DNA of 64,000 bases, taken from positions 124,001 to 188,000 of the forward strand of contig NZ_CANLGX010000004.1 of assembly GCF_947490415.1 (NCBI RefSeq). Direction: 5' to 3'. This DNA is from an uncultured Eudoraea sp. (GTDB taxonomy: Bacteria > Bacteroidota > Bacteroidia > Flavobacteriales > Flavobacteriaceae). Of this stretch, positions 1 to 64,000 are shown piece after piece. The notes beneath the pieces were generated by a model. The model was given only the letters and a program-made list of their open reading frames with translations. It had not been told where the DNA came from and did no database searches. The number at the start of each line of letters is the position of its first letter. Position 1 is the first letter of the stretch. The position numbers and the translations under genes are program-made.

Positions 1-409
1 CTCCTAATTTACTGCCTTCTGGTCTAGACTCAAAATAACCATCGGAAAGATTTTGGGCTAATTTCTCAGCCGTTCCTTTAATAATAACCTGGCGTTCCAG
101 ATTGGGCCAAAAAAATGACAAACAAACTCTTGGATTCGCCTCGATTGCTTTTCCTTTTTCGCTTTGGTAATTCGAATAAAATATAAAACCCTCAAATGTA
201 TATTTTTTCAGGAGGACCATTCTGCTCTTTGGAAATCCATCCAATCCCAATGTCGAAACTGACATCGCGTTGGTTTCATCCAAGCCATCAGCAGCTTCAA
301 CTTCGTAATACCATTTCTGAAAAAGCTCCATTGGATTGTCTGAAATAGATTGCTCAGTTAAGGCGCTCTTATTATACGATTTTCGATGATTCCCTAAATC
401 TCTATGCAT
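1..409 (-). CDS. pdxH: Pyridoxamine 5'-phosphate oxidase, C-terminus cut by window edge
   Basis: Translating the minus strand from the ATG at 409 gives an open frame to the window edge (about 136 residues) beginning MHRDLGNHRKSYNKSAL. PdxH hallmarks follow in order: RMVLLK, FYSNYQSEKGKAI, NPRVCLSFFW, LERQVIIKG and YFESRPEGSKLG. The enzyme oxidises pyridoxamine or pyridoxine 5'-phosphate to pyridoxal 5'-phosphate with FMN, in the cytoplasm. The RMVLLK and FYSNYQSEKGK segments carry FMN-phosphate contacts in this family; the C-terminal substrate-binding part lies outside the window. It follows rnz on the same strand after a 153-bp gap, so it may have its own promoter. No other family fits. Confidence 0.93.
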   Translation of the reverse strand, partial: MHRDLGNHRKSYNKSALTEQSISDNPMELFQKWYYEVEAADGLDETNAMSVSTLGLDGFPKSRMVLLKKYTFEGFIFYSNYQSEKGKAIEANPRVCLSFFWPNLERQVIIKGTAEKLAQNLSDGYFESRPEGSKLG

Positions 410-562
410 TTTTAAAAGACGAATATTAGTTCTACAAAGTTGGGGAAAAGATGTATAAAATTGAAGTGTTATTGAATTTTTATAATAAAGCGGGCAAGTA
501 TTAAATAATAGTCTGGTAATATAAACAAAAGCAGGATCTGCATTTTCTGAAAGCAGCTATTG

Positions 563-1468
563 TCAAATTTCAAAAATCTTGCCATCATCAGCCAAATCAA
601 CATTCTCAAAAACTGCAATAGCCTCCTCTCTGAAAGGCAATATAGATTTATACCTTGTAGAAAAATGTCCTAGTAGTAATCTAAATACATTGGCTTCTTT
701 GGCAATTGTTGCCGCCTGCATGGCTGTAGAATGCTTGGTTTTTTTCGCTAAATTCGCTTCGGTTTCTAAAAAAGTGGCTTCATGATACAGTAGATCCACA
801 TCGTTTAGAAGGGGAACCATCTCCCTGTTAAATCCGGTATCACTGCAATAGGCATATTGTTTTGTCTGAGGGGGATCCAGGCTGAGTTCCGAATTTGCTA
901 TAACTGAACCATCATCAAGTTTTATGTCATTACCCTGTTTTATACTCCGAAAATATGCTTTGTCAATTTTATATTTTGCTGTTGCCAACACATTCAATTT
1001 GCGCTCGCCCGGCAGTTCGCTGAATAAAAAACCGTTAGTATATATTCTATGATCCAAAGGAATTGTTTTCACCCTTACATTGGCATCTTGAAAAATAATT
1101 TCAGATTTTTTGGAAGATAGTTCGTGAAAAATAAGCTTATAATTGGTCCAGGAATTGCCAAGCCTAAGAAGTAAGGTAATGACCTTTTGAATTCCTACCG
1201 GACCATATATGTGCAGGTCCTTTTCTCTACCTAATAATCTAAACGTGGAAATAAGTCCGGGCAAACCAAAAAAATGATCTCCATGTAAATGTGAAATAAA
1301 TATATGCTCAATCCTTGAGAATTTAATTTTATTCTTTCGCAACTGTACCTGTGTTCCTTCACCGCAGTCTATTAGAAAAAGACGGTTCCTTATTTCCAAT
1401 ACCTGAGACGTTGGGTTAGTCAATGCTTTAGGAGTAGCTGCGTAGCAACCCAGGATGTGCAGCTTCAT
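563..1468 (-). CDS. rnz: Ribonuclease Z (tRNA 3'-endonuclease)
   Basis: A 301-residue metallo-beta-lactamase-fold nuclease that cuts tRNA precursors just after the discriminator base. The zinc motif FISHLHGDHFFGLPGL (H60, H62, D64, H65) is intact. Later metal ligands fit YCSDTGF, LYHEATF and LLGHFSTRY near residues 208-270, and the length is that of bacterial short-form RNase Z. The start overlaps the stop of the upstream DUF3291 gene by 4 bp, suggesting translational coupling in the run that begins at pyrR. Cytoplasmic housekeeping enzyme; family assignment is firm. Confidence 0.96.
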   Translation of the reverse strand: MKLHILGCYAATPKALTNPTSQVLEIRNRLFLIDCGEGTQVQLRKNKIKFSRIEHIFISHLHGDHFFGLPGLISTFRLLGREKDLHIYGPVGIQKVITLLLRLGNSWTNYKLIFHELSSKKSEIIFQDANVRVKTIPLDHRIYTNGFLFSELPGERKLNVLATAKYKIDKAYFRSIKQGNDIKLDDGSVIANSELSLDPPQTKQYAYCSDTGFNREMVPLLNDVDLLYHEATFLETEANLAKKTKHSTAMQAATIAKEANVFRLLLGHFSTRYKSILPFREEAIAVFENVDLADDGKIFEI

Positions 1469-1944
1469 TTTTGTTTCCAGGTTTCCAATTTATATATATT
1501 GGCCTGTTTTGGGGTAAAATTGCTCTTTAAGGTAAAGGCGTAGGGACTTTCCCCATATTTATTAAGATATTCAAGCCGTTCTTTCGCCTCCCGGGGAGTA
1601 GGATATTTACCATTTGGCACATACCAGCAGGCCATATGCATTTCTTTCATATTAGAGAACCATTCCTTTCTTCTATTGAATATATTCTTGTGTTCAGACC
1701 TATAGGTAAAATCGAAAAGTGCTTTTATTGATTGCCAAACAGACATATTAACAACAATATATTCGTCATGGAACACCTGAATAGAAGATTCACTATTGTC
1801 CTCTATTAATCGCCAGATAAAACCTTCACTTTTTTCCGCCAGTTGGTTTATTCGATCCAGGTTATTTACAAAATCTATCATAACAGGACTGTCCATAGGG
1901 GCTAACATGCGGGCAATATTAATTTGTGCAAGGTTATAATTCAT
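1465..1944 (-). CDS. DUF3291 family protein
   Basis: A 159-residue soluble protein, MNYNLAQINIARMLAP at the start, with the pattern of the DUF3291 family: a dimeric alpha/beta barrel-like fold related to antibiotic biosynthesis monooxygenases. Visible family signatures are SEGFIWRL, VVNMSVWQSIKAL, FNRRKEWF and CWYVPNGKYPTPREAKERL. No catalytic residues are established for the family, and a heme- or small-ligand-related role is only inferred from fold relatives. It sits between a STAS-like gene (3 bp upstream) and rnz (4-bp overlap), so co-expression with RNase Z is likely, though a shared function is not shown. Confidence 0.8.
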   Translation of the reverse strand: MNYNLAQINIARMLAPMDSPVMIDFVNNLDRINQLAEKSEGFIWRLIEDNSESSIQVFHDEYIVVNMSVWQSIKALFDFTYRSEHKNIFNRRKEWFSNMKEMHMACWYVPNGKYPTPREAKERLEYLNKYGESPYAFTLKSNFTPKQANIYKLETWKQK

Positions 1945-1947
1945 GAA

Positions 1948-2280
1948 TTACAGCTCAAGATCTCGTTCAATTTCTTCCATTTCAATAATATCCTTTGCCT
2001 CCTGAATTGTAGGGACCAGACAAATTTCATCAGGCACCTGATCAAATTCAACTTTATTCGTGACTAATACAAAAGATTTATTCGCAGCCCGGTGTGTATT
2101 TGATAGCTGAAGAAACTCCAGGATGTCATTTGAAGAAATTTTAGAGAACGAAAACAAGTTAATAATTAAATGATCGTTTTTTATATTCTGATAAGATCTG
2201 TTTAGATTCTCCATGAATTTTCTCAAGGAAATGTTTTCCTGATAAACAATAGTAGTATTACCTGTTTTATCAAAAATCAT
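1948..2280 (-). CDS. STAS-like conserved Bacteroidetes protein
   Basis: A 110-residue cytoplasmic protein without signal peptide or membrane segment. Alternating beta/alpha pattern (ITTIVYQ-like first strand, NDHLIINLFSFSKIS second strand, SNDILEFLQL helix, NKSFVLVTN strand, VPTIQEAKDIIEMEEIERDLE helix) resembles the STAS / anti-sigma-antagonist fold, where the second strand carries the regulatory Ser/Thr before the helix (here near SFSKISSND). Homologues commonly lie next to rnz in this phylum and are often mis-named ribonuclease Z by adjacency. It is 6 bp downstream of pyrB and 3 bp upstream of the DUF3291 gene. Function unknown; the fold call is my inference. Confidence 0.7.
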   Translation of the reverse strand: MIFDKTGNTTIVYQENISLRKFMENLNRSYQNIKNDHLIINLFSFSKISSNDILEFLQLSNTHRAANKSFVLVTNKVEFDQVPDEICLVPTIQEAKDIIEMEEIERDLEL

Positions 2281-2286
2281 AATTCA

Positions 2287-3213
2287 CTATTTAATTTTCG
2301 ATGCTAATAAATATATTACCGCCATACGAATAGCTACCCCGTTTTCCACCTGGTTCAGAATTATGGATTGTTTGGAATCAGCCACATCACTGGTTATCTC
2401 AACACCCCGGTTTATGGGTCCCGGGTGCATAATTACAATTTCCTTGTCCAGGCCATCAAGAATTGCTCTATTAACTCCGAATTGTTGCGTATATTCCCTA
2501 GTTGTTGGAAAATAACTTATATCTAAACGTTCATTCTGAATCCGTAACATATTGGCTACGTCGCACCAATTTAATGCCTTTATAAGATTGGTCTCTACCT
2601 CTATCCCCAAAGATTCTACATATTTTGGAAGCAAGGTTCGAGGACCACAGACCTTCACATTTGCACCTTGTAACTTCAGGGCAAAAATATTTGATAAGGC
2701 TACTCTTGAATGAAGTATATCGCCTACAATTACTACATTTTTTCCCGCGACATCACCCAGTTTTTCACGAATAGAATAAGAATCCAAAAGAGCTTGGGTA
2801 GGGTGTTCATGTGCTCCGTCACCTGCATTAACAATAGCTGCATCGACATGTTGCGACAGAAAAATACCCGCTCCGGGACTGGGATGACGCATTACCACCA
2901 TGTCTACTTTCATGGAGAGGATATTGTTAACCGTATCAATAAGTGTTTCTCCTTTCCTTACGGACGACTGAGCTGCAGAAAAATTAATTACATCGGCGGA
3001 TAACCGTTTTTCGGCCAGCTCAAAAGACAGCTTGGTTCTTGTACTGCTTTCGAAGAAAATATTTGCAATGGTAATATCACGAAGTGAAGGAACCTTTTTA
3101 ATTGATCTGTTAATAACTTCTTTGAAGTGATCAGCGGTTTCAAAAATGAGTTGAATATCTCTTTCTTTGAGATATTTAATACCCAATAAGTGACTAACAC
3201 TCAATTCGCTCAT
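2287..3213 (-). CDS. pyrB: Aspartate carbamoyltransferase catalytic subunit
   Basis: A 308-residue ATCase catalytic chain: condenses carbamoyl phosphate with aspartate in the committed step of UMP synthesis. Carbamoyl-phosphate loop FFESSTRTKLSFE (S56-T60) is complete, followed by RHPSPGAG, GDGAHEHPTQALLD, VGDILHSRVA and HPGPINRGVE. Length matches the family. It lies 7 bp after pyrR on the same strand. No regulatory subunit gene (pyrI) is next to it, as is usual for the unregulated trimer found with pyrR. Confidence 0.97.
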   Translation of the reverse strand: MSELSVSHLLGIKYLKERDIQLIFETADHFKEVINRSIKKVPSLRDITIANIFFESSTRTKLSFELAEKRLSADVINFSAAQSSVRKGETLIDTVNNILSMKVDMVVMRHPSPGAGIFLSQHVDAAIVNAGDGAHEHPTQALLDSYSIREKLGDVAGKNVVIVGDILHSRVALSNIFALKLQGANVKVCGPRTLLPKYVESLGIEVETNLIKALNWCDVANMLRIQNERLDISYFPTTREYTQQFGVNRAILDGLDKEIVIMHPGPINRGVEITSDVADSKQSIILNQVENGVAIRMAVIYLLASKIK

Positions 3214-3220
3214 AAGTTCC

Positions 3221-3760
3221 TTATTTACTTACCAAATAAATAATATCCTTTCCATCATTTTCCTTCCACATGACCTTTACTTTCTCTTCATTAATAGCAT
3301 CTACCTGTCTTCCTCGATAATTAGGTTGAATGGGTAAATGCCTGCTAAAACGACGGTCAATAAGGGTTAATAATTCTATTTCCTTAGGCCTTCCAAAAGA
3401 CTGGATGGCCGTCAAGGCCGCACGAATACTTCGGCCAGTATAGAGCACATCATCTATCAGGACTACCTTTTTACCTTCTACCAAAAAATCAATTTTAGTG
3501 CTACTGGCTTCCAGGGTTTTTTCTCCTCTTCTAAAATCATCCCGATAAAAAGTGATATCAAGGAGCCCCAGATTTATTTGTTTCACTCCGTAATCTTCTT
3601 TAAGAATTTTGGAAAGCCGTTGCGCAAGAAAAATTCCACGTGGTTGTATTCCTATTAATGCAGTCTCTGAAAAATCTAAATGATGTTCTAAAAGTTGACA
3701 AGCCAGGCGATGCAGTATAATGTTAATTTCTTTAGAAGAAAGCAATACTTTTTGACTCAT
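3221..3760 (-). CDS. pyrR: PyrR bifunctional pyrimidine regulator / uracil phosphoribosyltransferase
   Basis: A 179-residue type I phosphoribosyltransferase. The PRPP loop VVLIDDVLYTGRSIRAAL is canonical, and the N-terminal part (LIGIQPRGIFLAQRL) and the C-terminal LIDRRFSRHLPIQPNYRG match PyrR rather than Upp. PyrR family members make UMP from uracil and PRPP, and in Firmicutes bind pyr mRNA to cause attenuation. It is the first gene of the run with pyrB. A short stem (TAGTC/GACTA, 3774-3788) lies in the presumed leader, but I see no terminator/antiterminator pair, so attenuation control is unproven here. Confidence 0.95.
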   Translation of the reverse strand: MSQKVLLSSKEINIILHRLACQLLEHHLDFSETALIGIQPRGIFLAQRLSKILKEDYGVKQINLGLLDITFYRDDFRRGEKTLEASSTKIDFLVEGKKVVLIDDVLYTGRSIRAALTAIQSFGRPKEIELLTLIDRRFSRHLPIQPNYRGRQVDAINEEKVKVMWKENDGKDIIYLVSK

Positions 3761-3788
3761 ACGTTAGATAACATAGTCTTTTCGACTA

Positions 3789-3796
3789 CAAAAGTA
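3789..3796 (-). promoter_or_regulatory. -7 promoter element for pyrR run
   Basis: Minus-strand TACTTTTG is a perfect match to the Bacteroidetes -7 consensus TAnnTTTG, about 28 bp upstream of the pyrR ATG. No well placed TTTG -33 element is visible. The predicted leader is about two dozen bases and contains the small TAGTC/GACTA stem. Confidence 0.5.
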
Positions 3797-3879
3797 GGGA
3801 TTTCTCCTTAATATATATGATGGATTCAAATATTGTATAGGGCTTTCTCCTTCAATATTACAGAAATACGGGATAAATG

Positions 3880-3911
3880 AAAAAGTCCTGATGTATATAT
3901 CAGGACTTTTT
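3880..3911 (-). terminator. Intrinsic terminator after rpsA
   Basis: Perfect stem with arms AAAAGTCCTGAT and ATCAGGACTTTT around a 6-base loop, bounded by A and T runs, so it can act on either strand. It lies 34 bp beyond the rpsA stop and separates rpsA from the pyrR run. Confidence 0.9.
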
Positions 3912-3944
3912 CTTAACTACTATTGAAGAAGACTTCTTAAAAAC

Positions 3945-5780
3945 CTATTTTTTCTTATCGGCTTCCATCTTGTCTTTCAACGCCTGTAATTGCACATTGG
4001 CATCACCCAAAGTTGGCTTAGCCTCTTCTGCTGAAGCAGCTGCTTTCTTCTTAGCTACTTTTACATTGCGTTGTTCCTCTTCTCTAAAAATAGCGGTGTG
4101 ACTTGCTACTACTCGTTTGAATTCTTTGTTGAATTCAATAATCTTGAATTCAGCCTCTTCACCTTTATTCAATTTTTTGCCATCCTCTTTTTCCATATGA
4201 CGTTGAGGGACAAATGCGGTGATATCTTCATTAAAATCTATAACAGCGCCTTTATCTACTATTTCAGAGATTGAAGCTTTATGAACAGTGCCAAGGGCAA
4301 ATTCCTTTTCATATTTATCCCAGGGATTTTCCGTAGTTTGTTTATGGCCCAAACTTAATTTACGACCTTCTACGTCAAGCTCTAATACTTCAACTTCTAA
4401 AGTATCTCCAACTGTTACAAATTCTGATGGGTGCTTTATTTTCTTAGTCCAGGAAAGATCTGAGATGTATATTAATCCATCTATACCTTCTTCCAGTTCA
4501 ACGAAAACACCGAAATTTGTAAAGTTTCTAACAATCCCTTTATGTTTAGAACCAACAGGATATTTAGATGTAATATCAGTCCATGGATCTGGTGTTAATT
4601 GCTTAATCCCCAATGACATTTTACGATCTTCTCTGTCGAGGGTTAAAACCACTGCTTCGAGTTCATCGCCAACCTTTACAAAATCCTGCGCTGATCTCAA
4701 ATGAGTAGACCAAGACATTTCAGAAACATGTATCAATCCTTCCACGCCTTCGGCAACTTCTAAAAATGCACCATAATCTGCAATTACAACAACTTTGCCT
4801 TTTACTTTATCCCCAATTTTTATTTCATCTCCAAGAGCATCCCAAGGATGTTTTTCCAATTGTTTAAGACCTAATTGTATTCTGGATTTATTGTCATCGA
4901 AATCGAGAATAACGACATTAAGTTTTTGATCTAATTCTACAACTTCGTTAGGATGATTTATTCTACTCCAGGAAAGATCCGTGATATGAACCAAACCATC
5001 AACACCACCAAGGTCTATAAATACACCATATGAAGTAATGTTCTTGACAATCCCTTCGAGAACCTGGCCTTTTTCAAGCTGACTGATAATTTCTTTCTTT
5101 TGTTCTTCAATATCAGCTTCAATCAAGGCTTTATGTGAAACTACTACGTTCTTAAACTCGTGGTTAATCTTTACAACTTTAAATTCCATGGTCTTGCCAA
5201 CATACTGATCGTAATCCCGAATAGGTTTAACATCAATCTGTGAGCCAGGTAAGAATGCTTCAATTCCAAAAACATCCACAATCATTCCTCCCTTTGTTCT
5301 GCATTTTACAAAACCGGTTACCACTTCTTCTTTATCATGCGCAGCATTAACCCTATCCCAGGCCATAATAGTTCTGGCCTTTCTGTGTGATAATACCAAC
5401 TGTCCGCTTTTATCTTCACGGATATCAATAAGAACCTCAACTTTATCACCGATCTTCAGATCTGGATTGTATCGGAACTCATTGAGCGAGATAACTCCCT
5501 CAGACTTCGCATTAATGTCGATAATGGCTTCACGGTCGGTTAGATGAGTAACCACACCTTGAACAACCTCTGCATCGGCAGTATCTACAAAATTTTCTGC
5601 AACTAATTTTTCAAATTCTTCCAGCTTGGAATCTTCAACACGCTCTATACCTTCTTCGTATTTCTCCCAATTGAAATTCTCTAAAAACTCTTTAGGATCC
5701 TGTTTTGGAGCCTCTACTTTTTGTTCTTCTTTTACTTCAGTAGTCTCTGCTACCTCTGTTATTGCTTTTTCTTCAGCCAT
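3945..5780 (-). CDS. rpsA: 30S ribosomal protein S1
   Basis: A 611-residue S1 protein with six OB-fold S1 repeats. Their starts are recognisable as VVQGVVTHL, VVTGFVKCR, VLEGIVKNITSYGVF, KVKGKVVVIADYGAF, KHKGIVRNFTNFGVF and VHKASISEI; repeats 3-5 carry the typical GLIHVSEMSW-type ends. It binds mRNA on the 30S subunit and promotes initiation, probably important in a phylum with few Shine-Dalgarno sites. The frame is open upstream to 5909, but that extension is basic and low-complexity and overlaps the promoter; the start at 5780 gives the usual MAEEKAITEV beginning with an acidic N-terminal tail. C-terminus is lysine-rich. Monocistronic: own promoter and terminator. Confidence 0.97.
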   Translation of the reverse strand: MAEEKAITEVAETTEVKEEQKVEAPKQDPKEFLENFNWEKYEEGIERVEDSKLEEFEKLVAENFVDTADAEVVQGVVTHLTDREAIIDINAKSEGVISLNEFRYNPDLKIGDKVEVLIDIREDKSGQLVLSHRKARTIMAWDRVNAAHDKEEVVTGFVKCRTKGGMIVDVFGIEAFLPGSQIDVKPIRDYDQYVGKTMEFKVVKINHEFKNVVVSHKALIEADIEEQKKEIISQLEKGQVLEGIVKNITSYGVFIDLGGVDGLVHITDLSWSRINHPNEVVELDQKLNVVILDFDDNKSRIQLGLKQLEKHPWDALGDEIKIGDKVKGKVVVIADYGAFLEVAEGVEGLIHVSEMSWSTHLRSAQDFVKVGDELEAVVLTLDREDRKMSLGIKQLTPDPWTDITSKYPVGSKHKGIVRNFTNFGVFVELEEGIDGLIYISDLSWTKKIKHPSEFVTVGDTLEVEVLELDVEGRKLSLGHKQTTENPWDKYEKEFALGTVHKASISEIVDKGAVIDFNEDITAFVPQRHMEKEDGKKLNKGEEAEFKIIEFNKEFKRVVASHTAIFREEEQRNVKVAKKKAAASAEEAKPTLGDANVQLQALKDKMEADKKK

Positions 5781-5898
5781 GTGCTGATTAAATTTGTATT
5801 CCGCAGTACTTTCAGGAGTTAAACAATTCCTACAGAAGGTGTTATTTGATTTTTTTTTGTTCTTCCTTTTTCTCCTGATTATTTGTAAAAAAGGAGTG

Positions 5899-5929
5899 CA
5901 AAAGTACAATTAAAATGTTGTTTTACAAA
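5899..5929 (-). promoter_or_regulatory. rpsA promoter, full Bacteroidetes -33/-7 consensus
   Basis: Minus strand reads TTTG (5929-5926), 19-base spacer, TACTTTTG (5906-5899), an exact match to the phylum's TTTG-N19-TAnnTTTG housekeeping promoter. Transcription would start near 5893 and leave a leader of roughly 110 bases before the ATG at 5780. In that leader TCAGGAG (5878-5872) can pair with CTCCTGA (5818-5812). Confidence 0.85.
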
Positions 5930-5976
5930 GCAGTCTAAGCGAAGGATTAAAATAAGGGTCGAGATTAACATATTTC

Positions 5977-6008
5977 TTGGTAAAATCGATGGGTATTTTG
6001 TAACTTGG
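5977..6008 (+). promoter_or_regulatory. Promoter of the LysM protein gene
   Basis: TTG (5977-5979), 21-base spacer and TAACTTGG (6001-6008), one base off TAnnTTTG. It lies about 33 bp upstream of the ATG at 6042 and diverges from the rpsA promoter. Confidence 0.5.
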
Positions 6009-6041
6009 GCATTACCAATAATAACAATTTAAATAAACAAA

Positions 6042-6422
6042 ATGAGTGTTAAATCGAAATATCAGGCAGTCCTCAATTTAGGTGAACAGTTGGGAATAAA
6101 AGATGGTGATGTGGTTGAAGCAGAAGGCGTTTTAAAGATTAAAGGGGAAGCCCATACTCAATATGAAAAAGATCTGATTTGGGATAAAATAAAAGAACTT
6201 GGTGGAGAACACCCCACAGATATAAAGGCCAATATTACTGTAGGTGATAGCTCTGTGTATCATCGCCATGTTGTGAAAAGTGGAGAGTCTCTAAGTAAAA
6301 TAGCAAAGCACTATTATGGTGACCCAATGAAATATAAACAGATTTTTAGTGCGAATACAAATATTCTGAGTAACCCGGATATAATTCATCCAGATCAGGT
6401 ATTAATAATACCTAACGTTTAG
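6042..6422 (+). CDS. LysM domain protein, YgaU/Kbp-like
   Basis: A 126-residue soluble protein. Residues 1-70 are acidic and contain a BON-like stretch (LNLGEQLGIKDGDVVEAEG, then VLKIKGEAHTQYEKDLIWDKI); residues 75-125 form one LysM motif (HVVKSGESLSKIAKHYYGD ... NPDIIHPDQVLIIP). The order resembles E. coli YgaU/Kbp (BON then LysM), a cytoplasmic potassium-binding protein, but the BON half here is weak. No signal peptide is visible, which is odd for a peptidoglycan-binding domain and fits a cytoplasmic Kbp-type role. Monocistronic, ending in a strong terminator shared with cmk. Confidence 0.8.
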   Translation: MSVKSKYQAVLNLGEQLGIKDGDVVEAEGVLKIKGEAHTQYEKDLIWDKIKELGGEHPTDIKANITVGDSSVYHRHVVKSGESLSKIAKHYYGDPMKYKQIFSANTNILSNPDIIHPDQVLIIPNV

Positions 6423-6440
6423 TTACCTAAATGATATAAA

Positions 6441-6470
6441 AAAAGAACGCTTTTTAAGCGTTCTTTTTTT
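6441..6470. terminator. Bidirectional terminator between LysM gene and cmk
   Basis: Stem AAAAGAACGCTT / AAGCGTTCTTTT with a three-base loop and T tracts on both strands. The cmk stop codon (6454-6456) sits in and beside the loop, so the hairpin is partly encoded by the last cmk codons. Confidence 0.92.
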
Positions 6471-7158
6471 GTTTTTCAATAACCTGCAGTGTGTAATAAT
6501 GGATTCTTTCAAACTGTTCCTTTAAGCCCATGTCGCTATTGTCAAATTCAATAGCATCCTCTGCTTTCAGCAATGGTGAGGATAACCTGTTTGAATCTAT
6601 ATAATCTCGCTCACGTACATTTTTAAGCACCTCCTCGTAAGTTACCTTTTCTCCTTTTGAAATCAATTCCTTATAACGCCTGGAAGCCCTTATATCAGGA
6701 GAAGCCGTCATGAATATTTTAAATTCTGCATCCGGAAAAACTACGGTTCCAATATCCCTGCCGTCCATAACTATCCCCTTTTTCTTTCCCATTTTTTTTT
6801 GCATGCTTACCAATTTTGCTCTTACTTCGGGGATCACCGAAATCTTGCTCACCTGCTTAGAAACTCGCATACTTCTAATTTCCTTCTCCACGTTATTCCT
6901 GTTGAGAAACATTTCCGAATAACCTAATTCCTTGTTCAAACGAAATTTTAGTTTCGCTTTTGGAAGGAGGTCGATAAGCTTATTTTGGTCAATAATCCCG
7001 TTGGTAATACAATTATTTTCCAAAGCAAATAGGGTAATTGCCCTATACATAGCACCGGTATCTACATAAATATAATTTAAAGCGCTGGCCAGTTCTTTGG
7101 CAATAGTGCTTTTTCCTGTCGACGAATAACCGTCAATTGCAATAGTAATCTTTCTCAT
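6454..7158 (-). CDS. cmk: Cytidylate kinase
   Basis: A 234-residue (d)CMP kinase: ATP + CMP to CDP + ADP, cytoplasm. P-loop IDGYSSTGKSTIAKEL at the N-terminus is the GYSSTGKS variant seen in Bacteroidetes, followed by YVDTGAMYRAITLFAL, KGIVMDGRDIGTVVFPDA (NMP binding) and RRYKELISKGEKVTYEEV (lid region). The last codons form half of a terminator hairpin. The start is 4 bp after a -7 element, so the mRNA may be leaderless. Confidence 0.96.
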   Translation of the reverse strand: MRKITIAIDGYSSTGKSTIAKELASALNYIYVDTGAMYRAITLFALENNCITNGIIDQNKLIDLLPKAKLKFRLNKELGYSEMFLNRNNVEKEIRSMRVSKQVSKISVIPEVRAKLVSMQKKMGKKKGIVMDGRDIGTVVFPDAEFKIFMTASPDIRASRRYKELISKGEKVTYEEVLKNVRERDYIDSNRLSSPLLKAEDAIEFDNSDMGLKEQFERIHYYTLQVIEKQKKNA

Positions 7159-7162
7159 ATGT

Positions 7163-7193
7163 TAAAAGTAGAGAGAAATGAATAAAAGCCAAA
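7163..7193 (-). promoter_or_regulatory. cmk promoter, placed for a leaderless mRNA
   Basis: Minus strand TTTG (7193-7190), exactly 19 bases, then TACTTTTA (7170-7163), one base off the -7 consensus. Only 4 bp separate the -7 element from the ATG at 7158, so transcription should start at or within a base or two of the start codon. Confidence 0.65.
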
Positions 7194-7194
7194 C

Positions 7195-7235
7195 AAAAAA
7201 AAGCCCTATTTACTTAATTCTAAGCTTAAAAGGGC
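7195..7235 (-). terminator. Intrinsic terminator after lon
   Basis: On the minus strand, GCCCT (7235-7231) pairs with AGGGC (7207-7203), with an inner CTTA/TAAG stem, followed by a run of eight T with no gap. It lies 22 bp beyond the lon stop and its T tract touches the cmk -33 element. Confidence 0.7.
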
Positions 7236-7257
7236 AATTTAATATTATGAATATTAG

Positions 7258-9708
7258 TTATAATTTCTTGGCGTTTTTTACTTTTTGGTCAGTAATGGCC
7301 TCGTCTATTACCTCACTCATATCCGTTACATAATGAAAAGTTAGTCCTTTTAAGTATTCCTCTTTTATTTCGAGGATATCTTTTCTGTTCTCCTCTGAAA
7401 GTATGATCTCCTTTATCCTGGCTCTTTTAGCTGCTAGTATTTTTTCTTTTATACCACCTACAGGTAAAACTTTACCTCTTAAGGTTATTTCACCGGTCAT
7501 AGCCAGGCTTTTTTTGACCTTTTTCTGAGCAAATAAAGAAACCAGTGAAGTAAGCATGGTAATGCCCGCACTTGGACCATCCTTGGGAGTTGCTCCTTCC
7601 GGCACGTGAATATGAACATTATACTTTTCAAAAACTTCAGGATTTATACCAAAACTTTCTGCATTGGATTTTATATACTCCATTGCAATGGTGGCAGATT
7701 CCTTCATTACTTTTCCTAAGTTCCCTGTTATATTGAGCGTGCCTTTTCCCTTAGACAGGATAGATTCTATAAAAAGAATATCACCTCCTACACTGGTCCA
7801 GGCTAATCCCGTAACAACTCCGGCTATGTCATTATTCTCGTATTTATCGCGTTCCATCCTGGCTGGACCTAATACTTTTTCAACATCAACATTGCTAATT
7901 TTCACGCTATATGACTCTTCTGTAGCAATTGATTTAGCTGCATATCGGACCATTTTCGCTATTTGTTTTTCCAGACCACGAACACCAGATTCACGGGTAT
8001 ATCCCTCAACAATTTTTTCCAGCTGGGGTTTACCAATTTTTAAATCTTTCGATGAAAGGCCATGTTCTTTAAGTTGTTTAGGTAGCAAATGCCGTTTGGC
8101 AATTTCCACTTTTTCTTCAATTGTATATCCCGTAACATTTATGACCTCCATTCTATCGCGCAGGGCTGGCTGAATCGTAGAAAGGTTATTAGCAGTTGCA
8201 ATAAACATGACTTTGGAAAGATCATACCCCAGTTCAAGGAAATTATCATGAAATTCATTATTTTGCTCGGGATCTAAAACCTCTAACATTGCAGAGGACG
8301 GATCACCCTGGTGACTGGCCCCTAATTTATCTATTTCATCTAAAATGAAAACAGGGTTTGAAGTCCCCGCTTTTTTAATACTTTGTATAATCCTTCCGGG
8401 CATGGCCCCTATATACGTTTTACGGTGCCCCCTGATTTCGGCTTCATCTCGCATTCCACCTAAAGACATACGTACATATTCCCTGCCCAATGCTTCGGCT
8501 ACCGATTTTCCAAGGGAAGTCTTTCCAACTCCAGGAGGACCATAAAGACATAGTATTGGAGATTTCATGTCATTTCGGAGCTTAAGGACCGCTAAATATT
8601 CAATTATTCTCTGCTTTACATCCTCCAGACCGTAGTGATCCCGATCTAATATTTTCTTAGCCCGCTTTAGATCAAACTTATCCTTGGAATACTCATTCCA
8701 AGGTAACTCAAGAAATAAATCCAGATAATTCCTTTGTATAGAATATTCAGCCACCTGCGGGTTCATCCGTTGTATTTTGGCCAATTCCTTGTCAAAATGT
8801 TCAGCTACTTTTATATCCCATTTTTTCTTCTTGGATTTGGCTAACATTTCATCAATTTCCTCATCATAAGAAACGCCCCCAAGTTCTTCCTGAATAGTCT
8901 TCATCTGCTGATGTAAAAAATACTCGCGTTGCTGCTGGTCCATATCACTACGCACCCTTGATTGAATATCTTTTTGAAGTTTCAGTTTCTGAAGTTCTAC
9001 ATTCATATATTTCAAAGTGGCCAGTGCTCTGTCCTGGAGATTACTAATCTCCAGTAAATCCTGCTTATCTTTTACATCAAGATTAAGGTTGGAGGAAACA
9101 AAGTTTATCAGAAAAGAATTACTCTCTATATTCTTTATTGCGAAGGAAGCTTCACTTGGAATATTAGGGTTATTCTTGATGATTTTTAATGCCAGTTCCT
9201 TTATAGAATCAATGATAGCCAGGAATTCCTGATCTCCTGCTTCGGGTCTTACTTCATCCGCTTCTCGAATTGTAGCTGTCATATACGGATGCTCCGTGAG
9301 TACCTCCGCTATCTCAAATCTTTTTTTACCCTGTATTATTACGGTCGTATTACCATCAGGCATTTTTAAAACGCGTAAAATTCTGGCTACAGTTCCTAAA
9401 ACATTAATATCCTTAATCCCAGGATTTTCAGTCTCCTCATCTTTTTGAGAAACCACACCTATTACCTTCGATCCTTTGTTAGCATCCTTAATCAAATTTA
9501 TTGAGGCATCCCTTCCTGCTGTAATTGGTATTACTACACCAGGAAACAATACGGTATTTCGAAGCGGCAAAATAGGCAAAACCTCCGGTAGGCTTTCATT
9601 ATTCATTTCCTCTTCATCCTCCGGAGTTAATAATGGTATTAATTCAGAATCTTCATCAATTCCTTGTAACGTCATATTGTCAAATTTTGAATAATTGTAA
9701 TATCCCAT
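7258..9708 (-). CDS. lon: ATP-dependent protease Lon
   Basis: An 816-residue LonA protease. Order: N-terminal substrate-binding domain ([19 protein letters not shown] from residue 43), coiled-coil helical region (about 240-330), AAA+ module with Walker A GPPGVGKT (390-397) and [10 protein letters not shown] as Walker B, then the protease domain with catalytic S713 in PKDGPSAG and lysine K756 in GGIKEK. It degrades misfolded and short-lived regulatory proteins in the cytoplasm. About 30 residues of acidic N-terminal extension precede the conserved domain. Upstream, a sigma-54-like element and a small hairpin suggest stress-type control. Confidence 0.98.
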
Positions 9709-9835
9709 ATCATTTTATTCGGTCATTCTGTCATTGGAAGACAGATTTTCTATTATTATTTTCCTCGTATACATTATTAAACGACACGTTTTTAGGCAGA
9801 AAAGACTGTGAATACAAGCTTTTCTACTTCTTTAA

Positions 9836-9852
9836 GACAATTCTTGTGCCAA
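9836..9852 (-). promoter_or_regulatory. Sigma-54-like -24/-12 element upstream of lon
   Basis: Minus strand TTGGCACAAGAATTGTC matches TGGCAC-N5-TTGC in spacing, with T replacing the -12 C. It is about 130 bp upstream of the lon ATG. Between them, TCTGTC/GACAGA (9727-9745) forms a 6-bp stem in the presumed leader. RpoN control is inference. Confidence 0.35.
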
Positions 9853-9877
9853 CAAATGAATATTTTTCCAAAAAAAG

Positions 9878-9905
9878 TGTAACATTTCTTAAATTAAGAA
9901 ATCTT
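9878..9905 (+). promoter_or_regulatory. ECF-type promoter and palindrome before first sigma gene
   Basis: TGTAACA (9878-9884) resembles a -35 box of ECF sigma factors and is followed after 17 bases by ATCTTTTA. A perfect 19-base odd palindrome, ATTTCTTAAATTAAGAAAT, occupies 9884-9902 between the two boxes. A TGTAACA box also precedes the second ECF gene (30132). Confidence 0.4.
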
Positions 9906-9925
9906 TTATATAAAGCATTTACTTT

Positions 9926-10477
9926 TTGAGCCAAAATAAAGTACATACTGAAACCCTGTTACAATTGTGCCTGGAAGGTAAGCAAAGTGCACAAGCTGAA
10001 ATTTACAATCGCTATTATAAAGCTATGTTTAACACGGCATATAGGATAGTAAAAGACAGTGCAGAAGCCGAAGATGTTATGCAGGAATCGTTTTTGAATG
10101 CTTTTACGAAACTGCACACTTTTAAAGGGGATGTTACTTTCGGTGCGTGGTTAAAGCGCATAGTCATTAATAAAAGTATTTACCATTACCGAAAACAGAA
10201 GAAAATGAACGAAGTAGGATTAGATGACATATTGTACAAGGTCGAAGATAATGACGGAATTGCCGAGGATCATGGGAGTACAGAACAAATGGCTCAAAAA
10301 GTAATGGAAACTATGAAACGATTAAAAGACAATTACAGAATTTCTTTGACCTTACATCTAATTGAGGGGTATGATTACGAAGAAGTTAGTTCAATTATGG
10401 GTATAAGTTATGCGAATTGCAGGACTACAATATCAAGGGCGAAAGAAAGTTTGAGAAAAAAGATGATAACAACTTAA
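9926..10477 (+). CDS. RNA polymerase ECF-type sigma factor
   Basis: A 183-residue sigma-70 family ECF protein. Region 2 is clear at residues 14-95 (AEIYNRYYKAMFNTAYRIV, AEDVMQESFLNAFTKL, FGAWLKRIVINKSIYHYRK); region 4 at about 128-180 has YDYEEVSSIMGISYANCR and TTISRAKESLRKKM as the helix-turn-helix. The frame is closed by a stop at 9911-9913 and has no ATG before region 2, so TTG at 9926 is the only sensible start. It would direct polymerase to a stress or envelope regulon. The next gene begins 2 bp after its stop and encodes a membrane protein in the position of an anti-sigma factor. Confidence 0.92.
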   Translation: MSQNKVHTETLLQLCLEGKQSAQAEIYNRYYKAMFNTAYRIVKDSAEAEDVMQESFLNAFTKLHTFKGDVTFGAWLKRIVINKSIYHYRKQKKMNEVGLDDILYKVEDNDGIAEDHGSTEQMAQKVMETMKRLKDNYRISLTLHLIEGYDYEEVSSIMGISYANCRTTISRAKESLRKKMITT

Positions 10478-10479
10478 TT

Positions 10480-11043
10480 ATGAAAGAAGATCGAACAATA
10501 GAGGACTTATTTAAAACCCTGCAAGGCTCTTTTGACACAGAGGAACCGGCGGAAGGTCACCAGCAAAGATTCCTGGATAAGTTGAGCAATGCAAATGGTG
10601 TAGTAAGACTAGCGCCTAAAAAGCGTAATTGGTGGAGACCATTATCAATAGCCGCTTCTATAATATTGCTTTTCGCAGTTGGGGCTTCTCTATTTACTAG
10701 TCAACCATCCATGGATGAACAGCTGGCTCAAATTTCTCCGGAAGCTTCACAAACTCAGTTTTACTTTGCCAACCTAATTGAAGAGCAAATAAAAGAACTG
10801 GAGAATGAAAGTACACCTGAAACTAAAATATTGGTGGATGATACAATGGCACAATTAACTAAACTGGAAATAAACTATAAGAAACTTGAACAAGATCTAA
10901 TTAATGGAGGAAATAGCAAATTAATACTAAGTGCAATGATAACCAATTTCCAAACCCGAATAGATTTACTACAAGAAGTTATGGACAAAATAGAAAATAT
11001 TAAAACCTTTAAAAATTACGATGATGAAAACATTACTATTTAA
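10480..11043 (+). CDS. Putative anti-sigma factor-like membrane protein
   Basis: A 187-residue protein starting MKEDRTIEDLFKTL, 2 bp after the sigma factor stop. A short cytoplasmic N-terminal part (about 50 residues) precedes one membrane helix (WRPLSIAASIILLFAVGASLF) and a periplasmic, helical coiled-coil-like C-terminus rich in E, K and Q. Position, topology and coupling with an ECF gene are those of anti-sigma factors, but I see no zinc-binding HxxxCxxC motif, so it would be a non-ZAS type if it binds sigma. Its end overlaps the next gene's start by about 20 bp. Anti-sigma function is inference. Confidence 0.7.
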   Translation: MKEDRTIEDLFKTLQGSFDTEEPAEGHQQRFLDKLSNANGVVRLAPKKRNWWRPLSIAASIILLFAVGASLFTSQPSMDEQLAQISPEASQTQFYFANLIEEQIKELENESTPETKILVDDTMAQLTKLEINYKKLEQDLINGGNSKLILSAMITNFQTRIDLLQEVMDKIENIKTFKNYDDENITI

Positions 11044-12112
11044 ATATACATTAATTGCACTACTGGTAGTTCCGGTTATAGCCCAGGCCAATGACGGAAA
11101 TATGAAAGGCCAGTATACCAAAGAGAAAACTATTAAGAAGGAATATGATGTTAATACAGATGCCTTGCTTAAAATCACCAATAGTTATGGAAATCTTACT
11201 TTAAGTTCATGGAACGAGAATAGAGTGGTAATAGAGGTTCATATTAAAACTAATGGAAATAACGAACAAAAAGTACAACAAAAACTCGATGAAATTACTG
11301 TGGATTTTGATGCCAGCAGTGCTATGGTTTCAGCAAAAACGATCTTTAATAAAGATAAAGGCTGGGGCTGGAATTGGGGGAAAAATAACAATGTGAATAT
11401 GCAAATTAATTATACGATTAAACTTCCTATAAAAAATAGCGTGCATCTAAATAATGACTACGGCAATATTATGCTGGACCGGATCGATGGCCATGCCAAA
11501 ATTAGTTGTGATTACGGAAGATTGGAAATTGGTGAACTACACGGGAGGAATAATGAATTAAAATTCGATTACACATCGAAATCAACTATAGAATATGTAA
11601 ACAGTGCCAAGATTTCGGCTGATTACTCAGGATTTACCATCCAGAAAGCAGGGAACTTAAGCATAAGTGCAGATTATACAAATGCTGCAATAGTACAAAT
11701 GGAAAATCTGGAGTATACCAGTGATTATGGCAAACTGGATGTAGATGAAGCTAATAATGTACAAGGCAATGGCGACTATATAAATGTTAAATTGGGTACT
11801 ATTCACGGTAATGTGGACATCAATGCAGATTATGGCTCTGTAGGTATAGTCAATATGGCCCAGGATGCCGGAAATGTTTCTATCCGAACTGATTATACAG
11901 GCATAAAAATAGGCTATGATCCTATGTATAATTTTAACTTTGAAATTACAACAGAATATGCCGGGGTTAGTGGGAAAGATGATTTTGAAATCAGTATAAG
12001 TAAAGAAAAATCCAACGAACGCTATTACAAGGGATTTTACGGCAGTGAAAATAGTGAAAACATGATCTCCATAACAAGTGATTATGGAAGTATCACTTTT
12101 TCTAAAAATTGA
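11024..12112 (+). CDS. Exported DYG-repeat protein, DUF4097-like beta-helix
   Basis: About 362 residues with a signal peptide (MKTLLFKYTLIALLVVPVIAQA). The body is built of short beta repeats, many ending in a D-Y-[GST] triplet: NDYGNIML, CDYGRLEIG, ADYSGFTIQ, ADYTNAAIV, SDYGKLDVD, ADYGSVGIV, TDYTGIKIG, SDYGSITF. This spacing suggests a right-handed beta-helix or adhesin-head fold as in DUF4097/GIN proteins. No catalytic residues seen. ATG codons at 11021 and 11024 overlap the end of the anti-sigma-like gene, so translation is probably coupled to it. Probably a periplasmic or surface protein in the regulon of the ECF factor; function unknown. Confidence 0.75.
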   Translation: MKTLLFKYTLIALLVVPVIAQANDGNMKGQYTKEKTIKKEYDVNTDALLKITNSYGNLTLSSWNENRVVIEVHIKTNGNNEQKVQQKLDEITVDFDASSAMVSAKTIFNKDKGWGWNWGKNNNVNMQINYTIKLPIKNSVHLNNDYGNIMLDRIDGHAKISCDYGRLEIGELHGRNNELKFDYTSKSTIEYVNSAKISADYSGFTIQKAGNLSISADYTNAAIVQMENLEYTSDYGKLDVDEANNVQGNGDYINVKLGTIHGNVDINADYGSVGIVNMAQDAGNVSIRTDYTGIKIGYDPMYNFNFEITTEYAGVSGKDDFEISISKEKSNERYYKGFYGSENSENMISITSDYGSITFSKN

Positions 12113-12156
12113 ATCGAACACTTAATAAAAAACACTTTTAGTTAAAACACATTATC

Positions 12157-12888
12157 ATGAAGAAATTAATAACACTTGGTTTAGTCTTAGGCATAGTTGC
12201 GGTAACAAACGCCCAGTGGGGTAAAAAAATTAAAGGGAACGGGAATATAGCAACAGTAGAGCGATCTACAGAAGAATATGACGCCATAGCTGTCGCAGGA
12301 TGGTTTGATGTTATCCTGGTAGATGGGCAAGAGGGTAAACTTAGTATTGAAGGGGATGAAAATTTACTGGAGTATATTATAACAGAGGTAAAGGAAGGCA
12401 AATTGGTAATTAAAGTAAAAAAAGGTTTTAACCTTCAACCTTCTTCATGGAAGAAGGATGGCGGTATTTACGTTACGGTTCCTGTGGAGAGTGTTAGTGA
12501 AGTATCTCTTTCAGGCTCGGGTGATATAGTGGGTAAGAAAACAATATCCGCTTCAGAATTCAGCACAAATATGTCGGGCTCCGGTGATATTACCCTGGAT
12601 GTCGACTCTAAAACGGTAACGGCGTCAATGTCCGGTTCCGGCGACATCAATTTAAGTGGTACTGCCGAAGTATTTAATGTACAAATTTCGGGTTCTGGTG
12701 ACATAAAGGCTTATGACCTGATGGCCGATACAGTAGATGCAAGTATTTCAGGATCTGCCGATATTCAAGTAACAGCTAATAAAATGCTAAAAGCAAGGGT
12801 ATCTGGTTCCGGAGATATTCATTATCGCGGAGATGCAACAATAATAGATAGTAAATCTTCGGGTTCCGGCAATATTAGCAAGGGATAG
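12157..12888 (+). CDS. GIN domain (DUF2807) exported protein
   Basis: A 243-residue protein with signal peptide MKKLITLGLVLGIVAVTNAQ. After a conserved first module (VERSTEEYDAIAVAGWFDVILVDG, LSIEGDENLLEYI) come regularly spaced GSGDI units: LSGSGDIVG, MSGSGDITL, MSGSGDINL, ISGSGDIKA, ISGSADIQV, VSGSGDIHY, SSGSGNISK. This is the head, GIN-domain family (putative auto-transporter adhesin) forming a single-stranded beta-helix. It is the fourth gene of the sigma-factor run, 44 bp after the DYG protein, and ends in a terminator. Surface or periplasmic location is inferred from signal peptide and family. Confidence 0.88.
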   Translation: MKKLITLGLVLGIVAVTNAQWGKKIKGNGNIATVERSTEEYDAIAVAGWFDVILVDGQEGKLSIEGDENLLEYIITEVKEGKLVIKVKKGFNLQPSSWKKDGGIYVTVPVESVSEVSLSGSGDIVGKKTISASEFSTNMSGSGDITLDVDSKTVTASMSGSGDINLSGTAEVFNVQISGSGDIKAYDLMADTVDASISGSADIQVTANKMLKARVSGSGDIHYRGDATIIDSKSSGSGNISKG

Positions 12889-12917
12889 AATTACATCAAA
12901 AAACGAACGACAATCAT

Positions 12918-12944
12918 ACCCTGGCAGAAATGTCAGGGTTTTTT
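12918..12944. terminator. Terminator with GAAA tetraloop
   Basis: Stem ACCCTGGCA / TGTCAGGGT (one G-U pair) closed by a GAAA loop and followed by six T on the plus strand. It ends the sigma-factor run; the stop codon of the convergent transporter gene (12933-12935) lies inside its right arm. Confidence 0.9.
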
Positions 12945-14255
12945 ATTTACCCTGGTCAGTAAAAACAATCCACTTAGGAAAAACAGTCCCAGGAATATGG
13001 TTGCATTTCTCATGCTTCCTGTAAACTGAGCAATAAACCCGTACAAAAAAGTGCCAATTACAATACCAAACTTTTCTGCAACATCATAAAAACTGAAGAA
13101 GGAAGCCGTATCCTTTGTTTCAGGGATAAACTTGGAATAGGTAGATCTCGACAATGCCTGTATACCCCCCATGACAATTCCTACACAGCCCGCTGCTATG
13201 TAGAAATCTGTTGGTGTAATTATGAAATAGGCATATATACAGATAAATACCCATAATATATTAATCACCATAAGCGTATTAATGTTTCCAAATCTTTTTG
13301 ACGCCTTAGCAGTCATGGTAGCTCCAATTATTGCCACCAACTGAATCACCAGAATACTAACAATTAATCCGGTGGTGCGTTCACTTACTGAACCCCAGTT
13401 AATCTCCTGCTCTCCAAAATAGGTGGCAATTAACATCACTGTCTGAACAGCCATACTGTATACAAAAAAGGCAAGCAGATATCGCTTTAACCGAACCTCA
13501 TTTCCAAGTTGATACCACACACCTTTTAGTTCCTTAAATCCATTGAAAATAATATTTTTGCGCTCCCCCGTCCTTTTAACGCCCTTAGGCAGGTAAAAGA
13601 AGGTATACTGGCTGAATAGAATCCACCAAATGCCCACTGTAACAAATGAATATTTCATAGCTTTAATCTCCGCTGCTTCAGCAGCATCGCTCTCAATTCC
13701 AAAAATATCTGGTTTCATTACCATGGCAAGGTTTAACAGAAGTAAAATTACGCTTCCTATGTAGCCCATGGAGAATCCTTTGGCACTTATGCCATCCTGT
13801 TGCTCGGGGAACGCTATATCGGGCAGGTATGAATTATTGATCGCAAAACTTACCCAAAAGCCAACCAGGCCAAAAAAGTAACAAGCCAGGCCTATATAAA
13901 TATTTTCCAACGAAAACCAGTAAAGCCCTATACTAGAAATACCGCCCAGGTAACAAAAAAATTTCATGAAGATTTTTTTATTGCCTAAATAATCCGCAAT
14001 GCCCGATATAAGTGGTGTGATGAATGCGATGAATAAAAACGCGGCAGAAGTTAAATAGCTTATTAAGGGTGCTCTGGCAATTTCCCCTCCAAATACTGAT
14101 ACTTTTTCAATATCCGCTATTCTGAATAAAGCTCCATAAAAAATAGGAAATATTGCTGAAGCAATTACCAGACTATATACAGAATTAGCCCAATCATAAA
14201 ATGCCCATGCATTCAATAATTTCTTACTTCCTTTTATTGCAAATGTTCTGGCCAT
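12933..14255 (-). CDS. MFS transporter, UMF1 / Atg22-like family
   Basis: A 440-residue polytopic membrane protein with about 12 hydrophobic segments. The N-terminal signature LLNAWAFYDWANSVYSLVIASAIFP is diagnostic of the UMF1 family, related to yeast vacuolar amino-acid effluxer Atg22. GIQALSRSTYSKFIPETK between later helices matches the MFS cytoplasmic-loop signature of this family. Substrate in bacteria is unknown. The last codons overlap the terminator of the convergent GIN-protein gene. A terminator of the upstream M48 gene ends only 10 bp before this ATG, so the promoter must lie in or near that hairpin or within the M48 gene. Confidence 0.9.
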   Translation of the reverse strand: MARTFAIKGSKKLLNAWAFYDWANSVYSLVIASAIFPIFYGALFRIADIEKVSVFGGEIARAPLISYLTSAAFLFIAFITPLISGIADYLGNKKIFMKFFCYLGGISSIGLYWFSLENIYIGLACYFFGLVGFWVSFAINNSYLPDIAFPEQQDGISAKGFSMGYIGSVILLLLNLAMVMKPDIFGIESDAAEAAEIKAMKYSFVTVGIWWILFSQYTFFYLPKGVKRTGERKNIIFNGFKELKGVWYQLGNEVRLKRYLLAFFVYSMAVQTVMLIATYFGEQEINWGSVSERTTGLIVSILVIQLVAIIGATMTAKASKRFGNINTLMVINILWVFICIYAYFIITPTDFYIAAGCVGIVMGGIQALSRSTYSKFIPETKDTASFFSFYDVAEKFGIVIGTFLYGFIAQFTGSMRNATIFLGLFFLSGLFLLTRVNKKP

Positions 14256-14260
14256 ATAAT

Positions 14261-14282
14261 AAAAACTGCTCTATATGAGCAG
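14261..14282 (-). terminator. Terminator after M48 protease gene
   Basis: On the minus strand CTGCTC (14282-14277) pairs with GAGCAG (14271-14266) around a five-base loop, followed by TTTTTATT. It lies 45 bp beyond the M48 stop and directly before the UMF1 transporter start. Confidence 0.85.
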
Positions 14283-14326
14283 CTTCGAATATACAATTAT
14301 TAGAGGAATCACTATTTTAAATTAAC

Positions 14327-15142
14327 CTATTGAAAAGAAGTTACACCAAACTTCTGAGCTTCCTGTTTTGCAAGTGGAGCCCATTGAGTTAAATTCTCAA
14401 TCCTGGTGTCATTTGAAGGGTGGGTGCTTAGAAATTGCGGTGGTGCATTACCTCCTGCATTTGCCTTCATACGCTTCCAAAGTTCAGGTGCCTCATCCGG
14501 ATTATAACCTGCAATGGCCATAATCTGAAGCCCTATCCTATCTGCTTCCGTTTCATGACTACGACTAAAAGGCAGCATAAGTCCAACAGTAGAACCAATA
14601 CCGTATGCCTGGTTAAACATATTTCTTGATTTATCATCCTGAATCGCAATATTTCCGGCTACTGCTCCAAGTTGCTGTAAGGTTCCCGCACTCATTCGCT
14701 GTGCGCCATGATCTGCCAATGCATGAGCCACCTCATGGCCCATTACTACAGCAACTCCTGTTTCTCCCTGGCAAATGGGCAGAATACCTGTATAAAAAAC
14801 AATCTTGCCGCCAGGCATGCACCAGGCATTAATAAGAGTGTCTTTGACTAAACTGTACTCCCATCGGTAATCCTTTAAATATCCCGTATATCCATTAGCC
14901 GACAACCATCTTTCCGCGGCAGAAGAAATTCGCTGCCCTACCCTCGTAATCATCTTTGCCTCCGAAGTGTTCTCAATGACATTATTTTGACCAATAAATT
15001 CATCGTACTGAGAAAAGGCCATTGGAAAAATCTGACTGTTGGGATAGAAGTTCAATACTTTTTGCCCCGTAAATGGATTTACTTTACATGAGGCGATTCC
15101 CAGTAATAATATGGATGCCAGTATAAACTTTTTAGTACTCAT
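14327..15142 (-). CDS. M48 family zinc metalloprotease lipoprotein
   Basis: A 271-residue lipoprotein (lipobox IASC, C19) followed by the M48 peptidase domain. Zinc site HEVAH (H136, E137, H140) and the third ligand E197 in SRSHETEADRIG are present. Architecture matches LoiP/BepA-type periplasmic proteases that work on outer-membrane proteins, without a TPR tail. It follows GH31 by 34 bp on the same strand and may be read through from the glycogen cluster, though nothing links the functions. Cleavage targets unknown. Confidence 0.93.
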   Translation of the reverse strand: MSTKKFILASILLLGIASCKVNPFTGQKVLNFYPNSQIFPMAFSQYDEFIGQNNVIENTSEAKMITRVGQRISSAAERWLSANGYTGYLKDYRWEYSLVKDTLINAWCMPGGKIVFYTGILPICQGETGVAVVMGHEVAHALADHGAQRMSAGTLQQLGAVAGNIAIQDDKSRNMFNQAYGIGSTVGLMLPFSRSHETEADRIGLQIMAIAGYNPDEAPELWKRMKANAGGNAPPQFLSTHPSNDTRIENLTQWAPLAKQEAQKFGVTSFQ

Positions 15143-15176
15143 TTTATTAATTATTAAGTATTAAAATACAAAATAT

Positions 15177-17576
15177 TTATTTCCCAATAATATGTAATTC
15201 TGTAAATTCCTTCGTTACATGTATCGTATTATGCCCATTTAGCTTAACTTCTTTAAGTGGCACAATCTCATTGTCTATCTCTATTTCCTTTATTTTAAAT
15301 GGCAGGTCGATCAGATTTAATTTAAAAGTCTTGTATGGGGTAATAAATGTTCCATTTTTAAACTGTTGGATAATCAATTCATTTTCCTTACCATTCAACT
15401 TAAAATTTCTTAAACTATAACTGCCCTTGGTATAATCATAGCCGTCCTGCGCATCTTCATAAACCGCAGATCTTTCAATTCCATATTTATAATATACTTC
15501 CAGTATCAATTCTTCAATATCCTTTTCACCAACATATTGTTGTACCGGATATTTTGGAATTATTGCACCCTCTTTTATAAAAATTGGAATTTTATCAATA
15601 TCCGCGGCAACCCATTTCTCCATTCCTCCTTCAACAACCTCACCAGTCCAAAAGTTATGCCATTTTCCCTTGGGAATATACATTCTTCTTCCTAGTGCGT
15701 TGGGTTCCTGTACCGGACAGACCAATATTTGATCCCCAAAAATAAACTCGTCCGTTCTAAAATGGGTTTGCGTGTCTTCCTGATCATAATAGACCAATGG
15801 TTTAAGCATAGGTATGTTATCATTGGAATATTTCCAGAACATGGTATACAGATAAGGAAGAAGTTGGTACCTTAATTCAATAAACTTCCTAACTATATTG
15901 GTCACTTCCTTATCAAATGACCATGGTTCCTGATCCCCGTGGTCTCCGCTGGAGTGCACTCTGAAAAAGGGATGAAAGACACCCAATTGTATCCATCGGG
16001 CAAAAAGTTCTCCATTGGGTTGTTCTGCAAATCCCCCTATGTCTGAACCAACAAAAGACATACCACTCATGCACATTCTTTGAACCTGCACATTTGCAAT
16101 CCAAAGGTGTTCCCAGGTAGCCACATTATCACCGGTCCAGGTAGAGCAGAAACGCTGTGCACCTGCATATGCCGCCCTCGTTATTACAAAAGGACGTTTG
16201 GGGTAAACGTATTTTTTTACACCTTCAAAAGTGGCCCTTACCATTTGCGTGCCATAAATATTATGCGCTTTTCTATGACTACAAGGGTGACCATCAAAAT
16301 CGTGCCTGGTATCTAATGGCGCTGTTTTGGATGGTACTTCCATTATAGCAGGCTCATTCATATCGTTCCATACAGCATGTGCCCCGGTTTCGGACATAAG
16401 TTCTTTATAGAGTCCAGCCCACCATTCTCTAACCTTTGGATTGGTAAAATCAGGAAAACTGCATTCCCCCGGCCAAACCTTGCCTCGCATCAAAGGTCCA
16501 TCTCCCCTTTTACAGAAATAATTATTTTTTATAGCTTCCTGATATACCCAATAGTCTTTATCCACCTTAATTCCCGGATCTATCATGACTACGGTTTTAA
16601 AGCCATCTTTATACAAATCCTGTATCATGGCCTTCGGATCAGGAAACTTTTTCTTATCCCAGGTAAAACATCGAAATCCATCCATATAATCGATATCGAG
16701 ATAAATAGCATCACAGGGAATTTTAAGGGATCTGAATTTGGCGGCTATTTTTTTTACATTACTCTCCGGGAAATAGCTCCATTTAGATTGATGAAAACCC
16801 AATGCCCAAAGCGGGGGCATTTCTGGTGTTCCGGTTAAATCAGTATAATCACTAACTACCTTGGACATTTCAGGACCATAGAAAAAGTAATAGTTCATTT
16901 CGCCGCCATCTGCCCAAAAACTTGTTATATTTCTTCTTTCATGTGCAAAATCGAAATTGGTCCTAAACGTATTGTCAAAAAATATTCCGTAAGCTATATT
17001 GTTATGTAGACCTATGTAAAATGGGATAGCTTTGTATAAAGGATCCTGATCTTTACTATATGCATATGAATCTGTAACCCAATTGCTTACCCTCTTTCCT
17101 TTAAGGTTAGAGTGCGTAGCTTTATCGCCCATTCCATAAAAGCTTTCCGCAGATTGAGTAATTTTGCTCATCTTTACGGAATTACCTCCAAATTCGTAAT
17201 TCTCTTCCCAATGAAAACCAAGTTCATCTTCATTGATGATATTTCCTTCTAAATCTGAAATCTGGGTTCGCATGGTTTTTTTATCAACCAGAACTTTGAT
17301 CTTTGAAGTAATAATTAAATATTCTGTTTTGGTTTCTTTGGACTCAAGCTTGTTGTAACCCCTATTAGCATCGGGACTTATTGCATATGAAAAATCTGGT
17401 TGAAAAACTTCCTCTGTGGCATATCTGAATCGTATCGCGCTATTGCGCAGAACTGTTATCTCCAGAATAACACCATTCCCTGACGTAAAATAAAATTTAT
17501 CTGAATCCCGCTTAAATTCTACAATACTGTTGGGATATAAATTGCCTTTGTATTCTAATTCTGTATTCGTAATCAT
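15177..17576 (-). CDS. Glycoside hydrolase family 31 alpha-glucosidase
   Basis: A 799-residue GH31 enzyme. N-terminal beta-sandwich (about 1-230) precedes a TIM barrel with nucleophile D405 in WNDMNEP and acid/base D483 in WTGDN; GSDIGGF and FFRVHSSGDHGDQEPW follow, then C-terminal sheets with DUF5110-like features. No signal peptide, so it is cytoplasmic and would release glucose from alpha-glucans or oligosaccharides. It lies 100 bp after glgB, with an 18-bp perfect palindrome in the gap. Linkage specificity (alpha-1,4 or alpha-1,6) cannot be read from the motifs. Confidence 0.93.
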   Translation of the reverse strand: MITNTELEYKGNLYPNSIVEFKRDSDKFYFTSGNGVILEITVLRNSAIRFRYATEEVFQPDFSYAISPDANRGYNKLESKETKTEYLIITSKIKVLVDKKTMRTQISDLEGNIINEDELGFHWEENYEFGGNSVKMSKITQSAESFYGMGDKATHSNLKGKRVSNWVTDSYAYSKDQDPLYKAIPFYIGLHNNIAYGIFFDNTFRTNFDFAHERRNITSFWADGGEMNYYFFYGPEMSKVVSDYTDLTGTPEMPPLWALGFHQSKWSYFPESNVKKIAAKFRSLKIPCDAIYLDIDYMDGFRCFTWDKKKFPDPKAMIQDLYKDGFKTVVMIDPGIKVDKDYWVYQEAIKNNYFCKRGDGPLMRGKVWPGECSFPDFTNPKVREWWAGLYKELMSETGAHAVWNDMNEPAIMEVPSKTAPLDTRHDFDGHPCSHRKAHNIYGTQMVRATFEGVKKYVYPKRPFVITRAAYAGAQRFCSTWTGDNVATWEHLWIANVQVQRMCMSGMSFVGSDIGGFAEQPNGELFARWIQLGVFHPFFRVHSSGDHGDQEPWSFDKEVTNIVRKFIELRYQLLPYLYTMFWKYSNDNIPMLKPLVYYDQEDTQTHFRTDEFIFGDQILVCPVQEPNALGRRMYIPKGKWHNFWTGEVVEGGMEKWVAADIDKIPIFIKEGAIIPKYPVQQYVGEKDIEELILEVYYKYGIERSAVYEDAQDGYDYTKGSYSLRNFKLNGKENELIIQQFKNGTFITPYKTFKLNLIDLPFKIKEIEIDNEIVPLKEVKLNGHNTIHVTKEFTELHIIGK

Positions 17577-17650
17577 AAAGGGTGATTTTAGAGACGCACA
17601 AAAAAAAGACTTTAACTTTTAAAAGAAAAACGATATTACAACCAATTATA

Positions 17651-17668
17651 AACTATAACGTTATAGTT
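17651..17668. repeat. Perfect 18-bp palindrome between glgB and GH31
   Basis: AACTATAACGTTATAGTT is an uninterrupted perfect palindrome 8 bp beyond the glgB stop and 75 bp before the GH31 start. It looks like an operator or a dyad hairpin; no T tract follows, so it is not a standard terminator. Confidence 0.7.
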
Positions 17669-17676
17669 GTGCAGAT

Positions 17677-19572
17677 TTATTGGAAAACAACCACGCCAAG
17701 TGGCGGAATTGTAATCTCAACCGAAGTTTTATGACCATGCCATGCGGTTTTGGAAACTTTTAAGCCAGTATTTTTACTTCCACTTCCCCCATATTTTTTT
17801 GCATCACTATTAAAAACCTCCTTCAACGTTCCCTTTTTTGGAATTCCTATTCGGTATCCTTCTCTTATTACCGGAGTGAAATTACAGGCTACGATAAGGT
17901 CGTTTTTAGGCTCATGTCCCCGGCGGATAAATGTAAGTACGGAATTCGCATAATCTCCGTAATCAATCCACTGAAATCCTTCAGGGCTGAATTGTTTTTC
18001 ATAAAGTGCAGGTGATGAACGATAAAGCTTGTTAAGGTCCTTTACCAACTCCTGAATTCCCGCGTGGTAATCATATTGCAGCAAATGCCAATCCAGGCTT
18101 TGCTGAAAATTCCATTCGGAAGACTGTCCAAACTCACCACCCATAAATATAAGGTTAGTACCAGGGTGCGTAAACATATATCCATAGAGCAATCTTAAAT
18201 TAGCGAATCTTTGCCATTCATCACCCGGCATTTTATATAATAAAGATTGCTTTCCATAAACTACCTCATCATGAGAAAAAGGAAGCATAAAATTTTCGGT
18301 AAAGGCATAGGTCATACTAAATGTAAGGTCATTCTGATGGTGCGTTCTGTAAATAGGCTCTTTTTTAAAGTATTCAAGGGTATCATGCATCCAACCCATC
18401 ATCCACTTCATCCCAAATCCAAGTCCTCCTATGCTTACAGGCTTAGAGACCATAGAGAAGGAAGTTGACTCTTCTGCGATGGTTTGAATCCCTTTAAAAC
18501 TGCTATATACCTCTTGATTGAGCTCGCGGATAAACGATATAGCTTCAAGATTCTCATTATTTCCATAAATATTTGGCTCCCACTCACCTTCTTCACGAGA
18601 ATAATCTAAATATAGCATTGAAGCAACCGCATCAACACGAAGACCATCTGCATGATACTGATCCAGCCAAAAGTTCGCATTACTTATAAGAAATGCACGA
18701 ACTTCGTTTCTTCCATAATTAAATATCAAACTTTTCCAATCCGGATGATATCCTCTTCTTCTGTCGGGGTTCTCATATAGTGAGGAGCCATCAAAAAACC
18801 CTAACCCGTGGGCATCTTCAGGAAAATGGGAAGGTACCCAATCGAGGATAACCCCAATATCATTTTGATGAAGTTTATCAACCAGAAGTTTAAAATCTTC
18901 TGGTTTACCAAATCTGGATGTAGGCGCAAAATAGCCTGTAAGCTGATAACCCCATGAAGGATCATAAGGATATTCCATAATTGGCATGAATTCTACATGT
19001 GTAAAATTCATTTCCTTTAGGTATTTAACCAGATCTTCTGCAAGATCCACATAAGACATAAATTCATTGTCTTTAGTGCGCTTCCAGGATCCAAGATGAA
19101 TTTCATATACCGAATAAGGTTTGTCTAAACTATTTTTGGTTTCACGGGTATCCATCCAATTCTTATCCTTCCATTTATAAGCATTATCCCAGACCACCGA
19201 GGCCGTATTAGGTGGATGCTGACAAAATCTCGCAAAAGGATCTGCTTTCTCTGTTTTAATATCGTTATTATGTGAATGTATTTTATACTTATACAGAGCA
19301 CCTTGCTCCACTCCCGGTATAAAACCTTCCCAGATACCACTTTCATCCCACCTTACATTCAGCTGATGCTCCCCTTCCACCCAGTAATTGAAATCACCTA
19401 TTACGGAAACCGATTTGGCTGTAGGTGCCCAAACAGCAAAATATGTTCCTTTCTTACCCTTATATTTCATAGGGTGTGAACCCAAATGATTATAAAGCCG
19501 ATAATGCTTACCCGCTTTAAAAAGATTGATATCAAAATCCGATAATAAGCTATAGGGAATTACATTGCCCAT
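17677..19572 (-). CDS. glgB: 1,4-alpha-glucan branching enzyme
   Basis: A 631-residue GH13 subfamily branching enzyme: cuts alpha-1,4 chains and reattaches them by alpha-1,6 bonds. CBM48 domain at about 35-115 (YFAVWAPTAKSVSVIGDFNYW) precedes the catalytic barrel with D314 in GLRVDAVASML, E367 in TIAEEST and the LPFSHDEVVYGK motif carrying the third acidic residue. Branch synthesis fits downstream use of GlgE-made linear maltosyl chains; glgE and mak are immediately upstream (10 bp from mak), so these form one operon. Confidence 0.97.
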   Translation of the reverse strand: MGNVIPYSLLSDFDINLFKAGKHYRLYNHLGSHPMKYKGKKGTYFAVWAPTAKSVSVIGDFNYWVEGEHQLNVRWDESGIWEGFIPGVEQGALYKYKIHSHNNDIKTEKADPFARFCQHPPNTASVVWDNAYKWKDKNWMDTRETKNSLDKPYSVYEIHLGSWKRTKDNEFMSYVDLAEDLVKYLKEMNFTHVEFMPIMEYPYDPSWGYQLTGYFAPTSRFGKPEDFKLLVDKLHQNDIGVILDWVPSHFPEDAHGLGFFDGSSLYENPDRRRGYHPDWKSLIFNYGRNEVRAFLISNANFWLDQYHADGLRVDAVASMLYLDYSREEGEWEPNIYGNNENLEAISFIRELNQEVYSSFKGIQTIAEESTSFSMVSKPVSIGGLGFGMKWMMGWMHDTLEYFKKEPIYRTHHQNDLTFSMTYAFTENFMLPFSHDEVVYGKQSLLYKMPGDEWQRFANLRLLYGYMFTHPGTNLIFMGGEFGQSSEWNFQQSLDWHLLQYDYHAGIQELVKDLNKLYRSSPALYEKQFSPEGFQWIDYGDYANSVLTFIRRGHEPKNDLIVACNFTPVIREGYRIGIPKKGTLKEVFNSDAKKYGGSGSKNTGLKVSKTAWHGHKTSVEITIPPLGVVVFQ

Positions 19573-19582
19573 ATTTATGTTG

Positions 19583-21217
19583 TTATTTAGGTTCGTTAAT
19601 AATACTCATAATACCCTGCAAAGGAATCACGGCCCATCTGGGTCTTGAATTCATTTCATATCCCAATTCGTAAACTGCCTTTTCAAGCATACAATACTCC
19701 AAAAGAAATATTCGTTCCTGGCGATAACCGATATTTATATTATGTTCCTGAATCAGACTGGCATAGGTTTCCAGAAATACTCCAATAAAGTAACGATAAA
19801 GAATCTCCCCCGCCAGAAAAAGATCTTCCTGTGAATATGCATATTCCTCCATATGGTTGAAAATTGTTGCATAAACAGCGTAATGAAAAGACCGGAAAAG
19901 ACCCGCTATATCCTTTAATGGTGGCTGCTTAACTTTCCTGTCTCTAATTGTACTTTCTGGCTCTCCTTCAAAATCAAGCAAATAAAAATCATCATCCTGC
20001 ACCAATACCTGACCCAGATGATAATCCCCGTGAACGCGAATCCTTTCTCCTTTGAGTTTGGTCCAGTCAAAGGTTACAAAACGTTTTCTAATCTCATTTT
20101 TTCGCTCCAAAAACTCCTTAGCCAAATCGAGCGATAAACCTTCCAAACGATGAAGGTTATTTTCTACCGTATTTAATCTATTCTGAAATTGGTATAGTAA
20201 TCTATTCTTTAGCCATACCTCGTAATCTCCATTAAAATGAGTGGGTGTGAATGCTGTGTCTTCAAACTCTGATCCCAAAGCAATATGCATCTCTGCGGTT
20301 CTCTGTGCCAGTACCTGAAGCTTAATGAAAATATTCAAACCCGCCCAATCAATAATTTCAGGTGGGACATCCCTTATATTTAACCTTTCAAACAATTCCG
20401 TTTTAGGCAACTGATGAACGTTTATCCCCTTGTATTCCAGGTTGCTAAAGATTTTATGTAATTCTTTCAACATAAAATCCCATGCATCTCCCTGATTGGG
20501 AACCAATTCCTGCATTAATGCTATGGTAACGTTAACATTATCAGCGTCCATTATGCTTATACTACCCTGATAAGCCGGTGTATTTTTGTACCCTTTTCGC
20601 TCCGAAAGGAACTGACTCATCTCAAAATCGGGGTTTTTATCTGCGTATATCCTTCTGAAGAACTTAATAACCGATTTATCATTGATTATTACTGAAGTAT
20701 TACTCTGCTCAAGACCCATAAAACACGAAGATTCATAAACAGTATCATGAAATCCAAGGCTTTTATGGTACCTCACGCGGGTAGTATCATTTGGTTCCGC
20801 ATTGACAATACGTTCAAAAACTAACTTCCTAAAAGCCTCTAGGTTTATAGCATCTATTATAAAACCTGCCTGTCCGTTAATGCTTAATGGCAGAATTCTT
20901 TCTTTTTCAGCAAAATTCTCGTCTGTAACAAATGCAATGGGTAAAAAATAATGCTGGTAAAATGCCTCTTCAAAGTTCACTTCGAGCAATAATCCATAAT
21001 ATACTTCACCCTTCTGCTGTATCCTGAAGTATTCCCGGAGCTCAATATATTTGAGTTTACTTGCCTTACCTCCATACCATCGTTGATTAACCACATAGGC
21101 CTCAAGTACATCGGAAAGAAATACTTTAATAAAGTTCTTATCATCCAATAAATTTTCCCAGGCCACATTAAATGAGTAGGGAGGCTGTAAAATAGAGTCC
21201 TGCTTTTTCTTGGACAT
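19583..21217 (-). CDS. mak: Maltokinase, free-standing
   Basis: A 544-residue kinase that makes maltose 1-phosphate from maltose and ATP, the donor for GlgE. N-terminal cap has NQRWYGGKASK (about 44-54), seen in maltokinases; VIKFFRR gives the ATP lysine (K185); the catalytic loop VHGDYHLGQVL has D398 and the metal site LLDFEGEP has D415. In many bacteria this domain is fused to trehalose synthase; here it stands alone and no treS is in the window. It is 2 bp from glgE and 10 bp from glgB. Confidence 0.93.
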   Translation of the reverse strand: MSKKKQDSILQPPYSFNVAWENLLDDKNFIKVFLSDVLEAYVVNQRWYGGKASKLKYIELREYFRIQQKGEVYYGLLLEVNFEEAFYQHYFLPIAFVTDENFAEKERILPLSINGQAGFIIDAINLEAFRKLVFERIVNAEPNDTTRVRYHKSLGFHDTVYESSCFMGLEQSNTSVIINDKSVIKFFRRIYADKNPDFEMSQFLSERKGYKNTPAYQGSISIMDADNVNVTIALMQELVPNQGDAWDFMLKELHKIFSNLEYKGINVHQLPKTELFERLNIRDVPPEIIDWAGLNIFIKLQVLAQRTAEMHIALGSEFEDTAFTPTHFNGDYEVWLKNRLLYQFQNRLNTVENNLHRLEGLSLDLAKEFLERKNEIRKRFVTFDWTKLKGERIRVHGDYHLGQVLVQDDDFYLLDFEGEPESTIRDRKVKQPPLKDIAGLFRSFHYAVYATIFNHMEEYAYSQEDLFLAGEILYRYFIGVFLETYASLIQEHNINIGYRQERIFLLEYCMLEKAVYELGYEMNSRPRWAVIPLQGIMSIINEPK

Positions 21218-21219
21218 TC

Positions 21220-23160
21220 TTAATTTTTAATGTGAAACAAATGAAATGGCAATGCAGGGTGTAATTCTACAAAATTCCACTCGTCATACCAAAGATAACT
21301 ATTGTCGGTGACAAGATCATGCATGGTAGCCCCTTGCTCAATATTAATGGATAAGTCGCCAATGGGAAGTTGTAGCATTCCTCGTTGCGAATAGTGCGAG
21401 TCAAGGTTAATAATAACCAATACTTCATCCGATTTATCTTCGTTCCATTTATAGAAGGCTATAAGCTGGTGATTCTCTATATTACAAAACCTGATATTGT
21501 TGGTTTGTTGTAATGCTTCATGATTTTTCCTGGCCTGGTTTAAACGAGTAATGATTAAGGTTAGTTTGTTTTTAATAGACCAATCCCAAAATTTAACTTC
21601 ATATTTTTCTGAATTCAGATACTCTTCTTTTCCCGGCAAAGCGTCAGATATCATATACTCAAAAACAGGCCCGTATATTCCAACATTGCCACATAGAGTT
21701 GCCGCCAGGGCATAACGTGCAATATGCATGGCCTCATTGGCCCCTTGCAGGTGATATGGGTTAATATCCGGTGTATTAGGCCAAAAATTTGGTCGATAAT
21801 ACTCCTTCATTTCTGTTTGGGTAAGCTCCAGCATATATTCAATAATTTCGTGCTTATATACCCTCCATGTAAAATATGTGTATGACTGCGAAAATCCCTG
21901 CTTGGCCAACTGCTGCATTACCTTAGGTCTGGAAAAAGCTTCCGCTAAAAAAAGCACATCGGGATGTTTCTTTTTAACCTCAGTAATTAACCAATTCCAA
22001 AAATAATATGGTTTAGTATGAGGATTATCTACGCGAAATATTTGTACTCCAAGACCAACCCATCTTAGTGTCACCGCCAACAGTTCTGACCAAAGTTCTT
22101 TAAATGCCGGGGTTTCAAAATAGAAGTTTACAATATCCTGATATTTCTTTGGTGGATTCTCCGCATACTGCATAGTTCCGTCGGGTCTTTTTCTGAACCA
22201 TTCCGGGTTACTTGTTATGTAAGGATGATCTGGGGCTGCCTGAAAAGCTAAATCCAGTGCAATTTCCAAATTCAGTTCTTTTGCTTTTTTTATAAGACTT
22301 TTTAGGTCTTCTTCGGTACCTAATTCCGGATGAATTTCCTTATGTCCTCCAAGCTTAGAACCTATTGCCCATGGCACTCCGGAATCTCCTTCCTGAGCAT
22401 TTGTAGTATTATTTTTTCCTTTTCTGTTAACTTCACCAATTGGGTGTATTGGAGGAAAATAAAGCACATCGAAGCCCATGCCGGCAATTTTAGGCAGTAG
22501 GCGCTCACAATCATTAAAAGTACCATGTTTGCCATTCACTGGCGAAGATGACCTTGGAAAAAATTCATACCAGGTGCTGAAATTTGCTTTGAGCCTGTCT
22601 ACATAAACCTTAAGGTCATCACTGGTATTTGCCAATACACGATTTGGATATTCAACAAATAACTTATGCAGTCTTTCTGAAACCGCATGCTTTACAGCTT
22701 TCTCGTATAAATCTTCACTTTGAAAAGATTCAATTAAATCATTTATATATTTCTTGTCCGATGTACTTATCTTACTTAACAGGGTTTCTAAATGTTGTAC
22801 GCCGTCTAAAAGTTCACTGTTAACATGCTGATTATCCTTTAGCTTAGCCTCGATACCATGCTGCCAGTTTTGAGCATGATCTACCCAGGCCGAAATTCTG
22901 TAAATATAAAATCCCTGCTTAAGAACTTTAAAGGAAACCCTATGGACATCGTCGCCAAGATGTTCCATACGTGCGGTAACAAAAGATTTCTCCGATGAGT
23001 GTTTGTATTGGAGTTCTGCCTGAATTATATCATGTCCGTCTCCTATAACATCAGCATATACAGTAACCGATTCTCCAACGACTCGCTTAATAAAATAAGC
23101 TCCGCAGTGAAGCTGAGGAGTAATATTTTCAATTACAACACGTTGTTGCCTTAACATCAT
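21220..23160 (-). CDS. glgE: Alpha-1,4-glucan:maltose-1-phosphate maltosyltransferase
   Basis: A 646-residue GH13_3 enzyme that extends alpha-1,4-glucan by maltosyl units from maltose 1-phosphate. The N-terminal DUF3416-type sandwich (VVIENITPQLHCGAYFIKRV) is followed by DVLYFPPIHPIGEVNRKGKNN, PEWFRKRPDG, the nucleophile motif FRVDNPHTKP (D378) and acid/base E407 in FLAEAF, all GlgE-specific. First gene of the glgE-mak-glgB-GH31 set. Adjacent M codons at positions 1 and 2 leave a 3-bp uncertainty in start. Confidence 0.96.
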   Translation of the reverse strand: MMLRQQRVVIENITPQLHCGAYFIKRVVGESVTVYADVIGDGHDIIQAELQYKHSSEKSFVTARMEHLGDDVHRVSFKVLKQGFYIYRISAWVDHAQNWQHGIEAKLKDNQHVNSELLDGVQHLETLLSKISTSDKKYINDLIESFQSEDLYEKAVKHAVSERLHKLFVEYPNRVLANTSDDLKVYVDRLKANFSTWYEFFPRSSSPVNGKHGTFNDCERLLPKIAGMGFDVLYFPPIHPIGEVNRKGKNNTTNAQEGDSGVPWAIGSKLGGHKEIHPELGTEEDLKSLIKKAKELNLEIALDLAFQAAPDHPYITSNPEWFRKRPDGTMQYAENPPKKYQDIVNFYFETPAFKELWSELLAVTLRWVGLGVQIFRVDNPHTKPYYFWNWLITEVKKKHPDVLFLAEAFSRPKVMQQLAKQGFSQSYTYFTWRVYKHEIIEYMLELTQTEMKEYYRPNFWPNTPDINPYHLQGANEAMHIARYALAATLCGNVGIYGPVFEYMISDALPGKEEYLNSEKYEVKFWDWSIKNKLTLIITRLNQARKNHEALQQTNNIRFCNIENHQLIAFYKWNEDKSDEVLVIINLDSHYSQRGMLQLPIGDLSINIEQGATMHDLVTDNSYLWYDEWNFVELHPALPFHLFHIKN

Positions 23161-23365
23161 AATTTAGTTAGTTGGGTTTTGCTAAAAATAGGAAATTATC
23201 TGAAATACAATACCTCAAAGCCTCAATTTTTGCCGAATTACAAGATAATCCTGCTGTATAATCTATTTTTGGAACGCTTTTTGTTTCCTGGGTTAAGACA
23301 ATATGTAAAATTTTAAAAAATTAAAAAGACAGACTTAAAATATTAATCATTAAACATTTACTATT

Positions 23366-23920
23366 ATGAAAAAAATATCACTACTATTTGGCGCATTTTT
23401 AACTTTAACTATTTTGTCCTGTGAAGGACCAACAGGACCTCCGGGACCTCCGGGTTTTGATGGGTTAAACGGAGAAGACGGTATTAATATTTTGGGCCAG
23501 GTCCTGGAGATTGAAGGTACTTTTGATGCTGGAAATAACTATTCTCTGTTTTATGAATTCCCACTGACAGTAGAGGTTTTCGAATCTGATGTTGTACTGG
23601 TTTACATTTTATGGGATGTTGCGGAAGATGGTAACGGAGAACCCCTTGATATCTGGCGATTATTACCTCAAACTCGTATTTTAAATCAGGGTTTGCTCCA
23701 ATATAATTATGACTTTACTTTTCTGGATGTAAGTGTGTTTTTAGAATCAGATTTTGACCTTGGAACCCTTTCTCCGGGAGATACAGATAATCAAGTATTT
23801 AGAATAGCTATTGTGCCGGCTGAATTTGCCCAATCCGCAAAAATGGATACTTCAAATATTGGGGAAGTTATGAGCAGTTTAAACATAACGGAAGCAGATA
23901 TTAGCAGAATTCAATTGTAG
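23366..23920 (+). CDS. Collagen-like repeat lipoprotein
   Basis: A 184-residue lipoprotein: signal peptide with lipobox ILSC (C19), and directly after the cysteine a short collagen-type Gly-X-Y stretch, GPTGPPGPPGFDGLNGEDG, of about six triplets. The remaining 140 residues are acidic with beta-strand character (LGQVLEIEGTFDAGNNYSLF ...) and no recognised domain. Prolines in X and Y positions could support a short triple helix, giving a trimeric surface stalk. Monocistronic between glgE (divergent) and msrB, with its own terminator. Function unknown. Confidence 0.75.
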   Translation: MKKISLLFGAFLTLTILSCEGPTGPPGPPGFDGLNGEDGINILGQVLEIEGTFDAGNNYSLFYEFPLTVEVFESDVVLVYILWDVAEDGNGEPLDIWRLLPQTRILNQGLLQYNYDFTFLDVSVFLESDFDLGTLSPGDTDNQVFRIAIVPAEFAQSAKMDTSNIGEVMSSLNITEADISRIQL

Positions 23921-23946
23921 TAACATATATAAATTAAAGTAAAACT

Positions 23947-23977
23947 ATCCCTGCTACATTAAGGCAGGGATTTTTTT
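23947..23977 (+). terminator. Terminator after collagen-like lipoprotein gene
   Basis: Stem ATCCCTGC / GCAGGGAT with a nine-base loop followed by a run of seven T, 26 bp after the stop codon. Confidence 0.9.
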
Positions 23978-24055
23978 ATGAAGTTATCCTTAACTTTGAA
24001 AGGTTTTGAGTTCAAAACCGTCAAAAAAATATAGAAAAAGAAAAAATAAATTATT

Positions 24056-24556
24056 ATGAAAAAGTATGTGTGCATTATTCTTTTGATAGCCATGGGATGC
24101 AAAGGGGTTTCGCAGGAAAAAGAAGCAGTAACTGAAAAGGAGGAAGAACAAACCGAGGCATTTAAAGTGGTTAAATCTGAAGAAGAATGGCGTAAAGAAC
24201 TCACGGAACTGCAATTTTATGTTCTCAGAAAAGCCGGCACTGAAAATCCGGGATCCAGTGAATTTTTAAAAAATAAAATGGCAGGGACCTATGTATGTGC
24301 GGGCTGCGGTACCCCTTTATTTAAAAGCGAATACAAATTTGATTCAGGTACGGGATGGCCAAGTTTCGACAGAGAAATTGAGGGGAACGTAGCCTTTGAC
24401 GTAGATTACAAAATTGGGTATAAAAGAACCGAAGAGCATTGCGCAGTTTGTGGCGGTCATCTTGGCCATGTCTTTGAGGACGGCCCCCGGGAAACCACCG
24501 GACTGAGACATTGTATCAACGGAGCCGCACTGCGTTTTGTACCCGAAGAACAATAG
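24056..24556 (+). CDS. msrB: Peptide-methionine (R)-S-oxide reductase, lipoprotein form
   Basis: A 166-residue MsrB with an N-terminal lipoprotein signal (lipobox IAMGC, C15) and an acidic linker (about 20-40). Zinc is held by C81/C84 (YVCAGCGTPLF) and C129/C132 (HCAVCGGHLGH); the catalytic cysteine is C153 in RHCINGAALRF. FDSGTGWPSF is the substrate site. It repairs oxidised methionine in envelope proteins, probably at a membrane surface. The DUF1572 gene follows by 56 bp. Confidence 0.95.
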   Translation: MKKYVCIILLIAMGCKGVSQEKEAVTEKEEEQTEAFKVVKSEEEWRKELTELQFYVLRKAGTENPGSSEFLKNKMAGTYVCAGCGTPLFKSEYKFDSGTGWPSFDREIEGNVAFDVDYKIGYKRTEEHCAVCGGHLGHVFEDGPRETTGLRHCINGAALRFVPEEQ

Positions 24557-24612
24557 TTACTTGTCTGTTGAATTACAGATCGTTAAGGGTTTTGGTATTA
24601 GTCTAGAAATAA

Positions 24613-25140
24613 ATGAATTTACAGGAAGATTACTTGAAAAGTCTATTATTTGAATGCAAGCGCTATAAATCCCTTGGAGACAAAACTTTTATTCACCTAG
24701 ATGATTCAGATATTCATTGGAAATATGATAGTACCGGTAATAGTATTGCGGTACTGGTAAAACATTTATCTGGGAATATGCTCAGCAGATGGACTAACTT
24801 TCTTACCGAAGATGGTGAAAAAAAATGGAGAAACAGGGACTCAGAATTTGAGTCGTCCTACAAAACAAAAAAGGAAATGCTTGTTGCATGGGAAACAGGT
24901 TGGAATTGTTTTTTTGATGCAATTGAACAAATAAATCCGGAGACTTTTGAGCGTACAATCAAAATAAGAAACGAACCGCATACACTCCCACAGGCTTTAA
25001 ACAGGCAACTGGCACATTATTGCTATCACATAGGTCAGATAGTACTGCTGGGTAAAACCATAAAGGGTGAAAACTGGGTATCACTCTCTATACCAAAAGG
25101 CCAATCAAAAGCATTTAACAAGGCAAAATTCAAGGATTAA
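24613..25140 (+). CDS. DUF1572 / DinB-like four-helix protein
   Basis: A 175-residue cytoplasmic protein of the DUF1572 branch of the DinB/YfiT superfamily. Signatures: YKSLGDKTFIHLDDSDIHW, SIAVLVKHLSGNMLSRWTNFL with a candidate metal histidine, and QLAHYCYHIGQIVLLGK with two further histidines, giving the usual three-His metal site of the fold. Relatives include metal-dependent thiol S-transferases, but the substrate is unknown. The YCYHIGQIV segment is the most conserved part. It may be read with msrB. Confidence 0.85.
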   Translation: MNLQEDYLKSLLFECKRYKSLGDKTFIHLDDSDIHWKYDSTGNSIAVLVKHLSGNMLSRWTNFLTEDGEKKWRNRDSEFESSYKTKKEMLVAWETGWNCFFDAIEQINPETFERTIKIRNEPHTLPQALNRQLAHYCYHIGQIVLLGKTIKGENWVSLSIPKGQSKAFNKAKFKD

Positions 25141-25184
25141 TTTAAGATTCTTAATGAAGTTTAAAAGCTTTCAATTTGGTTTTG

Positions 25185-25192
25185 TAACTTTG
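25185..25192 (+). promoter_or_regulatory. -7 promoter element for lpdA
   Basis: TAACTTTG is a perfect TAnnTTTG match in the context TTTTGTAACTTTGCG, about 35 bp upstream of the lpdA ATG. No clear TTTG -33 element at 19-21 bases. Confidence 0.55.
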
Positions 25193-25227
25193 CGACCTCA
25201 TAAATTTGAATCACAAAAAATACTGGA

Positions 25228-26619
25228 ATGGGCAAATTCGATATTATTGTTTTAGGGAGTGGACCTGGAGGTTATGTAACCGCAATCAGAGCATCACAAC
25301 TTGGATTTAAAACTGCTATTGTAGAAAAAGAGAATCTGGGTGGTGTGTGTTTAAATTGGGGATGTATCCCTACCAAAGCCTTATTAAAATCTGCCCAGGT
25401 ATTTGAATATTTACAACATGCGGCAGATTATGGTTTAAAAGTAGATGGAGTGGATAAAGATTTTGATGCAGTTGTACAACGAAGCAGAAATGTAGCGGAT
25501 GGAATGAGCAAGGGGGTTCAATTTCTTATGAAGAAAAATAAAATTGAAGTTATTAATGGTTTTGGAAAATTAGCTCCCGGAAAGAAGGTAATTGTTACAG
25601 ATTCTGAAGGTAAGGATACGGAATATAGTGCGGAGCATATAATTATTGCCACAGGAGCCAGAAGCAGGGAACTACCCGCCTTGCCTCAGGATGGGAAAAA
25701 AATTATTGGTTACCGTAAGGCAATGACTCTTGAGAAACAACCCAAGAAAATGATAGTTGTGGGAAGTGGGGCTATAGGAATTGAATTTGCCTATTTCTAC
25801 AATGCCATGGGGACCGAAGTAACAGTGGTTGAATTTTTACCAAATATTGTTCCCGTAGAAGACGAAGAGGTTTCGAAACAGCTGGAACGCAGCTTCAAAA
25901 AAGCCGGAGTCAAAATTAAAACATCATCTGAGGTTACTCATGTTGATACCTCCGGGGATGGAGTTAAAGCTACCGTAAAAACCGCTAAAGGAGAAGAAAT
26001 CCTGGAAGCCGATATAGTGCTTTCTGCAGTGGGTATTAAATCAAATATTGAGAATATTGGCCTGGAAGAAGTAGGTATTGCTACCGATAGAGATAAAATT
26101 CTTGTTAATGATTACTATGTAACCAACATTCAAGGTTATTATGCCATTGGTGATGTCACCCCGGGGCAGGCACTTGCTCATGTTGCTTCTGCAGAAGGTA
26201 TTCTTTGTGTAGAAAAAATAGCCGGAATGCATGTAGAACCTTTGGACTATGGTAACATTCCCGGTTGTACCTATTGTATGCCGGAAATTGCGTCGGTAGG
26301 CCTCACAGAGAAACAAGCTATAGAAAAAGGCTATGAACTTAAAGTTGGCAAATTCCCATTCTCTGCAAGCGGCAAAGCTAAAGCTTCAGGGAATCCCGAT
26401 GGCTTTGTAAAAGTGATTTTTGATGCAAAATATGGCGAATGGTTAGGCTGTCATATGATAGGTGCCGGCGTAACCGATATGATTGCCGAGGCAGTAGTTG
26501 CCCGTAAATTAGAGACAACCGGACACGAAATTCTGAAGGCTGTTCACCCACATCCAACAATGAGTGAAGCCGTAATGGAAGCGGTTGCAGATGCATATGG
26601 CGAAGTTATTCACCTTTAG
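25228..26619 (+). CDS. lpdA: Dihydrolipoyl dehydrogenase
   Basis: A 463-residue FAD flavoprotein, the E3 subunit shared by 2-oxoacid dehydrogenase complexes and the glycine cleavage system. FAD motif GSGPGG (10-15), redox disulfide GGVCLNWGCIPTK (C41, C46), NAD motif VVGSGAIGIEFA, second FAD site GYYAIGDVT, and the dimer-interface HPHPTMSEA. Complete and of normal length. Neighbouring genes do not encode E1 or E2, so this is a stand-alone E3 gene. Confidence 0.97.
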   Translation: MGKFDIIVLGSGPGGYVTAIRASQLGFKTAIVEKENLGGVCLNWGCIPTKALLKSAQVFEYLQHAADYGLKVDGVDKDFDAVVQRSRNVADGMSKGVQFLMKKNKIEVINGFGKLAPGKKVIVTDSEGKDTEYSAEHIIIATGARSRELPALPQDGKKIIGYRKAMTLEKQPKKMIVVGSGAIGIEFAYFYNAMGTEVTVVEFLPNIVPVEDEEVSKQLERSFKKAGVKIKTSSEVTHVDTSGDGVKATVKTAKGEEILEADIVLSAVGIKSNIENIGLEEVGIATDRDKILVNDYYVTNIQGYYAIGDVTPGQALAHVASAEGILCVEKIAGMHVEPLDYGNIPGCTYCMPEIASVGLTEKQAIEKGYELKVGKFPFSASGKAKASGNPDGFVKVIFDAKYGEWLGCHMIGAGVTDMIAEAVVARKLETTGHEILKAVHPHPTMSEAVMEAVADAYGEVIHL

Positions 26620-26642
26620 TCCGGCTAATCAATAAAATATAT

Positions 26643-26930
26643 ATGCTTAAAATATTTCAACTAAGTGCAATTCTGGAAGGTATCTCCTATTTGCTTTTAT
26701 TCAGTTTTAGCATGCCTTTAAAATATTGGGCAAATATCACTGAACCTAATGTTTATATTGGTTATGTGCATGGCTTTTTGTTTATAGCCTATATGATTTT
26801 GGCCTTAGTCTTTTCGATGGAAAGGAAAATAGCTCCTAAAAAAATAGTAATGCTTGTACTGGCTTCACTGCTGCCTTTTGGCACATTCTATATAGATGAG
26901 AAATACCTAAAACCACTTGCAATCTCATAA
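26643..26930 (+). CDS. DUF3817 small membrane protein
   Basis: A 95-residue protein with three predicted membrane helices (about 5-27, 36-60, 68-85). The pattern FQLSAILEGISYLLLFSFSMPLKYW, then GYVHGFLFIAYM, matches the DUF3817 family. No enzymatic motif; function unknown. It follows lpdA by 23 bp and overlaps the convergent aroQ gene by 6 bp tail to tail. Confidence 0.85.
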   Translation: MLKIFQLSAILEGISYLLLFSFSMPLKYWANITEPNVYIGYVHGFLFIAYMILALVFSMERKIAPKKIVMLVLASLLPFGTFYIDEKYLKPLAIS

Positions 26931-27338
26931 AAAACTTTGGATTGCCAACTCATAGCTTTGTAAACCAAATCCTAATATAACACCTTTAGCCCCGGATGAG
27001 ATATAAGAAACGTGCCTAAAATCTTCACGTTTATGCGTATTCGAAATATGCACCTCTACCACTGGCGTATTTATAGCCTTAACTACGTCACCTAAGCCAA
27101 CAGAAGTGTGAGTATAACTAGCAGCGTTTAAGACTATCCCGTCATAAGAGAAGCCCACTTCCTGAATTTTATCTATTAGTTCACCTTCTATATTAGACTG
27201 GTAATACTCCAGTTCCAAATCCTTGAATTTTGATTGTAAATCAGAAAAGTAAGATTCAAAGGTTTTTCCACCGTAGATTTCAGGTTCTCTTTTCCCCAGA
27301 AGGTTAAGGTTCGGGCCGTTAATAATTATAATTTTCAT
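26925..27338 (-). CDS. aroQ: 3-dehydroquinate dehydratase, type II
   Basis: A 137-residue type II dehydroquinase of the shikimate pathway (3-dehydroquinate to 3-dehydroshikimate). MKIIIINGPNLNLLGKREPEIYG carries the flexible catalytic loop (R and Y), VLNAASYTHTSV the substrate site, and VEVHISNTHKREDFRHVSYIS the catalytic histidine region. The frame is open 51 bp further upstream, but that extension is hydrophobic and unlike the family; the start at 27338 gives the standard N-terminus. Divergent from xerD. Confidence 0.95.
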   Translation of the reverse strand: MKIIIINGPNLNLLGKREPEIYGGKTFESYFSDLQSKFKDLELEYYQSNIEGELIDKIQEVGFSYDGIVLNAASYTHTSVGLGDVVKAINTPVVEVHISNTHKREDFRHVSYISSGAKGVILGFGLQSYELAIQSFL

Positions 27339-27343
27339 AGGGT

Positions 27344-27351
27344 TAAAAGTA
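27344..27351 (-). promoter_or_regulatory. -7 element directly before aroQ start
   Basis: Minus-strand TACTTTTA ends 5 bp before the aroQ ATG, the same octamer and nearly the same spacing as at cmk. A leaderless or near-leaderless mRNA is predicted; the nearest TTTG is 15 bases upstream, shorter than usual. Confidence 0.4.
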
Positions 27352-27532
27352 ATAAAATGTCTAGTGCAAAAAAAGTACATGAAACACACTTCGTTTTTAA
27401 TATATTTTTAGCCTGTTAATCAGATTATTCATAGGCATATTAAAAACTGGTTAAACTGCTTCTTCAGCAAACTGTAAATCTTAATTAAGGAGGAAAAAAT
27501 ATTCTAAACTTCAAATTAAGAGAAACAAGCAA

Positions 27533-27540
27533 TATCTTTA
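27533..27540 (+). promoter_or_regulatory. -7 element directly before xerD start
   Basis: TATCTTTA (TAnnTTTG with one mismatch) ends 4 bp before the xerD ATG at 27545, again predicting an mRNA with almost no leader. No -33 TTTG seen. Confidence 0.4.
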
Positions 27541-27544
27541 TAGT

Positions 27545-28444
27545 ATGAATTGGAAACAGGCCGAAACAGATTATGAATACTATTTGAAGATAGAACGTGG
27601 TTTAGCAGCCAATTCCATAAGCAATTATATAAGAGACGTAGAAAAACTAAGAATATTCCTGGAAAATAATGGAATAGATAAAACCCCTATATCCCTGGAT
27701 CGTGAAACTTTACAACTTTTTATATATGAAGTGGCCAAAGAAGTAGGCCCAAGGTCTCAGGCTCGTATAATTTCAGGGCTCAAAAGTTTTTTTAATTATT
27801 TAGTTTTTGAAGATTACCGTAAAGACACTCCTTTAGATTTAATAGAATCTCCAAAAATAGGCCGAAAACTCCCAGACACCCTTTCAACTATAGAAATTAA
27901 TAGTCTTATAAAAGCTATTGATTTATCTACGCCGGAAGGTGAACGCAACAGAGCCATGCTGGAAACACTCTATGGGTGCGGGTTAAGGGTCTCTGAATTA
28001 ATCGGGCTCAGAATATCTGACCTATTCTTTGAAGAAGATTTTATCAAAGTCACGGGAAAGGGAGATAAACAACGTTTTGTTCCAATAAATGATGTAAATA
28101 AAAAATATATTACTATTTATCGAAAAGAGGTGCGCAATCATCAAAAAATTCAAAAGGGATTTGAAGATATTTTATTTCTCAACCGAAGAGGAAAGAAACT
28201 TACACGGGCTATGATCTTTACAATTATCAAACAACTTGCTGTTAAAATTGATCTATCCAAAAATATAAGTCCACATACTTTCAGACATTCATTTGCAACT
28301 CATTTATTGGAAAATGGTGCCGACTTACGTGCGATTCAGCAAATGTTAGGACACGAAAGTATTACTACAACGGAAGTGTACATGCATTTAGATCGTTCAC
28401 ATCTTGCAGACGTGGTGAACAAATTTCATCCGAGACAAAACTAG
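27545..28444 (+). CDS. xerD: Tyrosine recombinase XerD
   Basis: A 299-residue site-specific recombinase resolving chromosome dimers at dif. N-terminal SAM-like core-binding domain (about 5-90), then catalytic residues R148 (GCGLRVSEL), K172 (GKGDKQR), H244 and R247 (SPHTFRHSFATHLLENGADLR), H270 (QQMLGHES) and nucleophile Y279 (TEVYMHL). Complete, normal length and placed divergent to aroQ, a common Bacteroidetes arrangement, so a chromosomal housekeeping gene and not a phage integrase. Confidence 0.95.
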   Translation: MNWKQAETDYEYYLKIERGLAANSISNYIRDVEKLRIFLENNGIDKTPISLDRETLQLFIYEVAKEVGPRSQARIISGLKSFFNYLVFEDYRKDTPLDLIESPKIGRKLPDTLSTIEINSLIKAIDLSTPEGERNRAMLETLYGCGLRVSELIGLRISDLFFEEDFIKVTGKGDKQRFVPINDVNKKYITIYRKEVRNHQKIQKGFEDILFLNRRGKKLTRAMIFTIIKQLAVKIDLSKNISPHTFRHSFATHLLENGADLRAIQQMLGHESITTTEVYMHLDRSHLADVVNKFHPRQN

Positions 28445-28626
28445 TTACTGCCTTTTAATTCTATGGTTATAGATCTGTAAATGAACTAAATTACTTGTTT
28501 CATACCCCAAGGCCAATACTTTTAGAATTGGATCTATAAAGGGCAAAATCCGATGATTTTTTACCAGGATTACCTCAGAAGTTATGTGTTTGACTATATT
28601 TATCACGAAAATCAAAAATATAGATC

Positions 28627-30054
28627 ATGCGAAAATTAGTATTTCTTGCGGCATTAATAGGGTTGTGTTTCAATTCTCTGAAGGCACAACAAAGCAAAGA
28701 CGAAGTCCTTGTGGAATTAAATAAGAAATCTGAAGCTTATGCCAGCATAGCGCAGAATATTTGGGAATTTGCGGAAATGGGATACTTAGAAGAAAAGAGC
28801 TCCGCTTTGCTACAAAAAACAATGAGTGATGAGGGTTTTACAATAAAAAAAGGAGTAGCTGGTATTCCGACCGCATTTATCGCTGAATATGGTAGTGGTG
28901 CACCAATAATTGCCATCTTAGGGGAATATGACGCTCTTCCCGGCTTATCGCAAAAGGCGGTACCTGAGAGAGAATCTGCAGATAAGGCGGCTGGACATGG
29001 ATGTGGTCACCATCTTTTTGGTACTGCTTCTGCAGCGGCAGCTATAGCGGTAAAAGACTGGATGCAAGCTAGTAATACAAAAGGAACCATTCGCTTTTAT
29101 GGCTGTCCCGCAGAAGAAGGTGGCTCTGGTAAAGTATATATGGTGCGGGATGGATTATTTAACGATGTAGATATCGCTTTACACTGGCATCCAGGTGACG
29201 AAAATGAGGCAAACGCAGGTGCCGCACTTGCAAACAAATCCGCTAAATTTAGATTTTACGGAATTTCTGCCCATGCTGCGGGTTCTCCTGAAAAAGGGCG
29301 TTCAGCCCTTGATGGGGTGGAGGCCATGAACGTAATGGTAAATATGATGCGGGAACACATTCCGGAAGAAGCCAGGATTCACTACGTCATTACAAATGGC
29401 GGCAAAGCACCTAATGTTGTACCCGATTTTGCAGAAGTTTACTATTATGCCCGACATGACAAAAGAGATGTTGTGATCAATATTTTTGATCGTATTGTTA
29501 AAGCAGCGGAGGGAGCCGCGCTGGGTACAGGAACAACTACCGATTATGAATTAATTGGAGGTACCCATGAACTATTGCCAAATCTGACATTACAAAAATT
29601 AATGTACGACAATCTTACAAAGGTCCAAGGCATTACCTATACACCAGAGGAAATAGTATTTGCAGATAAGATTGCAAAAACTATGGGGTATGACAAAGCT
29701 GATTTAGATATTGCTAAAAACATTCAACCTTACAATACCGTTGGCGAGTCTTCAGGCTCGACAGATGTGGGTGATGTAAGTTTTACGGTACCTACAGCAG
29801 GTATGGGTGCGGCAACCTGGGTTCCCGGAACTCCGGCTCATAGCTGGCAGGCCGTGGCTGCAGGTGGGACAACAATTGGTAAAAAAGGAATGATGGTAGC
29901 GGCAAAAACCCTGACACTAACTGCAATAGACCTGTTGGCTAACCAGGAGCTAATTAATGAGGCGAAAACTGAATTTTCAGAACGAAGAGGAGCAGATTTT
30001 GTTTATATCCCATTATTGGGAGACAGGCCACCTGCCCTGGACTACAGAAAATAA
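28627..30054 (+). CDS. M20 family amidohydrolase, exported, AbgB-like
   Basis: A 475-residue zinc metallo-amidohydrolase with signal peptide (MRKLVFLAALIGLCFNSLKAQ). Metal-site motifs: GEYDALPG, GHGCGHHLFGTAS, PAEEGGSGKVYM and HWHPGDE; the dimerisation or lid domain carries SAHAAGSPEKGRSALDGVEAMN. Closest family is M20D, p-aminobenzoyl-glutamate hydrolase subunit B-like. Here it is secreted, suggesting scavenging of acylated amino acids or aminoacyl amides in the periplasm. Substrate not determinable. A hairpin (CTATATTT/AAATATAG, 28594-28623) ends just before the ATG. Confidence 0.9.
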   Translation: MRKLVFLAALIGLCFNSLKAQQSKDEVLVELNKKSEAYASIAQNIWEFAEMGYLEEKSSALLQKTMSDEGFTIKKGVAGIPTAFIAEYGSGAPIIAILGEYDALPGLSQKAVPERESADKAAGHGCGHHLFGTASAAAAIAVKDWMQASNTKGTIRFYGCPAEEGGSGKVYMVRDGLFNDVDIALHWHPGDENEANAGAALANKSAKFRFYGISAHAAGSPEKGRSALDGVEAMNVMVNMMREHIPEEARIHYVITNGGKAPNVVPDFAEVYYYARHDKRDVVINIFDRIVKAAEGAALGTGTTTDYELIGGTHELLPNLTLQKLMYDNLTKVQGITYTPEEIVFADKIAKTMGYDKADLDIAKNIQPYNTVGESSGSTDVGDVSFTVPTAGMGAATWVPGTPAHSWQAVAAGGTTIGKKGMMVAAKTLTLTAIDLLANQELINEAKTEFSERRGADFVYIPLLGDRPPALDYRK

Positions 30055-30131
30055 CAAACCCTTATTTAATGTTGCACAATGAAGGTTTTATATGGCCAGG
30101 AAAAAATATGTTTACATTTAATGAGAAAGCA

Positions 30132-30163
30132 TGTAACAATCTGGAAATAAAACCTACTAATAG
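30132..30163 (+). promoter_or_regulatory. ECF-type promoter before second sigma gene
   Basis: TGTAACA (30132-30138), then CTACTAATAG starting 16 bases after TGTAAC, resembling an ECF -35/-10 pair. It is about 25 bp upstream of the GTG start and shares its upstream box with the first ECF gene. Confidence 0.4.
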
Positions 30164-30186
30164 ATAATTCACTACCAACCCGAAGC

Positions 30187-30681
30187 GTGAACAACGAACT
30201 GGAACACAAATTTGTTACGGAACTTGAGAATAATCAGAATATTGTTCACAAGGTGTGTAGTTTATACACCACGAACAGGGAGGCACACAATGATCTTTTT
30301 CAGGAAATAACCATTCAGCTATGGAAAGCATACCCGAAATTCAGAGGAGAATCCAAATTCAGCACATGGATGTACAGAGTAGCTTTAAATACAGCTATAA
30401 CGCTGTACAGGAAATCGAAAAGAAGTATAAAAACACAGGATTTTGATTCGGTTATTTTTAGAATTAAAACAGATGAATATGATGCCACCGAGGAACAACA
30501 ACTTCATTTAATGTATAAAGCTGTGAGGCAGCTGGGAGATATTGAAAAAGCATTGGTATTTCTTTACCTGGAAGACAAAGATTACCGTGAAATTTCCGAG
30601 ACACTGGGAATTAGTGAGGTGAATGCCAGGGTGAAAATGAACCGTGTTAAAAATAAACTTAGAACCATACTTAATCCCTAA
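30187..30681 (+). CDS. RNA polymerase ECF-type sigma factor, GTG start
   Basis: A 164-residue ECF sigma factor. Region 2: HNDLFQEITIQLWKAYPKFRG, FSTWMYRVALNTAITLYRK; region 4: YREISETLGISEVNARVKMNRVKNKLR. The frame has a stop at 30148-30150 and no ATG between it and region 2, so GTG at 30187 (MNNELEHKF...) is the start. The next gene, 4 bp on, encodes a membrane protein that may control it. Confidence 0.92.
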   Translation: MNNELEHKFVTELENNQNIVHKVCSLYTTNREAHNDLFQEITIQLWKAYPKFRGESKFSTWMYRVALNTAITLYRKSKRSIKTQDFDSVIFRIKTDEYDATEEQQLHLMYKAVRQLGDIEKALVFLYLEDKDYREISETLGISEVNARVKMNRVKNKLRTILNP

Positions 30682-30685
30682 GGTT

Positions 30686-31330
30686 ATGATGGATGAATTA
30701 GAATTATTAAAGAAGGACTGGCAAAAAAAGGAGGAACACCATCCTAAATTGTCCTTTGACGAAATCTACAGGATGATTAAAAAGAAGTCATCCTCTACCG
30801 TTAAATGGATTTTTTACATAAGTATAATTGAATTTGTCTTTTGGGCGGTTCTTAATTTAATTTCCTATAGTAAGGAATCCTTGGAGCTTGAAAAGACCTG
30901 GCATATTTATGAAATTACAACCACGCTTACAATCATAAATTATATTGTATTAATTTATTTTATATATAAGTTTTATTCTAATTACAAACTCATATCCTTA
31001 ACAGAATCTTCGAGAAAATTAATGAAGACCATCTTAAATGTGAAAAGAACAGTTTCCCAATATGTCTGGTTTAACATAGGAATATTTGTAGCCTACTTAA
31101 TTGTAAGTCTTTATGGTAATCTGAATTATGGTTCAAGCAGCGATCAAATTAAGGTAGCTGCCTCACAGGCAGGAAATGAAACGCTTTTTTGGGTAATGCT
31201 ATTTGGGATGGTCCTTGTGGCTATTACCATTGTGTTGATCTTGATCTGGTTTTTCTATAAACTGCTTTATGGAATACTTCTGAAAAGGCTTCGGAAAAAT
31301 TACAACGAATTAAAGAAGCTGGAGGTTTAA
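30686..31330 (+). CDS. Four-helix membrane protein, partner of ECF sigma factor
   Basis: About 214 residues starting MMDELELLKKDWQKKEEHHPKLS, a cytoplasmic N-terminus of about 45 residues followed by four hydrophobic segments (about 48-68, 84-105, 145-165, 185-210). No known catalytic motif. Being 4 bp after an ECF gene and having a soluble N-terminus with a KKxW helix, it may act as a membrane anchor or anti-sigma-like regulator; that is inference from position. Its stop codon interlocks with that of the convergent acyltransferase inside a 13-base palindrome. Confidence 0.75.
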   Translation: MMDELELLKKDWQKKEEHHPKLSFDEIYRMIKKKSSSTVKWIFYISIIEFVFWAVLNLISYSKESLELEKTWHIYEITTTLTIINYIVLIYFIYKFYSNYKLISLTESSRKLMKTILNVKRTVSQYVWFNIGIFVAYLIVSLYGNLNYGSSSDQIKVAASQAGNETLFWVMLFGMVLVAITIVLILIWFFYKLLYGILLKRLRKNYNELKKLEV

Positions 31331-32130
31331 CCTCTCCATTTACGTTGTTTGTTTTTCTCTTCATATGCCTGCAATTCCTTTTCGGGAATTACTTTTAAGA
31401 ATGAAGGATGTTGTTCAATGGCATATTCAAGTTTTTCTATTATGGAATCAACAGATTCATTGTCATAATCTATCTCCAATGGTTCTTTAATAACCAAAGA
31501 CTGTAGAATACCCTTTTTCTTAATAAGTAGTCCTTGTTTATCAAACGACCTCCTGAAACCATCTATAACCACCGGTACTACCACAGGTTTGTACTTTTTA
31601 ATAATATGTGCTGTCCCTTTTCGAAGGGGCTTCCAAGGTGTAGTTGTCCCTTGTGGAAAAGTGATGACCCATCCATCATTCAGAGCCATCCCAATATTTG
31701 AAATATCACTCATCTTAACCTGCCTGTTGACTTCCTTTCCTTCCGCACGCCAGGTTCTTTCTATACTCACGGAACCTACGTAAGCGAACATTTTTGTTAA
31801 GAGACTCTTTCTCATGGTTTCCGCCGCGGCCACATAGTAAATATTCAATTTGGGGTTCCATAAATACCCTATATTTTTTATGGAATCATCCCTTCCGTGT
31901 AAACTTGCATTAAACACATGGAACATGGCAACCACATCAGCAAAATAGGTCTGATGATTACTTACAAATAATACATTTTTATCAGGAAGGTTACGTATTA
32001 TTTCAGAACCTTCTATTTCAAGAGTATTAAAACCTTTATACCGCTGATGGGTGATAAGTCCCAAACTGCGAATTAACCACTTCTTTATAAATAAAATATG
32101 TCCAAATGGATTTTCCTTAAATAACCCCAT
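31327..32130 (-). CDS. Lysophospholipid acyltransferase family protein (PlsC-like)
   Basis: A 267-residue membrane-associated acyltransferase likely acting on lyso-phosphatidic acid or another acyl acceptor. The catalytic block is SNHQTYFADV: H59 and D65 are separated by five residues, not the canonical four, and the second block reads FPQGTTTPW where FPEGTR is usual. LRKGTAHIIKKYKPVVVPVVIDGF matches the later acyltransferase blocks. So it belongs to the superfamily but to a divergent Bacteroidetes branch; acceptor unknown. It follows the Nudix gene by 25 bp on the same strand. Confidence 0.85.
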   Translation of the reverse strand: MGLFKENPFGHILFIKKWLIRSLGLITHQRYKGFNTLEIEGSEIIRNLPDKNVLFVSNHQTYFADVVAMFHVFNASLHGRDDSIKNIGYLWNPKLNIYYVAAAETMRKSLLTKMFAYVGSVSIERTWRAEGKEVNRQVKMSDISNIGMALNDGWVITFPQGTTTPWKPLRKGTAHIIKKYKPVVVPVVIDGFRRSFDKQGLLIKKKGILQSLVIKEPLEIDYDNESVDSIIEKLEYAIEQHPSFLKVIPEKELQAYEEKNKQRKWRG

Positions 32131-32155
32131 AGGCTACAAAACTACAAAATATGGC

Positions 32156-32797
32156 TTATAACACCTGTTTGAAAAGTTCTTTGATTTCACTTAGCATCAT
32201 CGCCGTTGCTCCCCAAACGGTATAACCCATTAATTTAAAGGCAGGTACCTCTATATTATTTGCGTAAGAAGTTGTGAGAATCTGAGTGGTCATTTTAGAA
32301 TCATCCATAAAATCAATCAGAGGTACCTCAACCAATTCCTCTACTTCATCTTCCTGTTTTACAAAAGGTTGTCTTTTATCATATAACCCTATATAGGGTC
32401 TTACTTCAAAATTACTAGGCGGGATATAAATTTCACTTAAAGATCTGATTATTTGAATATCCCCTGGTTTTACACCAACTTCTTCATGAGTTTCACGTAA
32501 GGCCGTTTCAAGTAAATCTTTATCTTTTTGTTCAGCTCTCCCTCCGGGAAATCCAATTTGATTAGAATGTACCCCGGGATAGGTGTTTCGCAAAATGAGT
32601 AACAGATTTGTTAACTGCCTTTCATCCGGATAAAATAAAGCGACAACCCCTGCCTTTTTTGGATTTGTGTTCTTCCTTTTCATTGCTTTTAACTCCTGAA
32701 TACGGATTTCCGGAGCCATTTTATAGTGTGAAGGTGTCCCCGGAAGAGGGAGTTTTTTTATTTTTGCTACCTGAAGTGCAAAATCATTATAGTTCAT
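32156..32797 (-). CDS. Nudix hydrolase, CoA pyrophosphatase type
   Basis: A 213-residue Nudix protein with an intact box, GGRAEQKDKDLLETALRETHEEVG, given here only by its key residues: the REThEE glutamates bind metal. Upstream PLPGTPSHYKMAPEIR and SNQIGFPGG match the NudL / CoA diphosphatase group (UPF0035 signature just before the box). It would cleave CoA or acyl-CoA to 3',5'-ADP and phosphopantetheine derivatives. Followed by the acyltransferase gene on the same strand. Its ATG shares two bases with the ATG of the divergent cyclophilin gene. Confidence 0.9.
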   Translation of the reverse strand: MNYNDFALQVAKIKKLPLPGTPSHYKMAPEIRIQELKAMKRKNTNPKKAGVVALFYPDERQLTNLLLILRNTYPGVHSNQIGFPGGRAEQKDKDLLETALRETHEEVGVKPGDIQIIRSLSEIYIPPSNFEVRPYIGLYDKRQPFVKQEDEVEELVEVPLIDFMDDSKMTTQILTTSYANNIEVPAFKLMGYTVWGATAMMLSEIKELFKQVL

Positions 32798-33509
32798 GTC
32801 TTATTTAAAATTTACCTGCTTTGCAATATTACCACTATTTTTTTTTGGTGCATGCAAGGAATCCCCGGCTTCAAACCCCAAGGAAGAAAATACAAAACCC
32901 CTTAAAGTAGAGACCGTAGTAACAGATACAATAGCTGAAATCAAAGAGGAGGAAACATTTTTACTCACCGAAGAAAATGCCATAGATTTCTTTTTTGACT
33001 ACCAAAAAAATCTAAAAACTACCAAAGTAAAGCTTACTACCAGTTTGGGTAGTTTTACGGTACAACTATATGATAATGTCCCTTATCACAAGGCAAACTT
33101 TATTTACCTCACGAAAAAAGGATATTTTGACAATACCATGTTCCACAGAGTTGTAAAAGATTTTATCATACAGGGAGGCAATGCAGACAACGTTGAAACC
33201 GCCCGTAAACGTAAAGAAATTGGCAGATACCTTCTACCTCCTGATACCAGAAAAGGTTATAAGCATCACAGAGGAACAATTTCTATGCCCAGTAGTGAAA
33301 TAGATAATCCGCATATGCTTGCCTCTCCTTATGAGTTTTTTATTGTTGTGACAAATCCCGGTTCCTACCATTTAGATGGCGATTTCACACCCTTTGGGAA
33401 AGTTATTAGTGGTATGGATGTGGTTGATAAAATTAACCAGCAACCCGTAGATACCGGAGACTGGCCTATGCAAAATATCAATATTCTTAAGGCAGAAATT
33501 GTTGAATGA
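32796..33509 (+). CDS. Cyclophilin-type peptidyl-prolyl isomerase lipoprotein
   Basis: A 237-residue protein with lipoprotein signal MSYLKFTCFAILPLFFFGAC and a cyclophilin domain from about residue 68 (TTSLGSFTVQLYDNVPYHKANFIYL, MFHRVVKDFIIQGG, FTPFGKVISGMDVVDKI). It would catalyse cis-trans proline isomerisation of envelope proteins. The domain has an insert with NPHMLASPYEFFIVVT in place of the more usual NSNGSQFFI. The start overlaps the Nudix start by 2 bp (divergent), leaving no intergenic promoter space. Confidence 0.92.
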   Translation: MSYLKFTCFAILPLFFFGACKESPASNPKEENTKPLKVETVVTDTIAEIKEEETFLLTEENAIDFFFDYQKNLKTTKVKLTTSLGSFTVQLYDNVPYHKANFIYLTKKGYFDNTMFHRVVKDFIIQGGNADNVETARKRKEIGRYLLPPDTRKGYKHHRGTISMPSSEIDNPHMLASPYEFFIVVTNPGSYHLDGDFTPFGKVISGMDVVDKINQQPVDTGDWPMQNINILKAEIVE

Positions 33510-34118
33510 TTATTTAGTTTTATAAATAGAGGGAAGTGCAATTTTGTATTTTACTGCCACTAAACGAATCCCTATAACAATTAGGAAAGACGCCAGATAA
33601 ACGTATTCATCACCTAAAGGCAATTTTCGTAACAGGAAATAACTCAACCCTCCCACTACACAAGCTGTGGCATATATCTCTTTGCGAAAGATAACCGGTA
33701 TTTCATTACATAAGATATCTCTGATAACGCCTCCAAAACTAGCTGTTATCGTACCCAAAATAATGCACATTACAGGAAGCAAGTTAACGTTTAGGCCCTT
33801 TTCTATTCCAACCATAGTGTACAAACCTATTCCAAGCGTATCAAAAAAGAATAATGATTTTCGTAAATATCTGAGTTTTTCCCTGAAAATAATGGCCAGA
33901 ATAACAGTCCCTATAATGGTAATTATATAAGTAGATTCAAGCATCCAGGCCACAGGAGTATTGCCAATAAGCAAATCTCTAAGTGTACCACCTCCCACTG
34001 CTGTGACAAATGCGATTATAAATACTCCAAATAGATCCAGGCGTTTATCCATGGCTACAAGCACACCTGATATAGCAAAGGCTACGGTTCCCAATAGATC
34101 CATTAGAAAGTAAAACAT
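33510..34118 (-). CDS. TRIC-type cation channel family protein (UPF0126, YadS-like)
   Basis: A 202-residue protein with seven predicted helices in two similar repeats: LLGTVAFAISGVLVAMDKRLDLFGVFIIA and LFFFDTLGIGLYTMVGIEKGLN, each followed by a glycine-rich GGGTLRDLL / FGGVIRDIL motif. This is the prokaryotic TRIC channel family (potassium-permeable trimeric channel). Its stop directly abuts the stop of the convergent cyclophilin gene, with no terminator between them. Confidence 0.92.
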   Translation of the reverse strand: MFYFLMDLLGTVAFAISGVLVAMDKRLDLFGVFIIAFVTAVGGGTLRDLLIGNTPVAWMLESTYIITIIGTVILAIIFREKLRYLRKSLFFFDTLGIGLYTMVGIEKGLNVNLLPVMCIILGTITASFGGVIRDILCNEIPVIFRKEIYATACVVGGLSYFLLRKLPLGDEYVYLASFLIVIGIRLVAVKYKIALPSIYKTK

Positions 34119-34307
34119 AATTCCTTCTTATTTAGATAAATCCAATTATAAGTGCTAAAACTATAAAAATAAACGCAGCTAAGACAGTAGCCTGCAAAAG
34201 AATTGATTTTTGTAAATATGACAATATTATCGTAAGATTACTTGAACTTAAATGGTTGGACTGTGACCAGGAAATCGAACTAATATATCTTAAATTAAGT
34301 TTTTAAT

Positions 34308-34931
34308 ATGGATTTAAAAAAATGGCGCCTGAACACAGGATATTTCTTTCTTGGATTATTTGCCATTTTCATTGGGTTATATCCGTTACGATTTATTGGA
34401 TTGCCTTATGAAGAAAGTCTTTTGGGATCAAAATCCGAGACGCTGCTTAATAGTTCTATCTATCTCACTGCTTTTTATACCCATATTTTTTTAGGCGGAC
34501 TCGCCCTGCTAACGGGGTTTTCTCAATTTTACAAAAAGCTTAGAAGAAAAAGACCGGCGTTGCATAGGGTTTTAGGGAAAATTTATGTTGGAGCTGTCTT
34601 ACTAAGCGGGATTGCGGGATTGAGTATTGCGTTTTTTGCTACAGGAGGGATAATTCCCGCTCTTGGATTTGCGGGATTAGCCTTACTTTGGCTTTATGCC
34701 ACCTCAAATGCCTACACCAGTATTAAAAAAATGAATATTGATGCTCATCAGCGCTGGATGATCCGTAGTTACGCTCTCTGTTTTGCCGCTGTTACACTTC
34801 GCCTTTACCTCCCTTTATTCACTGGGTTAATGCAGATGGACTTTATTCCGGCTTATAAGATTATTGCCTGGTTGTGTTGGGTCCCAAATATTCTTATTGC
34901 GGAGTTTTTTATCGTAAGAAGGCTTAACTGA
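34308..34931 (+). CDS. DUF2306 multipass membrane protein
   Basis: A 207-residue protein with about six membrane helices. Family marks of DUF2306: FYTHIFLGGLALLTGFSQF, ALHRVLGKIYVGAVL, and MNIDAHQRWMIRSYALCFAAVTLRLYLP with conserved histidines and arginines facing the membrane, resembling a cytochrome b561-like layout. Function unknown. Single gene with spacers of roughly 190 and 240 bp on either side. Confidence 0.88.
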   Translation: MDLKKWRLNTGYFFLGLFAIFIGLYPLRFIGLPYEESLLGSKSETLLNSSIYLTAFYTHIFLGGLALLTGFSQFYKKLRRKRPALHRVLGKIYVGAVLLSGIAGLSIAFFATGGIIPALGFAGLALLWLYATSNAYTSIKKMNIDAHQRWMIRSYALCFAAVTLRLYLPLFTGLMQMDFIPAYKIIAWLCWVPNILIAEFFIVRRLN

Positions 34932-34980
34932 ATCTTCTGATTGTTTAGAGGACTCCCTTTCTGCTTATTTAGAAGTAAAA

Positions 34981-35031
34981 AATGATAAAATAGAGTTATT
35001 TTTTAAAAAAATTGAGTTTATTTTTATCATT
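34981..35031. repeat. AT-rich inverted repeat downstream of DUF2306 gene
   Basis: AATGATAAAA (34981-34990) and TTTTATCATT (35022-35031) are perfect 10-bp arms around an A/T-only loop. The surrounding 34932-35169 spacer is very AT-rich and holds a further ATAGCT/AGCTAT pair; no gene seen. It could act as a bidirectional terminator. Confidence 0.5.
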
Positions 35032-35169
35032 ACTTTTAGAAAATGATCTCTTAGTATCTAAAAACAATCCGTTATAGCTAAAAATGAGCTATTAGGATTA
35101 AAAAAGCTATTGTTAAGTAAAATTCTTCTTATAACAACAATTAAGAAGAAAACCTGAAGTCTTGTATTC

Positions 35170-35700
35170 ATGAAATTTTTATTTCTAATAATTTTCATAA
35201 TAATAATGTCTAAACCTTTTGTTCTATTTGATTTCACTAAAGAAAGTAATATTCAAAACTGGAGTGTGGTGAATGATGGTGTAATGGGAGGTCTGTCAAA
35301 AGGGAACTTCTCAGTTAATGATAAAGGAGATGGCTTTTTTACTGGGCATGTATCTCTCGAAAATAATGGCGGTTTCTCTTCCGTTCGTTACAATTTCGAA
35401 TCAAAATCAGTAAGCAGTTATAAGAAAATCACTTTACGTCTTAAAGGCGATGGCAAACAATATCAGATAAGGGTTAAAACCAGGGCTTCAGATTATTATT
35501 CATATATCGCGTATATTAAAACTAATGGAGAATGGCAGACTTTGGAAATTCTGTTTTCAAATATGATCCCATCATTTCGTGGAAATGTGCTAGATCTTCC
35601 CAATTACCCCGGGGAATATATGGAGCAATTTTCGATTTTGATTGGCAACAAAAAAAATGAAGATTTTAAATTATATCTTGACAAAATAGAATTGGAATAG
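35170..35700 (+). CDS. CIA30 domain protein
   Basis: A 176-residue protein with a hydrophobic N-terminus (MKFLFLIIFIIIM), then a galactose-binding-like CIA30 domain: VLFDFTKESNIQNWSVVNDGVMGGLSKG, GGFSSVRYNFE, GDGKQYQIRVKTRASDYYSY and FRGNVLDLPNYPGEYMEQFSILIGNK. CIA30 (NDUFAF1) is known as a mitochondrial complex I assembly factor; bacterial members are of unclear role. No complex I genes are near. It is 41 bp upstream of the M28 peptidase gene and may be co-transcribed. Confidence 0.88.
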   Translation: MKFLFLIIFIIIMSKPFVLFDFTKESNIQNWSVVNDGVMGGLSKGNFSVNDKGDGFFTGHVSLENNGGFSSVRYNFESKSVSSYKKITLRLKGDGKQYQIRVKTRASDYYSYIAYIKTNGEWQTLEILFSNMIPSFRGNVLDLPNYPGEYMEQFSILIGNKKNEDFKLYLDKIELE

Positions 35701-35741
35701 CCAGCCGATACAACTTAAAATATTTTATAATAAAAACCAAT

Positions 35742-37940
35742 ATGAATAAACAATACCTCGTGCTCCTTTTAATCTTTTTTGTTGTGGCCCTGAATGCCCA
35801 GAATATTAAAGGATTTAAACCTGAAAATTTAAAAAAACAATTAGATCTGGAAGCCTCATTTGATGCCAAAATATCCACAGGTAATTTGGATTCCTGGATG
35901 AAAAAAATGGCTGCCCGGCCCCATTATGTAGGTAGTGAATATGGAAAAGAAAATGCAGAATGGATGTTGAAGCAATTCAAATCCTGGGGCTATGATGCAA
36001 AAATAGAAACCTACCAGGTTCTCTTTCCTTATCCTAAAGTTAGAATTCTCGAATTAACAGAACCCAATGCCTATAAGGCTAAATTAACTGCAGTACCCGT
36101 TCCTAGTGATGCATATACTGAGCAGGGAGATGAGTTATTACCCAGCTATAATGCATTCTCTACGGACGGTGATGTTGAGGCAGAACTCGTTTTTGTGAAC
36201 TATGGAATACCGGCAGACTACGAAGAGCTGGATAAACTGGGAATAGACGTAAAAGGAAAAATAGTTATCGCTAAATATTACGGATCCTGGCGCGGAATTA
36301 AACCGAAATTAGCCGCTGAAAAGGGAGCTATAGGCTGTATCATTTATTCAGATCCTGAGGATGACGGTTATGTTCAGGGAGATGTTTATCCAAAAGGGGC
36401 ATTTAAAAATAAGACCGGAGTGCAACGAGGATCTGTAATGGATATGCCTCTTTATCCCGGAGATGTTCTTACACCCGGTTATGGAGCCACAGTTGAAGCT
36501 GATAGATTGGACAGAAAAAATGCTCCTACGATAACAAAAATACCTGTATTACCTATTTCCTATGAAGATGCTGAACCATTGCTCGAAGCACTTGGAGGTT
36601 TGGTCGCTCCTGCTTCATGGCGGGGAGGGTTACCAATTACCTATCATATAGGGCCAGGGCCTGCAAAAGTTCATTTAAAACTTGAATTTGACTGGCAATT
36701 AAAACCGGCTTACAATGTCATAGCCACCCTTTCAGGTTCCGAATTTCCAAATGAATGGGTTTTGCGTGGTAACCATCATGATGCTTGGGTGCATGGTGCT
36801 GCCGATCCCGTGAGTGGTATGGTGGCTTTAATGGAGGAAGCGAGAGCAATTAGTGAATTAGCTAAAAAAGGACAACGCCCAAAAAGGACTTTGGTATACT
36901 GCGCATGGGATGCCGAGGAACCAGGACTGATTGGCTCAACGGAATGGGTGGAACATCATAAAGAAGAACTGCAGAAGAAAGCCGTTGCATACATTAATAC
37001 CGACGGGAACGGCAGAGGTTTTTTCAACGCTGGGGGTTCCCATACCCTGCAGACCCTGGTAAGTGAAGTAGCCGAAGTCGTTAAAGATCCTCAGAAAGGT
37101 GTTTCTATTAAAGAAAGAAAAATTGCAAAGGACATGATAAATGGTGGAGATGATAAATTTGAACTTTATGCCCTGGGCTCAGGATCTGATTACACTCCAT
37201 TTATTCAACATGCGGGAATTGCTTCGCTAAATTTAGGATTTGGCGGCGAAAATGCCGGTGGAGAATATCATACTATCTATGATACTTATACCCATTATAA
37301 ACGTTTTAAGGATCCTGAATTTGCCTACGGGGCAGCCCTGGCAAAGACAGCAGGCAGAATTGTATTGCGACTCGCAAATGCCGATTTTTTGCCCTTCGCA
37401 TTCGACCCCTTACGTGAGACAGTATCAACCTATCTTGAGGAAGTAATGAAGTCTTGCGAAACCATGAGAGAAGCTGTGGAAAAACATAACAAGCTGATCG
37501 ATGAAAATGCTTTTTATCTGGCCTCAGATCCGGTTAAACCCTTTATTGAACCTAAGAAAAAAGAGCATATACCTTATCTGGATTTTACGCCTATTCTAAA
37601 TAGTATGATTAGCCTCAGAGCAACAGTTGTTTTGTTCAATTCAATAGATATAAATTTACTTTCTGATAGCGAACTTGAGGCAATAAATAAGCAACTCATG
37701 CATTCCGAACTTGCCTTAACCGATGCCTCCGGATTACCCAGAAGACCATGGTACAAACATCAGATTTATGCACCAGGCTTCTATACCGGTTATGGAGTTA
37801 AAACCTTACCTGGTGTTAGGGAAGCTATAGAGCAAAAAGAATGGCCGGAAGCTCAGGAACAAATCAAAAAACTAGCAAAAACCCTGAATAATTTAAATAA
37901 TCATATTAAATCTATTTATTCCATTACCAAAAATAAATAG
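35742..37940 (+). CDS. M28 peptidase, glutamate carboxypeptidase II / transferrin receptor-like
   Basis: A 732-residue exported protein (signal peptide MNKQYLVLLLIFFVVALNAQ). Domains in order: N-terminal segment, PA domain (about 130-300, GKIVIAKYYGSWRGIKPKLA), M28 zinc peptidase (about 310-560: RGNHHDAWVHGAADPVSG, WDAEEPGLIGSTEW, YINTDGNG, HTIYDTYTHY) and a transferrin receptor-like dimerisation domain (about 600-725). All five zinc-ligand motifs are present, so it should be active, releasing C-terminal glutamate-like residues. Human family members cleave folyl-polyglutamate and NAAG; the bacterial substrate is unknown. It is followed after 35 bp by a large heme lipoprotein gene. Confidence 0.95.
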   Translation: MNKQYLVLLLIFFVVALNAQNIKGFKPENLKKQLDLEASFDAKISTGNLDSWMKKMAARPHYVGSEYGKENAEWMLKQFKSWGYDAKIETYQVLFPYPKVRILELTEPNAYKAKLTAVPVPSDAYTEQGDELLPSYNAFSTDGDVEAELVFVNYGIPADYEELDKLGIDVKGKIVIAKYYGSWRGIKPKLAAEKGAIGCIIYSDPEDDGYVQGDVYPKGAFKNKTGVQRGSVMDMPLYPGDVLTPGYGATVEADRLDRKNAPTITKIPVLPISYEDAEPLLEALGGLVAPASWRGGLPITYHIGPGPAKVHLKLEFDWQLKPAYNVIATLSGSEFPNEWVLRGNHHDAWVHGAADPVSGMVALMEEARAISELAKKGQRPKRTLVYCAWDAEEPGLIGSTEWVEHHKEELQKKAVAYINTDGNGRGFFNAGGSHTLQTLVSEVAEVVKDPQKGVSIKERKIAKDMINGGDDKFELYALGSGSDYTPFIQHAGIASLNLGFGGENAGGEYHTIYDTYTHYKRFKDPEFAYGAALAKTAGRIVLRLANADFLPFAFDPLRETVSTYLEEVMKSCETMREAVEKHNKLIDENAFYLASDPVKPFIEPKKKEHIPYLDFTPILNSMISLRATVVLFNSIDINLLSDSELEAINKQLMHSELALTDASGLPRRPWYKHQIYAPGFYTGYGVKTLPGVREAIEQKEWPEAQEQIKKLAKTLNNLNNHIKSIYSITKNK

Positions 37941-37975
37941 TCCTATTTTAAATTAGTCTCGTTAATTAAATAAAA

Positions 37976-40900
37976 ATGATTTCAAGCAGATACCTCTCAT
38001 TTATTATCGCATTAATAACAATAGGCTTATTGGCACATTCATGTAGTCAAAAGTCAAAAATACCAAAGGAAACTCCCTTAACGTACAAGTTGGATTCTTT
38101 ATCTGCAGCGACCTTGGTTGATGTAAGTCAGGAGTATATTTCGCCAAAATTGGCAGATGGACTAAAATTGGACTTATGGGCATCAGATTCATTGGCTCCG
38201 GATCCCATTGCCATTGACATAGATGATGAAGGCAATGTATATCTAACGAGAACCAACAGGCAAAAAAATTCTGAATTTGATATCAGGGGGCATCAGGATT
38301 GGATGACGGCCTCCATTAGTCTGCAAACAGTAGAAGACAGGCGTGCTTTTTTGCGTAAAACATTCGCTCCTGAGCTCAGCAAAGAGAACGAATGGTTTCC
38401 TGATCTAAATAACGACAGCATACACGACTGGAAGGATCTCACCGTTGAAAAAGATGAAATATGGAAACTGGAAGACACCGACAAGGATGGTGTTGCCGAT
38501 GTTTCCAGACGTATTTTGGAAGATTTTAATGAAGAAATTACAGATGTTGCAGGCGCCTTATTAGTGCGGGACGATGATATTTTTGTTGGTATAGGACCCG
38601 ATATGTGGCGCGTAGAGGATTCAAATGGTGATGGTGTCATGGATACCAGAACTTCAATTGCACATGGTTTCGCAGTACATATTGGATTTGGAGCTCACGG
38701 AATGTCCGGGGCAATAGAAGGCCCCGATGGTAAAATTTATTGGGGAATTGGTGACATTGGAGCCAGTATCACCACAGTAGAAGGTGATACACTGCATTAT
38801 CCAAATCAAGGAGTAATTGTCCGATGTAATCCTGACGGTACCAACTTTGAAGTTTTTGCAAGAGGCCTTAGAAATACACACGAATTTGTTTTTGATGCGT
38901 ACGGCAATTTAATTTCTTCAGATAATGATGGGGACCACAGGGGAGAAAGTGAACGACTTGTGCATATTGTCGAAGGTTCGGATGCCGGATGGCGTGCAAA
39001 CTGGCAATACGGTAAATATACTGATCCTAAGAACAATAGCTATAAAGTGTGGATGGATGAAAAGCTATACCTCCCCCGCTGGGAAGGACAGGCAGCCTAT
39101 ATAATTCCTCCTATTGCGAATTACCATAATGGTCCTACAGGGATGGTTTATAACCCGGGGACCGCCCTTGGGAAGGACTGGCTGAATCAATTCTTTCTGG
39201 TTGAATTTGTGGGAGATCCGGCACTTTCACATATTTGGTCCTTTACTTTAAAGCCAAAAGGGGCTTCCTTTGATCTGGATAAGGAGACAGATGTCTTAAG
39301 TGGTGTCTTACCAACCGGTTTACAATTCGGGCCTGATGGTGCACTATACCTGGCTGATTGGATTAATGGTTGGGGGACAAAAAATTATGGACGCATCTGG
39401 AAATTGGATGTTGAAGATTCAAAAAACGATTTAAATGCAGAAAGACTGGAGACCCAAAGGCTTATGGTCTTAAAATATGAAGATCAGTCTGCCGATGATC
39501 TTGTTAAACTACTGGCGTATCCGGATATGCGCATAAGAAAAAAGGCTCAATTTGAGCTTGCAGACCGCACTTTTTGGGGATACAGGTCCTTAAAAAAGGT
39601 GATATTGGAAGATAAAAACCAATTCGCACGTATACACGCAATTTGGGGAATTGGTCAGATTGCTTCAGATAATATTAAGAAAGCCCAACCTTTAATGGAT
39701 TTATTGAATGATGAAGATCCCGAAATTATAGCTCAGGCGGCAAAAGTTATCGGAGATGTTAAATATAAGGAGGCCGGAGACAAACTCATTTCTTTACTGG
39801 AACATGAAAACGAAAGGGTGCGTTTCTTTGCAGCACAGGCTTTAGGAAGAATAGAATACAAGAAGGCAGTTCAGCCTTTAATTAATTTTCTGGCCGTTAA
39901 TAATGATGAGGATGTATACTTGCGTCATGCCGCAGTCCTGGCATTGAGCCGTATTGGTGAAGTTGAACCTATGGTTGCATTATCCGAGAACCCGGAAAGA
40001 AGTCTGCGGATTGCTGCAGTATTGGTCTTAAGAAGACTTCAAAATGAAGATGTAGCGGTATTTTTAAAAGACGATGATGAATACATTGTAGCGGAAGCAG
40101 CCAGAGCCATCAATGACGATTGGTCAATACTTGAAGCCATGCCTGCACTGGCAGGTCTTTTGGAGGAAGAAAGATTTACATCAGAACCGTTGCTTCGCAG
40201 AAGCATTAATGCCGCTTTAAGAGTTGGTGGTGAAGAAGAATTAGATATGCTTATTTCATTTGCAAAAAGAACAGATGTTTCCGGTGATCTTCGGGGAGAG
40301 GCCTTGGCGGCCATAGGCACCTGGGCATCCCCTTCCGTTTTAGACAGGGTAGATGGACGATACAGAGGAGAAATTAGTCGGGATTCAAATTTTGTAAAAC
40401 AAAAAATTCAGGGAGATATTCCGGTTTTCCTGGAGGATAAGGATCCTAATATTCTTATCGGCACTTCTAAAATTCTGGGAACCCTTGGAATATCAACCTA
40501 TAATTCTCAACTAAAAGCTATTCTAAGCAGAGATAGAAGACCGGAAGTAAGAGTTGCCATGATAGAAGCTTTAGGAGAATTACATGACGAGGCAATTGCC
40601 TCAATTGTAAAAACCGGGATGCGCGACAATGATGAAAATGTTCGCGCCGCAGCTGTGAGTATGATCCCTGAGTTAAATATTTCCAAAAATGAATTACCCG
40701 GAGTTATATATCCAATTTTTAAAAATGGATCTATCAGGGAACAGCAAGGAATGATAAATGCTTTGGCAGAAATGCCTCTTGATCAAAGTCAGGATGCAAT
40801 AGAGGATCTGATTCAAAAAGCAGGGAACAAACAACTTAATCCCGGAGTTATCCTGGATCTTATTGAGGCTGTGGAATCTACCCATTCCGAAGAACTGATT

Positions 40901-41386
40901 GCAAGTTTAGGAAAACTCAAAAATGGTGGGTATTCTATGGATTCTTATAGGGAAGCCCTATATGGAGGTCGTAGTTGGCCCGGGGCTAATGTTTTTAAAA
41001 ATAATTCAGCGGCACAGTGCGTAAGATGCCATGCAATTGATGGAGCCGGCGGTCAGGTAGGCCCGCCTCTGGACAATATAGCGAATATACTAAGCAGGGA
41101 AGAAATCTTACAATCCCTTATTGAACCCGGAGCCCGTTTGGCTCCCGGCTATGGATCTGTGGTGCTGACCCTTAAAGATGGCCAGGTGGTATCGGGAATA
41201 CTTGCAGCGGAAAACAAGGAGGAAATAATTCTTAAGACCTCTGATGCAGAACCTATGGAAATAGCGGTTTCAAGAATAAAGAAAAGAGAAAACATGCCTT
41301 CGGCAATGCCACCAATGGGAACGCTATTATCCAAAAGGGAACTTAGGGATTTGGTTGAATTTTTATCCAATTTAAAAGGAAAATAA
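37976..41386 (+). CDS. Large HEAT-repeat lipoprotein with PVC-type c-heme domain
   Basis: An 1136-residue probable lipoprotein (C23 after LLAHS). Residues about 45-470 form a beta-propeller-type glucose dehydrogenase-like domain (GVLPTGLQFGPDGALYLADW, ARGLRNTHEFVFDAYGN) with Asp-rich calcium-like loops DTDKDGVADV and DSNGDGVMD. Residues about 480-960 are HEAT repeats (RVRFFAAQALGRIEYKKAVQPL). A c-type cytochrome module follows with CVRCH (C1015, C1018, H1019) and VGPPLDNIA. This order is the planctomycete-style membrane-bound dehydrogenase/PVC heme-binding family, also in Bacteroidetes. Likely a periplasmic redox enzyme of unknown substrate. Confidence 0.9.
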   Translation: MISSRYLSFIIALITIGLLAHSCSQKSKIPKETPLTYKLDSLSAATLVDVSQEYISPKLADGLKLDLWASDSLAPDPIAIDIDDEGNVYLTRTNRQKNSEFDIRGHQDWMTASISLQTVEDRRAFLRKTFAPELSKENEWFPDLNNDSIHDWKDLTVEKDEIWKLEDTDKDGVADVSRRILEDFNEEITDVAGALLVRDDDIFVGIGPDMWRVEDSNGDGVMDTRTSIAHGFAVHIGFGAHGMSGAIEGPDGKIYWGIGDIGASITTVEGDTLHYPNQGVIVRCNPDGTNFEVFARGLRNTHEFVFDAYGNLISSDNDGDHRGESERLVHIVEGSDAGWRANWQYGKYTDPKNNSYKVWMDEKLYLPRWEGQAAYIIPPIANYHNGPTGMVYNPGTALGKDWLNQFFLVEFVGDPALSHIWSFTLKPKGASFDLDKETDVLSGVLPTGLQFGPDGALYLADWINGWGTKNYGRIWKLDVEDSKNDLNAERLETQRLMVLKYEDQSADDLVKLLAYPDMRIRKKAQFELADRTFWGYRSLKKVILEDKNQFARIHAIWGIGQIASDNIKKAQPLMDLLNDEDPEIIAQAAKVIGDVKYKEAGDKLISLLEHENERVRFFAAQALGRIEYKKAVQPLINFLAVNNDEDVYLRHAAVLALSRIGEVEPMVALSENPERSLRIAAVLVLRRLQNEDVAVFLKDDDEYIVAEAARAINDDWSILEAMPALAGLLEEERFTSEPLLRRSINAALRVGGEEELDMLISFAKRTDVSGDLRGEALAAIGTWASPSVLDRVDGRYRGEISRDSNFVKQKIQGDIPVFLEDKDPNILIGTSKILGTLGISTYNSQLKAILSRDRRPEVRVAMIEALGELHDEAIASIVKTGMRDNDENVRAAAVSMIPELNISKNELPGVIYPIFKNGSIREQQGMINALAEMPLDQSQDAIEDLIQKAGNKQLNPGVILDLIEAVESTHSEELIASLGKLKNGGYSMDSYREALYGGRSWPGANVFKNNSAAQCVRCHAIDGAGGQVGPPLDNIANILSREEILQSLIEPGARLAPGYGSVVLTLKDGQVVSGILAAENKEEIILKTSDAEPMEIAVSRIKKRENMPSAMPPMGTLLSKRELRDLVEFLSNLKGK

Positions 41387-41424
41387 TCAGGGGATATTCG
41401 CAATTTATATTTGTTCCTTTAGTT

Positions 41425-41449
41425 TTCGAATCCACCGTGGAATTTCGAA
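41425..41449. repeat. Inverted repeat in the 41.4-41.6 kb spacer
   Basis: TTCGAATCCA pairs with TGGA-AT-TTCGAA around CCG, with a two-base bulge. A second stem, CACTTTT/AAAAGTG, lies at 41525-41542. Neither has a T tract. The spacer also holds TGTAACA at 41568, about 33 bp before the serine hydrolase start. Confidence 0.4.
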
Positions 41450-41606
41450 TTTAATTATTACCTTATGCAGGGCTTTTTTATTGATGATGCTGCAACCTGG
41501 GACAGATAAAATAACATGCCTTAGCACTTTTCGCAAAAAGTGAACTTATTTATATCAATAATTATATTGTAACATTACTAATTCCTATAAACCAACTTAA
41601 TCACCA

Positions 41607-43055
41607 ATGAATCGTATAAAATTTAAACTTTTTCTCTTAATCTGTTTTTTTTACCTCAACACCAGTGCTCAAGAGAGTAAAAAGGACTATTCCGAGGCCT
41701 TTAAAATTATTGAGGTCTGGTTAGATGCTCAAAAAGATTACGAAAAACTCCCGGGCATTTCTGCGGCAATAATCAAGGATCAGGAAATTATTTGGTCCGG
41801 TGCATTTGGCAAAGCAAATATTGAAGCAGATGTCAATACCGAAACAACTACCATTTGCAGTATCTGTTCTATTTCAAAATTATTTACCGCAACTGCCATT
41901 ATGAAGTTATATGATGAAGGTAAGCTGCGTTTGGACGATAAAGTGAGTGATCTTTTGCCCTGGTATAATCTTGATCAGAAATATTCAGAAAGCGGCCCTA
42001 TTACAGTACGTAATTTATTGACCCATTCCTCTGGTTTACCAAGAGAGGCTAATTTTCCCTATTGGACAGGCCCTGATTTTCCATTTCCCTCGAAGGAGGC
42101 AATAAAAAAGGAATTAGGCAATCAGGAAACTTTATACCCGGCATCGACCTATTTTCAATATAGCAATCTGGGTCTTACCCTGTTGGGAGAAATTGTGGAA
42201 CAGGTGGCAGGGGTATCTTATACTGAATACGTTGAAGAGCATATCATAAAACCCCTTCAGCTTAATGATACAAGAACACAACTCCCTGAAAATTTATATG
42301 GCAGTCAATTGGCTATAGGCTATTCATCTTTAAACAGGGAGGGACAGCGTAAAAAGGTAAAGCTGTTCCAGGCAAATGGAATCACCGCCGCTGCAGGATT
42401 CTCATCCAATGTATTGGACTTGGGTAAATTTGCCTCCTGGCAATTTCGCTTACTCGATTCAACAATTACAGAAATAATAAAACCATCAACCTTAAAATAT
42501 ATGCAACAGGTACACTGGACTGATCCGGATTGGAAAACTACCTGGGGGTTAGGTTTTGCAGTTTCTAAAGGCAGTGACGACACAAAATGGGTTTCCCATG
42601 GTGGAAGTTGCCCGGGCTATAGATCTGGTATACAGTTAAATCCAAAATCTAAAATGGCTTATGCTGTCATGATTAATGCTAATGGCACAAACCCCCATAA
42701 ATATGCCATGGAAATGCATGCTATTCTCAATAAGGTGAAAGAAGAATCTAAAAATGGTAAAGTAATTACAACTTCAAAAAAGGATATGAAAGAATATACC
42801 GGTTATTACAGCAACCAACCATGGGGAAGTGAAAGTTATATTTCAAGCTGGGAAGGAAAGCTGGTTATGTTAAGGCTTCCCTCCCAATCACCTGCCAAAT
42901 CCATGACTTTCCTTAAGTATGTGGAGGGAGATAGTTTTCAAAAAATAAGAAAAGACGAAGAGCCCGGAGAGATGATAGTTTTTGAACGGGATGAAACCGG
43001 GAAGATTACCAAATACAGTCAACATGGGAACTACTCTAATAAAATAAGAAACTAA
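41607..43055 (+). CDS. Class C beta-lactamase-fold serine hydrolase
   Basis: A 482-residue exported protein (signal peptide ending NTSAQ). Active-site motifs of the penicillin-binding / class C family: S88-I-S-K91 (SxxK), YSNLG (YxN) and HGG in VSHGGSCPGYRSG. C-terminal 110 residues form an extra domain (KEYTGYYSNQPWGSESY). Such proteins are esterases, D-aminopeptidases or peptidases more often than antibiotic-destroying enzymes. Its TAA stop shares one base with the ATG of the DUF3500 gene, indicating coupled translation. Confidence 0.92.
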   Translation: MNRIKFKLFLLICFFYLNTSAQESKKDYSEAFKIIEVWLDAQKDYEKLPGISAAIIKDQEIIWSGAFGKANIEADVNTETTTICSICSISKLFTATAIMKLYDEGKLRLDDKVSDLLPWYNLDQKYSESGPITVRNLLTHSSGLPREANFPYWTGPDFPFPSKEAIKKELGNQETLYPASTYFQYSNLGLTLLGEIVEQVAGVSYTEYVEEHIIKPLQLNDTRTQLPENLYGSQLAIGYSSLNREGQRKKVKLFQANGITAAAGFSSNVLDLGKFASWQFRLLDSTITEIIKPSTLKYMQQVHWTDPDWKTTWGLGFAVSKGSDDTKWVSHGGSCPGYRSGIQLNPKSKMAYAVMINANGTNPHKYAMEMHAILNKVKEESKNGKVITTSKKDMKEYTGYYSNQPWGSESYISSWEGKLVMLRLPSQSPAKSMTFLKYVEGDSFQKIRKDEEPGEMIVFERDETGKITKYSQHGNYSNKIRN

Positions 43056-44077
43056 TGAAATTTAAATCATTTTTTTTACTGCTTGGATGCAGCCTCTTTT
43101 GTGCCAGCGTATCCTCACAAGAACTCAATTTACTGGCAACAAAATTTTTAAACACGCTTGATCCGGAATTAAAGTCAAAAACAGTTTTTGCTCTGGATGA
43201 CGAAGAACGGTTGAATTTTAATTTTGTCCCTATAGTACGAAAAGGCCCTACTTTTCATGACTTCAATGATGAACAAAAAGAGGCCGCTATGGCGCTGCTC
43301 AGAGCTTCCCTGAGTGCAGAGGGGTTTCGAAAAACAAAAGAGATCATAGAACTGGAAAATGTTTTGCGGGAGATTGAAAGCGGTAAATTCCAAATGGCAG
43401 ATGGCTCGCGTCGTGATCCACTCAATTATCACTTTTGCGTATTTAATGACCCCGCAACCGAGCAGTTTTGGGGTTGGCGATTTGAAGGGCATCATATTTC
43501 CTTTAATTTTGTTGGCTCAAAGGGTAAGATTGTGGCCTCTACTCCATCGTTTCTTGGATCCAACCCGGCCATAGTTCTCGAAGGTAACCTAAAAGGCAGG
43601 GAGGTTTTAAAATTGGAGAGTGAATTGGGTTTTGCATTGGTAAATTCCCTTTCAAAAGAACAGTTAGCTAAAGCGCTCTTTTCTGAAGAAGCACCCAGGG
43701 AAATTATCACCACTAATAAACAGGAAGTGACCAATCTTGATCCATGGGGTATTTCTTATTCAGATTTAAATCAGGACCAGAAAAAAGCTTTTGAAAAATT
43801 ACTCCTGGTTTATTTGAACAATTATGAATCCGGATTTTCTAAATCTCTTTTAGACAAGATAAATGCCTCAGGGATGGATAAGCTCTCATTTGCATGGGCA
43901 GGCAGTTTAGTGCCAGGAAAGGGCCATTACTACAGAATACAAAGCCCCGTGATTTTAATAGAATATGACAATACACAAAATAATGCCAATCATGTGCATA
44001 CGGCAGTAAGGGATCTTACGAATGATTTTGGGAGGGATCTTCTGAAAGAACATTATAGTGAAAGCCACAAACATTAA
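43055..44077 (+). CDS. DUF3500 exported protein
   Basis: A 340-residue protein with signal peptide MKFKSFFLLLGCSLFCASVSSQ. Family marks of DUF3500: DPLNYHFCVFNDPATEQFWGWRFEGHHISFNF, FLGSNPAIV, AWAGSLVPGKGHYYRIQSPVILIEYDN and NHVHTAVRDLTNDFGRDLLKEHY. Conserved W/H-rich segments (GWRFEGHH, NHVHT) could bind a metal or carbohydrate, but function is unknown. Start overlaps the serine hydrolase stop by 1 bp (TAATG). A GWRFEGHH-type core is also seen in related secreted proteins of Planctomycetes by general family knowledge. Confidence 0.88.
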   Translation: MKFKSFFLLLGCSLFCASVSSQELNLLATKFLNTLDPELKSKTVFALDDEERLNFNFVPIVRKGPTFHDFNDEQKEAAMALLRASLSAEGFRKTKEIIELENVLREIESGKFQMADGSRRDPLNYHFCVFNDPATEQFWGWRFEGHHISFNFVGSKGKIVASTPSFLGSNPAIVLEGNLKGREVLKLESELGFALVNSLSKEQLAKALFSEEAPREIITTNKQEVTNLDPWGISYSDLNQDQKKAFEKLLLVYLNNYESGFSKSLLDKINASGMDKLSFAWAGSLVPGKGHYYRIQSPVILIEYDNTQNNANHVHTAVRDLTNDFGRDLLKEHYSESHKH

Positions 44078-44140
44078 TAGGTAGTCATATAAATTGGATC
44101 GAATTAAAAGACTTTAAGTAGATAACTAAAATTAAAAGTG

Positions 44141-44185
44141 GCTTAGACAAATGGGCATCCATACTTTTTAATGCCCAATCTAAGC
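44141..44185. repeat. Bipartite inverted repeat downstream of DUF3500 gene
   Basis: Outer stem GCTTAGA / TCTAAGC and inner stem TGGGCAT / ATGCCCA, 14 paired positions with a small internal loop and a 12-base apical loop. No T tract follows. It lies in the 259-bp spacer between two gene groups. Confidence 0.7.
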
Positions 44186-44246
44186 GTAAATAGCAACAAA
44201 CTATACAGTTTTATTTTTAGACTATTTCAACAAACATAGAATTTAC

Positions 44247-44254
44247 TATCTTTA
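44247..44254 (+). promoter_or_regulatory. -7 element for first TPR gene
   Basis: TATCTTTA matches TAnnTTTG but for the last base. The predicted leader of about 80 bases has GGAA..GCATA (44257-44268) able to pair with TATGCTTCC (44306-44314). Confidence 0.4.
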
Positions 44255-44336
44255 AAGGAAGTTGCATAGCGTTTTACGGCCCATCCTTTCGCTTACACAT
44301 ATACATATGCTTCCTGCGTATTAAACTTGTTTTATA

Positions 44337-46019
44337 ATGAAAACTCAAGACATTCTGTATCTAGGTATATTGATTTTATGTGTACTTAGCTTCACGAATT
44401 GCAAAAAGAATCCGAGACCTAATCCTGAATTGGCATCAATAGGCCTTTTCAGAGGAGACCTTGCCCTATGTGGCAGCGGACAGTTTGGAGAGGTGAGTTT
44501 TTCCCTCGCCTGTGATTATGAAACTCGTGCCGACTTTGATCTTGCGGTTTCTTTATTGCATTCCTTTGAATATGTTGAAGCAGAAAAGGCCTTTGTAAAT
44601 ATAATTGATAAGGATCCGGAATGCGCCATGGCCTATTGGGGCGTAGCAATGAGTAATTTCCACCCCTTGTGGTCTCCTCCTAGTAGGGAAGAACTCCAAA
44701 AAGGCTCTAAAATTCTTAAAATAGCAGCGACAATTCCAAAATCTGAGCGCTCCGGAGAATATCTGGATGCCATAAATGCCTTTTATACTGATTGGGAAAC
44801 CTTAGATCACAGTATCAGAATAAAACGCTTTGAATCTGAAATGGAACAAATCTTTAAGGCCTATCCCGATGATAAAGAGGCAGCAATTTTTTATGCACTG
44901 GCATTAAAGGCCGCTGCAGACATAACTGATAAAAATTATACTAATGAAAGAAAGGCAGGTGCTATACTGGAAGCCTTATTTCCAGATCAGCCAGATCATC
45001 CCGGGATTGCGCATTATATTATTCACAATTACGACAATCCTGTACTTGCAGAAATGGCATTGCCAACGGCCAGAAGGTATGCGGAAATTGCACCGGCTTC
45101 AGCTCATGCCCAACATATGCCTTCACATATCTTTACGCGATTGGGTTTATGGGAGGAATCAATTGATTCTAACCTAAACTCTACTTCTTCCGCAGTATGT
45201 TATGCATCTTCGATAGATGAAAATGCCCATTGGGATGAAGAAGTTCACGGCATGGGTTATTTAGTTTATGCCTATTTGCAAAAAGGAGATAACGATAAAG
45301 CCCAAGAACAATTCACATATCTTCAAGGTTTTGAAAAGGTGTTTCCGGCTAATTTCAAAATAGCATATACCACCGCAGCAATACCCTCAAGAATTGCACT
45401 TGAAAATAGAGATTGGGCCGCGGCGGCAGAACTTCAATTACCACTAATCGATATTGTTCCCTGGGATAAATTTCCATGGGAAAGATCTATTATGAATTTT
45501 TCTAAGGCCCTTGGAGCTGTTCATCTGGGCGACACTTTTTCTGCCAAAAATGAATTGAAAACCTTGAAATCAAATCGTCAGGAGTTAGTAGCACTTGGTG
45601 ATGACTATAAGGCCAACCAGGTAGAAATTCAAATTAATACTGTCCAGGCCTGGCTATACATGGCCGAAGGACAAAACAAACAGGCCTTGTCATTAATGCA
45701 AAAAGTAGTGGAGATGGAAGCTAATACTGCCAAACATCCTGTTACACCGGGTGAGGTTTTACCCGCTGTTGAGTTATTTGGTGATATGCTTCTTACCTTG
45801 GGCAATTCTGAGGGAGCACTCGAGGCCTACGAATTAGATCTAAAAACGCATCCCAACAGATTTAATGCGTTATATGGAGCTGCAGTAGCAGCCAAAGAAA
45901 GTGGGAATAATGAAAAAACGGCCTTCTATTTTGAAAAATTACTGGAGATTTCCTCATCAAACAGTGATCGTACCGAACTGGAAGAAGCTAAAAAATTCTT
46001 GAATGGTTATGAATCCTGA
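44337..46019 (+). CDS. Histidine-rich TPR lipoprotein
   Basis: A 560-residue lipoprotein (lipobox SFTNC, C22) of helical TPR-type repeats: AEKAFVNIIDKDPECAMAYWGVAMSNFHP, AKNELKTLKSNRQ, ALEAYELDLKTHPNRFNALYGAA. A compact histidine cluster is conserved with the next gene's product: HPGIAHYIIH (H221, H226, H230), then AHAQHMPSHIF (H257, H260, H264), plus H298 and H304. TPRs alone would not require these, so a metal site or enzymatic role is plausible but unproven. It is 65 bp upstream of its paralogue and in one run with SCO and SMP-30-like genes. Confidence 0.8.
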   Translation: MKTQDILYLGILILCVLSFTNCKKNPRPNPELASIGLFRGDLALCGSGQFGEVSFSLACDYETRADFDLAVSLLHSFEYVEAEKAFVNIIDKDPECAMAYWGVAMSNFHPLWSPPSREELQKGSKILKIAATIPKSERSGEYLDAINAFYTDWETLDHSIRIKRFESEMEQIFKAYPDDKEAAIFYALALKAAADITDKNYTNERKAGAILEALFPDQPDHPGIAHYIIHNYDNPVLAEMALPTARRYAEIAPASAHAQHMPSHIFTRLGLWEESIDSNLNSTSSAVCYASSIDENAHWDEEVHGMGYLVYAYLQKGDNDKAQEQFTYLQGFEKVFPANFKIAYTTAAIPSRIALENRDWAAAAELQLPLIDIVPWDKFPWERSIMNFSKALGAVHLGDTFSAKNELKTLKSNRQELVALGDDYKANQVEIQINTVQAWLYMAEGQNKQALSLMQKVVEMEANTAKHPVTPGEVLPAVELFGDMLLTLGNSEGALEAYELDLKTHPNRFNALYGAAVAAKESGNNEKTAFYFEKLLEISSSNSDRTELEEAKKFLNGYES

Positions 46020-46084
46020 TGCTATTTTGATCGTAGGTATTCATAAAAATAAGTAAAACTCAACTCAAATAAATAACAACAATC

Positions 46085-47815
46085 ATGAAAACAAAATCCG
46101 GCCTTATCATTGTCGCAATTGGGTTACTTGCCCTCGTTTATTTTTTACCTGGTCAGATGGGTGAAAAAAAACTGGATCATTCACAAAAAGCTTCTTTCTA
46201 CTCTATCAAATGTACAGTTGCTAAATATTTATTAAGCGATGTGGACACCACACAACAGATATCACCCTTATTCGAAAACCTTGGGAATCTTAGTTTTCCC
46301 ATAACCACATCCAAAGAAATGGCGCAAACTTTCTTTAATCAGGGTTTAAGACTTACCTATGCTTTTAATCATGCAGAAGCACACCGCTCTTTTATGGAAG
46401 CATCCAGACTGGATCCGAATTCTGCCATGACTTATTGGGGGCAAGCCTATGCATTGGGGCCTAACATAAATGATCAATTGCCGCCAGACGAGCGTAAGGA
46501 GAAATATAATGAAGCAATGGCAAAAGCCAAAAAACTGGCTGCCACTGCCAGTCCGAAAGAACAGGCATTAATTAATGCACTTACATCCAGATACAGTACT
46601 GACCTTACCAAGGATGTAGCAGAATTGAATATGGCTTATATGAATGCCATGACCGAAGTAGTAAAGGAATTTCCTGAGGATTCGAATATTCAAACACTCT
46701 ATGCAGCGTCTGTCATGAATACGGTACCGTGGAATTATTGGGATAAAGATGGGAACCCCTCCCCTAATATTGCCGAGGCAAAGGCCGCATTGGAAAAAGC
46801 CATGGAAATTAATCCGGATAATCCCGGGGCGCATCACTATTATATTCATATGGTTGAACTCCCAACACCGGATCTTGCGGTGCCTAGCGCAGATAAATTG
46901 GCTTCTCTTATGCCTGCTGCCGGCCATATTGTTCATATGCCCTCTCATATCTATATAAGAGTTGGCCGTTATCTTGATGCCGTAAAAATTAATCAGGCCG
47001 CTATTTTGGCGGATGAGGATTATATTTCACAATGTTATTCCCAGGGCCTTTATCCCCTTGGATATTATCCGCATAATATCCATTTCCTATGGTCTGCGGC
47101 AAGTTTATTAGGCGCCAGCGATATAGCTATTGATGCTGCCAAAAAAACGGCTGAAAAAGTACCCACAGGGGAATTAATAACACTTCCCTTTTTGCAGGAT
47201 TTTGCATCTACGCCAATGCTGGCCTATGTTCGTTTTGGTAAATGGAATGAGATATTGACTATCCCGGCTCCAAATCCGGAGATTAAGCATGTAAATCTTA
47301 TGAGGCACTATGCCCGTGGCATAGCCTTTGTCCGAAAAAACAATGCGAAAGAAGCCCAAGAAGAGCTGGATGCTCTTGCGTCCCTTAAGGAGGATCCGGA
47401 ACTGGAAAACCTCGTAGCTACAGCCAATAATAACTCCGCCTCGATTGCGCGTATAGCATATGAGGTAGTTGCCGGAGAATTGGCATCACTAAATGGCAAT
47501 CTACCAAAAGCAATTGAACATTTACAAAATGCAGTATCCCTGGAAGACAAACTGGTCTATACCGAGCCTGCGGCATGGCATGTACCCACACGCCAAAACC
47601 TGGGCGCAGTATTACTAAAAGCCAAAAAATACAATGAGGCTGAAATTATTTACAAAGAAGACCTGGAAGTATTAAGGCAAAACGGATGGTCGCTTATGGG
47701 TTTATATAAAAGTCTGTTAGCCCAGGGCAAAATGGATGAGGCAACACTAATTAAAGCCGAATATGACAAAGCATGGGAGAATGCTGATATTGAAATAGAC
47801 ACTTCCGTACTCTGA
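46085..47815 (+). CDS. Histidine-rich TPR protein, paralogue of preceding gene
   Basis: A 576-residue protein with an N-terminal membrane anchor or signal (LIIVAIGLLALVYFLP) and no clear lipobox. TPR-like units include FNHAEAHRSFMEASRLDPNSAMTYWGQA. Shared motifs with the preceding protein: AMTYWGQA versus AMAYWGVA, NPGAHHYYIHMVE versus HPGIAHYIIHNYD, and GHIVHMPSHIY versus AHAQHMPSHIF (H281, H284, H288). H96, H100, H330 and H333 are further candidates. The family is widespread but functionally uncharacterised. It is followed after 62 bp by a SCO gene. Confidence 0.8.
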   Translation: MKTKSGLIIVAIGLLALVYFLPGQMGEKKLDHSQKASFYSIKCTVAKYLLSDVDTTQQISPLFENLGNLSFPITTSKEMAQTFFNQGLRLTYAFNHAEAHRSFMEASRLDPNSAMTYWGQAYALGPNINDQLPPDERKEKYNEAMAKAKKLAATASPKEQALINALTSRYSTDLTKDVAELNMAYMNAMTEVVKEFPEDSNIQTLYAASVMNTVPWNYWDKDGNPSPNIAEAKAALEKAMEINPDNPGAHHYYIHMVELPTPDLAVPSADKLASLMPAAGHIVHMPSHIYIRVGRYLDAVKINQAAILADEDYISQCYSQGLYPLGYYPHNIHFLWSAASLLGASDIAIDAAKKTAEKVPTGELITLPFLQDFASTPMLAYVRFGKWNEILTIPAPNPEIKHVNLMRHYARGIAFVRKNNAKEAQEELDALASLKEDPELENLVATANNNSASIARIAYEVVAGELASLNGNLPKAIEHLQNAVSLEDKLVYTEPAAWHVPTRQNLGAVLLKAKKYNEAEIIYKEDLEVLRQNGWSLMGLYKSLLAQGKMDEATLIKAEYDKAWENADIEIDTSVL

Positions 47816-47877
47816 AAATAGTGGAAGAAGAAGTCAATGAGTTACATTTAGCAGATTAAGTTAATAATACCGAATCA

Positions 47878-48540
47878 TTGCAGACTGAATTTTTTAAAAA
47901 TCCGCATTTAAGGCAGGGGATAATTGTATTTCTTGTACTTACATCCTTATTAATTTTTTTTTCCTATTGGTTGCAGGAAGAACAACCGGGGATTTATAAC
48001 CCTTCAGATTTAAATCCTGCATTGGTAGACCAAAGTTTGCATAAGATTGAGCGAAATCATAAGGTTGCACCATTTGAATTGATTAATCAGAATGGCGATA
48101 CAATTACACAGGAAGATTACAAAAACACAATCTATGTAACGGATTTCTTTTTTACCCGATGCCCTAGTATTTGTCCTGTAATGACTAATAATATGGAAGT
48201 GTTACAGCAGGAATTTATTAGTAATAACGACATAAAGTTACTGTCCATTTCAGTGACTCCGGAGATAGATAGTGTTTCTGTTTTATATAATTATGCTTCT
48301 AAAAATGGTGCCCTAGATACTAAATGGAATATTACCACCGGTAACAAAAAACATATTTATGAACTTGCCCGTAAAAGTTATTTTGCTGTGGTTGATGAGG
48401 GTGATGGCGGTCTGCAGGATTTTATTCATACGCCCAACTTCGTGCTGGTGGACAAAGAAAAACAGATACGAGGTATCTATGACGGCACTAAAGATGAAGA
48501 AATTCAGCGTTTGATTAAAGACATCAGAACCTTACAATAG
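47878..48540 (+). CDS. SCO1/SenC/PrrC family copper chaperone
   Basis: A 220-residue thioredoxin-fold protein with one N-terminal membrane anchor (GIIVFLVLTSLLIFFSYWL). The copper site is complete: CPSIC (C95, C99) and H184 in DFIHTPNFVLVD. SCO proteins load copper into the CuA site of cytochrome oxidase or act as thiol reductases. The frame is closed at 47857-47859 and has no ATG before the thioredoxin domain; TTG at 47878 gives the proper anchor. Placement after two histidine-rich TPR genes suggests a shared metal-related role. Confidence 0.92.
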   Translation: MQTEFFKNPHLRQGIIVFLVLTSLLIFFSYWLQEEQPGIYNPSDLNPALVDQSLHKIERNHKVAPFELINQNGDTITQEDYKNTIYVTDFFFTRCPSICPVMTNNMEVLQQEFISNNDIKLLSISVTPEIDSVSVLYNYASKNGALDTKWNITTGNKKHIYELARKSYFAVVDEGDGGLQDFIHTPNFVLVDKEKQIRGIYDGTKDEEIQRLIKDIRTLQ

Positions 48541-48632
48541 TGGCCGGTATTTTTGGTAACTTGCTTAAAATCCCGGGGGAGACAAATAGCGTTTAATTAA
48601 TTATAACTGGTTTGAGAATCAATTTAGATAAA

Positions 48633-49685
48633 ATGAAAAAAATAGCTTACCTAAGCTGTTTTACAATAGTGGTTCTAATGCTGTCACAATGTAAAACCGA
48701 AAAAAAAGAGCCCTCTGTTACAGGACAGGAAGAACCAAAGGCTGTCACAATATTTGAACAGGGTGAGATTGAAGCCTATGACGAAAGTCTTTGGTCAATA
48801 GTCCCTAAAGAATCCAAAATTGAAGTTATTGCACAAGGGCATGACTGGACTGAAGGCCCGTTATGGTTACCAGATCAGGAAATGTTATTATACACAGACA
48901 TACCCAGAAATGCAGTTTATAGCTGGAAGGAAGGGGAAGAAGCAAAATTGTATCTACAACCTTCAGGGTTTATGGGTGAAAATTTTGAAGGATCAGAACC
49001 AGGGGCTAACGGTTTACTGCTAAATAACGAAGGCAAGTTGGTACTATGCCAACATGGAGATAGGCAGCTTGCACTAATGCAAAGTCCGGTTATGGAACCA
49101 ACAGCCAATTATAAAACACTGGCAAGTGCTTTTAAAGGTAAAAGATTCAATAGCCCAAATGACGCGGTGTACAAAAGTGACGGTGATCTTTATTTTACAG
49201 ATCCTCCTTATGGCCTGCCGCAACGAATGGATGATCCAAACAAAGAACTGGACTATCAGGGGGTTTACAGGCTCAGTCAGGAAGGAGAATTAACCCTTTT
49301 AACCACCGAATTTACAAGACCCAATGGCATTGCCTTTTCTCCGGATGAAAAGAAACTTTATGTGGCGAATTCTGATCCGGAACTTGCTGTTTGGAAAGTA
49401 TTTGATGTTTTGGAGGACGGTTCTATCCGCAATGGTAAACTCTTTTATGATGTAACCGAGCTGGTCCCAAAAGAAAAAGGCCTGCCGGATGGCTTAAAAG
49501 TTGATAATGACGGGAACTTATTTGCTACAGGGCCCGGAGGGGTTTTTATATTCTCACCCGAAGGAAAGGTATTGGGAAAAATAAAAACAGGGCAAGCCAC
49601 TTCAAACTGTGCTTTTAATAAAGAAAAGACTACTTTGTATATTACTGCCGATAGCTACGTTTTAAAAGTAACATTGAAGTCTTAA
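48633..49685 (+). CDS. SMP-30 / gluconolactonase / LRE-like lipoprotein
   Basis: A 350-residue lipoprotein (lipobox LSQC, C20) with a six-bladed propeller of the SMP-30 family: GHDWTEGPLWLPDQEMLLYTDIP, FNSPNDAVYKSDGDLYFTDPPYGLP, FTRPNGIAFSPDEKKLYVAN and LPDGLKVDNDGNLFAT. The E (WTEGP), N (SPND / RPNG) and D (PDGLKVD) residues match the metal-binding site of gluconolactonases, so a lactone hydrolase activity is likely. The ATG at 48633 is preferred over a TTG 21 bp upstream as it gives a clean lipoprotein signal. Monocistronic or last gene of the TPR-SCO run. Confidence 0.92.
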   Translation: MKKIAYLSCFTIVVLMLSQCKTEKKEPSVTGQEEPKAVTIFEQGEIEAYDESLWSIVPKESKIEVIAQGHDWTEGPLWLPDQEMLLYTDIPRNAVYSWKEGEEAKLYLQPSGFMGENFEGSEPGANGLLLNNEGKLVLCQHGDRQLALMQSPVMEPTANYKTLASAFKGKRFNSPNDAVYKSDGDLYFTDPPYGLPQRMDDPNKELDYQGVYRLSQEGELTLLTTEFTRPNGIAFSPDEKKLYVANSDPELAVWKVFDVLEDGSIRNGKLFYDVTELVPKEKGLPDGLKVDNDGNLFATGPGGVFIFSPEGKVLGKIKTGQATSNCAFNKEKTTLYITADSYVLKVTLKS

Positions 49686-49755
49686 CAGTTACTATACATG
49701 CTCCAGATAGTAGATTAAGATATTTTACTCCTTACCAAGTTGAAATACATAATGG

Positions 49756-50697
49756 TTATAAATGGGGCAATTTATCTTGGGCTTCTCTAAATTCCTGTAT
49801 CATATCAGCAATAATTTCGGCTGCAGGTTTAATGTCATGGATAAGCGCAGAAACCTGACCAATTTCCAACTCTCCTTCTTCCATATCACCTTCAAACATG
49901 CCTCGTTTAGCCCTGGCCCTACCCAGCAAATCTTTTAACTCCTCTACTCCATAACCCTGCTCATAGGCCGCCTGAACATCATTGTAAAATTTATTTTTAA
50001 GAAGTCTTACAGGTGCCAGTTCTTTAAGTGTCAAGTGGGTATCTCCTTCTCCGGCCTCTACAACTTTCTCCTTAAACAACTGGTGGGAAGATGCCTCCTC
50101 ACTTGCCACAAATCTGCTTCCTACCTGTACACCATCTGCCCCCAAAATCATAACCGCGAGCATTGCACTACCTGTGGCTATCCCGCCCGCAGCGATAAGG
50201 GGAATATTAATTTTTTCATGAACGGCAGGGATTAGAGTCAGGGTAGTAGTTTCATCCCTTCCATTGTGTCCCCCCGCCTCGAAACCTTCAGCAACTACAG
50301 CGTCAACTCCTGCTTCCTGCGCTTTTAAAGCAAATTTGACACTGCTTACTACATGAACCACGGTAACACCATTTTCTTTTAAATAACTGGTCCATGTCCT
50401 GGGATTACCAGCTGAAGTAAATACGATCTTCACCTTCAATTCTACTATAATTTCCATTAACTTATCTATGTCCGGATAGAGCATAGGTACGTTAACTCCA
50501 AAAGGTTTTTCCGTTGCCTGCTGGCACTTTTGTATATGTTCCCTAAGAACTTCGGGGTACATACTACCTGCACCAATAAGGCCAAGTCCTCCTGCATTGG
50601 ATACTGCGGAGGCAAGCCGCCAGCCGCTTGCCCAAATCATTCCCGCCTGGATAATTGGATACTCAATTCCGAAAAGTGAGGTTATTTTATTTTGCAT
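49756..50697 (-). CDS. Nitronate monooxygenase family flavoprotein
   Basis: A 313-residue TIM-barrel FMN protein: YPIIQAGMIWASGWRLASAVSNAGGLGLIGAG, KPFGVNVPM, GVTVVHVVSS, EGFEAGGHNGRDETTTLTLIP and GGIATGSAMLAVMILGADGVQVGSRF (phosphate-binding). Members oxidise alkyl nitronates such as propionate 3-nitronate; FabK enoyl-ACP reductases share the fold and cannot be fully excluded. GGHNGRDE holds the conserved active-site histidine. It follows mnmA by 66 bp on the minus strand. Confidence 0.9.
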   Translation of the reverse strand: MQNKITSLFGIEYPIIQAGMIWASGWRLASAVSNAGGLGLIGAGSMYPEVLREHIQKCQQATEKPFGVNVPMLYPDIDKLMEIIVELKVKIVFTSAGNPRTWTSYLKENGVTVVHVVSSVKFALKAQEAGVDAVVAEGFEAGGHNGRDETTTLTLIPAVHEKINIPLIAAGGIATGSAMLAVMILGADGVQVGSRFVASEEASSHQLFKEKVVEAGEGDTHLTLKELAPVRLLKNKFYNDVQAAYEQGYGVEELKDLLGRARAKRGMFEGDMEEGELEIGQVSALIHDIKPAAEIIADMIQEFREAQDKLPHL

Positions 50698-50763
50698 ATA
50701 TTTTTAATCAAATCACCAGCGTTAAAATACAGCTATTAAAATACTGATTGTTCTGCAGAGAAA

Positions 50764-51954
50764 TTAAGAAATTACTCCGGAACCCACAAGCTCGTTTTCA
50801 ATATACCAGGCTGCAAACTGTCCCTCAGTTATGGCCGACTGCTTCTCTTCAAAATCAACATAAAGACCGGCATCAACCTTGTATAATTTTGCTTTTTGGA
50901 GTGGTTGCCTATATCTTATCCTGGCCCAAACTTCCAAAGAATTATCTACTCTAAGACTCAGGTCGGGTCTTATCCAATGGAGTTCTTCATTGGTGATAAA
51001 TAATGTTCGTCTGAACAATCCGGGGTGGGTTTTTCCTTGTCCCGTAAAAATGATATTTTCGGAAACATCAGTTTCTATAACAAATAAGGGTTCAGGGGTA
51101 CCCCCTACATCAAGTCCTTTTCGCTGTCCTTTGGTAAAGTAATGAGCACCCTGATGCTGGCCTACTACTTTTCCATCGGAAATTTCGTAAACCGGTTTTT
51201 GGGCATAAAAGGCCAATTCCTCAAATTTATTTTTAAAGACAGGGACTGATCGCAGGTATTGGGCCACATCATGGGGCACTTCCACTATGGGGCCTGTTTT
51301 TGGTTTTAATTTTTGCTGTAAAAAATCGGGTAATCTCACTTTACCAATAAAGCAAAGTCCCTGGGAATCCTTTTTATCGGCGGTAATTAACTCATTGTCA
51401 AAGGCTATCTTTCTTACCTGAGGTTTTGTCAACTCCCCAATTGGGAAAAGTGTTTTGGACAATTGGTCCTGTGATAACTGGCACAAAAAATAGGATTGAT
51501 CTTTGTTGTCATCTATCCCGGATAATAGCCTGTAGGTGATAGATCCATCAGCATTCGAAATTTCCCCTTTTCTGCAATAATGTCCTGTCGCCACGTAATC
51601 TGCACCCAATTGCATCGCAATCTTTAGAAAAACATCAAACTTAATTTCCCGATTACATAACACATCAGGATTAGGCGTTCTTCCTTTTTCATACTCCCTA
51701 AACATATAATCTACAATTCGCTCCTTGTACTCTTTGCTCAAATCTACTGTTTGAAAAGGGATTCCCAACTTCTCAGCGACTATCAAGGCATCATTGCTGT
51801 CTTCCAGCCAGGGACATTCTTTGGAAATAGTCACAGAATCGTCATGCCAGTTTTTCATAAAAAGGCCTATAACCTCGTATCCCTGTTCTTGCAACAGATA
51901 AGCCGCTACACTAGAGTCTACCCCGCCCGAAAGTCCTACAACTACTTTTTTCAT
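50764..51954 (-). CDS. mnmA: tRNA-specific 2-thiouridylase
   Basis: A 396-residue enzyme that thiolates U34 of Lys, Glu and Gln tRNAs. PP-loop [12 protein letters not shown] (7-18), catalytic cysteines C100 ([14 protein letters not shown]) and C201 (SQGLCFIGK), and the ATGHYCR and KDQSYFL motifs are all present. C-terminal beta-barrel is complete. A perfect TAATTTTG -7 element lies about 20 bp upstream (51971-51978). Confidence 0.96.
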
Positions 51955-51970
51955 ACTTGCTAAAGAGCTG

Positions 51971-51978
51971 CAAAATTA
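51971..51978 (-). promoter_or_regulatory. -7 promoter element for mnmA
   Basis: Minus-strand TAATTTTG in the context TTTTGTAATTTTGC, like the lpdA promoter context; about 17 bp before the ATG at 51954. Confidence 0.5.
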
Positions 51979-52139
51979 CAAAATTTGATTATTATTCGGG
52001 CTAATACGAATAGACTAAACACCAATGCGGGAATCGAGAGCGTTGCAATAACAAGTATAAGGGCAAGGGTTTTGCTTATTGTCAAAATGCAATGAACCTT
52101 AAATAATTAGAAAACCAGCAAAAGTTAAATTCAAAAAAT

Positions 52140-52147
52140 TAATTTTG
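52140..52147 (+). promoter_or_regulatory. -7 promoter element for first fasciclin gene
   Basis: TAATTTTG, perfect TAnnTTTG, about 93 bp before the start codon. The 286-bp spacer 51955-52240 holds no other feature I recognise apart from the mnmA -7 element. Confidence 0.4.
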
Positions 52148-52240
52148 CCGGAATATTAAAATTATCCTAAAGTTAATTAGACAAAAAAAATGTGTCCAAA
52201 AAATATTGCATTTTTATAGCACAAATAAAAAAACCGAATT

Positions 52241-53224
52241 ATGAGAAAGAACCCAATTATGAAACATTTCCTGATTTTATCCTTTTTGGCCCTGGCCGTC
52301 CTGTCTTGTAATAATGACGACGATGGCGGTTCCCAATCAGGAGAAAACATTGTTGAATTAGCAATTGCCAATCCAAATTTATCCACTTTGGTTGAGGCAC
52401 TGGAAATTACAGGTTTGGTTACTACCCTTGAAGGCCCCGGTCCTTTTACGGTTCTGGCACCTACAAATGCTGCGTTCGACCTATTTTTAGCTACCGGAAA
52501 TTTTCCAAGTATCAATGATGTTCCTGTTGATGTTCTGGAACAAGTACTACTTAATCATGTAATAGGTTCACAAATAAATGCGGCTAATTTTGTAACTCTT
52601 TCCCGGAACTATGCAGAGACCCTGGCAGACGGTCCAACCACTGGCACAAAGCTCTCTCTATATTTCAACGCCACCGGTGCTGCAATAGAATTTAACGGCG
52701 CTTCTAAAGTAATTGACGCGGATGTGCTTGCTTCCAATGGTGTTATTCATACCGTTGACACCGTAATAGATTTTCCAACGGTGATGACTTTTATAACCAA
52801 CGATATAAATTTTCAACAATTAACTACTGCTCTAACGACGGCAACACCGGGTACAGATTTCGCCGCTCTTCTTTCCGGCACTGGACCATTTACGGTATTT
52901 GCACCCGCGGAAATAGCCTTCGACGCTTTGCTGGCTACTAACGACAACTGGAATACAGTAAGCGATATTGATGAGGATTTGTTAACCGCTGTGCTCCAGC
53001 ATCATGTAAGCAATGGCAATCTTCGCTCTGAGGCTATTACCGATGAATCAACTGTTACTACCCTGGAAGGTGACGACATTACATTTTCATTATCACTTGG
53101 TCTAATTACAATTACTGATGGTTCCGGTAATTCGGAAATCGTATTAGCGGTAGCCGATTTACAAGCTGCGAATGGTGTTATTCATCTTATTACAGAAGTA
53201 ATGATCCCGGATACAACCAATTAG
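52241..53224 (+). CDS. Fasciclin (FAS1) lipoprotein, two domains
   Basis: A 327-residue lipoprotein: lipobox VLSC (C23) followed by NNDDDGG, an acidic stretch like the Bacteroidetes lipoprotein export signal for surface display. Two FAS1 domains (about 38-185 and 188-325) each contain the H1 TVLAPTNAAFD / TVFAPAEIAFD motif and the H2 ANGVIHTVDTVI / ANGVIHLITEV motif. FAS1 domains mediate adhesion to proteins or polysaccharides. An alternative start at 52259 would shorten the signal peptide. Paired with a three-domain paralogue downstream. Confidence 0.93.
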   Translation: MRKNPIMKHFLILSFLALAVLSCNNDDDGGSQSGENIVELAIANPNLSTLVEALEITGLVTTLEGPGPFTVLAPTNAAFDLFLATGNFPSINDVPVDVLEQVLLNHVIGSQINAANFVTLSRNYAETLADGPTTGTKLSLYFNATGAAIEFNGASKVIDADVLASNGVIHTVDTVIDFPTVMTFITNDINFQQLTTALTTATPGTDFAALLSGTGPFTVFAPAEIAFDALLATNDNWNTVSDIDEDLLTAVLQHHVSNGNLRSEAITDESTVTTLEGDDITFSLSLGLITITDGSGNSEIVLAVADLQAANGVIHLITEVMIPDTTN

Positions 53225-53255
53225 ATTTGTAGTCTAACAAAAATTTAAAGCTTCT

Positions 53256-53282
53256 AACTGCCGTATTTGCGGCAGTTTTTTT
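53256..53282 (+). terminator. Terminator after first fasciclin gene
   Basis: Stem AACTGCCG / CGGCAGTT with a six-base loop and a T run, about 30 bp after the stop codon. Confidence 0.9.
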
Positions 53283-53440
53283 GTGCTCAGGAATTAAGAT
53301 CATTACACTTTTTTGTTAATTTATTAATTTTTTTTATTAAACAAAAGCAACCATTTAGCTGCTTCCGAATCTATATTTTGATTTAATCAAAATAACTTTA
53401 TAGAATCATATTTAACTTCTATAAGCTTCAATTTTTCGAA

Positions 53441-53501
53441 TGTTAAACATTTTATAAATATATTTTTTTGTTTAACTTTTATTCTAGTTTTGTTAAACAT
53501 T
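53441..53501 (+). promoter_or_regulatory. Repeated TGTTAAACATT boxes and -7 element before second fasciclin gene
   Basis: TGTTAAACATT occurs at 53441-53451 and 53491-53501, 50 bp apart, and the partly inverted TGTTTAAC lies between them near 53469. TAGTTTTG (53485-53492), a perfect -7 match, overlaps the second copy. The whole 53283-53529 spacer is extremely AT-rich. An operator role is inferred from spacing only. Confidence 0.4.
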
Positions 53502-53529
53502 AATAATTAATAAATTTAAAATCTTAAAA

Positions 53530-54954
53530 ATGAAATCAAGTCCAAATTTTTTTAAAGCGATACTGGCAAGTCTTGTATTTGTTATATCGTTTTCATGTTC
53601 TGATGACGATAATGGTGGCCCAGTGATAACTGATCCGGAACTAAATATTGTCGAAATCGCTTTACAAACTCCCGAACTTAGTATTCTTGTTTCTGCACTA
53701 CAGGCAGCAGACGGGAATTTAGTAGATTTGCTTGGCACAGATGGCCCATTTACTGTTTTAGCCCCTACAAATGCAGCTTTTACTGCTTTCCTGGCTTCTA
53801 ATGGTTTTGGTTCCCTGGATGACGTCCCGACAGATGTTTTGTCGGAAATTTTATTAAATCATGTTATTTCAGCTGATATTACTTCAAGTGATTTAGCTGC
53901 AGCAGGAGCTGGTTACGCCAGTACGAATGCTTCAGGTGCAGGAGGGAATTTTATCAGCATATATTTTAACACTTCCAATGGAGTACGTTTTAATAATGTT
54001 GCAGCAGTAACAGATGGTGGCGCCGATATTGACGCCTCTAACGGAACAATACATATTGTAGATGCAGTTATTCCTATCCCTTCAATACTTGCTCATGCAG
54101 CAGCGAATGCGGATTTCAATAGTTTAGCTGTAGCCTTAGGTGCTGCAGACGGAGATCTGATTGATGTTTTAAGTCAAGATGGACCTTTTACTGTTTTAGC
54201 GCCAGACAATGCAGCATTCAGCACTTTCCTTGACGGTGCAGATTTAGGTGGTGTGAATACCGCTGTACTTTCTCAGATATTACTGAACCATGTGCTTGAT
54301 GGCGTAGTTACCTCCTCTGACTTAGTCGCCGGTGGTGCCGGTTATACAAATACCAGTGCAACAGGACCAGGAACAAATGCCTTAAGTTTATATTATAACA
54401 CCTCTGATGGAGTAGTTTTTAATGGAATTTCTGCAGTAACTGCTGCGGACGTAGTGGGGACAAACGGAATTATACATGCAGTTGATACTGTTATTGATAT
54501 TCCTACGGTAGTAACTTTTGCAGCCGCAGATCCTAATTTCTCTACTTTAGTGGAGGCATTAACCACGCTAACACCGGGAACTGATTTTGTTAGTATTTTA
54601 TCAAGAACAGAAGGCAGTAATGCCGATGGGATTAATCCTGATTTTACAGTTTTTGCACCTACAAATGATGCTTTTACTGATTTAGGTGACCTTCCGGGAG
54701 AAGTTGCATTGACACAAGTATTATTGCATCACGTAGTGAGTGAGGCAAACCTCGCATCCTCTGCTTTGAATGATGGTGATAATGTTGCCACTACCCTTGA
54801 AGGTGATGACATAACCGTAACTGTTATAGGAAACCCTGTTATTGTAACAGATGGTTCCGGAAATGAAGCGGGAATCATTGCTACGGATGTCCAGGCCGGA
54901 AACGGAGTAATCCATGTACTTGATTCAGTACTTCTTCCTGATACTACAAACTAA
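53530..54954 (+). CDS. Fasciclin (FAS1) lipoprotein, three domains
   Basis: A 474-residue lipoprotein: cysteine C23 in FSCSDDDNGG, where SDDD fits a Bacteroidetes surface-export signal. Three FAS1 domains (about 38-185, 188-325, 328-472) with H1 motifs TVLAPTNAAFTAFLAS, TVLAPDNAAFSTFLD and TVFAPTNDAFTDL, and H2 motifs ASNGTIHIVDAVI, GTNGIIHAVDTVI and AGNGVIHVLDSVL. The first two domains are very alike, pointing to internal duplication. Likely surface adhesin. Separate promoter region and terminator from its paralogue upstream. Confidence 0.93.
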   Translation: MKSSPNFFKAILASLVFVISFSCSDDDNGGPVITDPELNIVEIALQTPELSILVSALQAADGNLVDLLGTDGPFTVLAPTNAAFTAFLASNGFGSLDDVPTDVLSEILLNHVISADITSSDLAAAGAGYASTNASGAGGNFISIYFNTSNGVRFNNVAAVTDGGADIDASNGTIHIVDAVIPIPSILAHAAANADFNSLAVALGAADGDLIDVLSQDGPFTVLAPDNAAFSTFLDGADLGGVNTAVLSQILLNHVLDGVVTSSDLVAGGAGYTNTSATGPGTNALSLYYNTSDGVVFNGISAVTAADVVGTNGIIHAVDTVIDIPTVVTFAAADPNFSTLVEALTTLTPGTDFVSILSRTEGSNADGINPDFTVFAPTNDAFTDLGDLPGEVALTQVLLHHVVSEANLASSALNDGDNVATTLEGDDITVTVIGNPVIVTDGSGNEAGIIATDVQAGNGVIHVLDSVLLPDTTN

Positions 54955-55000
54955 TTACAGTATTGGATTTAGTAGACTAATTCAATTATTTGATAGCTGG

Positions 55001-55030
55001 AACTCCCTTGAACTTCAAGGGAGTTTTTTT
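55001..55030 (+). terminator. Terminator after second fasciclin gene
   Basis: Perfect 11-bp stem AACTCCCTTGA / TCAAGGGAGTT with a three-base loop and a run of seven T. Confidence 0.93.
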
Positions 55031-55144
55031 GTAGGAAAAAAGTCAAGGATTCTGCTTAGAAATTGGAGACATCAAGTTTGAAACTGTTAGCATACAAAAA
55101 ATGACCCTTTACAACTATTCTTTTTTTTTAGTATAACTATAGTG

Positions 55145-55222
55145 CATCTTTGAAATCCCAAATCTTATCAAACTAAACCTACTTAAAGCTAGAAGCCCCG
55201 ACACAAGTGTCAGGGCTTTTTT
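55145..55222 (+). ncRNA. Candidate small RNA ending in an unassigned terminator
   Basis: CATCTTTG (55145-55152) is one base off a -7 element and a hairpin, AAGCCC-C-GACAC / GTGTC-A-GGGCTT (55193-55218, one C/A mismatch) plus six T, follows 40 bp later on the plus strand. No plus-strand gene lies between this and the fasciclin terminator at 55001-55030. The predicted transcript would be about 65-70 bases. Alternatively the hairpin serves yidC on the minus strand, where its T tract is poor. Confidence 0.3.
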
Positions 55223-55241
55223 CTTTTATAACAAGTTTAAG

Positions 55242-57092
55242 TTATTTATTCTTTTTCTGTTGCTCTGCCTGATCCATCATCTCCCTCATTTTACGCTGAA
55301 ACTTATTTTCCTTTTTCGGCTTCTTTTTATTCTCCTGTATCTGAGCGTGTATTTTATCCTCATCCAGAATAAATTTCTTTATGGCTAACATAATAAAGAT
55401 GGTAATAAGGTTTGAAACAAAATAATACAAACTCAAACCACTTGCATAATTGTTAAAAAAGAAAAGCATCATCAAGGGAGACAGGTACATGATAAATTTC
55501 ATATTTGGCATACCCGGTTGTGTTTGCATATTCTGTCCTGTGGTCATCATCATATAAAAGAAAATAGCTACTGATGCCAATATCGGAAATAAACTCACAT
55601 GATCTCCATAAAAAGGAATGGTAAAAGGCAACTCCGCTATAGTGTCATAGGAAGATAAATCACCAGCCCATAGAAATGCTTTCTGTCGCAATGCAAAAGA
55701 TGTAGGGAAAAACATAAATAGCGCATAGAAAATAGGCAACTGCAACAAGGCCGGTACACAACCACTCATAGGACTCACCCCAGCCTTATTGTAAAGCTTC
55801 ATGGTTTCCTGCTGCTTCTTCATCGCATTATCCTTATATTTTTCTGTGAGCTCTGTAATTTCAGGTTTGAGAACCTTCATTTTGGCCTGAGACAAATAGG
55901 ACTTATAAGTAACAGGAGACATCAGTAATCTTACCAGAATAGTCATCACAACAATAGCAATACCAAAGGGTAAAAAAGAACTCAAAAATCCATAAAATGG
56001 AGTAAACACATATCTGTTAATCCAGCCAAATATTCCCCAGCCGTATGGAATAGAATCGGCCAGACCCAATTCCTTATATTCAGATAGTACTTTAATATCC
56101 GTTGGTCCGTAATACCAATTCATATTATAAGAAAGTTCACCACCTTCCATTTTCAAAGGTGCCAACGTAGCGAATTCCTTGGTTGTTTTTGCTTCTTTAC
56201 TCTCCTCCTCTACCAAATTCTTCGAACTTAAGGCTGCTGACTCAAAAGGAGTCTTGGTTGCCAGGATAGAACTAAAAAAATGCTGTCTGTAGGAAAGCCA
56301 GGTAACCCCATTCTCAATTTCTTCATCATCACCACTCTCAGACAGTTTGCTTATTTTACCTTCCTCATGTTTATAGGTAAGTCTGGTATACCTATTCTCA
56401 TATTGAATGCTTTTATTATGTCTTATCCCTCTCTGTTTCCAATTTAGATTTATTGGCTGGGCATCATTTATTACCCCACTTAAACCTTGAGAACGAACCG
56501 TATAATCCAGCAGGTATTCATCGGGTTTCATCTCGTAGCGAAATTCCAGATACTGATCCGATGCAACCTTTGCTTTCATTGAAAGAACCTGGTTGTCCCC
56601 GTTTTTGGACATTGATGGTTCAAAAAACAGATCCTTTGAATCTAATACCCGATTATCCCTGGTTGAAAAATTAATCCCAAAAGAGGCATTTCCGTCTTTT
56701 ACCAAATAAACAGGTATTGAATCGAAGGTGACAAATTTCTTCATCCTGGCCTCAATTATCTGGCCTCCTTTATTGCTTATTTCCAAAAAGAGGACTTCAT
56801 TTTCAAGAACGGTAGTGCCTTCCTTAGCCGAAGTAAATCCAAAACCACCTATGGCATTTTTGTAATCAGCAATTGCAACAGAGTCTTGCAGATCAATTTT
56901 TGTTTCCGGCAAAACAGCCTGTGGAACGGTTGGCTCCTCCTCTATAACCTGAGACTCTACTTTAGCCCGTTCTGTTTTTTGAGCTTCCAATTCCTCCGGT
57001 GTAGGTTGATTTTGGTAAAACCAAAAAATGAGAATACCAAATATCAATATAAAACCGATGATGGAATTTATGTCCAGTTTCTTTTCTTCCAT
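55242..57092 (-). CDS. yidC: Membrane protein insertase YidC
   Basis: A 616-residue YidC with an N-terminal membrane anchor (IIGFILIFGILIFWFYQ), a large periplasmic domain (about 70-355) and the conserved 60KD_IMP core: FGIAIVVMTILVRLLMSPVTYKSYLSQAKMK, AGVSPMSGCVPALLQLPIFYALF, and later helices ending in a basic tail KKPKKENKFQRKMREM. It inserts inner-membrane proteins with or without Sec. It follows pyrG by 96 bp with a hairpin in the gap. Confidence 0.96.
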   Translation of the reverse strand: MEEKKLDINSIIGFILIFGILIFWFYQNQPTPEELEAQKTERAKVESQVIEEEPTVPQAVLPETKIDLQDSVAIADYKNAIGGFGFTSAKEGTTVLENEVLFLEISNKGGQIIEARMKKFVTFDSIPVYLVKDGNASFGINFSTRDNRVLDSKDLFFEPSMSKNGDNQVLSMKAKVASDQYLEFRYEMKPDEYLLDYTVRSQGLSGVINDAQPINLNWKQRGIRHNKSIQYENRYTRLTYKHEEGKISKLSESGDDEEIENGVTWLSYRQHFFSSILATKTPFESAALSSKNLVEEESKEAKTTKEFATLAPLKMEGGELSYNMNWYYGPTDIKVLSEYKELGLADSIPYGWGIFGWINRYVFTPFYGFLSSFLPFGIAIVVMTILVRLLMSPVTYKSYLSQAKMKVLKPEITELTEKYKDNAMKKQQETMKLYNKAGVSPMSGCVPALLQLPIFYALFMFFPTSFALRQKAFLWAGDLSSYDTIAELPFTIPFYGDHVSLFPILASVAIFFYMMMTTGQNMQTQPGMPNMKFIMYLSPLMMLFFFNNYASGLSLYYFVSNLITIFIMLAIKKFILDEDKIHAQIQENKKKPKKENKFQRKMREMMDQAEQQKKNK

Positions 57093-57112
57093 TTAACTTA
57101 ATTTAAATACCC

Positions 57113-57148
57113 ATCCGTTATGAATTTGGCTTTTGCCTATTAACGGAT
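57113..57148. repeat. Nested inverted repeat between pyrG and yidC
   Basis: ATCCGTTA / TAACGGAT are perfect 8-bp arms with an inner GGC-TTTT-GCC stem. No T tract follows on the minus strand, so it is not a plain terminator; it may be a processing or leader structure. Confidence 0.6.
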
Positions 57149-57188
57149 AGTCCCAAATGGTTTGCAAATATATATCCAATTGTGGAGT

Positions 57189-58835
<1,647 letters not shown>

Positions 58836-58850
58836 CTATGTTACGGAGTT

Positions 58851-58858
58851 CAAAGGTA
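58851..58858 (-). promoter_or_regulatory. -7 promoter element for pyrG
   Basis: Minus-strand TACCTTTG, perfect TAnnTTTG, 24 bp before the ATG at 58826. No TTTG at the proper -33 distance. Confidence 0.5.
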
Positions 58859-58875
58859 CAAAATGCAACTAGAAA

Positions 58876-59118
58876 TTATCGGGTATCCACCGGAAAATCT
58901 TCCCTAATTTTTCTAATGAGTCCCTCCATACCATTTATTTTAACTTCAAGGATGGCCTTCATATGCTCCCCAAGTTTACCTTTAGGAAAATCATTTCTTT
59001 GAAACCAGATTAAATAAGCCTCAGGCAAATCAAGCAGGTACCGCTCTTTATACTTGCCAAAAGGCATTTTATAATGAGCGAGTTCAATAAGCTTTTTCCT
59101 ATCGGGAAATAGTTCCAT
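58876..59118 (-). CDS. DUF3820 family small protein
   Basis: An 80-residue soluble protein, MELFPDRKKLIELAHYKMPFGKYKER at the start, with the DUF3820 pattern MPFGKYKERYLLDLPEAYLIWFQRNDFPKGKLGEHM. The frame extends 21 codons upstream but that part is hydrophobic and crosses into the divergent gene, so the ATG at 59118 is chosen. Role unknown; some relatives are annotated as quorum-sensing-linked without firm evidence. Upstream of pyrG on the same strand. Confidence 0.85.
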   Translation of the reverse strand: MELFPDRKKLIELAHYKMPFGKYKERYLLDLPEAYLIWFQRNDFPKGKLGEHMKAILEVKINGMEGLIRKIREDFPVDTR

Positions 59119-59136
59119 TATTAAATCTAAATAAAT

Positions 59137-59144
59137 TATCTTTA
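59137..59144 (+). promoter_or_regulatory. -7 element before TIM-barrel gene
   Basis: TATCTTTA lies 21 bp upstream of the ATG at 59166 inside the 47-bp divergent spacer. Confidence 0.4.
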
Positions 59145-59165
59145 ATACGTTATAAACGATATAAA

Positions 59166-60032
59166 ATGAAACGAAGAACATTCATCGGTTCTTCCGTGGC
59201 CGCAACCGTAGGATTAGTTTCTGCTGCAGGCGTTGCCATGGAAGGAAAATCAACTAATACCGGCAATTTAAAAGGAAATATTAACCATAGCGTATGTCGT
59301 TGGTGTTATAGCAAGATTCCAATGGAGGATTTTCTTCAGAGCCTCAATGAATTAGGTATTACAGCAATGGATTTAACAGGCCCGGAAGACTGGCCTTTAA
59401 TGAAAAAGTATGGCATTCATGCATCCATGTGCTGGGGCGCAGGTCTTGGTATTGAAAAAGGTTGGAACGATCCTAAACTGCACGAAGAACTGATAAAAGA
59501 TTATTTACAAATAATTCCGAAAGTTGCGGAATCTGGCTACACCAATCTGATTTGTTTTAGTGGAAATCGCAATGGTATGAATGATGACGTTGGGCTCAAA
59601 AATTGCGCAGATGGGTTAAAACAAATTATGCCACTGGCAGAAAAACACGGTGTGGTTATTCAGATGGAACTTTTGAACTCTAAAGTAGACCACAAAGATT
59701 ATATGTGCGATCATGCAGAATGGGGCGTAGCTTTATGCCAGGAAATAGGATCTGAGAACTTCAAATTACTTTATGATATTTACCATATGCAAATTATGGA
59801 AGGTGACATTATAAGGACCATACAGGAGCACCATACCTATTTTGGCCACTATCATACCGGCGGCAATCCCGGAAGGCATGAAATTGATGAGACCCAGGAA
59901 TTGTATTATCCGGCCATAATGAAGGCTATTTTAGAAACTGGCTTTAAAGGCCATGTGGCCCAGGAATTTATTCCGACCTGGGAGGACCCAATTGCCGCTT
60001 TGAAACAAGGGGTGACCATTTGTGATATATAG
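59166..60032 (+). CDS. Tat-exported TIM-barrel (xylose isomerase-like) protein
   Basis: A 288-residue protein with a twin-arginine signal: MKRRTFIGSSVAATVGLVSAAG. The mature part is a sugar isomerase / AP endonuclease 2-type barrel: MDLTGPEDWPLMKKYGIHASMCWG, VIQMELLNSK, LLYDIYHMQIMEGD, GHYHTGGNPGRHEID and GHVAQEFIPTWED, with the Glu/Asp/His residues of the divalent metal site (as in hydroxypyruvate isomerase). A Tat-exported isomerase suggests folding with cofactor before export. Substrate unknown. Divergent from DUF3820. Confidence 0.9.
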   Translation: MKRRTFIGSSVAATVGLVSAAGVAMEGKSTNTGNLKGNINHSVCRWCYSKIPMEDFLQSLNELGITAMDLTGPEDWPLMKKYGIHASMCWGAGLGIEKGWNDPKLHEELIKDYLQIIPKVAESGYTNLICFSGNRNGMNDDVGLKNCADGLKQIMPLAEKHGVVIQMELLNSKVDHKDYMCDHAEWGVALCQEIGSENFKLLYDIYHMQIMEGDIIRTIQEHHTYFGHYHTGGNPGRHEIDETQELYYPAIMKAILETGFKGHVAQEFIPTWEDPIAALKQGVTICDI

Positions 60033-60059
60033 CTTAAAAAAGAAAACGAAACCAAATTC

Positions 60060-60590
60060 TTAATTTCGGAGAGCATCTTTTATTTTCTGATTCCAGGATA
60101 GCTGCTGCTCAATATTTCTGGAGTAGTTGGTCTCTTGGTCATAAAGCTGTTGAAATTCTGCAAGCTCCTTATTTATCTGACGATAAATGGCCTTTACTTC
60201 AGCTTTCACATTTTTTGTAAATGTGGTGGTATCCATAATTTTACGCATTTTCCTGCCAAACAATTCGGAGATATCAAAATGCAGCTGCTCATGACTTAGA
60301 ATTACTTCATCACATATTTTTGGCTGATACCATGACCTATCCGGGTAAAAATAAGTACTTATGGTATAATCCAATTCATATTTACCACCTTCTTCTGTAG
60401 TAGAAAATTGATAGCTCAGCCCACTTGCCGTAGTGGCAGCGACCTTAGAACCCTCTACGGGTTCGGCTTTGAAATTTGACCAGCTCAACCTTTGTTTGGG
60501 GTGCCAAAGAATGGTCTCTTCTTCCTGTGCAAATGACATTGCAGACCATAGAAATACAAAAAAGCCGAATATGAATCTTAGAGATCCCAA
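60060..60590 (-). CDS. DUF922 exported protein with HExxH motif
   Basis: A 176-residue protein with signal peptide MGSLRFIFGFFVFLWSAMSFAQ. The DUF922 core has LSWSNFKAEP near the N-terminus and EVILSHEQLHFDISELFGRKMRK, where H100-E101-x-x-H104 is a zincin-type motif; a coiled-coil-like C-terminus follows. It may be a small secreted metalloprotease, but proteolysis is not shown for the family. It overlaps the end of osmC by 13 bp. Confidence 0.85.
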   Translation of the reverse strand: MGSLRFIFGFFVFLWSAMSFAQEEETILWHPKQRLSWSNFKAEPVEGSKVAATTASGLSYQFSTTEEGGKYELDYTISTYFYPDRSWYQPKICDEVILSHEQLHFDISELFGRKMRKIMDTTTFTKNVKAEVKAIYRQINKELAEFQQLYDQETNYSRNIEQQLSWNQKIKDALRN

Positions 60591-60982
60591 TGAAATACAA
60601 TTTCCTTTTTAATATCAGCGTGAAGACTTAATAGTACAGGGCAGGTTCTCGCCGTATGCTCGAGTATCTTTTTTTGCTTCCCGGAAATAATGGAAGGCAG
60701 ATGCATCTCTATGTCAATCTGAGATATTCTTCTTGGATCTGCGACCATATGCTTGGTGACCTCTGCGTAAGCATTTTTGAGATCAACCTGCATGTCTCTG
60801 GCCTTAATACCCATCATGGTAAGCATACAACTGGCTAAAGCCGTGGCAACTGTATCTGTTGGCGAAAAGGCTTGTCCAAGGCCGTTGTTATCAACAGGGG
60901 CATCTGTAATGATTTCATTTCCCGAGCGCAGGTGGATACAACTAGTGCGTAATTCTCCTATATAGGTAACTTTTGATGTCAT
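60578..60982 (-). CDS. OsmC family peroxiredoxin-like protein
   Basis: A 134-residue OsmC/Ohr-fold protein. The two redox cysteines are C52 (ALASCMLTMMGIKA) and C114 (HTARTCPVLLSL). It would reduce organic hydroperoxides, probably with a lipoylated or thiol partner; the C-S-C-type spacing is closer to OsmC/YhfA than Ohr. ATG overlaps the TGA of the LysM gene (ATGA), and its end overlaps DUF922: tight co-translation in the guaA run. Confidence 0.92.
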   Translation of the reverse strand: MTSKVTYIGELRTSCIHLRSGNEIITDAPVDNNGLGQAFSPTDTVATALASCMLTMMGIKARDMQVDLKNAYAEVTKHMVADPRRISQIDIEMHLPSIISGKQKKILEHTARTCPVLLSLHADIKKEIVFHWDL

Positions 60983-63129
60983 GGTTCCGGATTAACCTGG
61001 GTTATTCGCATATCCTGGTACTTCATTATATAGGAAGCCGTATTGTAATATCCGGAAGAAGGTTCATTATCATAATCAAATTTATTTCCGCAATACTCGG
61101 TAATCCCAATGATATTTGAGGTCTCAAACAAATTGAGCTTATAAGCCAATTTTAAAAGAAGGTCATAGGTAAGGTCAAAACCGCGTACCGCATACCGGTC
61201 GGGATCTGCCCCAAAACGCCTTCTGTATCTTCTCACAAAAGCGTTATTATTAGTTTCTTTATCCACAGAAGGGTATGTAAAATTGAGGTTAGACAAATGA
61301 GCCCCTGAGATAACATCATTTTCGAATGCCTTGTTCTTATTTGTAGTAAACATCCGCACTTTGGTGGTATCTGAATTAGATGAATTAAGGATGGAACTTA
61401 CACTGGACACCACTTTAAAATTATCGGTCTCTACAAATACCCAGTTCTCTGTCTCAAGCGAAAGAAGACTTGCAAATACTTCCAAATCTAATGAAATATT
61501 TTCTTCATCTTCCTGAAGATCAACAGATTTGGCCAAAGGAAACTTTTCTTTTATCTGTTCGCCAACCGGCTTATTCTTTGCGTCGGTAATCACAATAATA
61601 TTCTCATCCGTGATAGAATCTTTAATAAAACCGAGCATACGTTCACGTAATATCTGATCGGACGGAATAGAAAAGAATACATTTTCGAGTTCAAAATCGC
61701 TGGTAGAGGCCAGAGGTGCAATTACAGGTACTTTAGCATTTGCAGCCTTAATCGCCACTTCTTTTAAGGAATTTAATTGTAATGGCCCAACGATGGCACT
61801 AACACCTTCTAAATTTTCTCTTTGTAGCAGTTGTCTTGTTTTATCAGGATCTAATTGGGTATCAAATGTTTTTACATCCACAGAAATTCCCAGTTCCGAA
61901 ATGGAATCCAGAGCAACCAATGCACCACTATACAAACCAAGGCTATAACTTATTGCATTGCTTCGTGAAATAGCGTCAGATGCACTCTCAACATCATTAA
62001 GGTCTAATTTATCTGTGCGAAAAGGAAGTAAGTAAATTAGTTTTGGTTTATTAATTGTATTGATACTATCCAAAAGGTTTATTTTATCCAGAATCAAAGA
62101 ATTTTTCACTTCTAAGTTTCCCCTTTGTTCTTTAGGCAGTTTTAATACCATTCCGGCTTTTAGACCTCTTGAGAGATCCGGATTGAGTTCCAGCAATTCA
62201 TTATAATCAAACCCTAAATTCCTTGATAAGGAGTATATTGTTTGTTTGGGTTTAACTTCATAAAAAATGAAATTATCGGTATTCACCTCATTTTCGTCAC
62301 TTTTCATTTCCGGTAACCTAATTACCATACCTTCCTTTAACCCCCCGATTTTACCGATCTCAGGATTGAGTCTCACAATATCCTGCGAGCTAATTTTATA
62401 TTCCTGTGAGAGGCTATATAAAGTCTTTTTGGGTGGAACGGTATAGGAAATATACAATTGTACGTTTTGGTCCTCCAGACTGCTGCCTGCAATTTTAGGA
62501 AGCTTCAACTGTTGACCTTCTGCCAGAAAATTCGTCACATCTGATAATTCCGGATTTAATGCAAGAAGGCTATCTATGGTGATCCCATATTTATTGGCAA
62601 TACTCCATCTTGTTTCTTTTGGCTGAACGGTATAAGTTTCAAAATCAACAAGGTTAATACTGTCTTTTTCAACTTCAACTTTCAGGTATTTTGGGACTTT
62701 TAGGCGCATACCCTTTTTTAATTGGCTGGCGTACAATTGGGTATTATAACGTTTGATATCTTCTTCAGAAACATTATACTTTTGAGCAATGCTGAAAATA
62801 GTTTCCCTTTTCTTAACCTTATGTGCAATAAACTCAATTGGTTTTTCCTGTTCTTCCTTTGCCTGTTTTAGATTTAAGGCAATTGAATCATTAGCGCTTA
62901 ATACTTTAGCGCCCAGAGGGATAACAAGTATCGTATTAGGCTTGAGAACGTCACCCTCTGCTATCTCCTTATTGTATTTGAGGATATCAGCGGGATTCAC
63001 CTTGTATTGCCTTGCAATACTATAGACTGTTTCTCCCACTTTTACGGCATGAGAGCTAAACTGTTGTGCCATGGCCTGACATGAAAACAGTAGAATTGCA
63101 GTCGCTGTAATTAAAAATCTTATTGACAT
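60979..63129 (-). CDS. LysM repeat protein with type 1 periplasmic-binding domain
   Basis: About 716 residues with a signal peptide (MSIRFLITATAILLFSCQAMA). Five LysM motifs in tandem (starting about 25, 98, 165, 229, 287): HAVKVGETVYSIARQYKV, HKVKKRETIFSIAQKYNV, YTVQPKETRWSIANKYGI, YTVPPKKTLYSLSQEYKI, YEVKPKQTIYSLSRNLGF. From about 345 onward it has a type 1 periplasmic-binding-protein fold (LIYLLPFRTD, GVSAIVGPLQLNSLKEVAI, VPVIAPLAST, YAVRGFDLTYDLLL). LysM part would anchor it to peptidoglycan. The ATG 21 bp upstream overlaps guaA and gives a less typical signal. Function unknown; linkage to guaA is common in Flavobacteria. Confidence 0.9.
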   Translation of the reverse strand: MSIRFLITATAILLFSCQAMAQQFSSHAVKVGETVYSIARQYKVNPADILKYNKEIAEGDVLKPNTILVIPLGAKVLSANDSIALNLKQAKEEQEKPIEFIAHKVKKRETIFSIAQKYNVSEEDIKRYNTQLYASQLKKGMRLKVPKYLKVEVEKDSINLVDFETYTVQPKETRWSIANKYGITIDSLLALNPELSDVTNFLAEGQQLKLPKIAGSSLEDQNVQLYISYTVPPKKTLYSLSQEYKISSQDIVRLNPEIGKIGGLKEGMVIRLPEMKSDENEVNTDNFIFYEVKPKQTIYSLSRNLGFDYNELLELNPDLSRGLKAGMVLKLPKEQRGNLEVKNSLILDKINLLDSINTINKPKLIYLLPFRTDKLDLNDVESASDAISRSNAISYSLGLYSGALVALDSISELGISVDVKTFDTQLDPDKTRQLLQRENLEGVSAIVGPLQLNSLKEVAIKAANAKVPVIAPLASTSDFELENVFFSIPSDQILRERMLGFIKDSITDENIIVITDAKNKPVGEQIKEKFPLAKSVDLQEDEENISLDLEVFASLLSLETENWVFVETDNFKVVSSVSSILNSSNSDTTKVRMFTTNKNKAFENDVISGAHLSNLNFTYPSVDKETNNNAFVRRYRRRFGADPDRYAVRGFDLTYDLLLKLAYKLNLFETSNIIGITEYCGNKFDYDNEPSSGYYNTASYIMKYQDMRITQVNPEP

Positions 63130-63140
63130 GCTTGCAGGTT

Positions 63141-64000
63141 TTATTCCCATTCTATGGTTGCCGGGGGTTTTGACGAGATATCATAAACCACTCTATTTAC
63201 CCCTGGAACTTTGTTTATTATTTCATTGGAGGTCTTTTGCAAAAATTCGTAGGGCAAATTAACCCAATCGGCCGTCATGCCGTCCGTGCTTTCTACTGCC
63301 CGCAAAGCTACACATTTTTCATAAGTTCGCTCATCGCCCATGACCCCTACACTATTTACGGGTAAAAGCATGGCTCCGGCCTGCCAAACTTCATTATAAA
63401 GTCCCCATTCCTTCAAACCATTAATAAAAATAGCATCTACTTCTTGCAAAATACTTACCTTTTCTTCTGTAACATCTCCCAATATTCGTATGGCCAATCC
63501 AGGTCCCGGAAATGGATGGCGCCCTAAACGTTCATCTTCTATTCCAAGAGTTGCCCCTACCCTTCTCACTTCATCCTTAAACAACATTTTCAGGGGTTCT
63601 ACTACTTTTAGTTTCATAAAATCTGGTAATCCCCCTACATTATGATGGCTTTTAATAGTTGCCGAAGGCCCTCCTGTTGCAGATACCGACTCAATCACAT
63701 CGGGATAAATAGTACCCTGGGCAAGCCATTTGGCATCTTCAATTTTATGCGATTCATCATCAAAAACATCTATGAAAACCCCTCCAATAATTTTTCTTTT
63801 CTTTTCAGGATCATCTTCTCCTGCAAGAGCATTCAAAAAACGTGCCGAAGCGTCAACACCTTTCACATTTAGACCCATATGCTCATATTGGTCCAATACT
63901 TCCTGAAATTCGTTTTTCCTAAGCAATCCGTTATTTACAAAAATACAATGAAGATGATCTCCAATGGCCTTGTGCAATAAAACTGCCGCCACAGTAGAAT
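63141..64000 (-). CDS. guaA: GMP synthase (glutamine-hydrolysing), N-terminus beyond window
   Basis: The C-terminal 285 or so residues of GuaA. The first bases of the frame encode (D)[18 protein letters not shown], the end of the PP-loop SGGVDSTVAA; then [64 protein letters not shown], and the dimerisation domain ending [14 protein letters not shown]. The glutaminase domain is off the window. Converts XMP to GMP. It heads the run with the LysM-PBP, OsmC and DUF922 genes (11-bp gap to the first). Confidence 0.97.

Follow-up and report, generated by a model that had tools for sequence, protein, structure and literature searches.

Two adjacent genes in the window (the whole 64,000-nucleotide stretch of DNA analyzed here) encode diverged tetratricopeptide repeat (TPR) solenoid proteins, P1 and P2, which share six histidines and one methionine that are invariant across a widespread helical-repeat family without a name. 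In the explanation that we prefer, and hold at about even confidence, these residues make up a metal site on the TPR scaffold, most likely a catalytic one, and the metal of the P2 lineage is most likely copper, loaded by a dedicated SCO protein. If this is correct, many proteins so far presumed to be adaptors would become candidate metalloproteins or enzymes, and an SCO lineage of marine Flavobacteriaceae would gain a function distinct from the cytochrome-oxidase one. The relevant features are the following.

44337–46019, + strand: P1, TPR-solenoid protein of 560 amino acids, probable lipoprotein (FTNC22); from Pfam, the structure model and the conserved C22
45012–45128, + strand: P1 H226 and H230 (helix A1) with H257, H260, M261 and H264 (helix A2); from family invariance and model helices
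45246–45248, + strand: P1 H304 (helix A3), sixth invariant histidine; from family invariance and model helix
46085–47815, + strand: P2, TPR-solenoid protein of 576 amino acids with an N-terminal hydrophobic helix (anchor or signal); from Pfam and the structure model
46835–46948, + strand: P2 H251, H255, H281, H284, M285 and H288; from alignment and family invariance
47072–47074, + strand: P2 H330, sixth invariant histidine, equivalent to P1 H304; from family invariance
47878–48540, + strand: SCO/SenC protein of 220 amino acids with an N-terminal hydrophobic stretch, TTG start according to the ORF finder; from PF02630 and the tree
48160–48174, + strand: SCO CPSIC motif, C95 and C99; from sequence
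48427–48429, + strand: SCO distal histidine H184 (FIHTPN); from sequence

The three genes share the + strand, with gaps of 65 bp between P1 and P2 and 62 bp between P2 and a complete SCO gene, a layout that reproduces the coordinates, strand and spacing given in an earlier note on this DNA. A promoter/terminator scan found no terminator-like site on the + strand between them, and the three weak + strand promoter-like matches at the P2-SCO junction are no more numerous than in shuffles. P1 and P2 align with ∼25% identity over 269 amino acids and, as the same note had recognized, keep a common histidine pattern despite their divergence (HPGIAHYIIH...HAQHMPSHIF in P1, NPGAHHYYIH...HIVHMPSHIY in P2). 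The downstream product matches PF02630 at 8.1e-27 and, with its CxxxC pair (C95/C99) and distal H184 intact, is a full member of the SCO1/SenC chaperones. C22 is conserved across the P1 set, and the P2 model begins with a helix at residues 4–25; both proteins are probably exported from the cytoplasm, P1 probably as the lipid-anchored second member of P2's module.

Structure models of both proteins are all-helical TPR solenoids (pLDDT 89.4 for P1 and 88.6 for P2). The alternating A/B helices, together with Pfam matches above cut-off (TPR_16 and TPR_6 for P1, TPR_2 and TPR_19 for P2), place both among the TPR solenoids. Beyond this fold, the Pfam search returned generic TPR models and no named specific family, and no curated NCBIfam family matched above its cut-off, the matches lying far below it and being mostly TPR models. 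Structure searches with Foldseek (P1 and P2) and VIA-align (P1 only) returned generic TPR or helical-repeat chains with no metalloenzyme among the matches. Searched by sequence against solved structures, the proteins had weak matches only, mostly to TPR repeats. P2 had no match in phages, the literature searched contained no paper that we recognized as treating the family, and the annotated records examined label its members just “tetratricopeptide repeat/domain protein” or “hypothetical protein.” A human TPR protein, TTC38, may have a similar histidine pattern; in the part of PMC5780481 available to us, it appears in the context of metabolite genetics only.

The invariant residues of P1 lie in model helices 222–231 (A1), 256–268 (A2) and 300–315 (A3). 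With the TPR register anchored on G15 and A20, the histidines occupy positions 5/9, 2/5/9 and 2 of these three successive A helices. Positions 2, 5 and 9 belong to the concave ligand face, contact the ligand and are among the most variable of the repeat, according to the available part of PMC1261162; the same source lists concave positions 2, 5, 6, 9, 12 and 13 as contacting peptide in TPR1 and TPR2A of HOP. (The accessible part of a second paper, on the HOP clamp, PMC7524759, yielded no usable TPR numbering.) P1 and P2 thus share the fold and repeat signature of TPR proteins but differ from them, HOP TPR1/TPR2A included, in carrying invariant histidines at these normally most variable positions over three repeats. 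From the helical register, by which the earlier note's refuting case of scattered histidines was assessed, we infer that all six histidines face the concave side of the solenoid and would converge in space.

Conservation of these residues extends well beyond the window. All six histidines and the methionine (P1 H226, H230, H257, H260, M261, H264 and H304) are kept in 176/176 full-length members, a set from which two fragments shorter than 430 amino acids, both from one broken gene in locus L129, were excluded; members at five further loci outside this set (L153, L158, L163, L182 and L183) also have all seven, and members with the seven residues span five phyla in all. Among 22 diverse members with a median pairwise identity of 24%, just 14 alignment columns are invariant, and six of these are histidine and one methionine, against a background histidine frequency of ∼3.2%; the histidine invariance exceeds chance. 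A looser search outside the 80 Flavobacteriaceae loci described below found all seven residues in 129 of 130 matches, the sole exception being a 954-amino-acid protein scoring 38 bits that is probably an unrelated TPR protein. The five histidines named in the earlier note are therefore invariant, but its list omitted the sixth (P1 H304, P2 H330) and the methionine. Its suggestion of a metal-binding or enzymatic module is indirectly well supported, because six invariant histidines occupy groove positions in confident TPR models of both proteins.

We propose that the six histidines and the methionine of three consecutive TPR units would form a built-in metal site on the concave face, which would most likely be catalytic, rather than a plain peptide-binding groove. 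These are also the positions through which TPR grooves usually contact their ligands (PMC1261162, available part), and the annotated plasmid settings of family members are metabolically diverse, both of which would suit a metal-free substrate-binding or acid-base site in the groove, for example for a carboxylate, a phosphate or a haem ligand. We consider such a site quite unlikely, since six histidines and a methionine kept in every full-length member, with two H-x3-H pairs, would exceed the usual ligand clamp.

Type 3 dicopper proteins (tyrosinase, haemocyanin) bind two copper ions, each through three histidines, and these six histidines are helix-borne and include H-x3-H pairs. P1 and P2 have the same histidine count and H-x3-H pairs, but carry them on a TPR solenoid, and the likeness is one of histidine count; Pfam detects no tyrosinase/haemocyanin domain in either protein at E ≤ 0.1. 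A speculative and rather doubtful extension is that the family represents a new class of metalloenzyme, in which the groove of a TPR solenoid, a fold that usually serves as a binding scaffold, would house a dinuclear center of six histidines, with type-3-like copper or some other pair of metal ions. A dedicated SCO would act as its metal-insertion chaperone in Flavobacteriaceae, and members located in the cytosol in other groups may depend on another metal.

The connection that the earlier note drew between the TPR pair and SCO is borne out. SCO lies directly downstream of P2 in 43/80 Flavobacteriaceae loci, in several genomic settings (DnaK/PanB/SdaA in 14, MnmA/NPD in 9, FecCD/RmuC in 5 and others in 15), and its presence or absence changes at least nine times on a FastTree tree of P2. 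In a midpoint-rooted FastTree tree of SCO proteins, the P2-linked sequences, that of the window included, form one clade (45/45, support 0.93) apart from the COX-linked and FeoB-linked SCOs, and all 45 retain CxxxC and the downstream histidine. One genome (G182) has an extra SCO (L216) that is most like the window's SCO and lies away from P2. The remaining 37/80 P2 loci, and most surveyed loci of the family, have no SCO neighbor, as would be the case if the adjacency were an accident of genome order without functional meaning for the TPR genes; retention of the P2-SCO pair across several settings and the separate clade of linked SCOs make this very unlikely. SCO is found in 77/77 family-positive genomes, but we dropped co-occurrence as uninformative because SCO occurs in 258/296 sampled genomes overall (E ≤ 0.001).

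P1 lies upstream of P2 in 20/41 loci with SCO downstream and 0/34 loci without it, counting the window and setting aside six loci with short upstream sequence. Over independent pairs, the contrast goes the same way in 3.2/5, the opposite way in none and shows no difference in 1.8, and is not significant (median p 0.25). Some methionine positions and one histidine position differ in frequency between SCO-linked and SCO-less P2 proteins, and no fixed extra ligand set separating the two was found.

Of the two directions of copper transfer that the earlier note allowed, SCO-to-TPR fits better and TPR-to-SCO less well, because the cytochrome oxidase cluster of this genome contains an SCO gene of its own. 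A relay in which the TPR pair passes copper to SCO for cytochrome oxidase would be consistent with adjacent genes on one strand, but given this second SCO and the separate clade of P2-linked SCOs, it is highly improbable. In the mechanism that we prefer, for which metal binding, copper as the metal, the direction of transfer and catalysis by P1 and P2 are all deduced indirectly, copper would be inserted outside the cytoplasm by the directly downstream SCO in the P2 lineage of Flavobacteriaceae, this SCO being a putative dedicated paralogue, distinct from the SCOs encoded next to cytochrome oxidase genes or feoB.

Other metals were weighed against copper. The site could hold iron, zinc, manganese or nickel, with SCO serving as a thiol-disulphide oxidoreductase on C43 and C317 of P2 and not as a copper donor. 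Both cysteines are conserved in the P2 set, the SCO overlaps the thioredoxin-type AhpC-TSA family (below that family's cut-off), and 20/80 loci encode a FecCD-type ABC transporter upstream of P2; farther afield, members in Ilyobacter and at two group-f23 loci have a SCO4226-like “nickel responsive” gene nearby, and a Rhodococcus region combines ArsR/SmtB regulators with an iron ABC permease. However, C43 and C317 are equally conserved where SCO is missing (at least 97% of 81 P2 rows), and the copper-ligand set is retained in every linked SCO, so we regard this reading as rather unlikely.

Across the wider family, a survey of 74 loci other than those 80 showed copper-type neighbors in just seven, and we rejected a family-wide copper role because consistent copper neighbors are lacking. 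This is a raw count without a random-region baseline, from a phmmer survey with 23 seed proteins and a five-gene reach that more distant copper genes could escape; the loci, from which L153, L158, L163, L182 and L183 were excluded, are not independent (near-identical plasmids, several per genome). Two of the seven merely repeat the P2-SCO arrangement, and three more are a single Acinetobacter island counted three times. The neighborhood survey called for earlier thus upholds a conserved SCO association in the Flavobacteriaceae P2 lineage, and only there. With the SCO link so confined and copper-type loci so few elsewhere, the histidine site probably predates the link. Two independent copper settings favor the copper reading: an Ilyobacter plasmid with a member encodes a multicopper oxidase and a cupredoxin, and three Acinetobacter plasmid regions around members carry CDF, heavy-metal P-ATPase and cueR genes. 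Against it, inspection by eye shows no signal peptide in the Acinetobacter member, which would therefore reside in the cytosol, a compartment with little free copper.

P1 and P2, two TPR-solenoid proteins of 560 and 576 aa encoded in tandem, are followed directly by a gene for a 220-aa SCO/SenC protein (PF02630).

44337-46019, + strand: P1, TPR protein gene, first of three
46085-47815, + strand: P2, TPR protein gene, 65 bp after P1
47878-48540, + strand: SCO gene, 62 bp after P2

A promoter/terminator scan returned no terminator-like sites on the + strand between the three genes, and the weak promoter-like matches around the P2-SCO junction do not exceed shuffle frequency in number; a single transcript is plausible. 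All three proteins are probably extracytoplasmic, since their N termini are hydrophobic, that of P1 being closed by a probable lipobox. Its C22 is conserved in the P1 set, where 12 of 19 members satisfy the strict lipobox pattern. Upstream of the TPR genes (37976-41386) lies a large protein that combines HEAT repeats with a DUF7133 domain and, at its C terminus, a cytochrome c domain; a few of the other loci also have it close to P2. Two mutually adjacent proteins (52241-53224 and 53530-54954) have repeats that, by eye from the translations, look like FAS1/fasciclin.

P1 and P2 are 25% identical across 269 aa and share six histidines and a methionine (P1 H226, H230, H257, H260, M261, H264, and H304), bearing out the earlier note's description of diverged neighbors with a common histidine pattern. 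These seven residues are among the 14 invariant columns of a 22-member alignment (four members encoded in the genome of the window, ten elsewhere in the phylum sample, and eight on plasmids of Pseudomonadota and Fusobacteriota) in which sequence pairs have a median identity of 24%. A larger set retains all seven in 176 of 176 full-length members, a count that, like the other residue counts, is conditional on recognition because the selecting profile includes these same positions. Of these members, 98 belong to 80 loci of Flavobacteriaceae and 59 to genome loci outside that group, and 19 are plasmid-borne; the set corresponds to 178 profile hits less the two fragments of a P1-like gene broken in two (L129:8677-10352). 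A looser search found a family gene with all seven residues in each of L153, L158, L163, L182, and L183; outside the 80 loci, it gave the full pattern in 129 of 130 hits (E ≤ 1e-10), many of which repeat the same gene (the 130 comprise 103 distinct sequences). The sole exception, a 954-aa protein scoring 38 bits, is probably an unrelated TPR protein. Members occur in Bacteroidota, Pseudomonadota, Fusobacteriota, Actinomycetota, and Gemmatimonadota.

AlphaFold predicts a helical TPR-type solenoid for both P1 (pLDDT 89.4, pTM 0.86) and P2 (pLDDT 88.6, pTM 0.85), and structure searches with these models returned generic TPR and other helical-repeat chains. The conserved Gly (15) and Ala/Ser (20) anchor a TPR register that, in P1, assigns positions 5 and 9 of one A helix to H226 and H230, positions 2, 5, and 9 of the following A helix to H257, H260, and H264, and position 2 of the third to H304; the first histidine pair of P2 was assigned its register through P1, because the P2 turn after H255 is one residue shorter. 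PMC1261162 describes TPR positions 2, 5, 9, 12, 13, 33, and 34 as the most variable and as lying on the concave face, with HOP binding its ligand through positions 2, 5, 6, 9, 12, and 13. In a helical-wheel projection, the angle between the histidine groups and the core is 130-170°, and we infer that the six would converge in space. Histidines invariant at normally variable positions argue for a site of one shared chemistry. Two H-x3-H pairs with two further histidines and a methionine suggest a metal, possibly two. We judge it quite likely, against the alternative of a metal-free site, that the family binds a metal of some kind; a type-3-like two-metal enzyme we consider unlikely.

Among the P2 loci (the best 80 of 583 candidates), of which the closest relatives are Eudoraea at 93-95% identity, SCO lies directly downstream of P2 in 43 and is missing there in 37, with at least nine changes of state on the P2 tree (FastTree). 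The SCO-bearing loci occur in several settings: DnaK/PanB/SdaA (14), MnmA/NPD (9), FecCD/RmuC (5), RmuC only (1), PepM28 only (2), and without any marker (12). P1 precedes P2 in 20 of 41 SCO-bearing loci, that of the window included, versus 0 of 34 SCO-less loci (Fisher p 4e-7; a further six, where little sequence lies upstream, are not counted), a contrast that loses significance when taken over independent pairs; P1-type genes without an adjacent SCO exist elsewhere (e.g., L124, L126, and L127). At L123 (G134:C1:3779350-3785015), two P1-type genes in tandem precede P2 and then SCO. At 20 of the 80 loci (L036, L041, L053, and others), P2 is flanked by a FecCD-type periplasmic-binding-protein ABC transporter upstream and by rmuC downstream; at some of them P1 and SCO also lie within this interval.

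In a tree of 67 SCO proteins (45 P2-linked, 10 linked to cytochrome oxidase genes, 9 FeoB-linked, and 3 others; the SCO of L025, split into two frames at 9744-10399, excluded), all 45 P2-linked sequences form one clade (support 0.93, midpoint root), and all 45 carry CxxxC and a downstream histidine. The oxidase-linked (9/10) and FeoB-linked (9/9) proteins form clades of their own. The genome of the window has two other strong SCO genes, one within the cytochrome oxidase cluster and one adjoining feoAB, and a fourth, weak one. The FeoB-linked lineage, a single clade from nine Flavobacteriaceae loci (L165, L205, L207, L210, L211, L215, L218, L220, and L223), is an unexplained pairing of copper chaperone and iron transport. 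Since the P2 lineage has a dedicated SCO, this protein would deliver copper to P2. Copper in the SCO-linked lineage seems to us a little short of an even chance. Its competitors, namely another metal with SCO as a thiol-disulfide oxidoreductase, a relay from TPR protein to SCO, and an accidental neighbor, together with the metal-free site, are not all mutually exclusive.

The SCO link proposed in the earlier note stands for the P2 lineage of Flavobacteriaceae but is not family-wide; copper-type genes occur within five genes at 7 of 74 further loci (a raw count): SCO at L123 and L125, the Acinetobacter islands L143, L144, and L161, the Ilyobacter locus L146, and a P-ATPase on the opposite strand at L191. 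As few other members of the family have an SCO neighbor, copper may be the choice of one lineage, or the wrong metal. The family is present in at least 77 of 296 genomes of the phylum sample, a lower bound because few candidates were scored per genome. Among the matches listed, SCO adjacency outside the genome of the window is confined to G134 and G182, though weak SCO genes could escape. All 77 family-positive genomes have SCO, versus 258 of all 296, which says little because SCO is common anyway.

In Acinetobacter (three examined of 21 matching records), the family gene comes after a CDF transporter and before an ArsR regulator, a heavy-metal P-ATPase, and cueR. The member in these copper/metal islands on plasmids (L143:1401-3089, L144, and L161) has no apparent signal peptide, and blaOXA-58 lies ∼8 kb away on the L143 plasmid. 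The Ilyobacter gene has a DUF4242 gene, multicopper oxidases, and a cupredoxin nearby. No copper genes were found by name at the other annotated plasmid loci examined, that of Rhodococcus having ArsR/SmtB regulators and an iron ABC permease; at four plasmid loci the stretch is without annotation. OsmC and SAM-methyltransferase genes stand by the His-TPR gene at all six loci of one family (f23) in the phylum sample (L130-L133, L137, and L203), a recurring cluster; these loci also have an NnrU/PEMT-type membrane protein (5/6), an SCO4226-like gene (2/6), and, at L130, a ChrR-type cupin.
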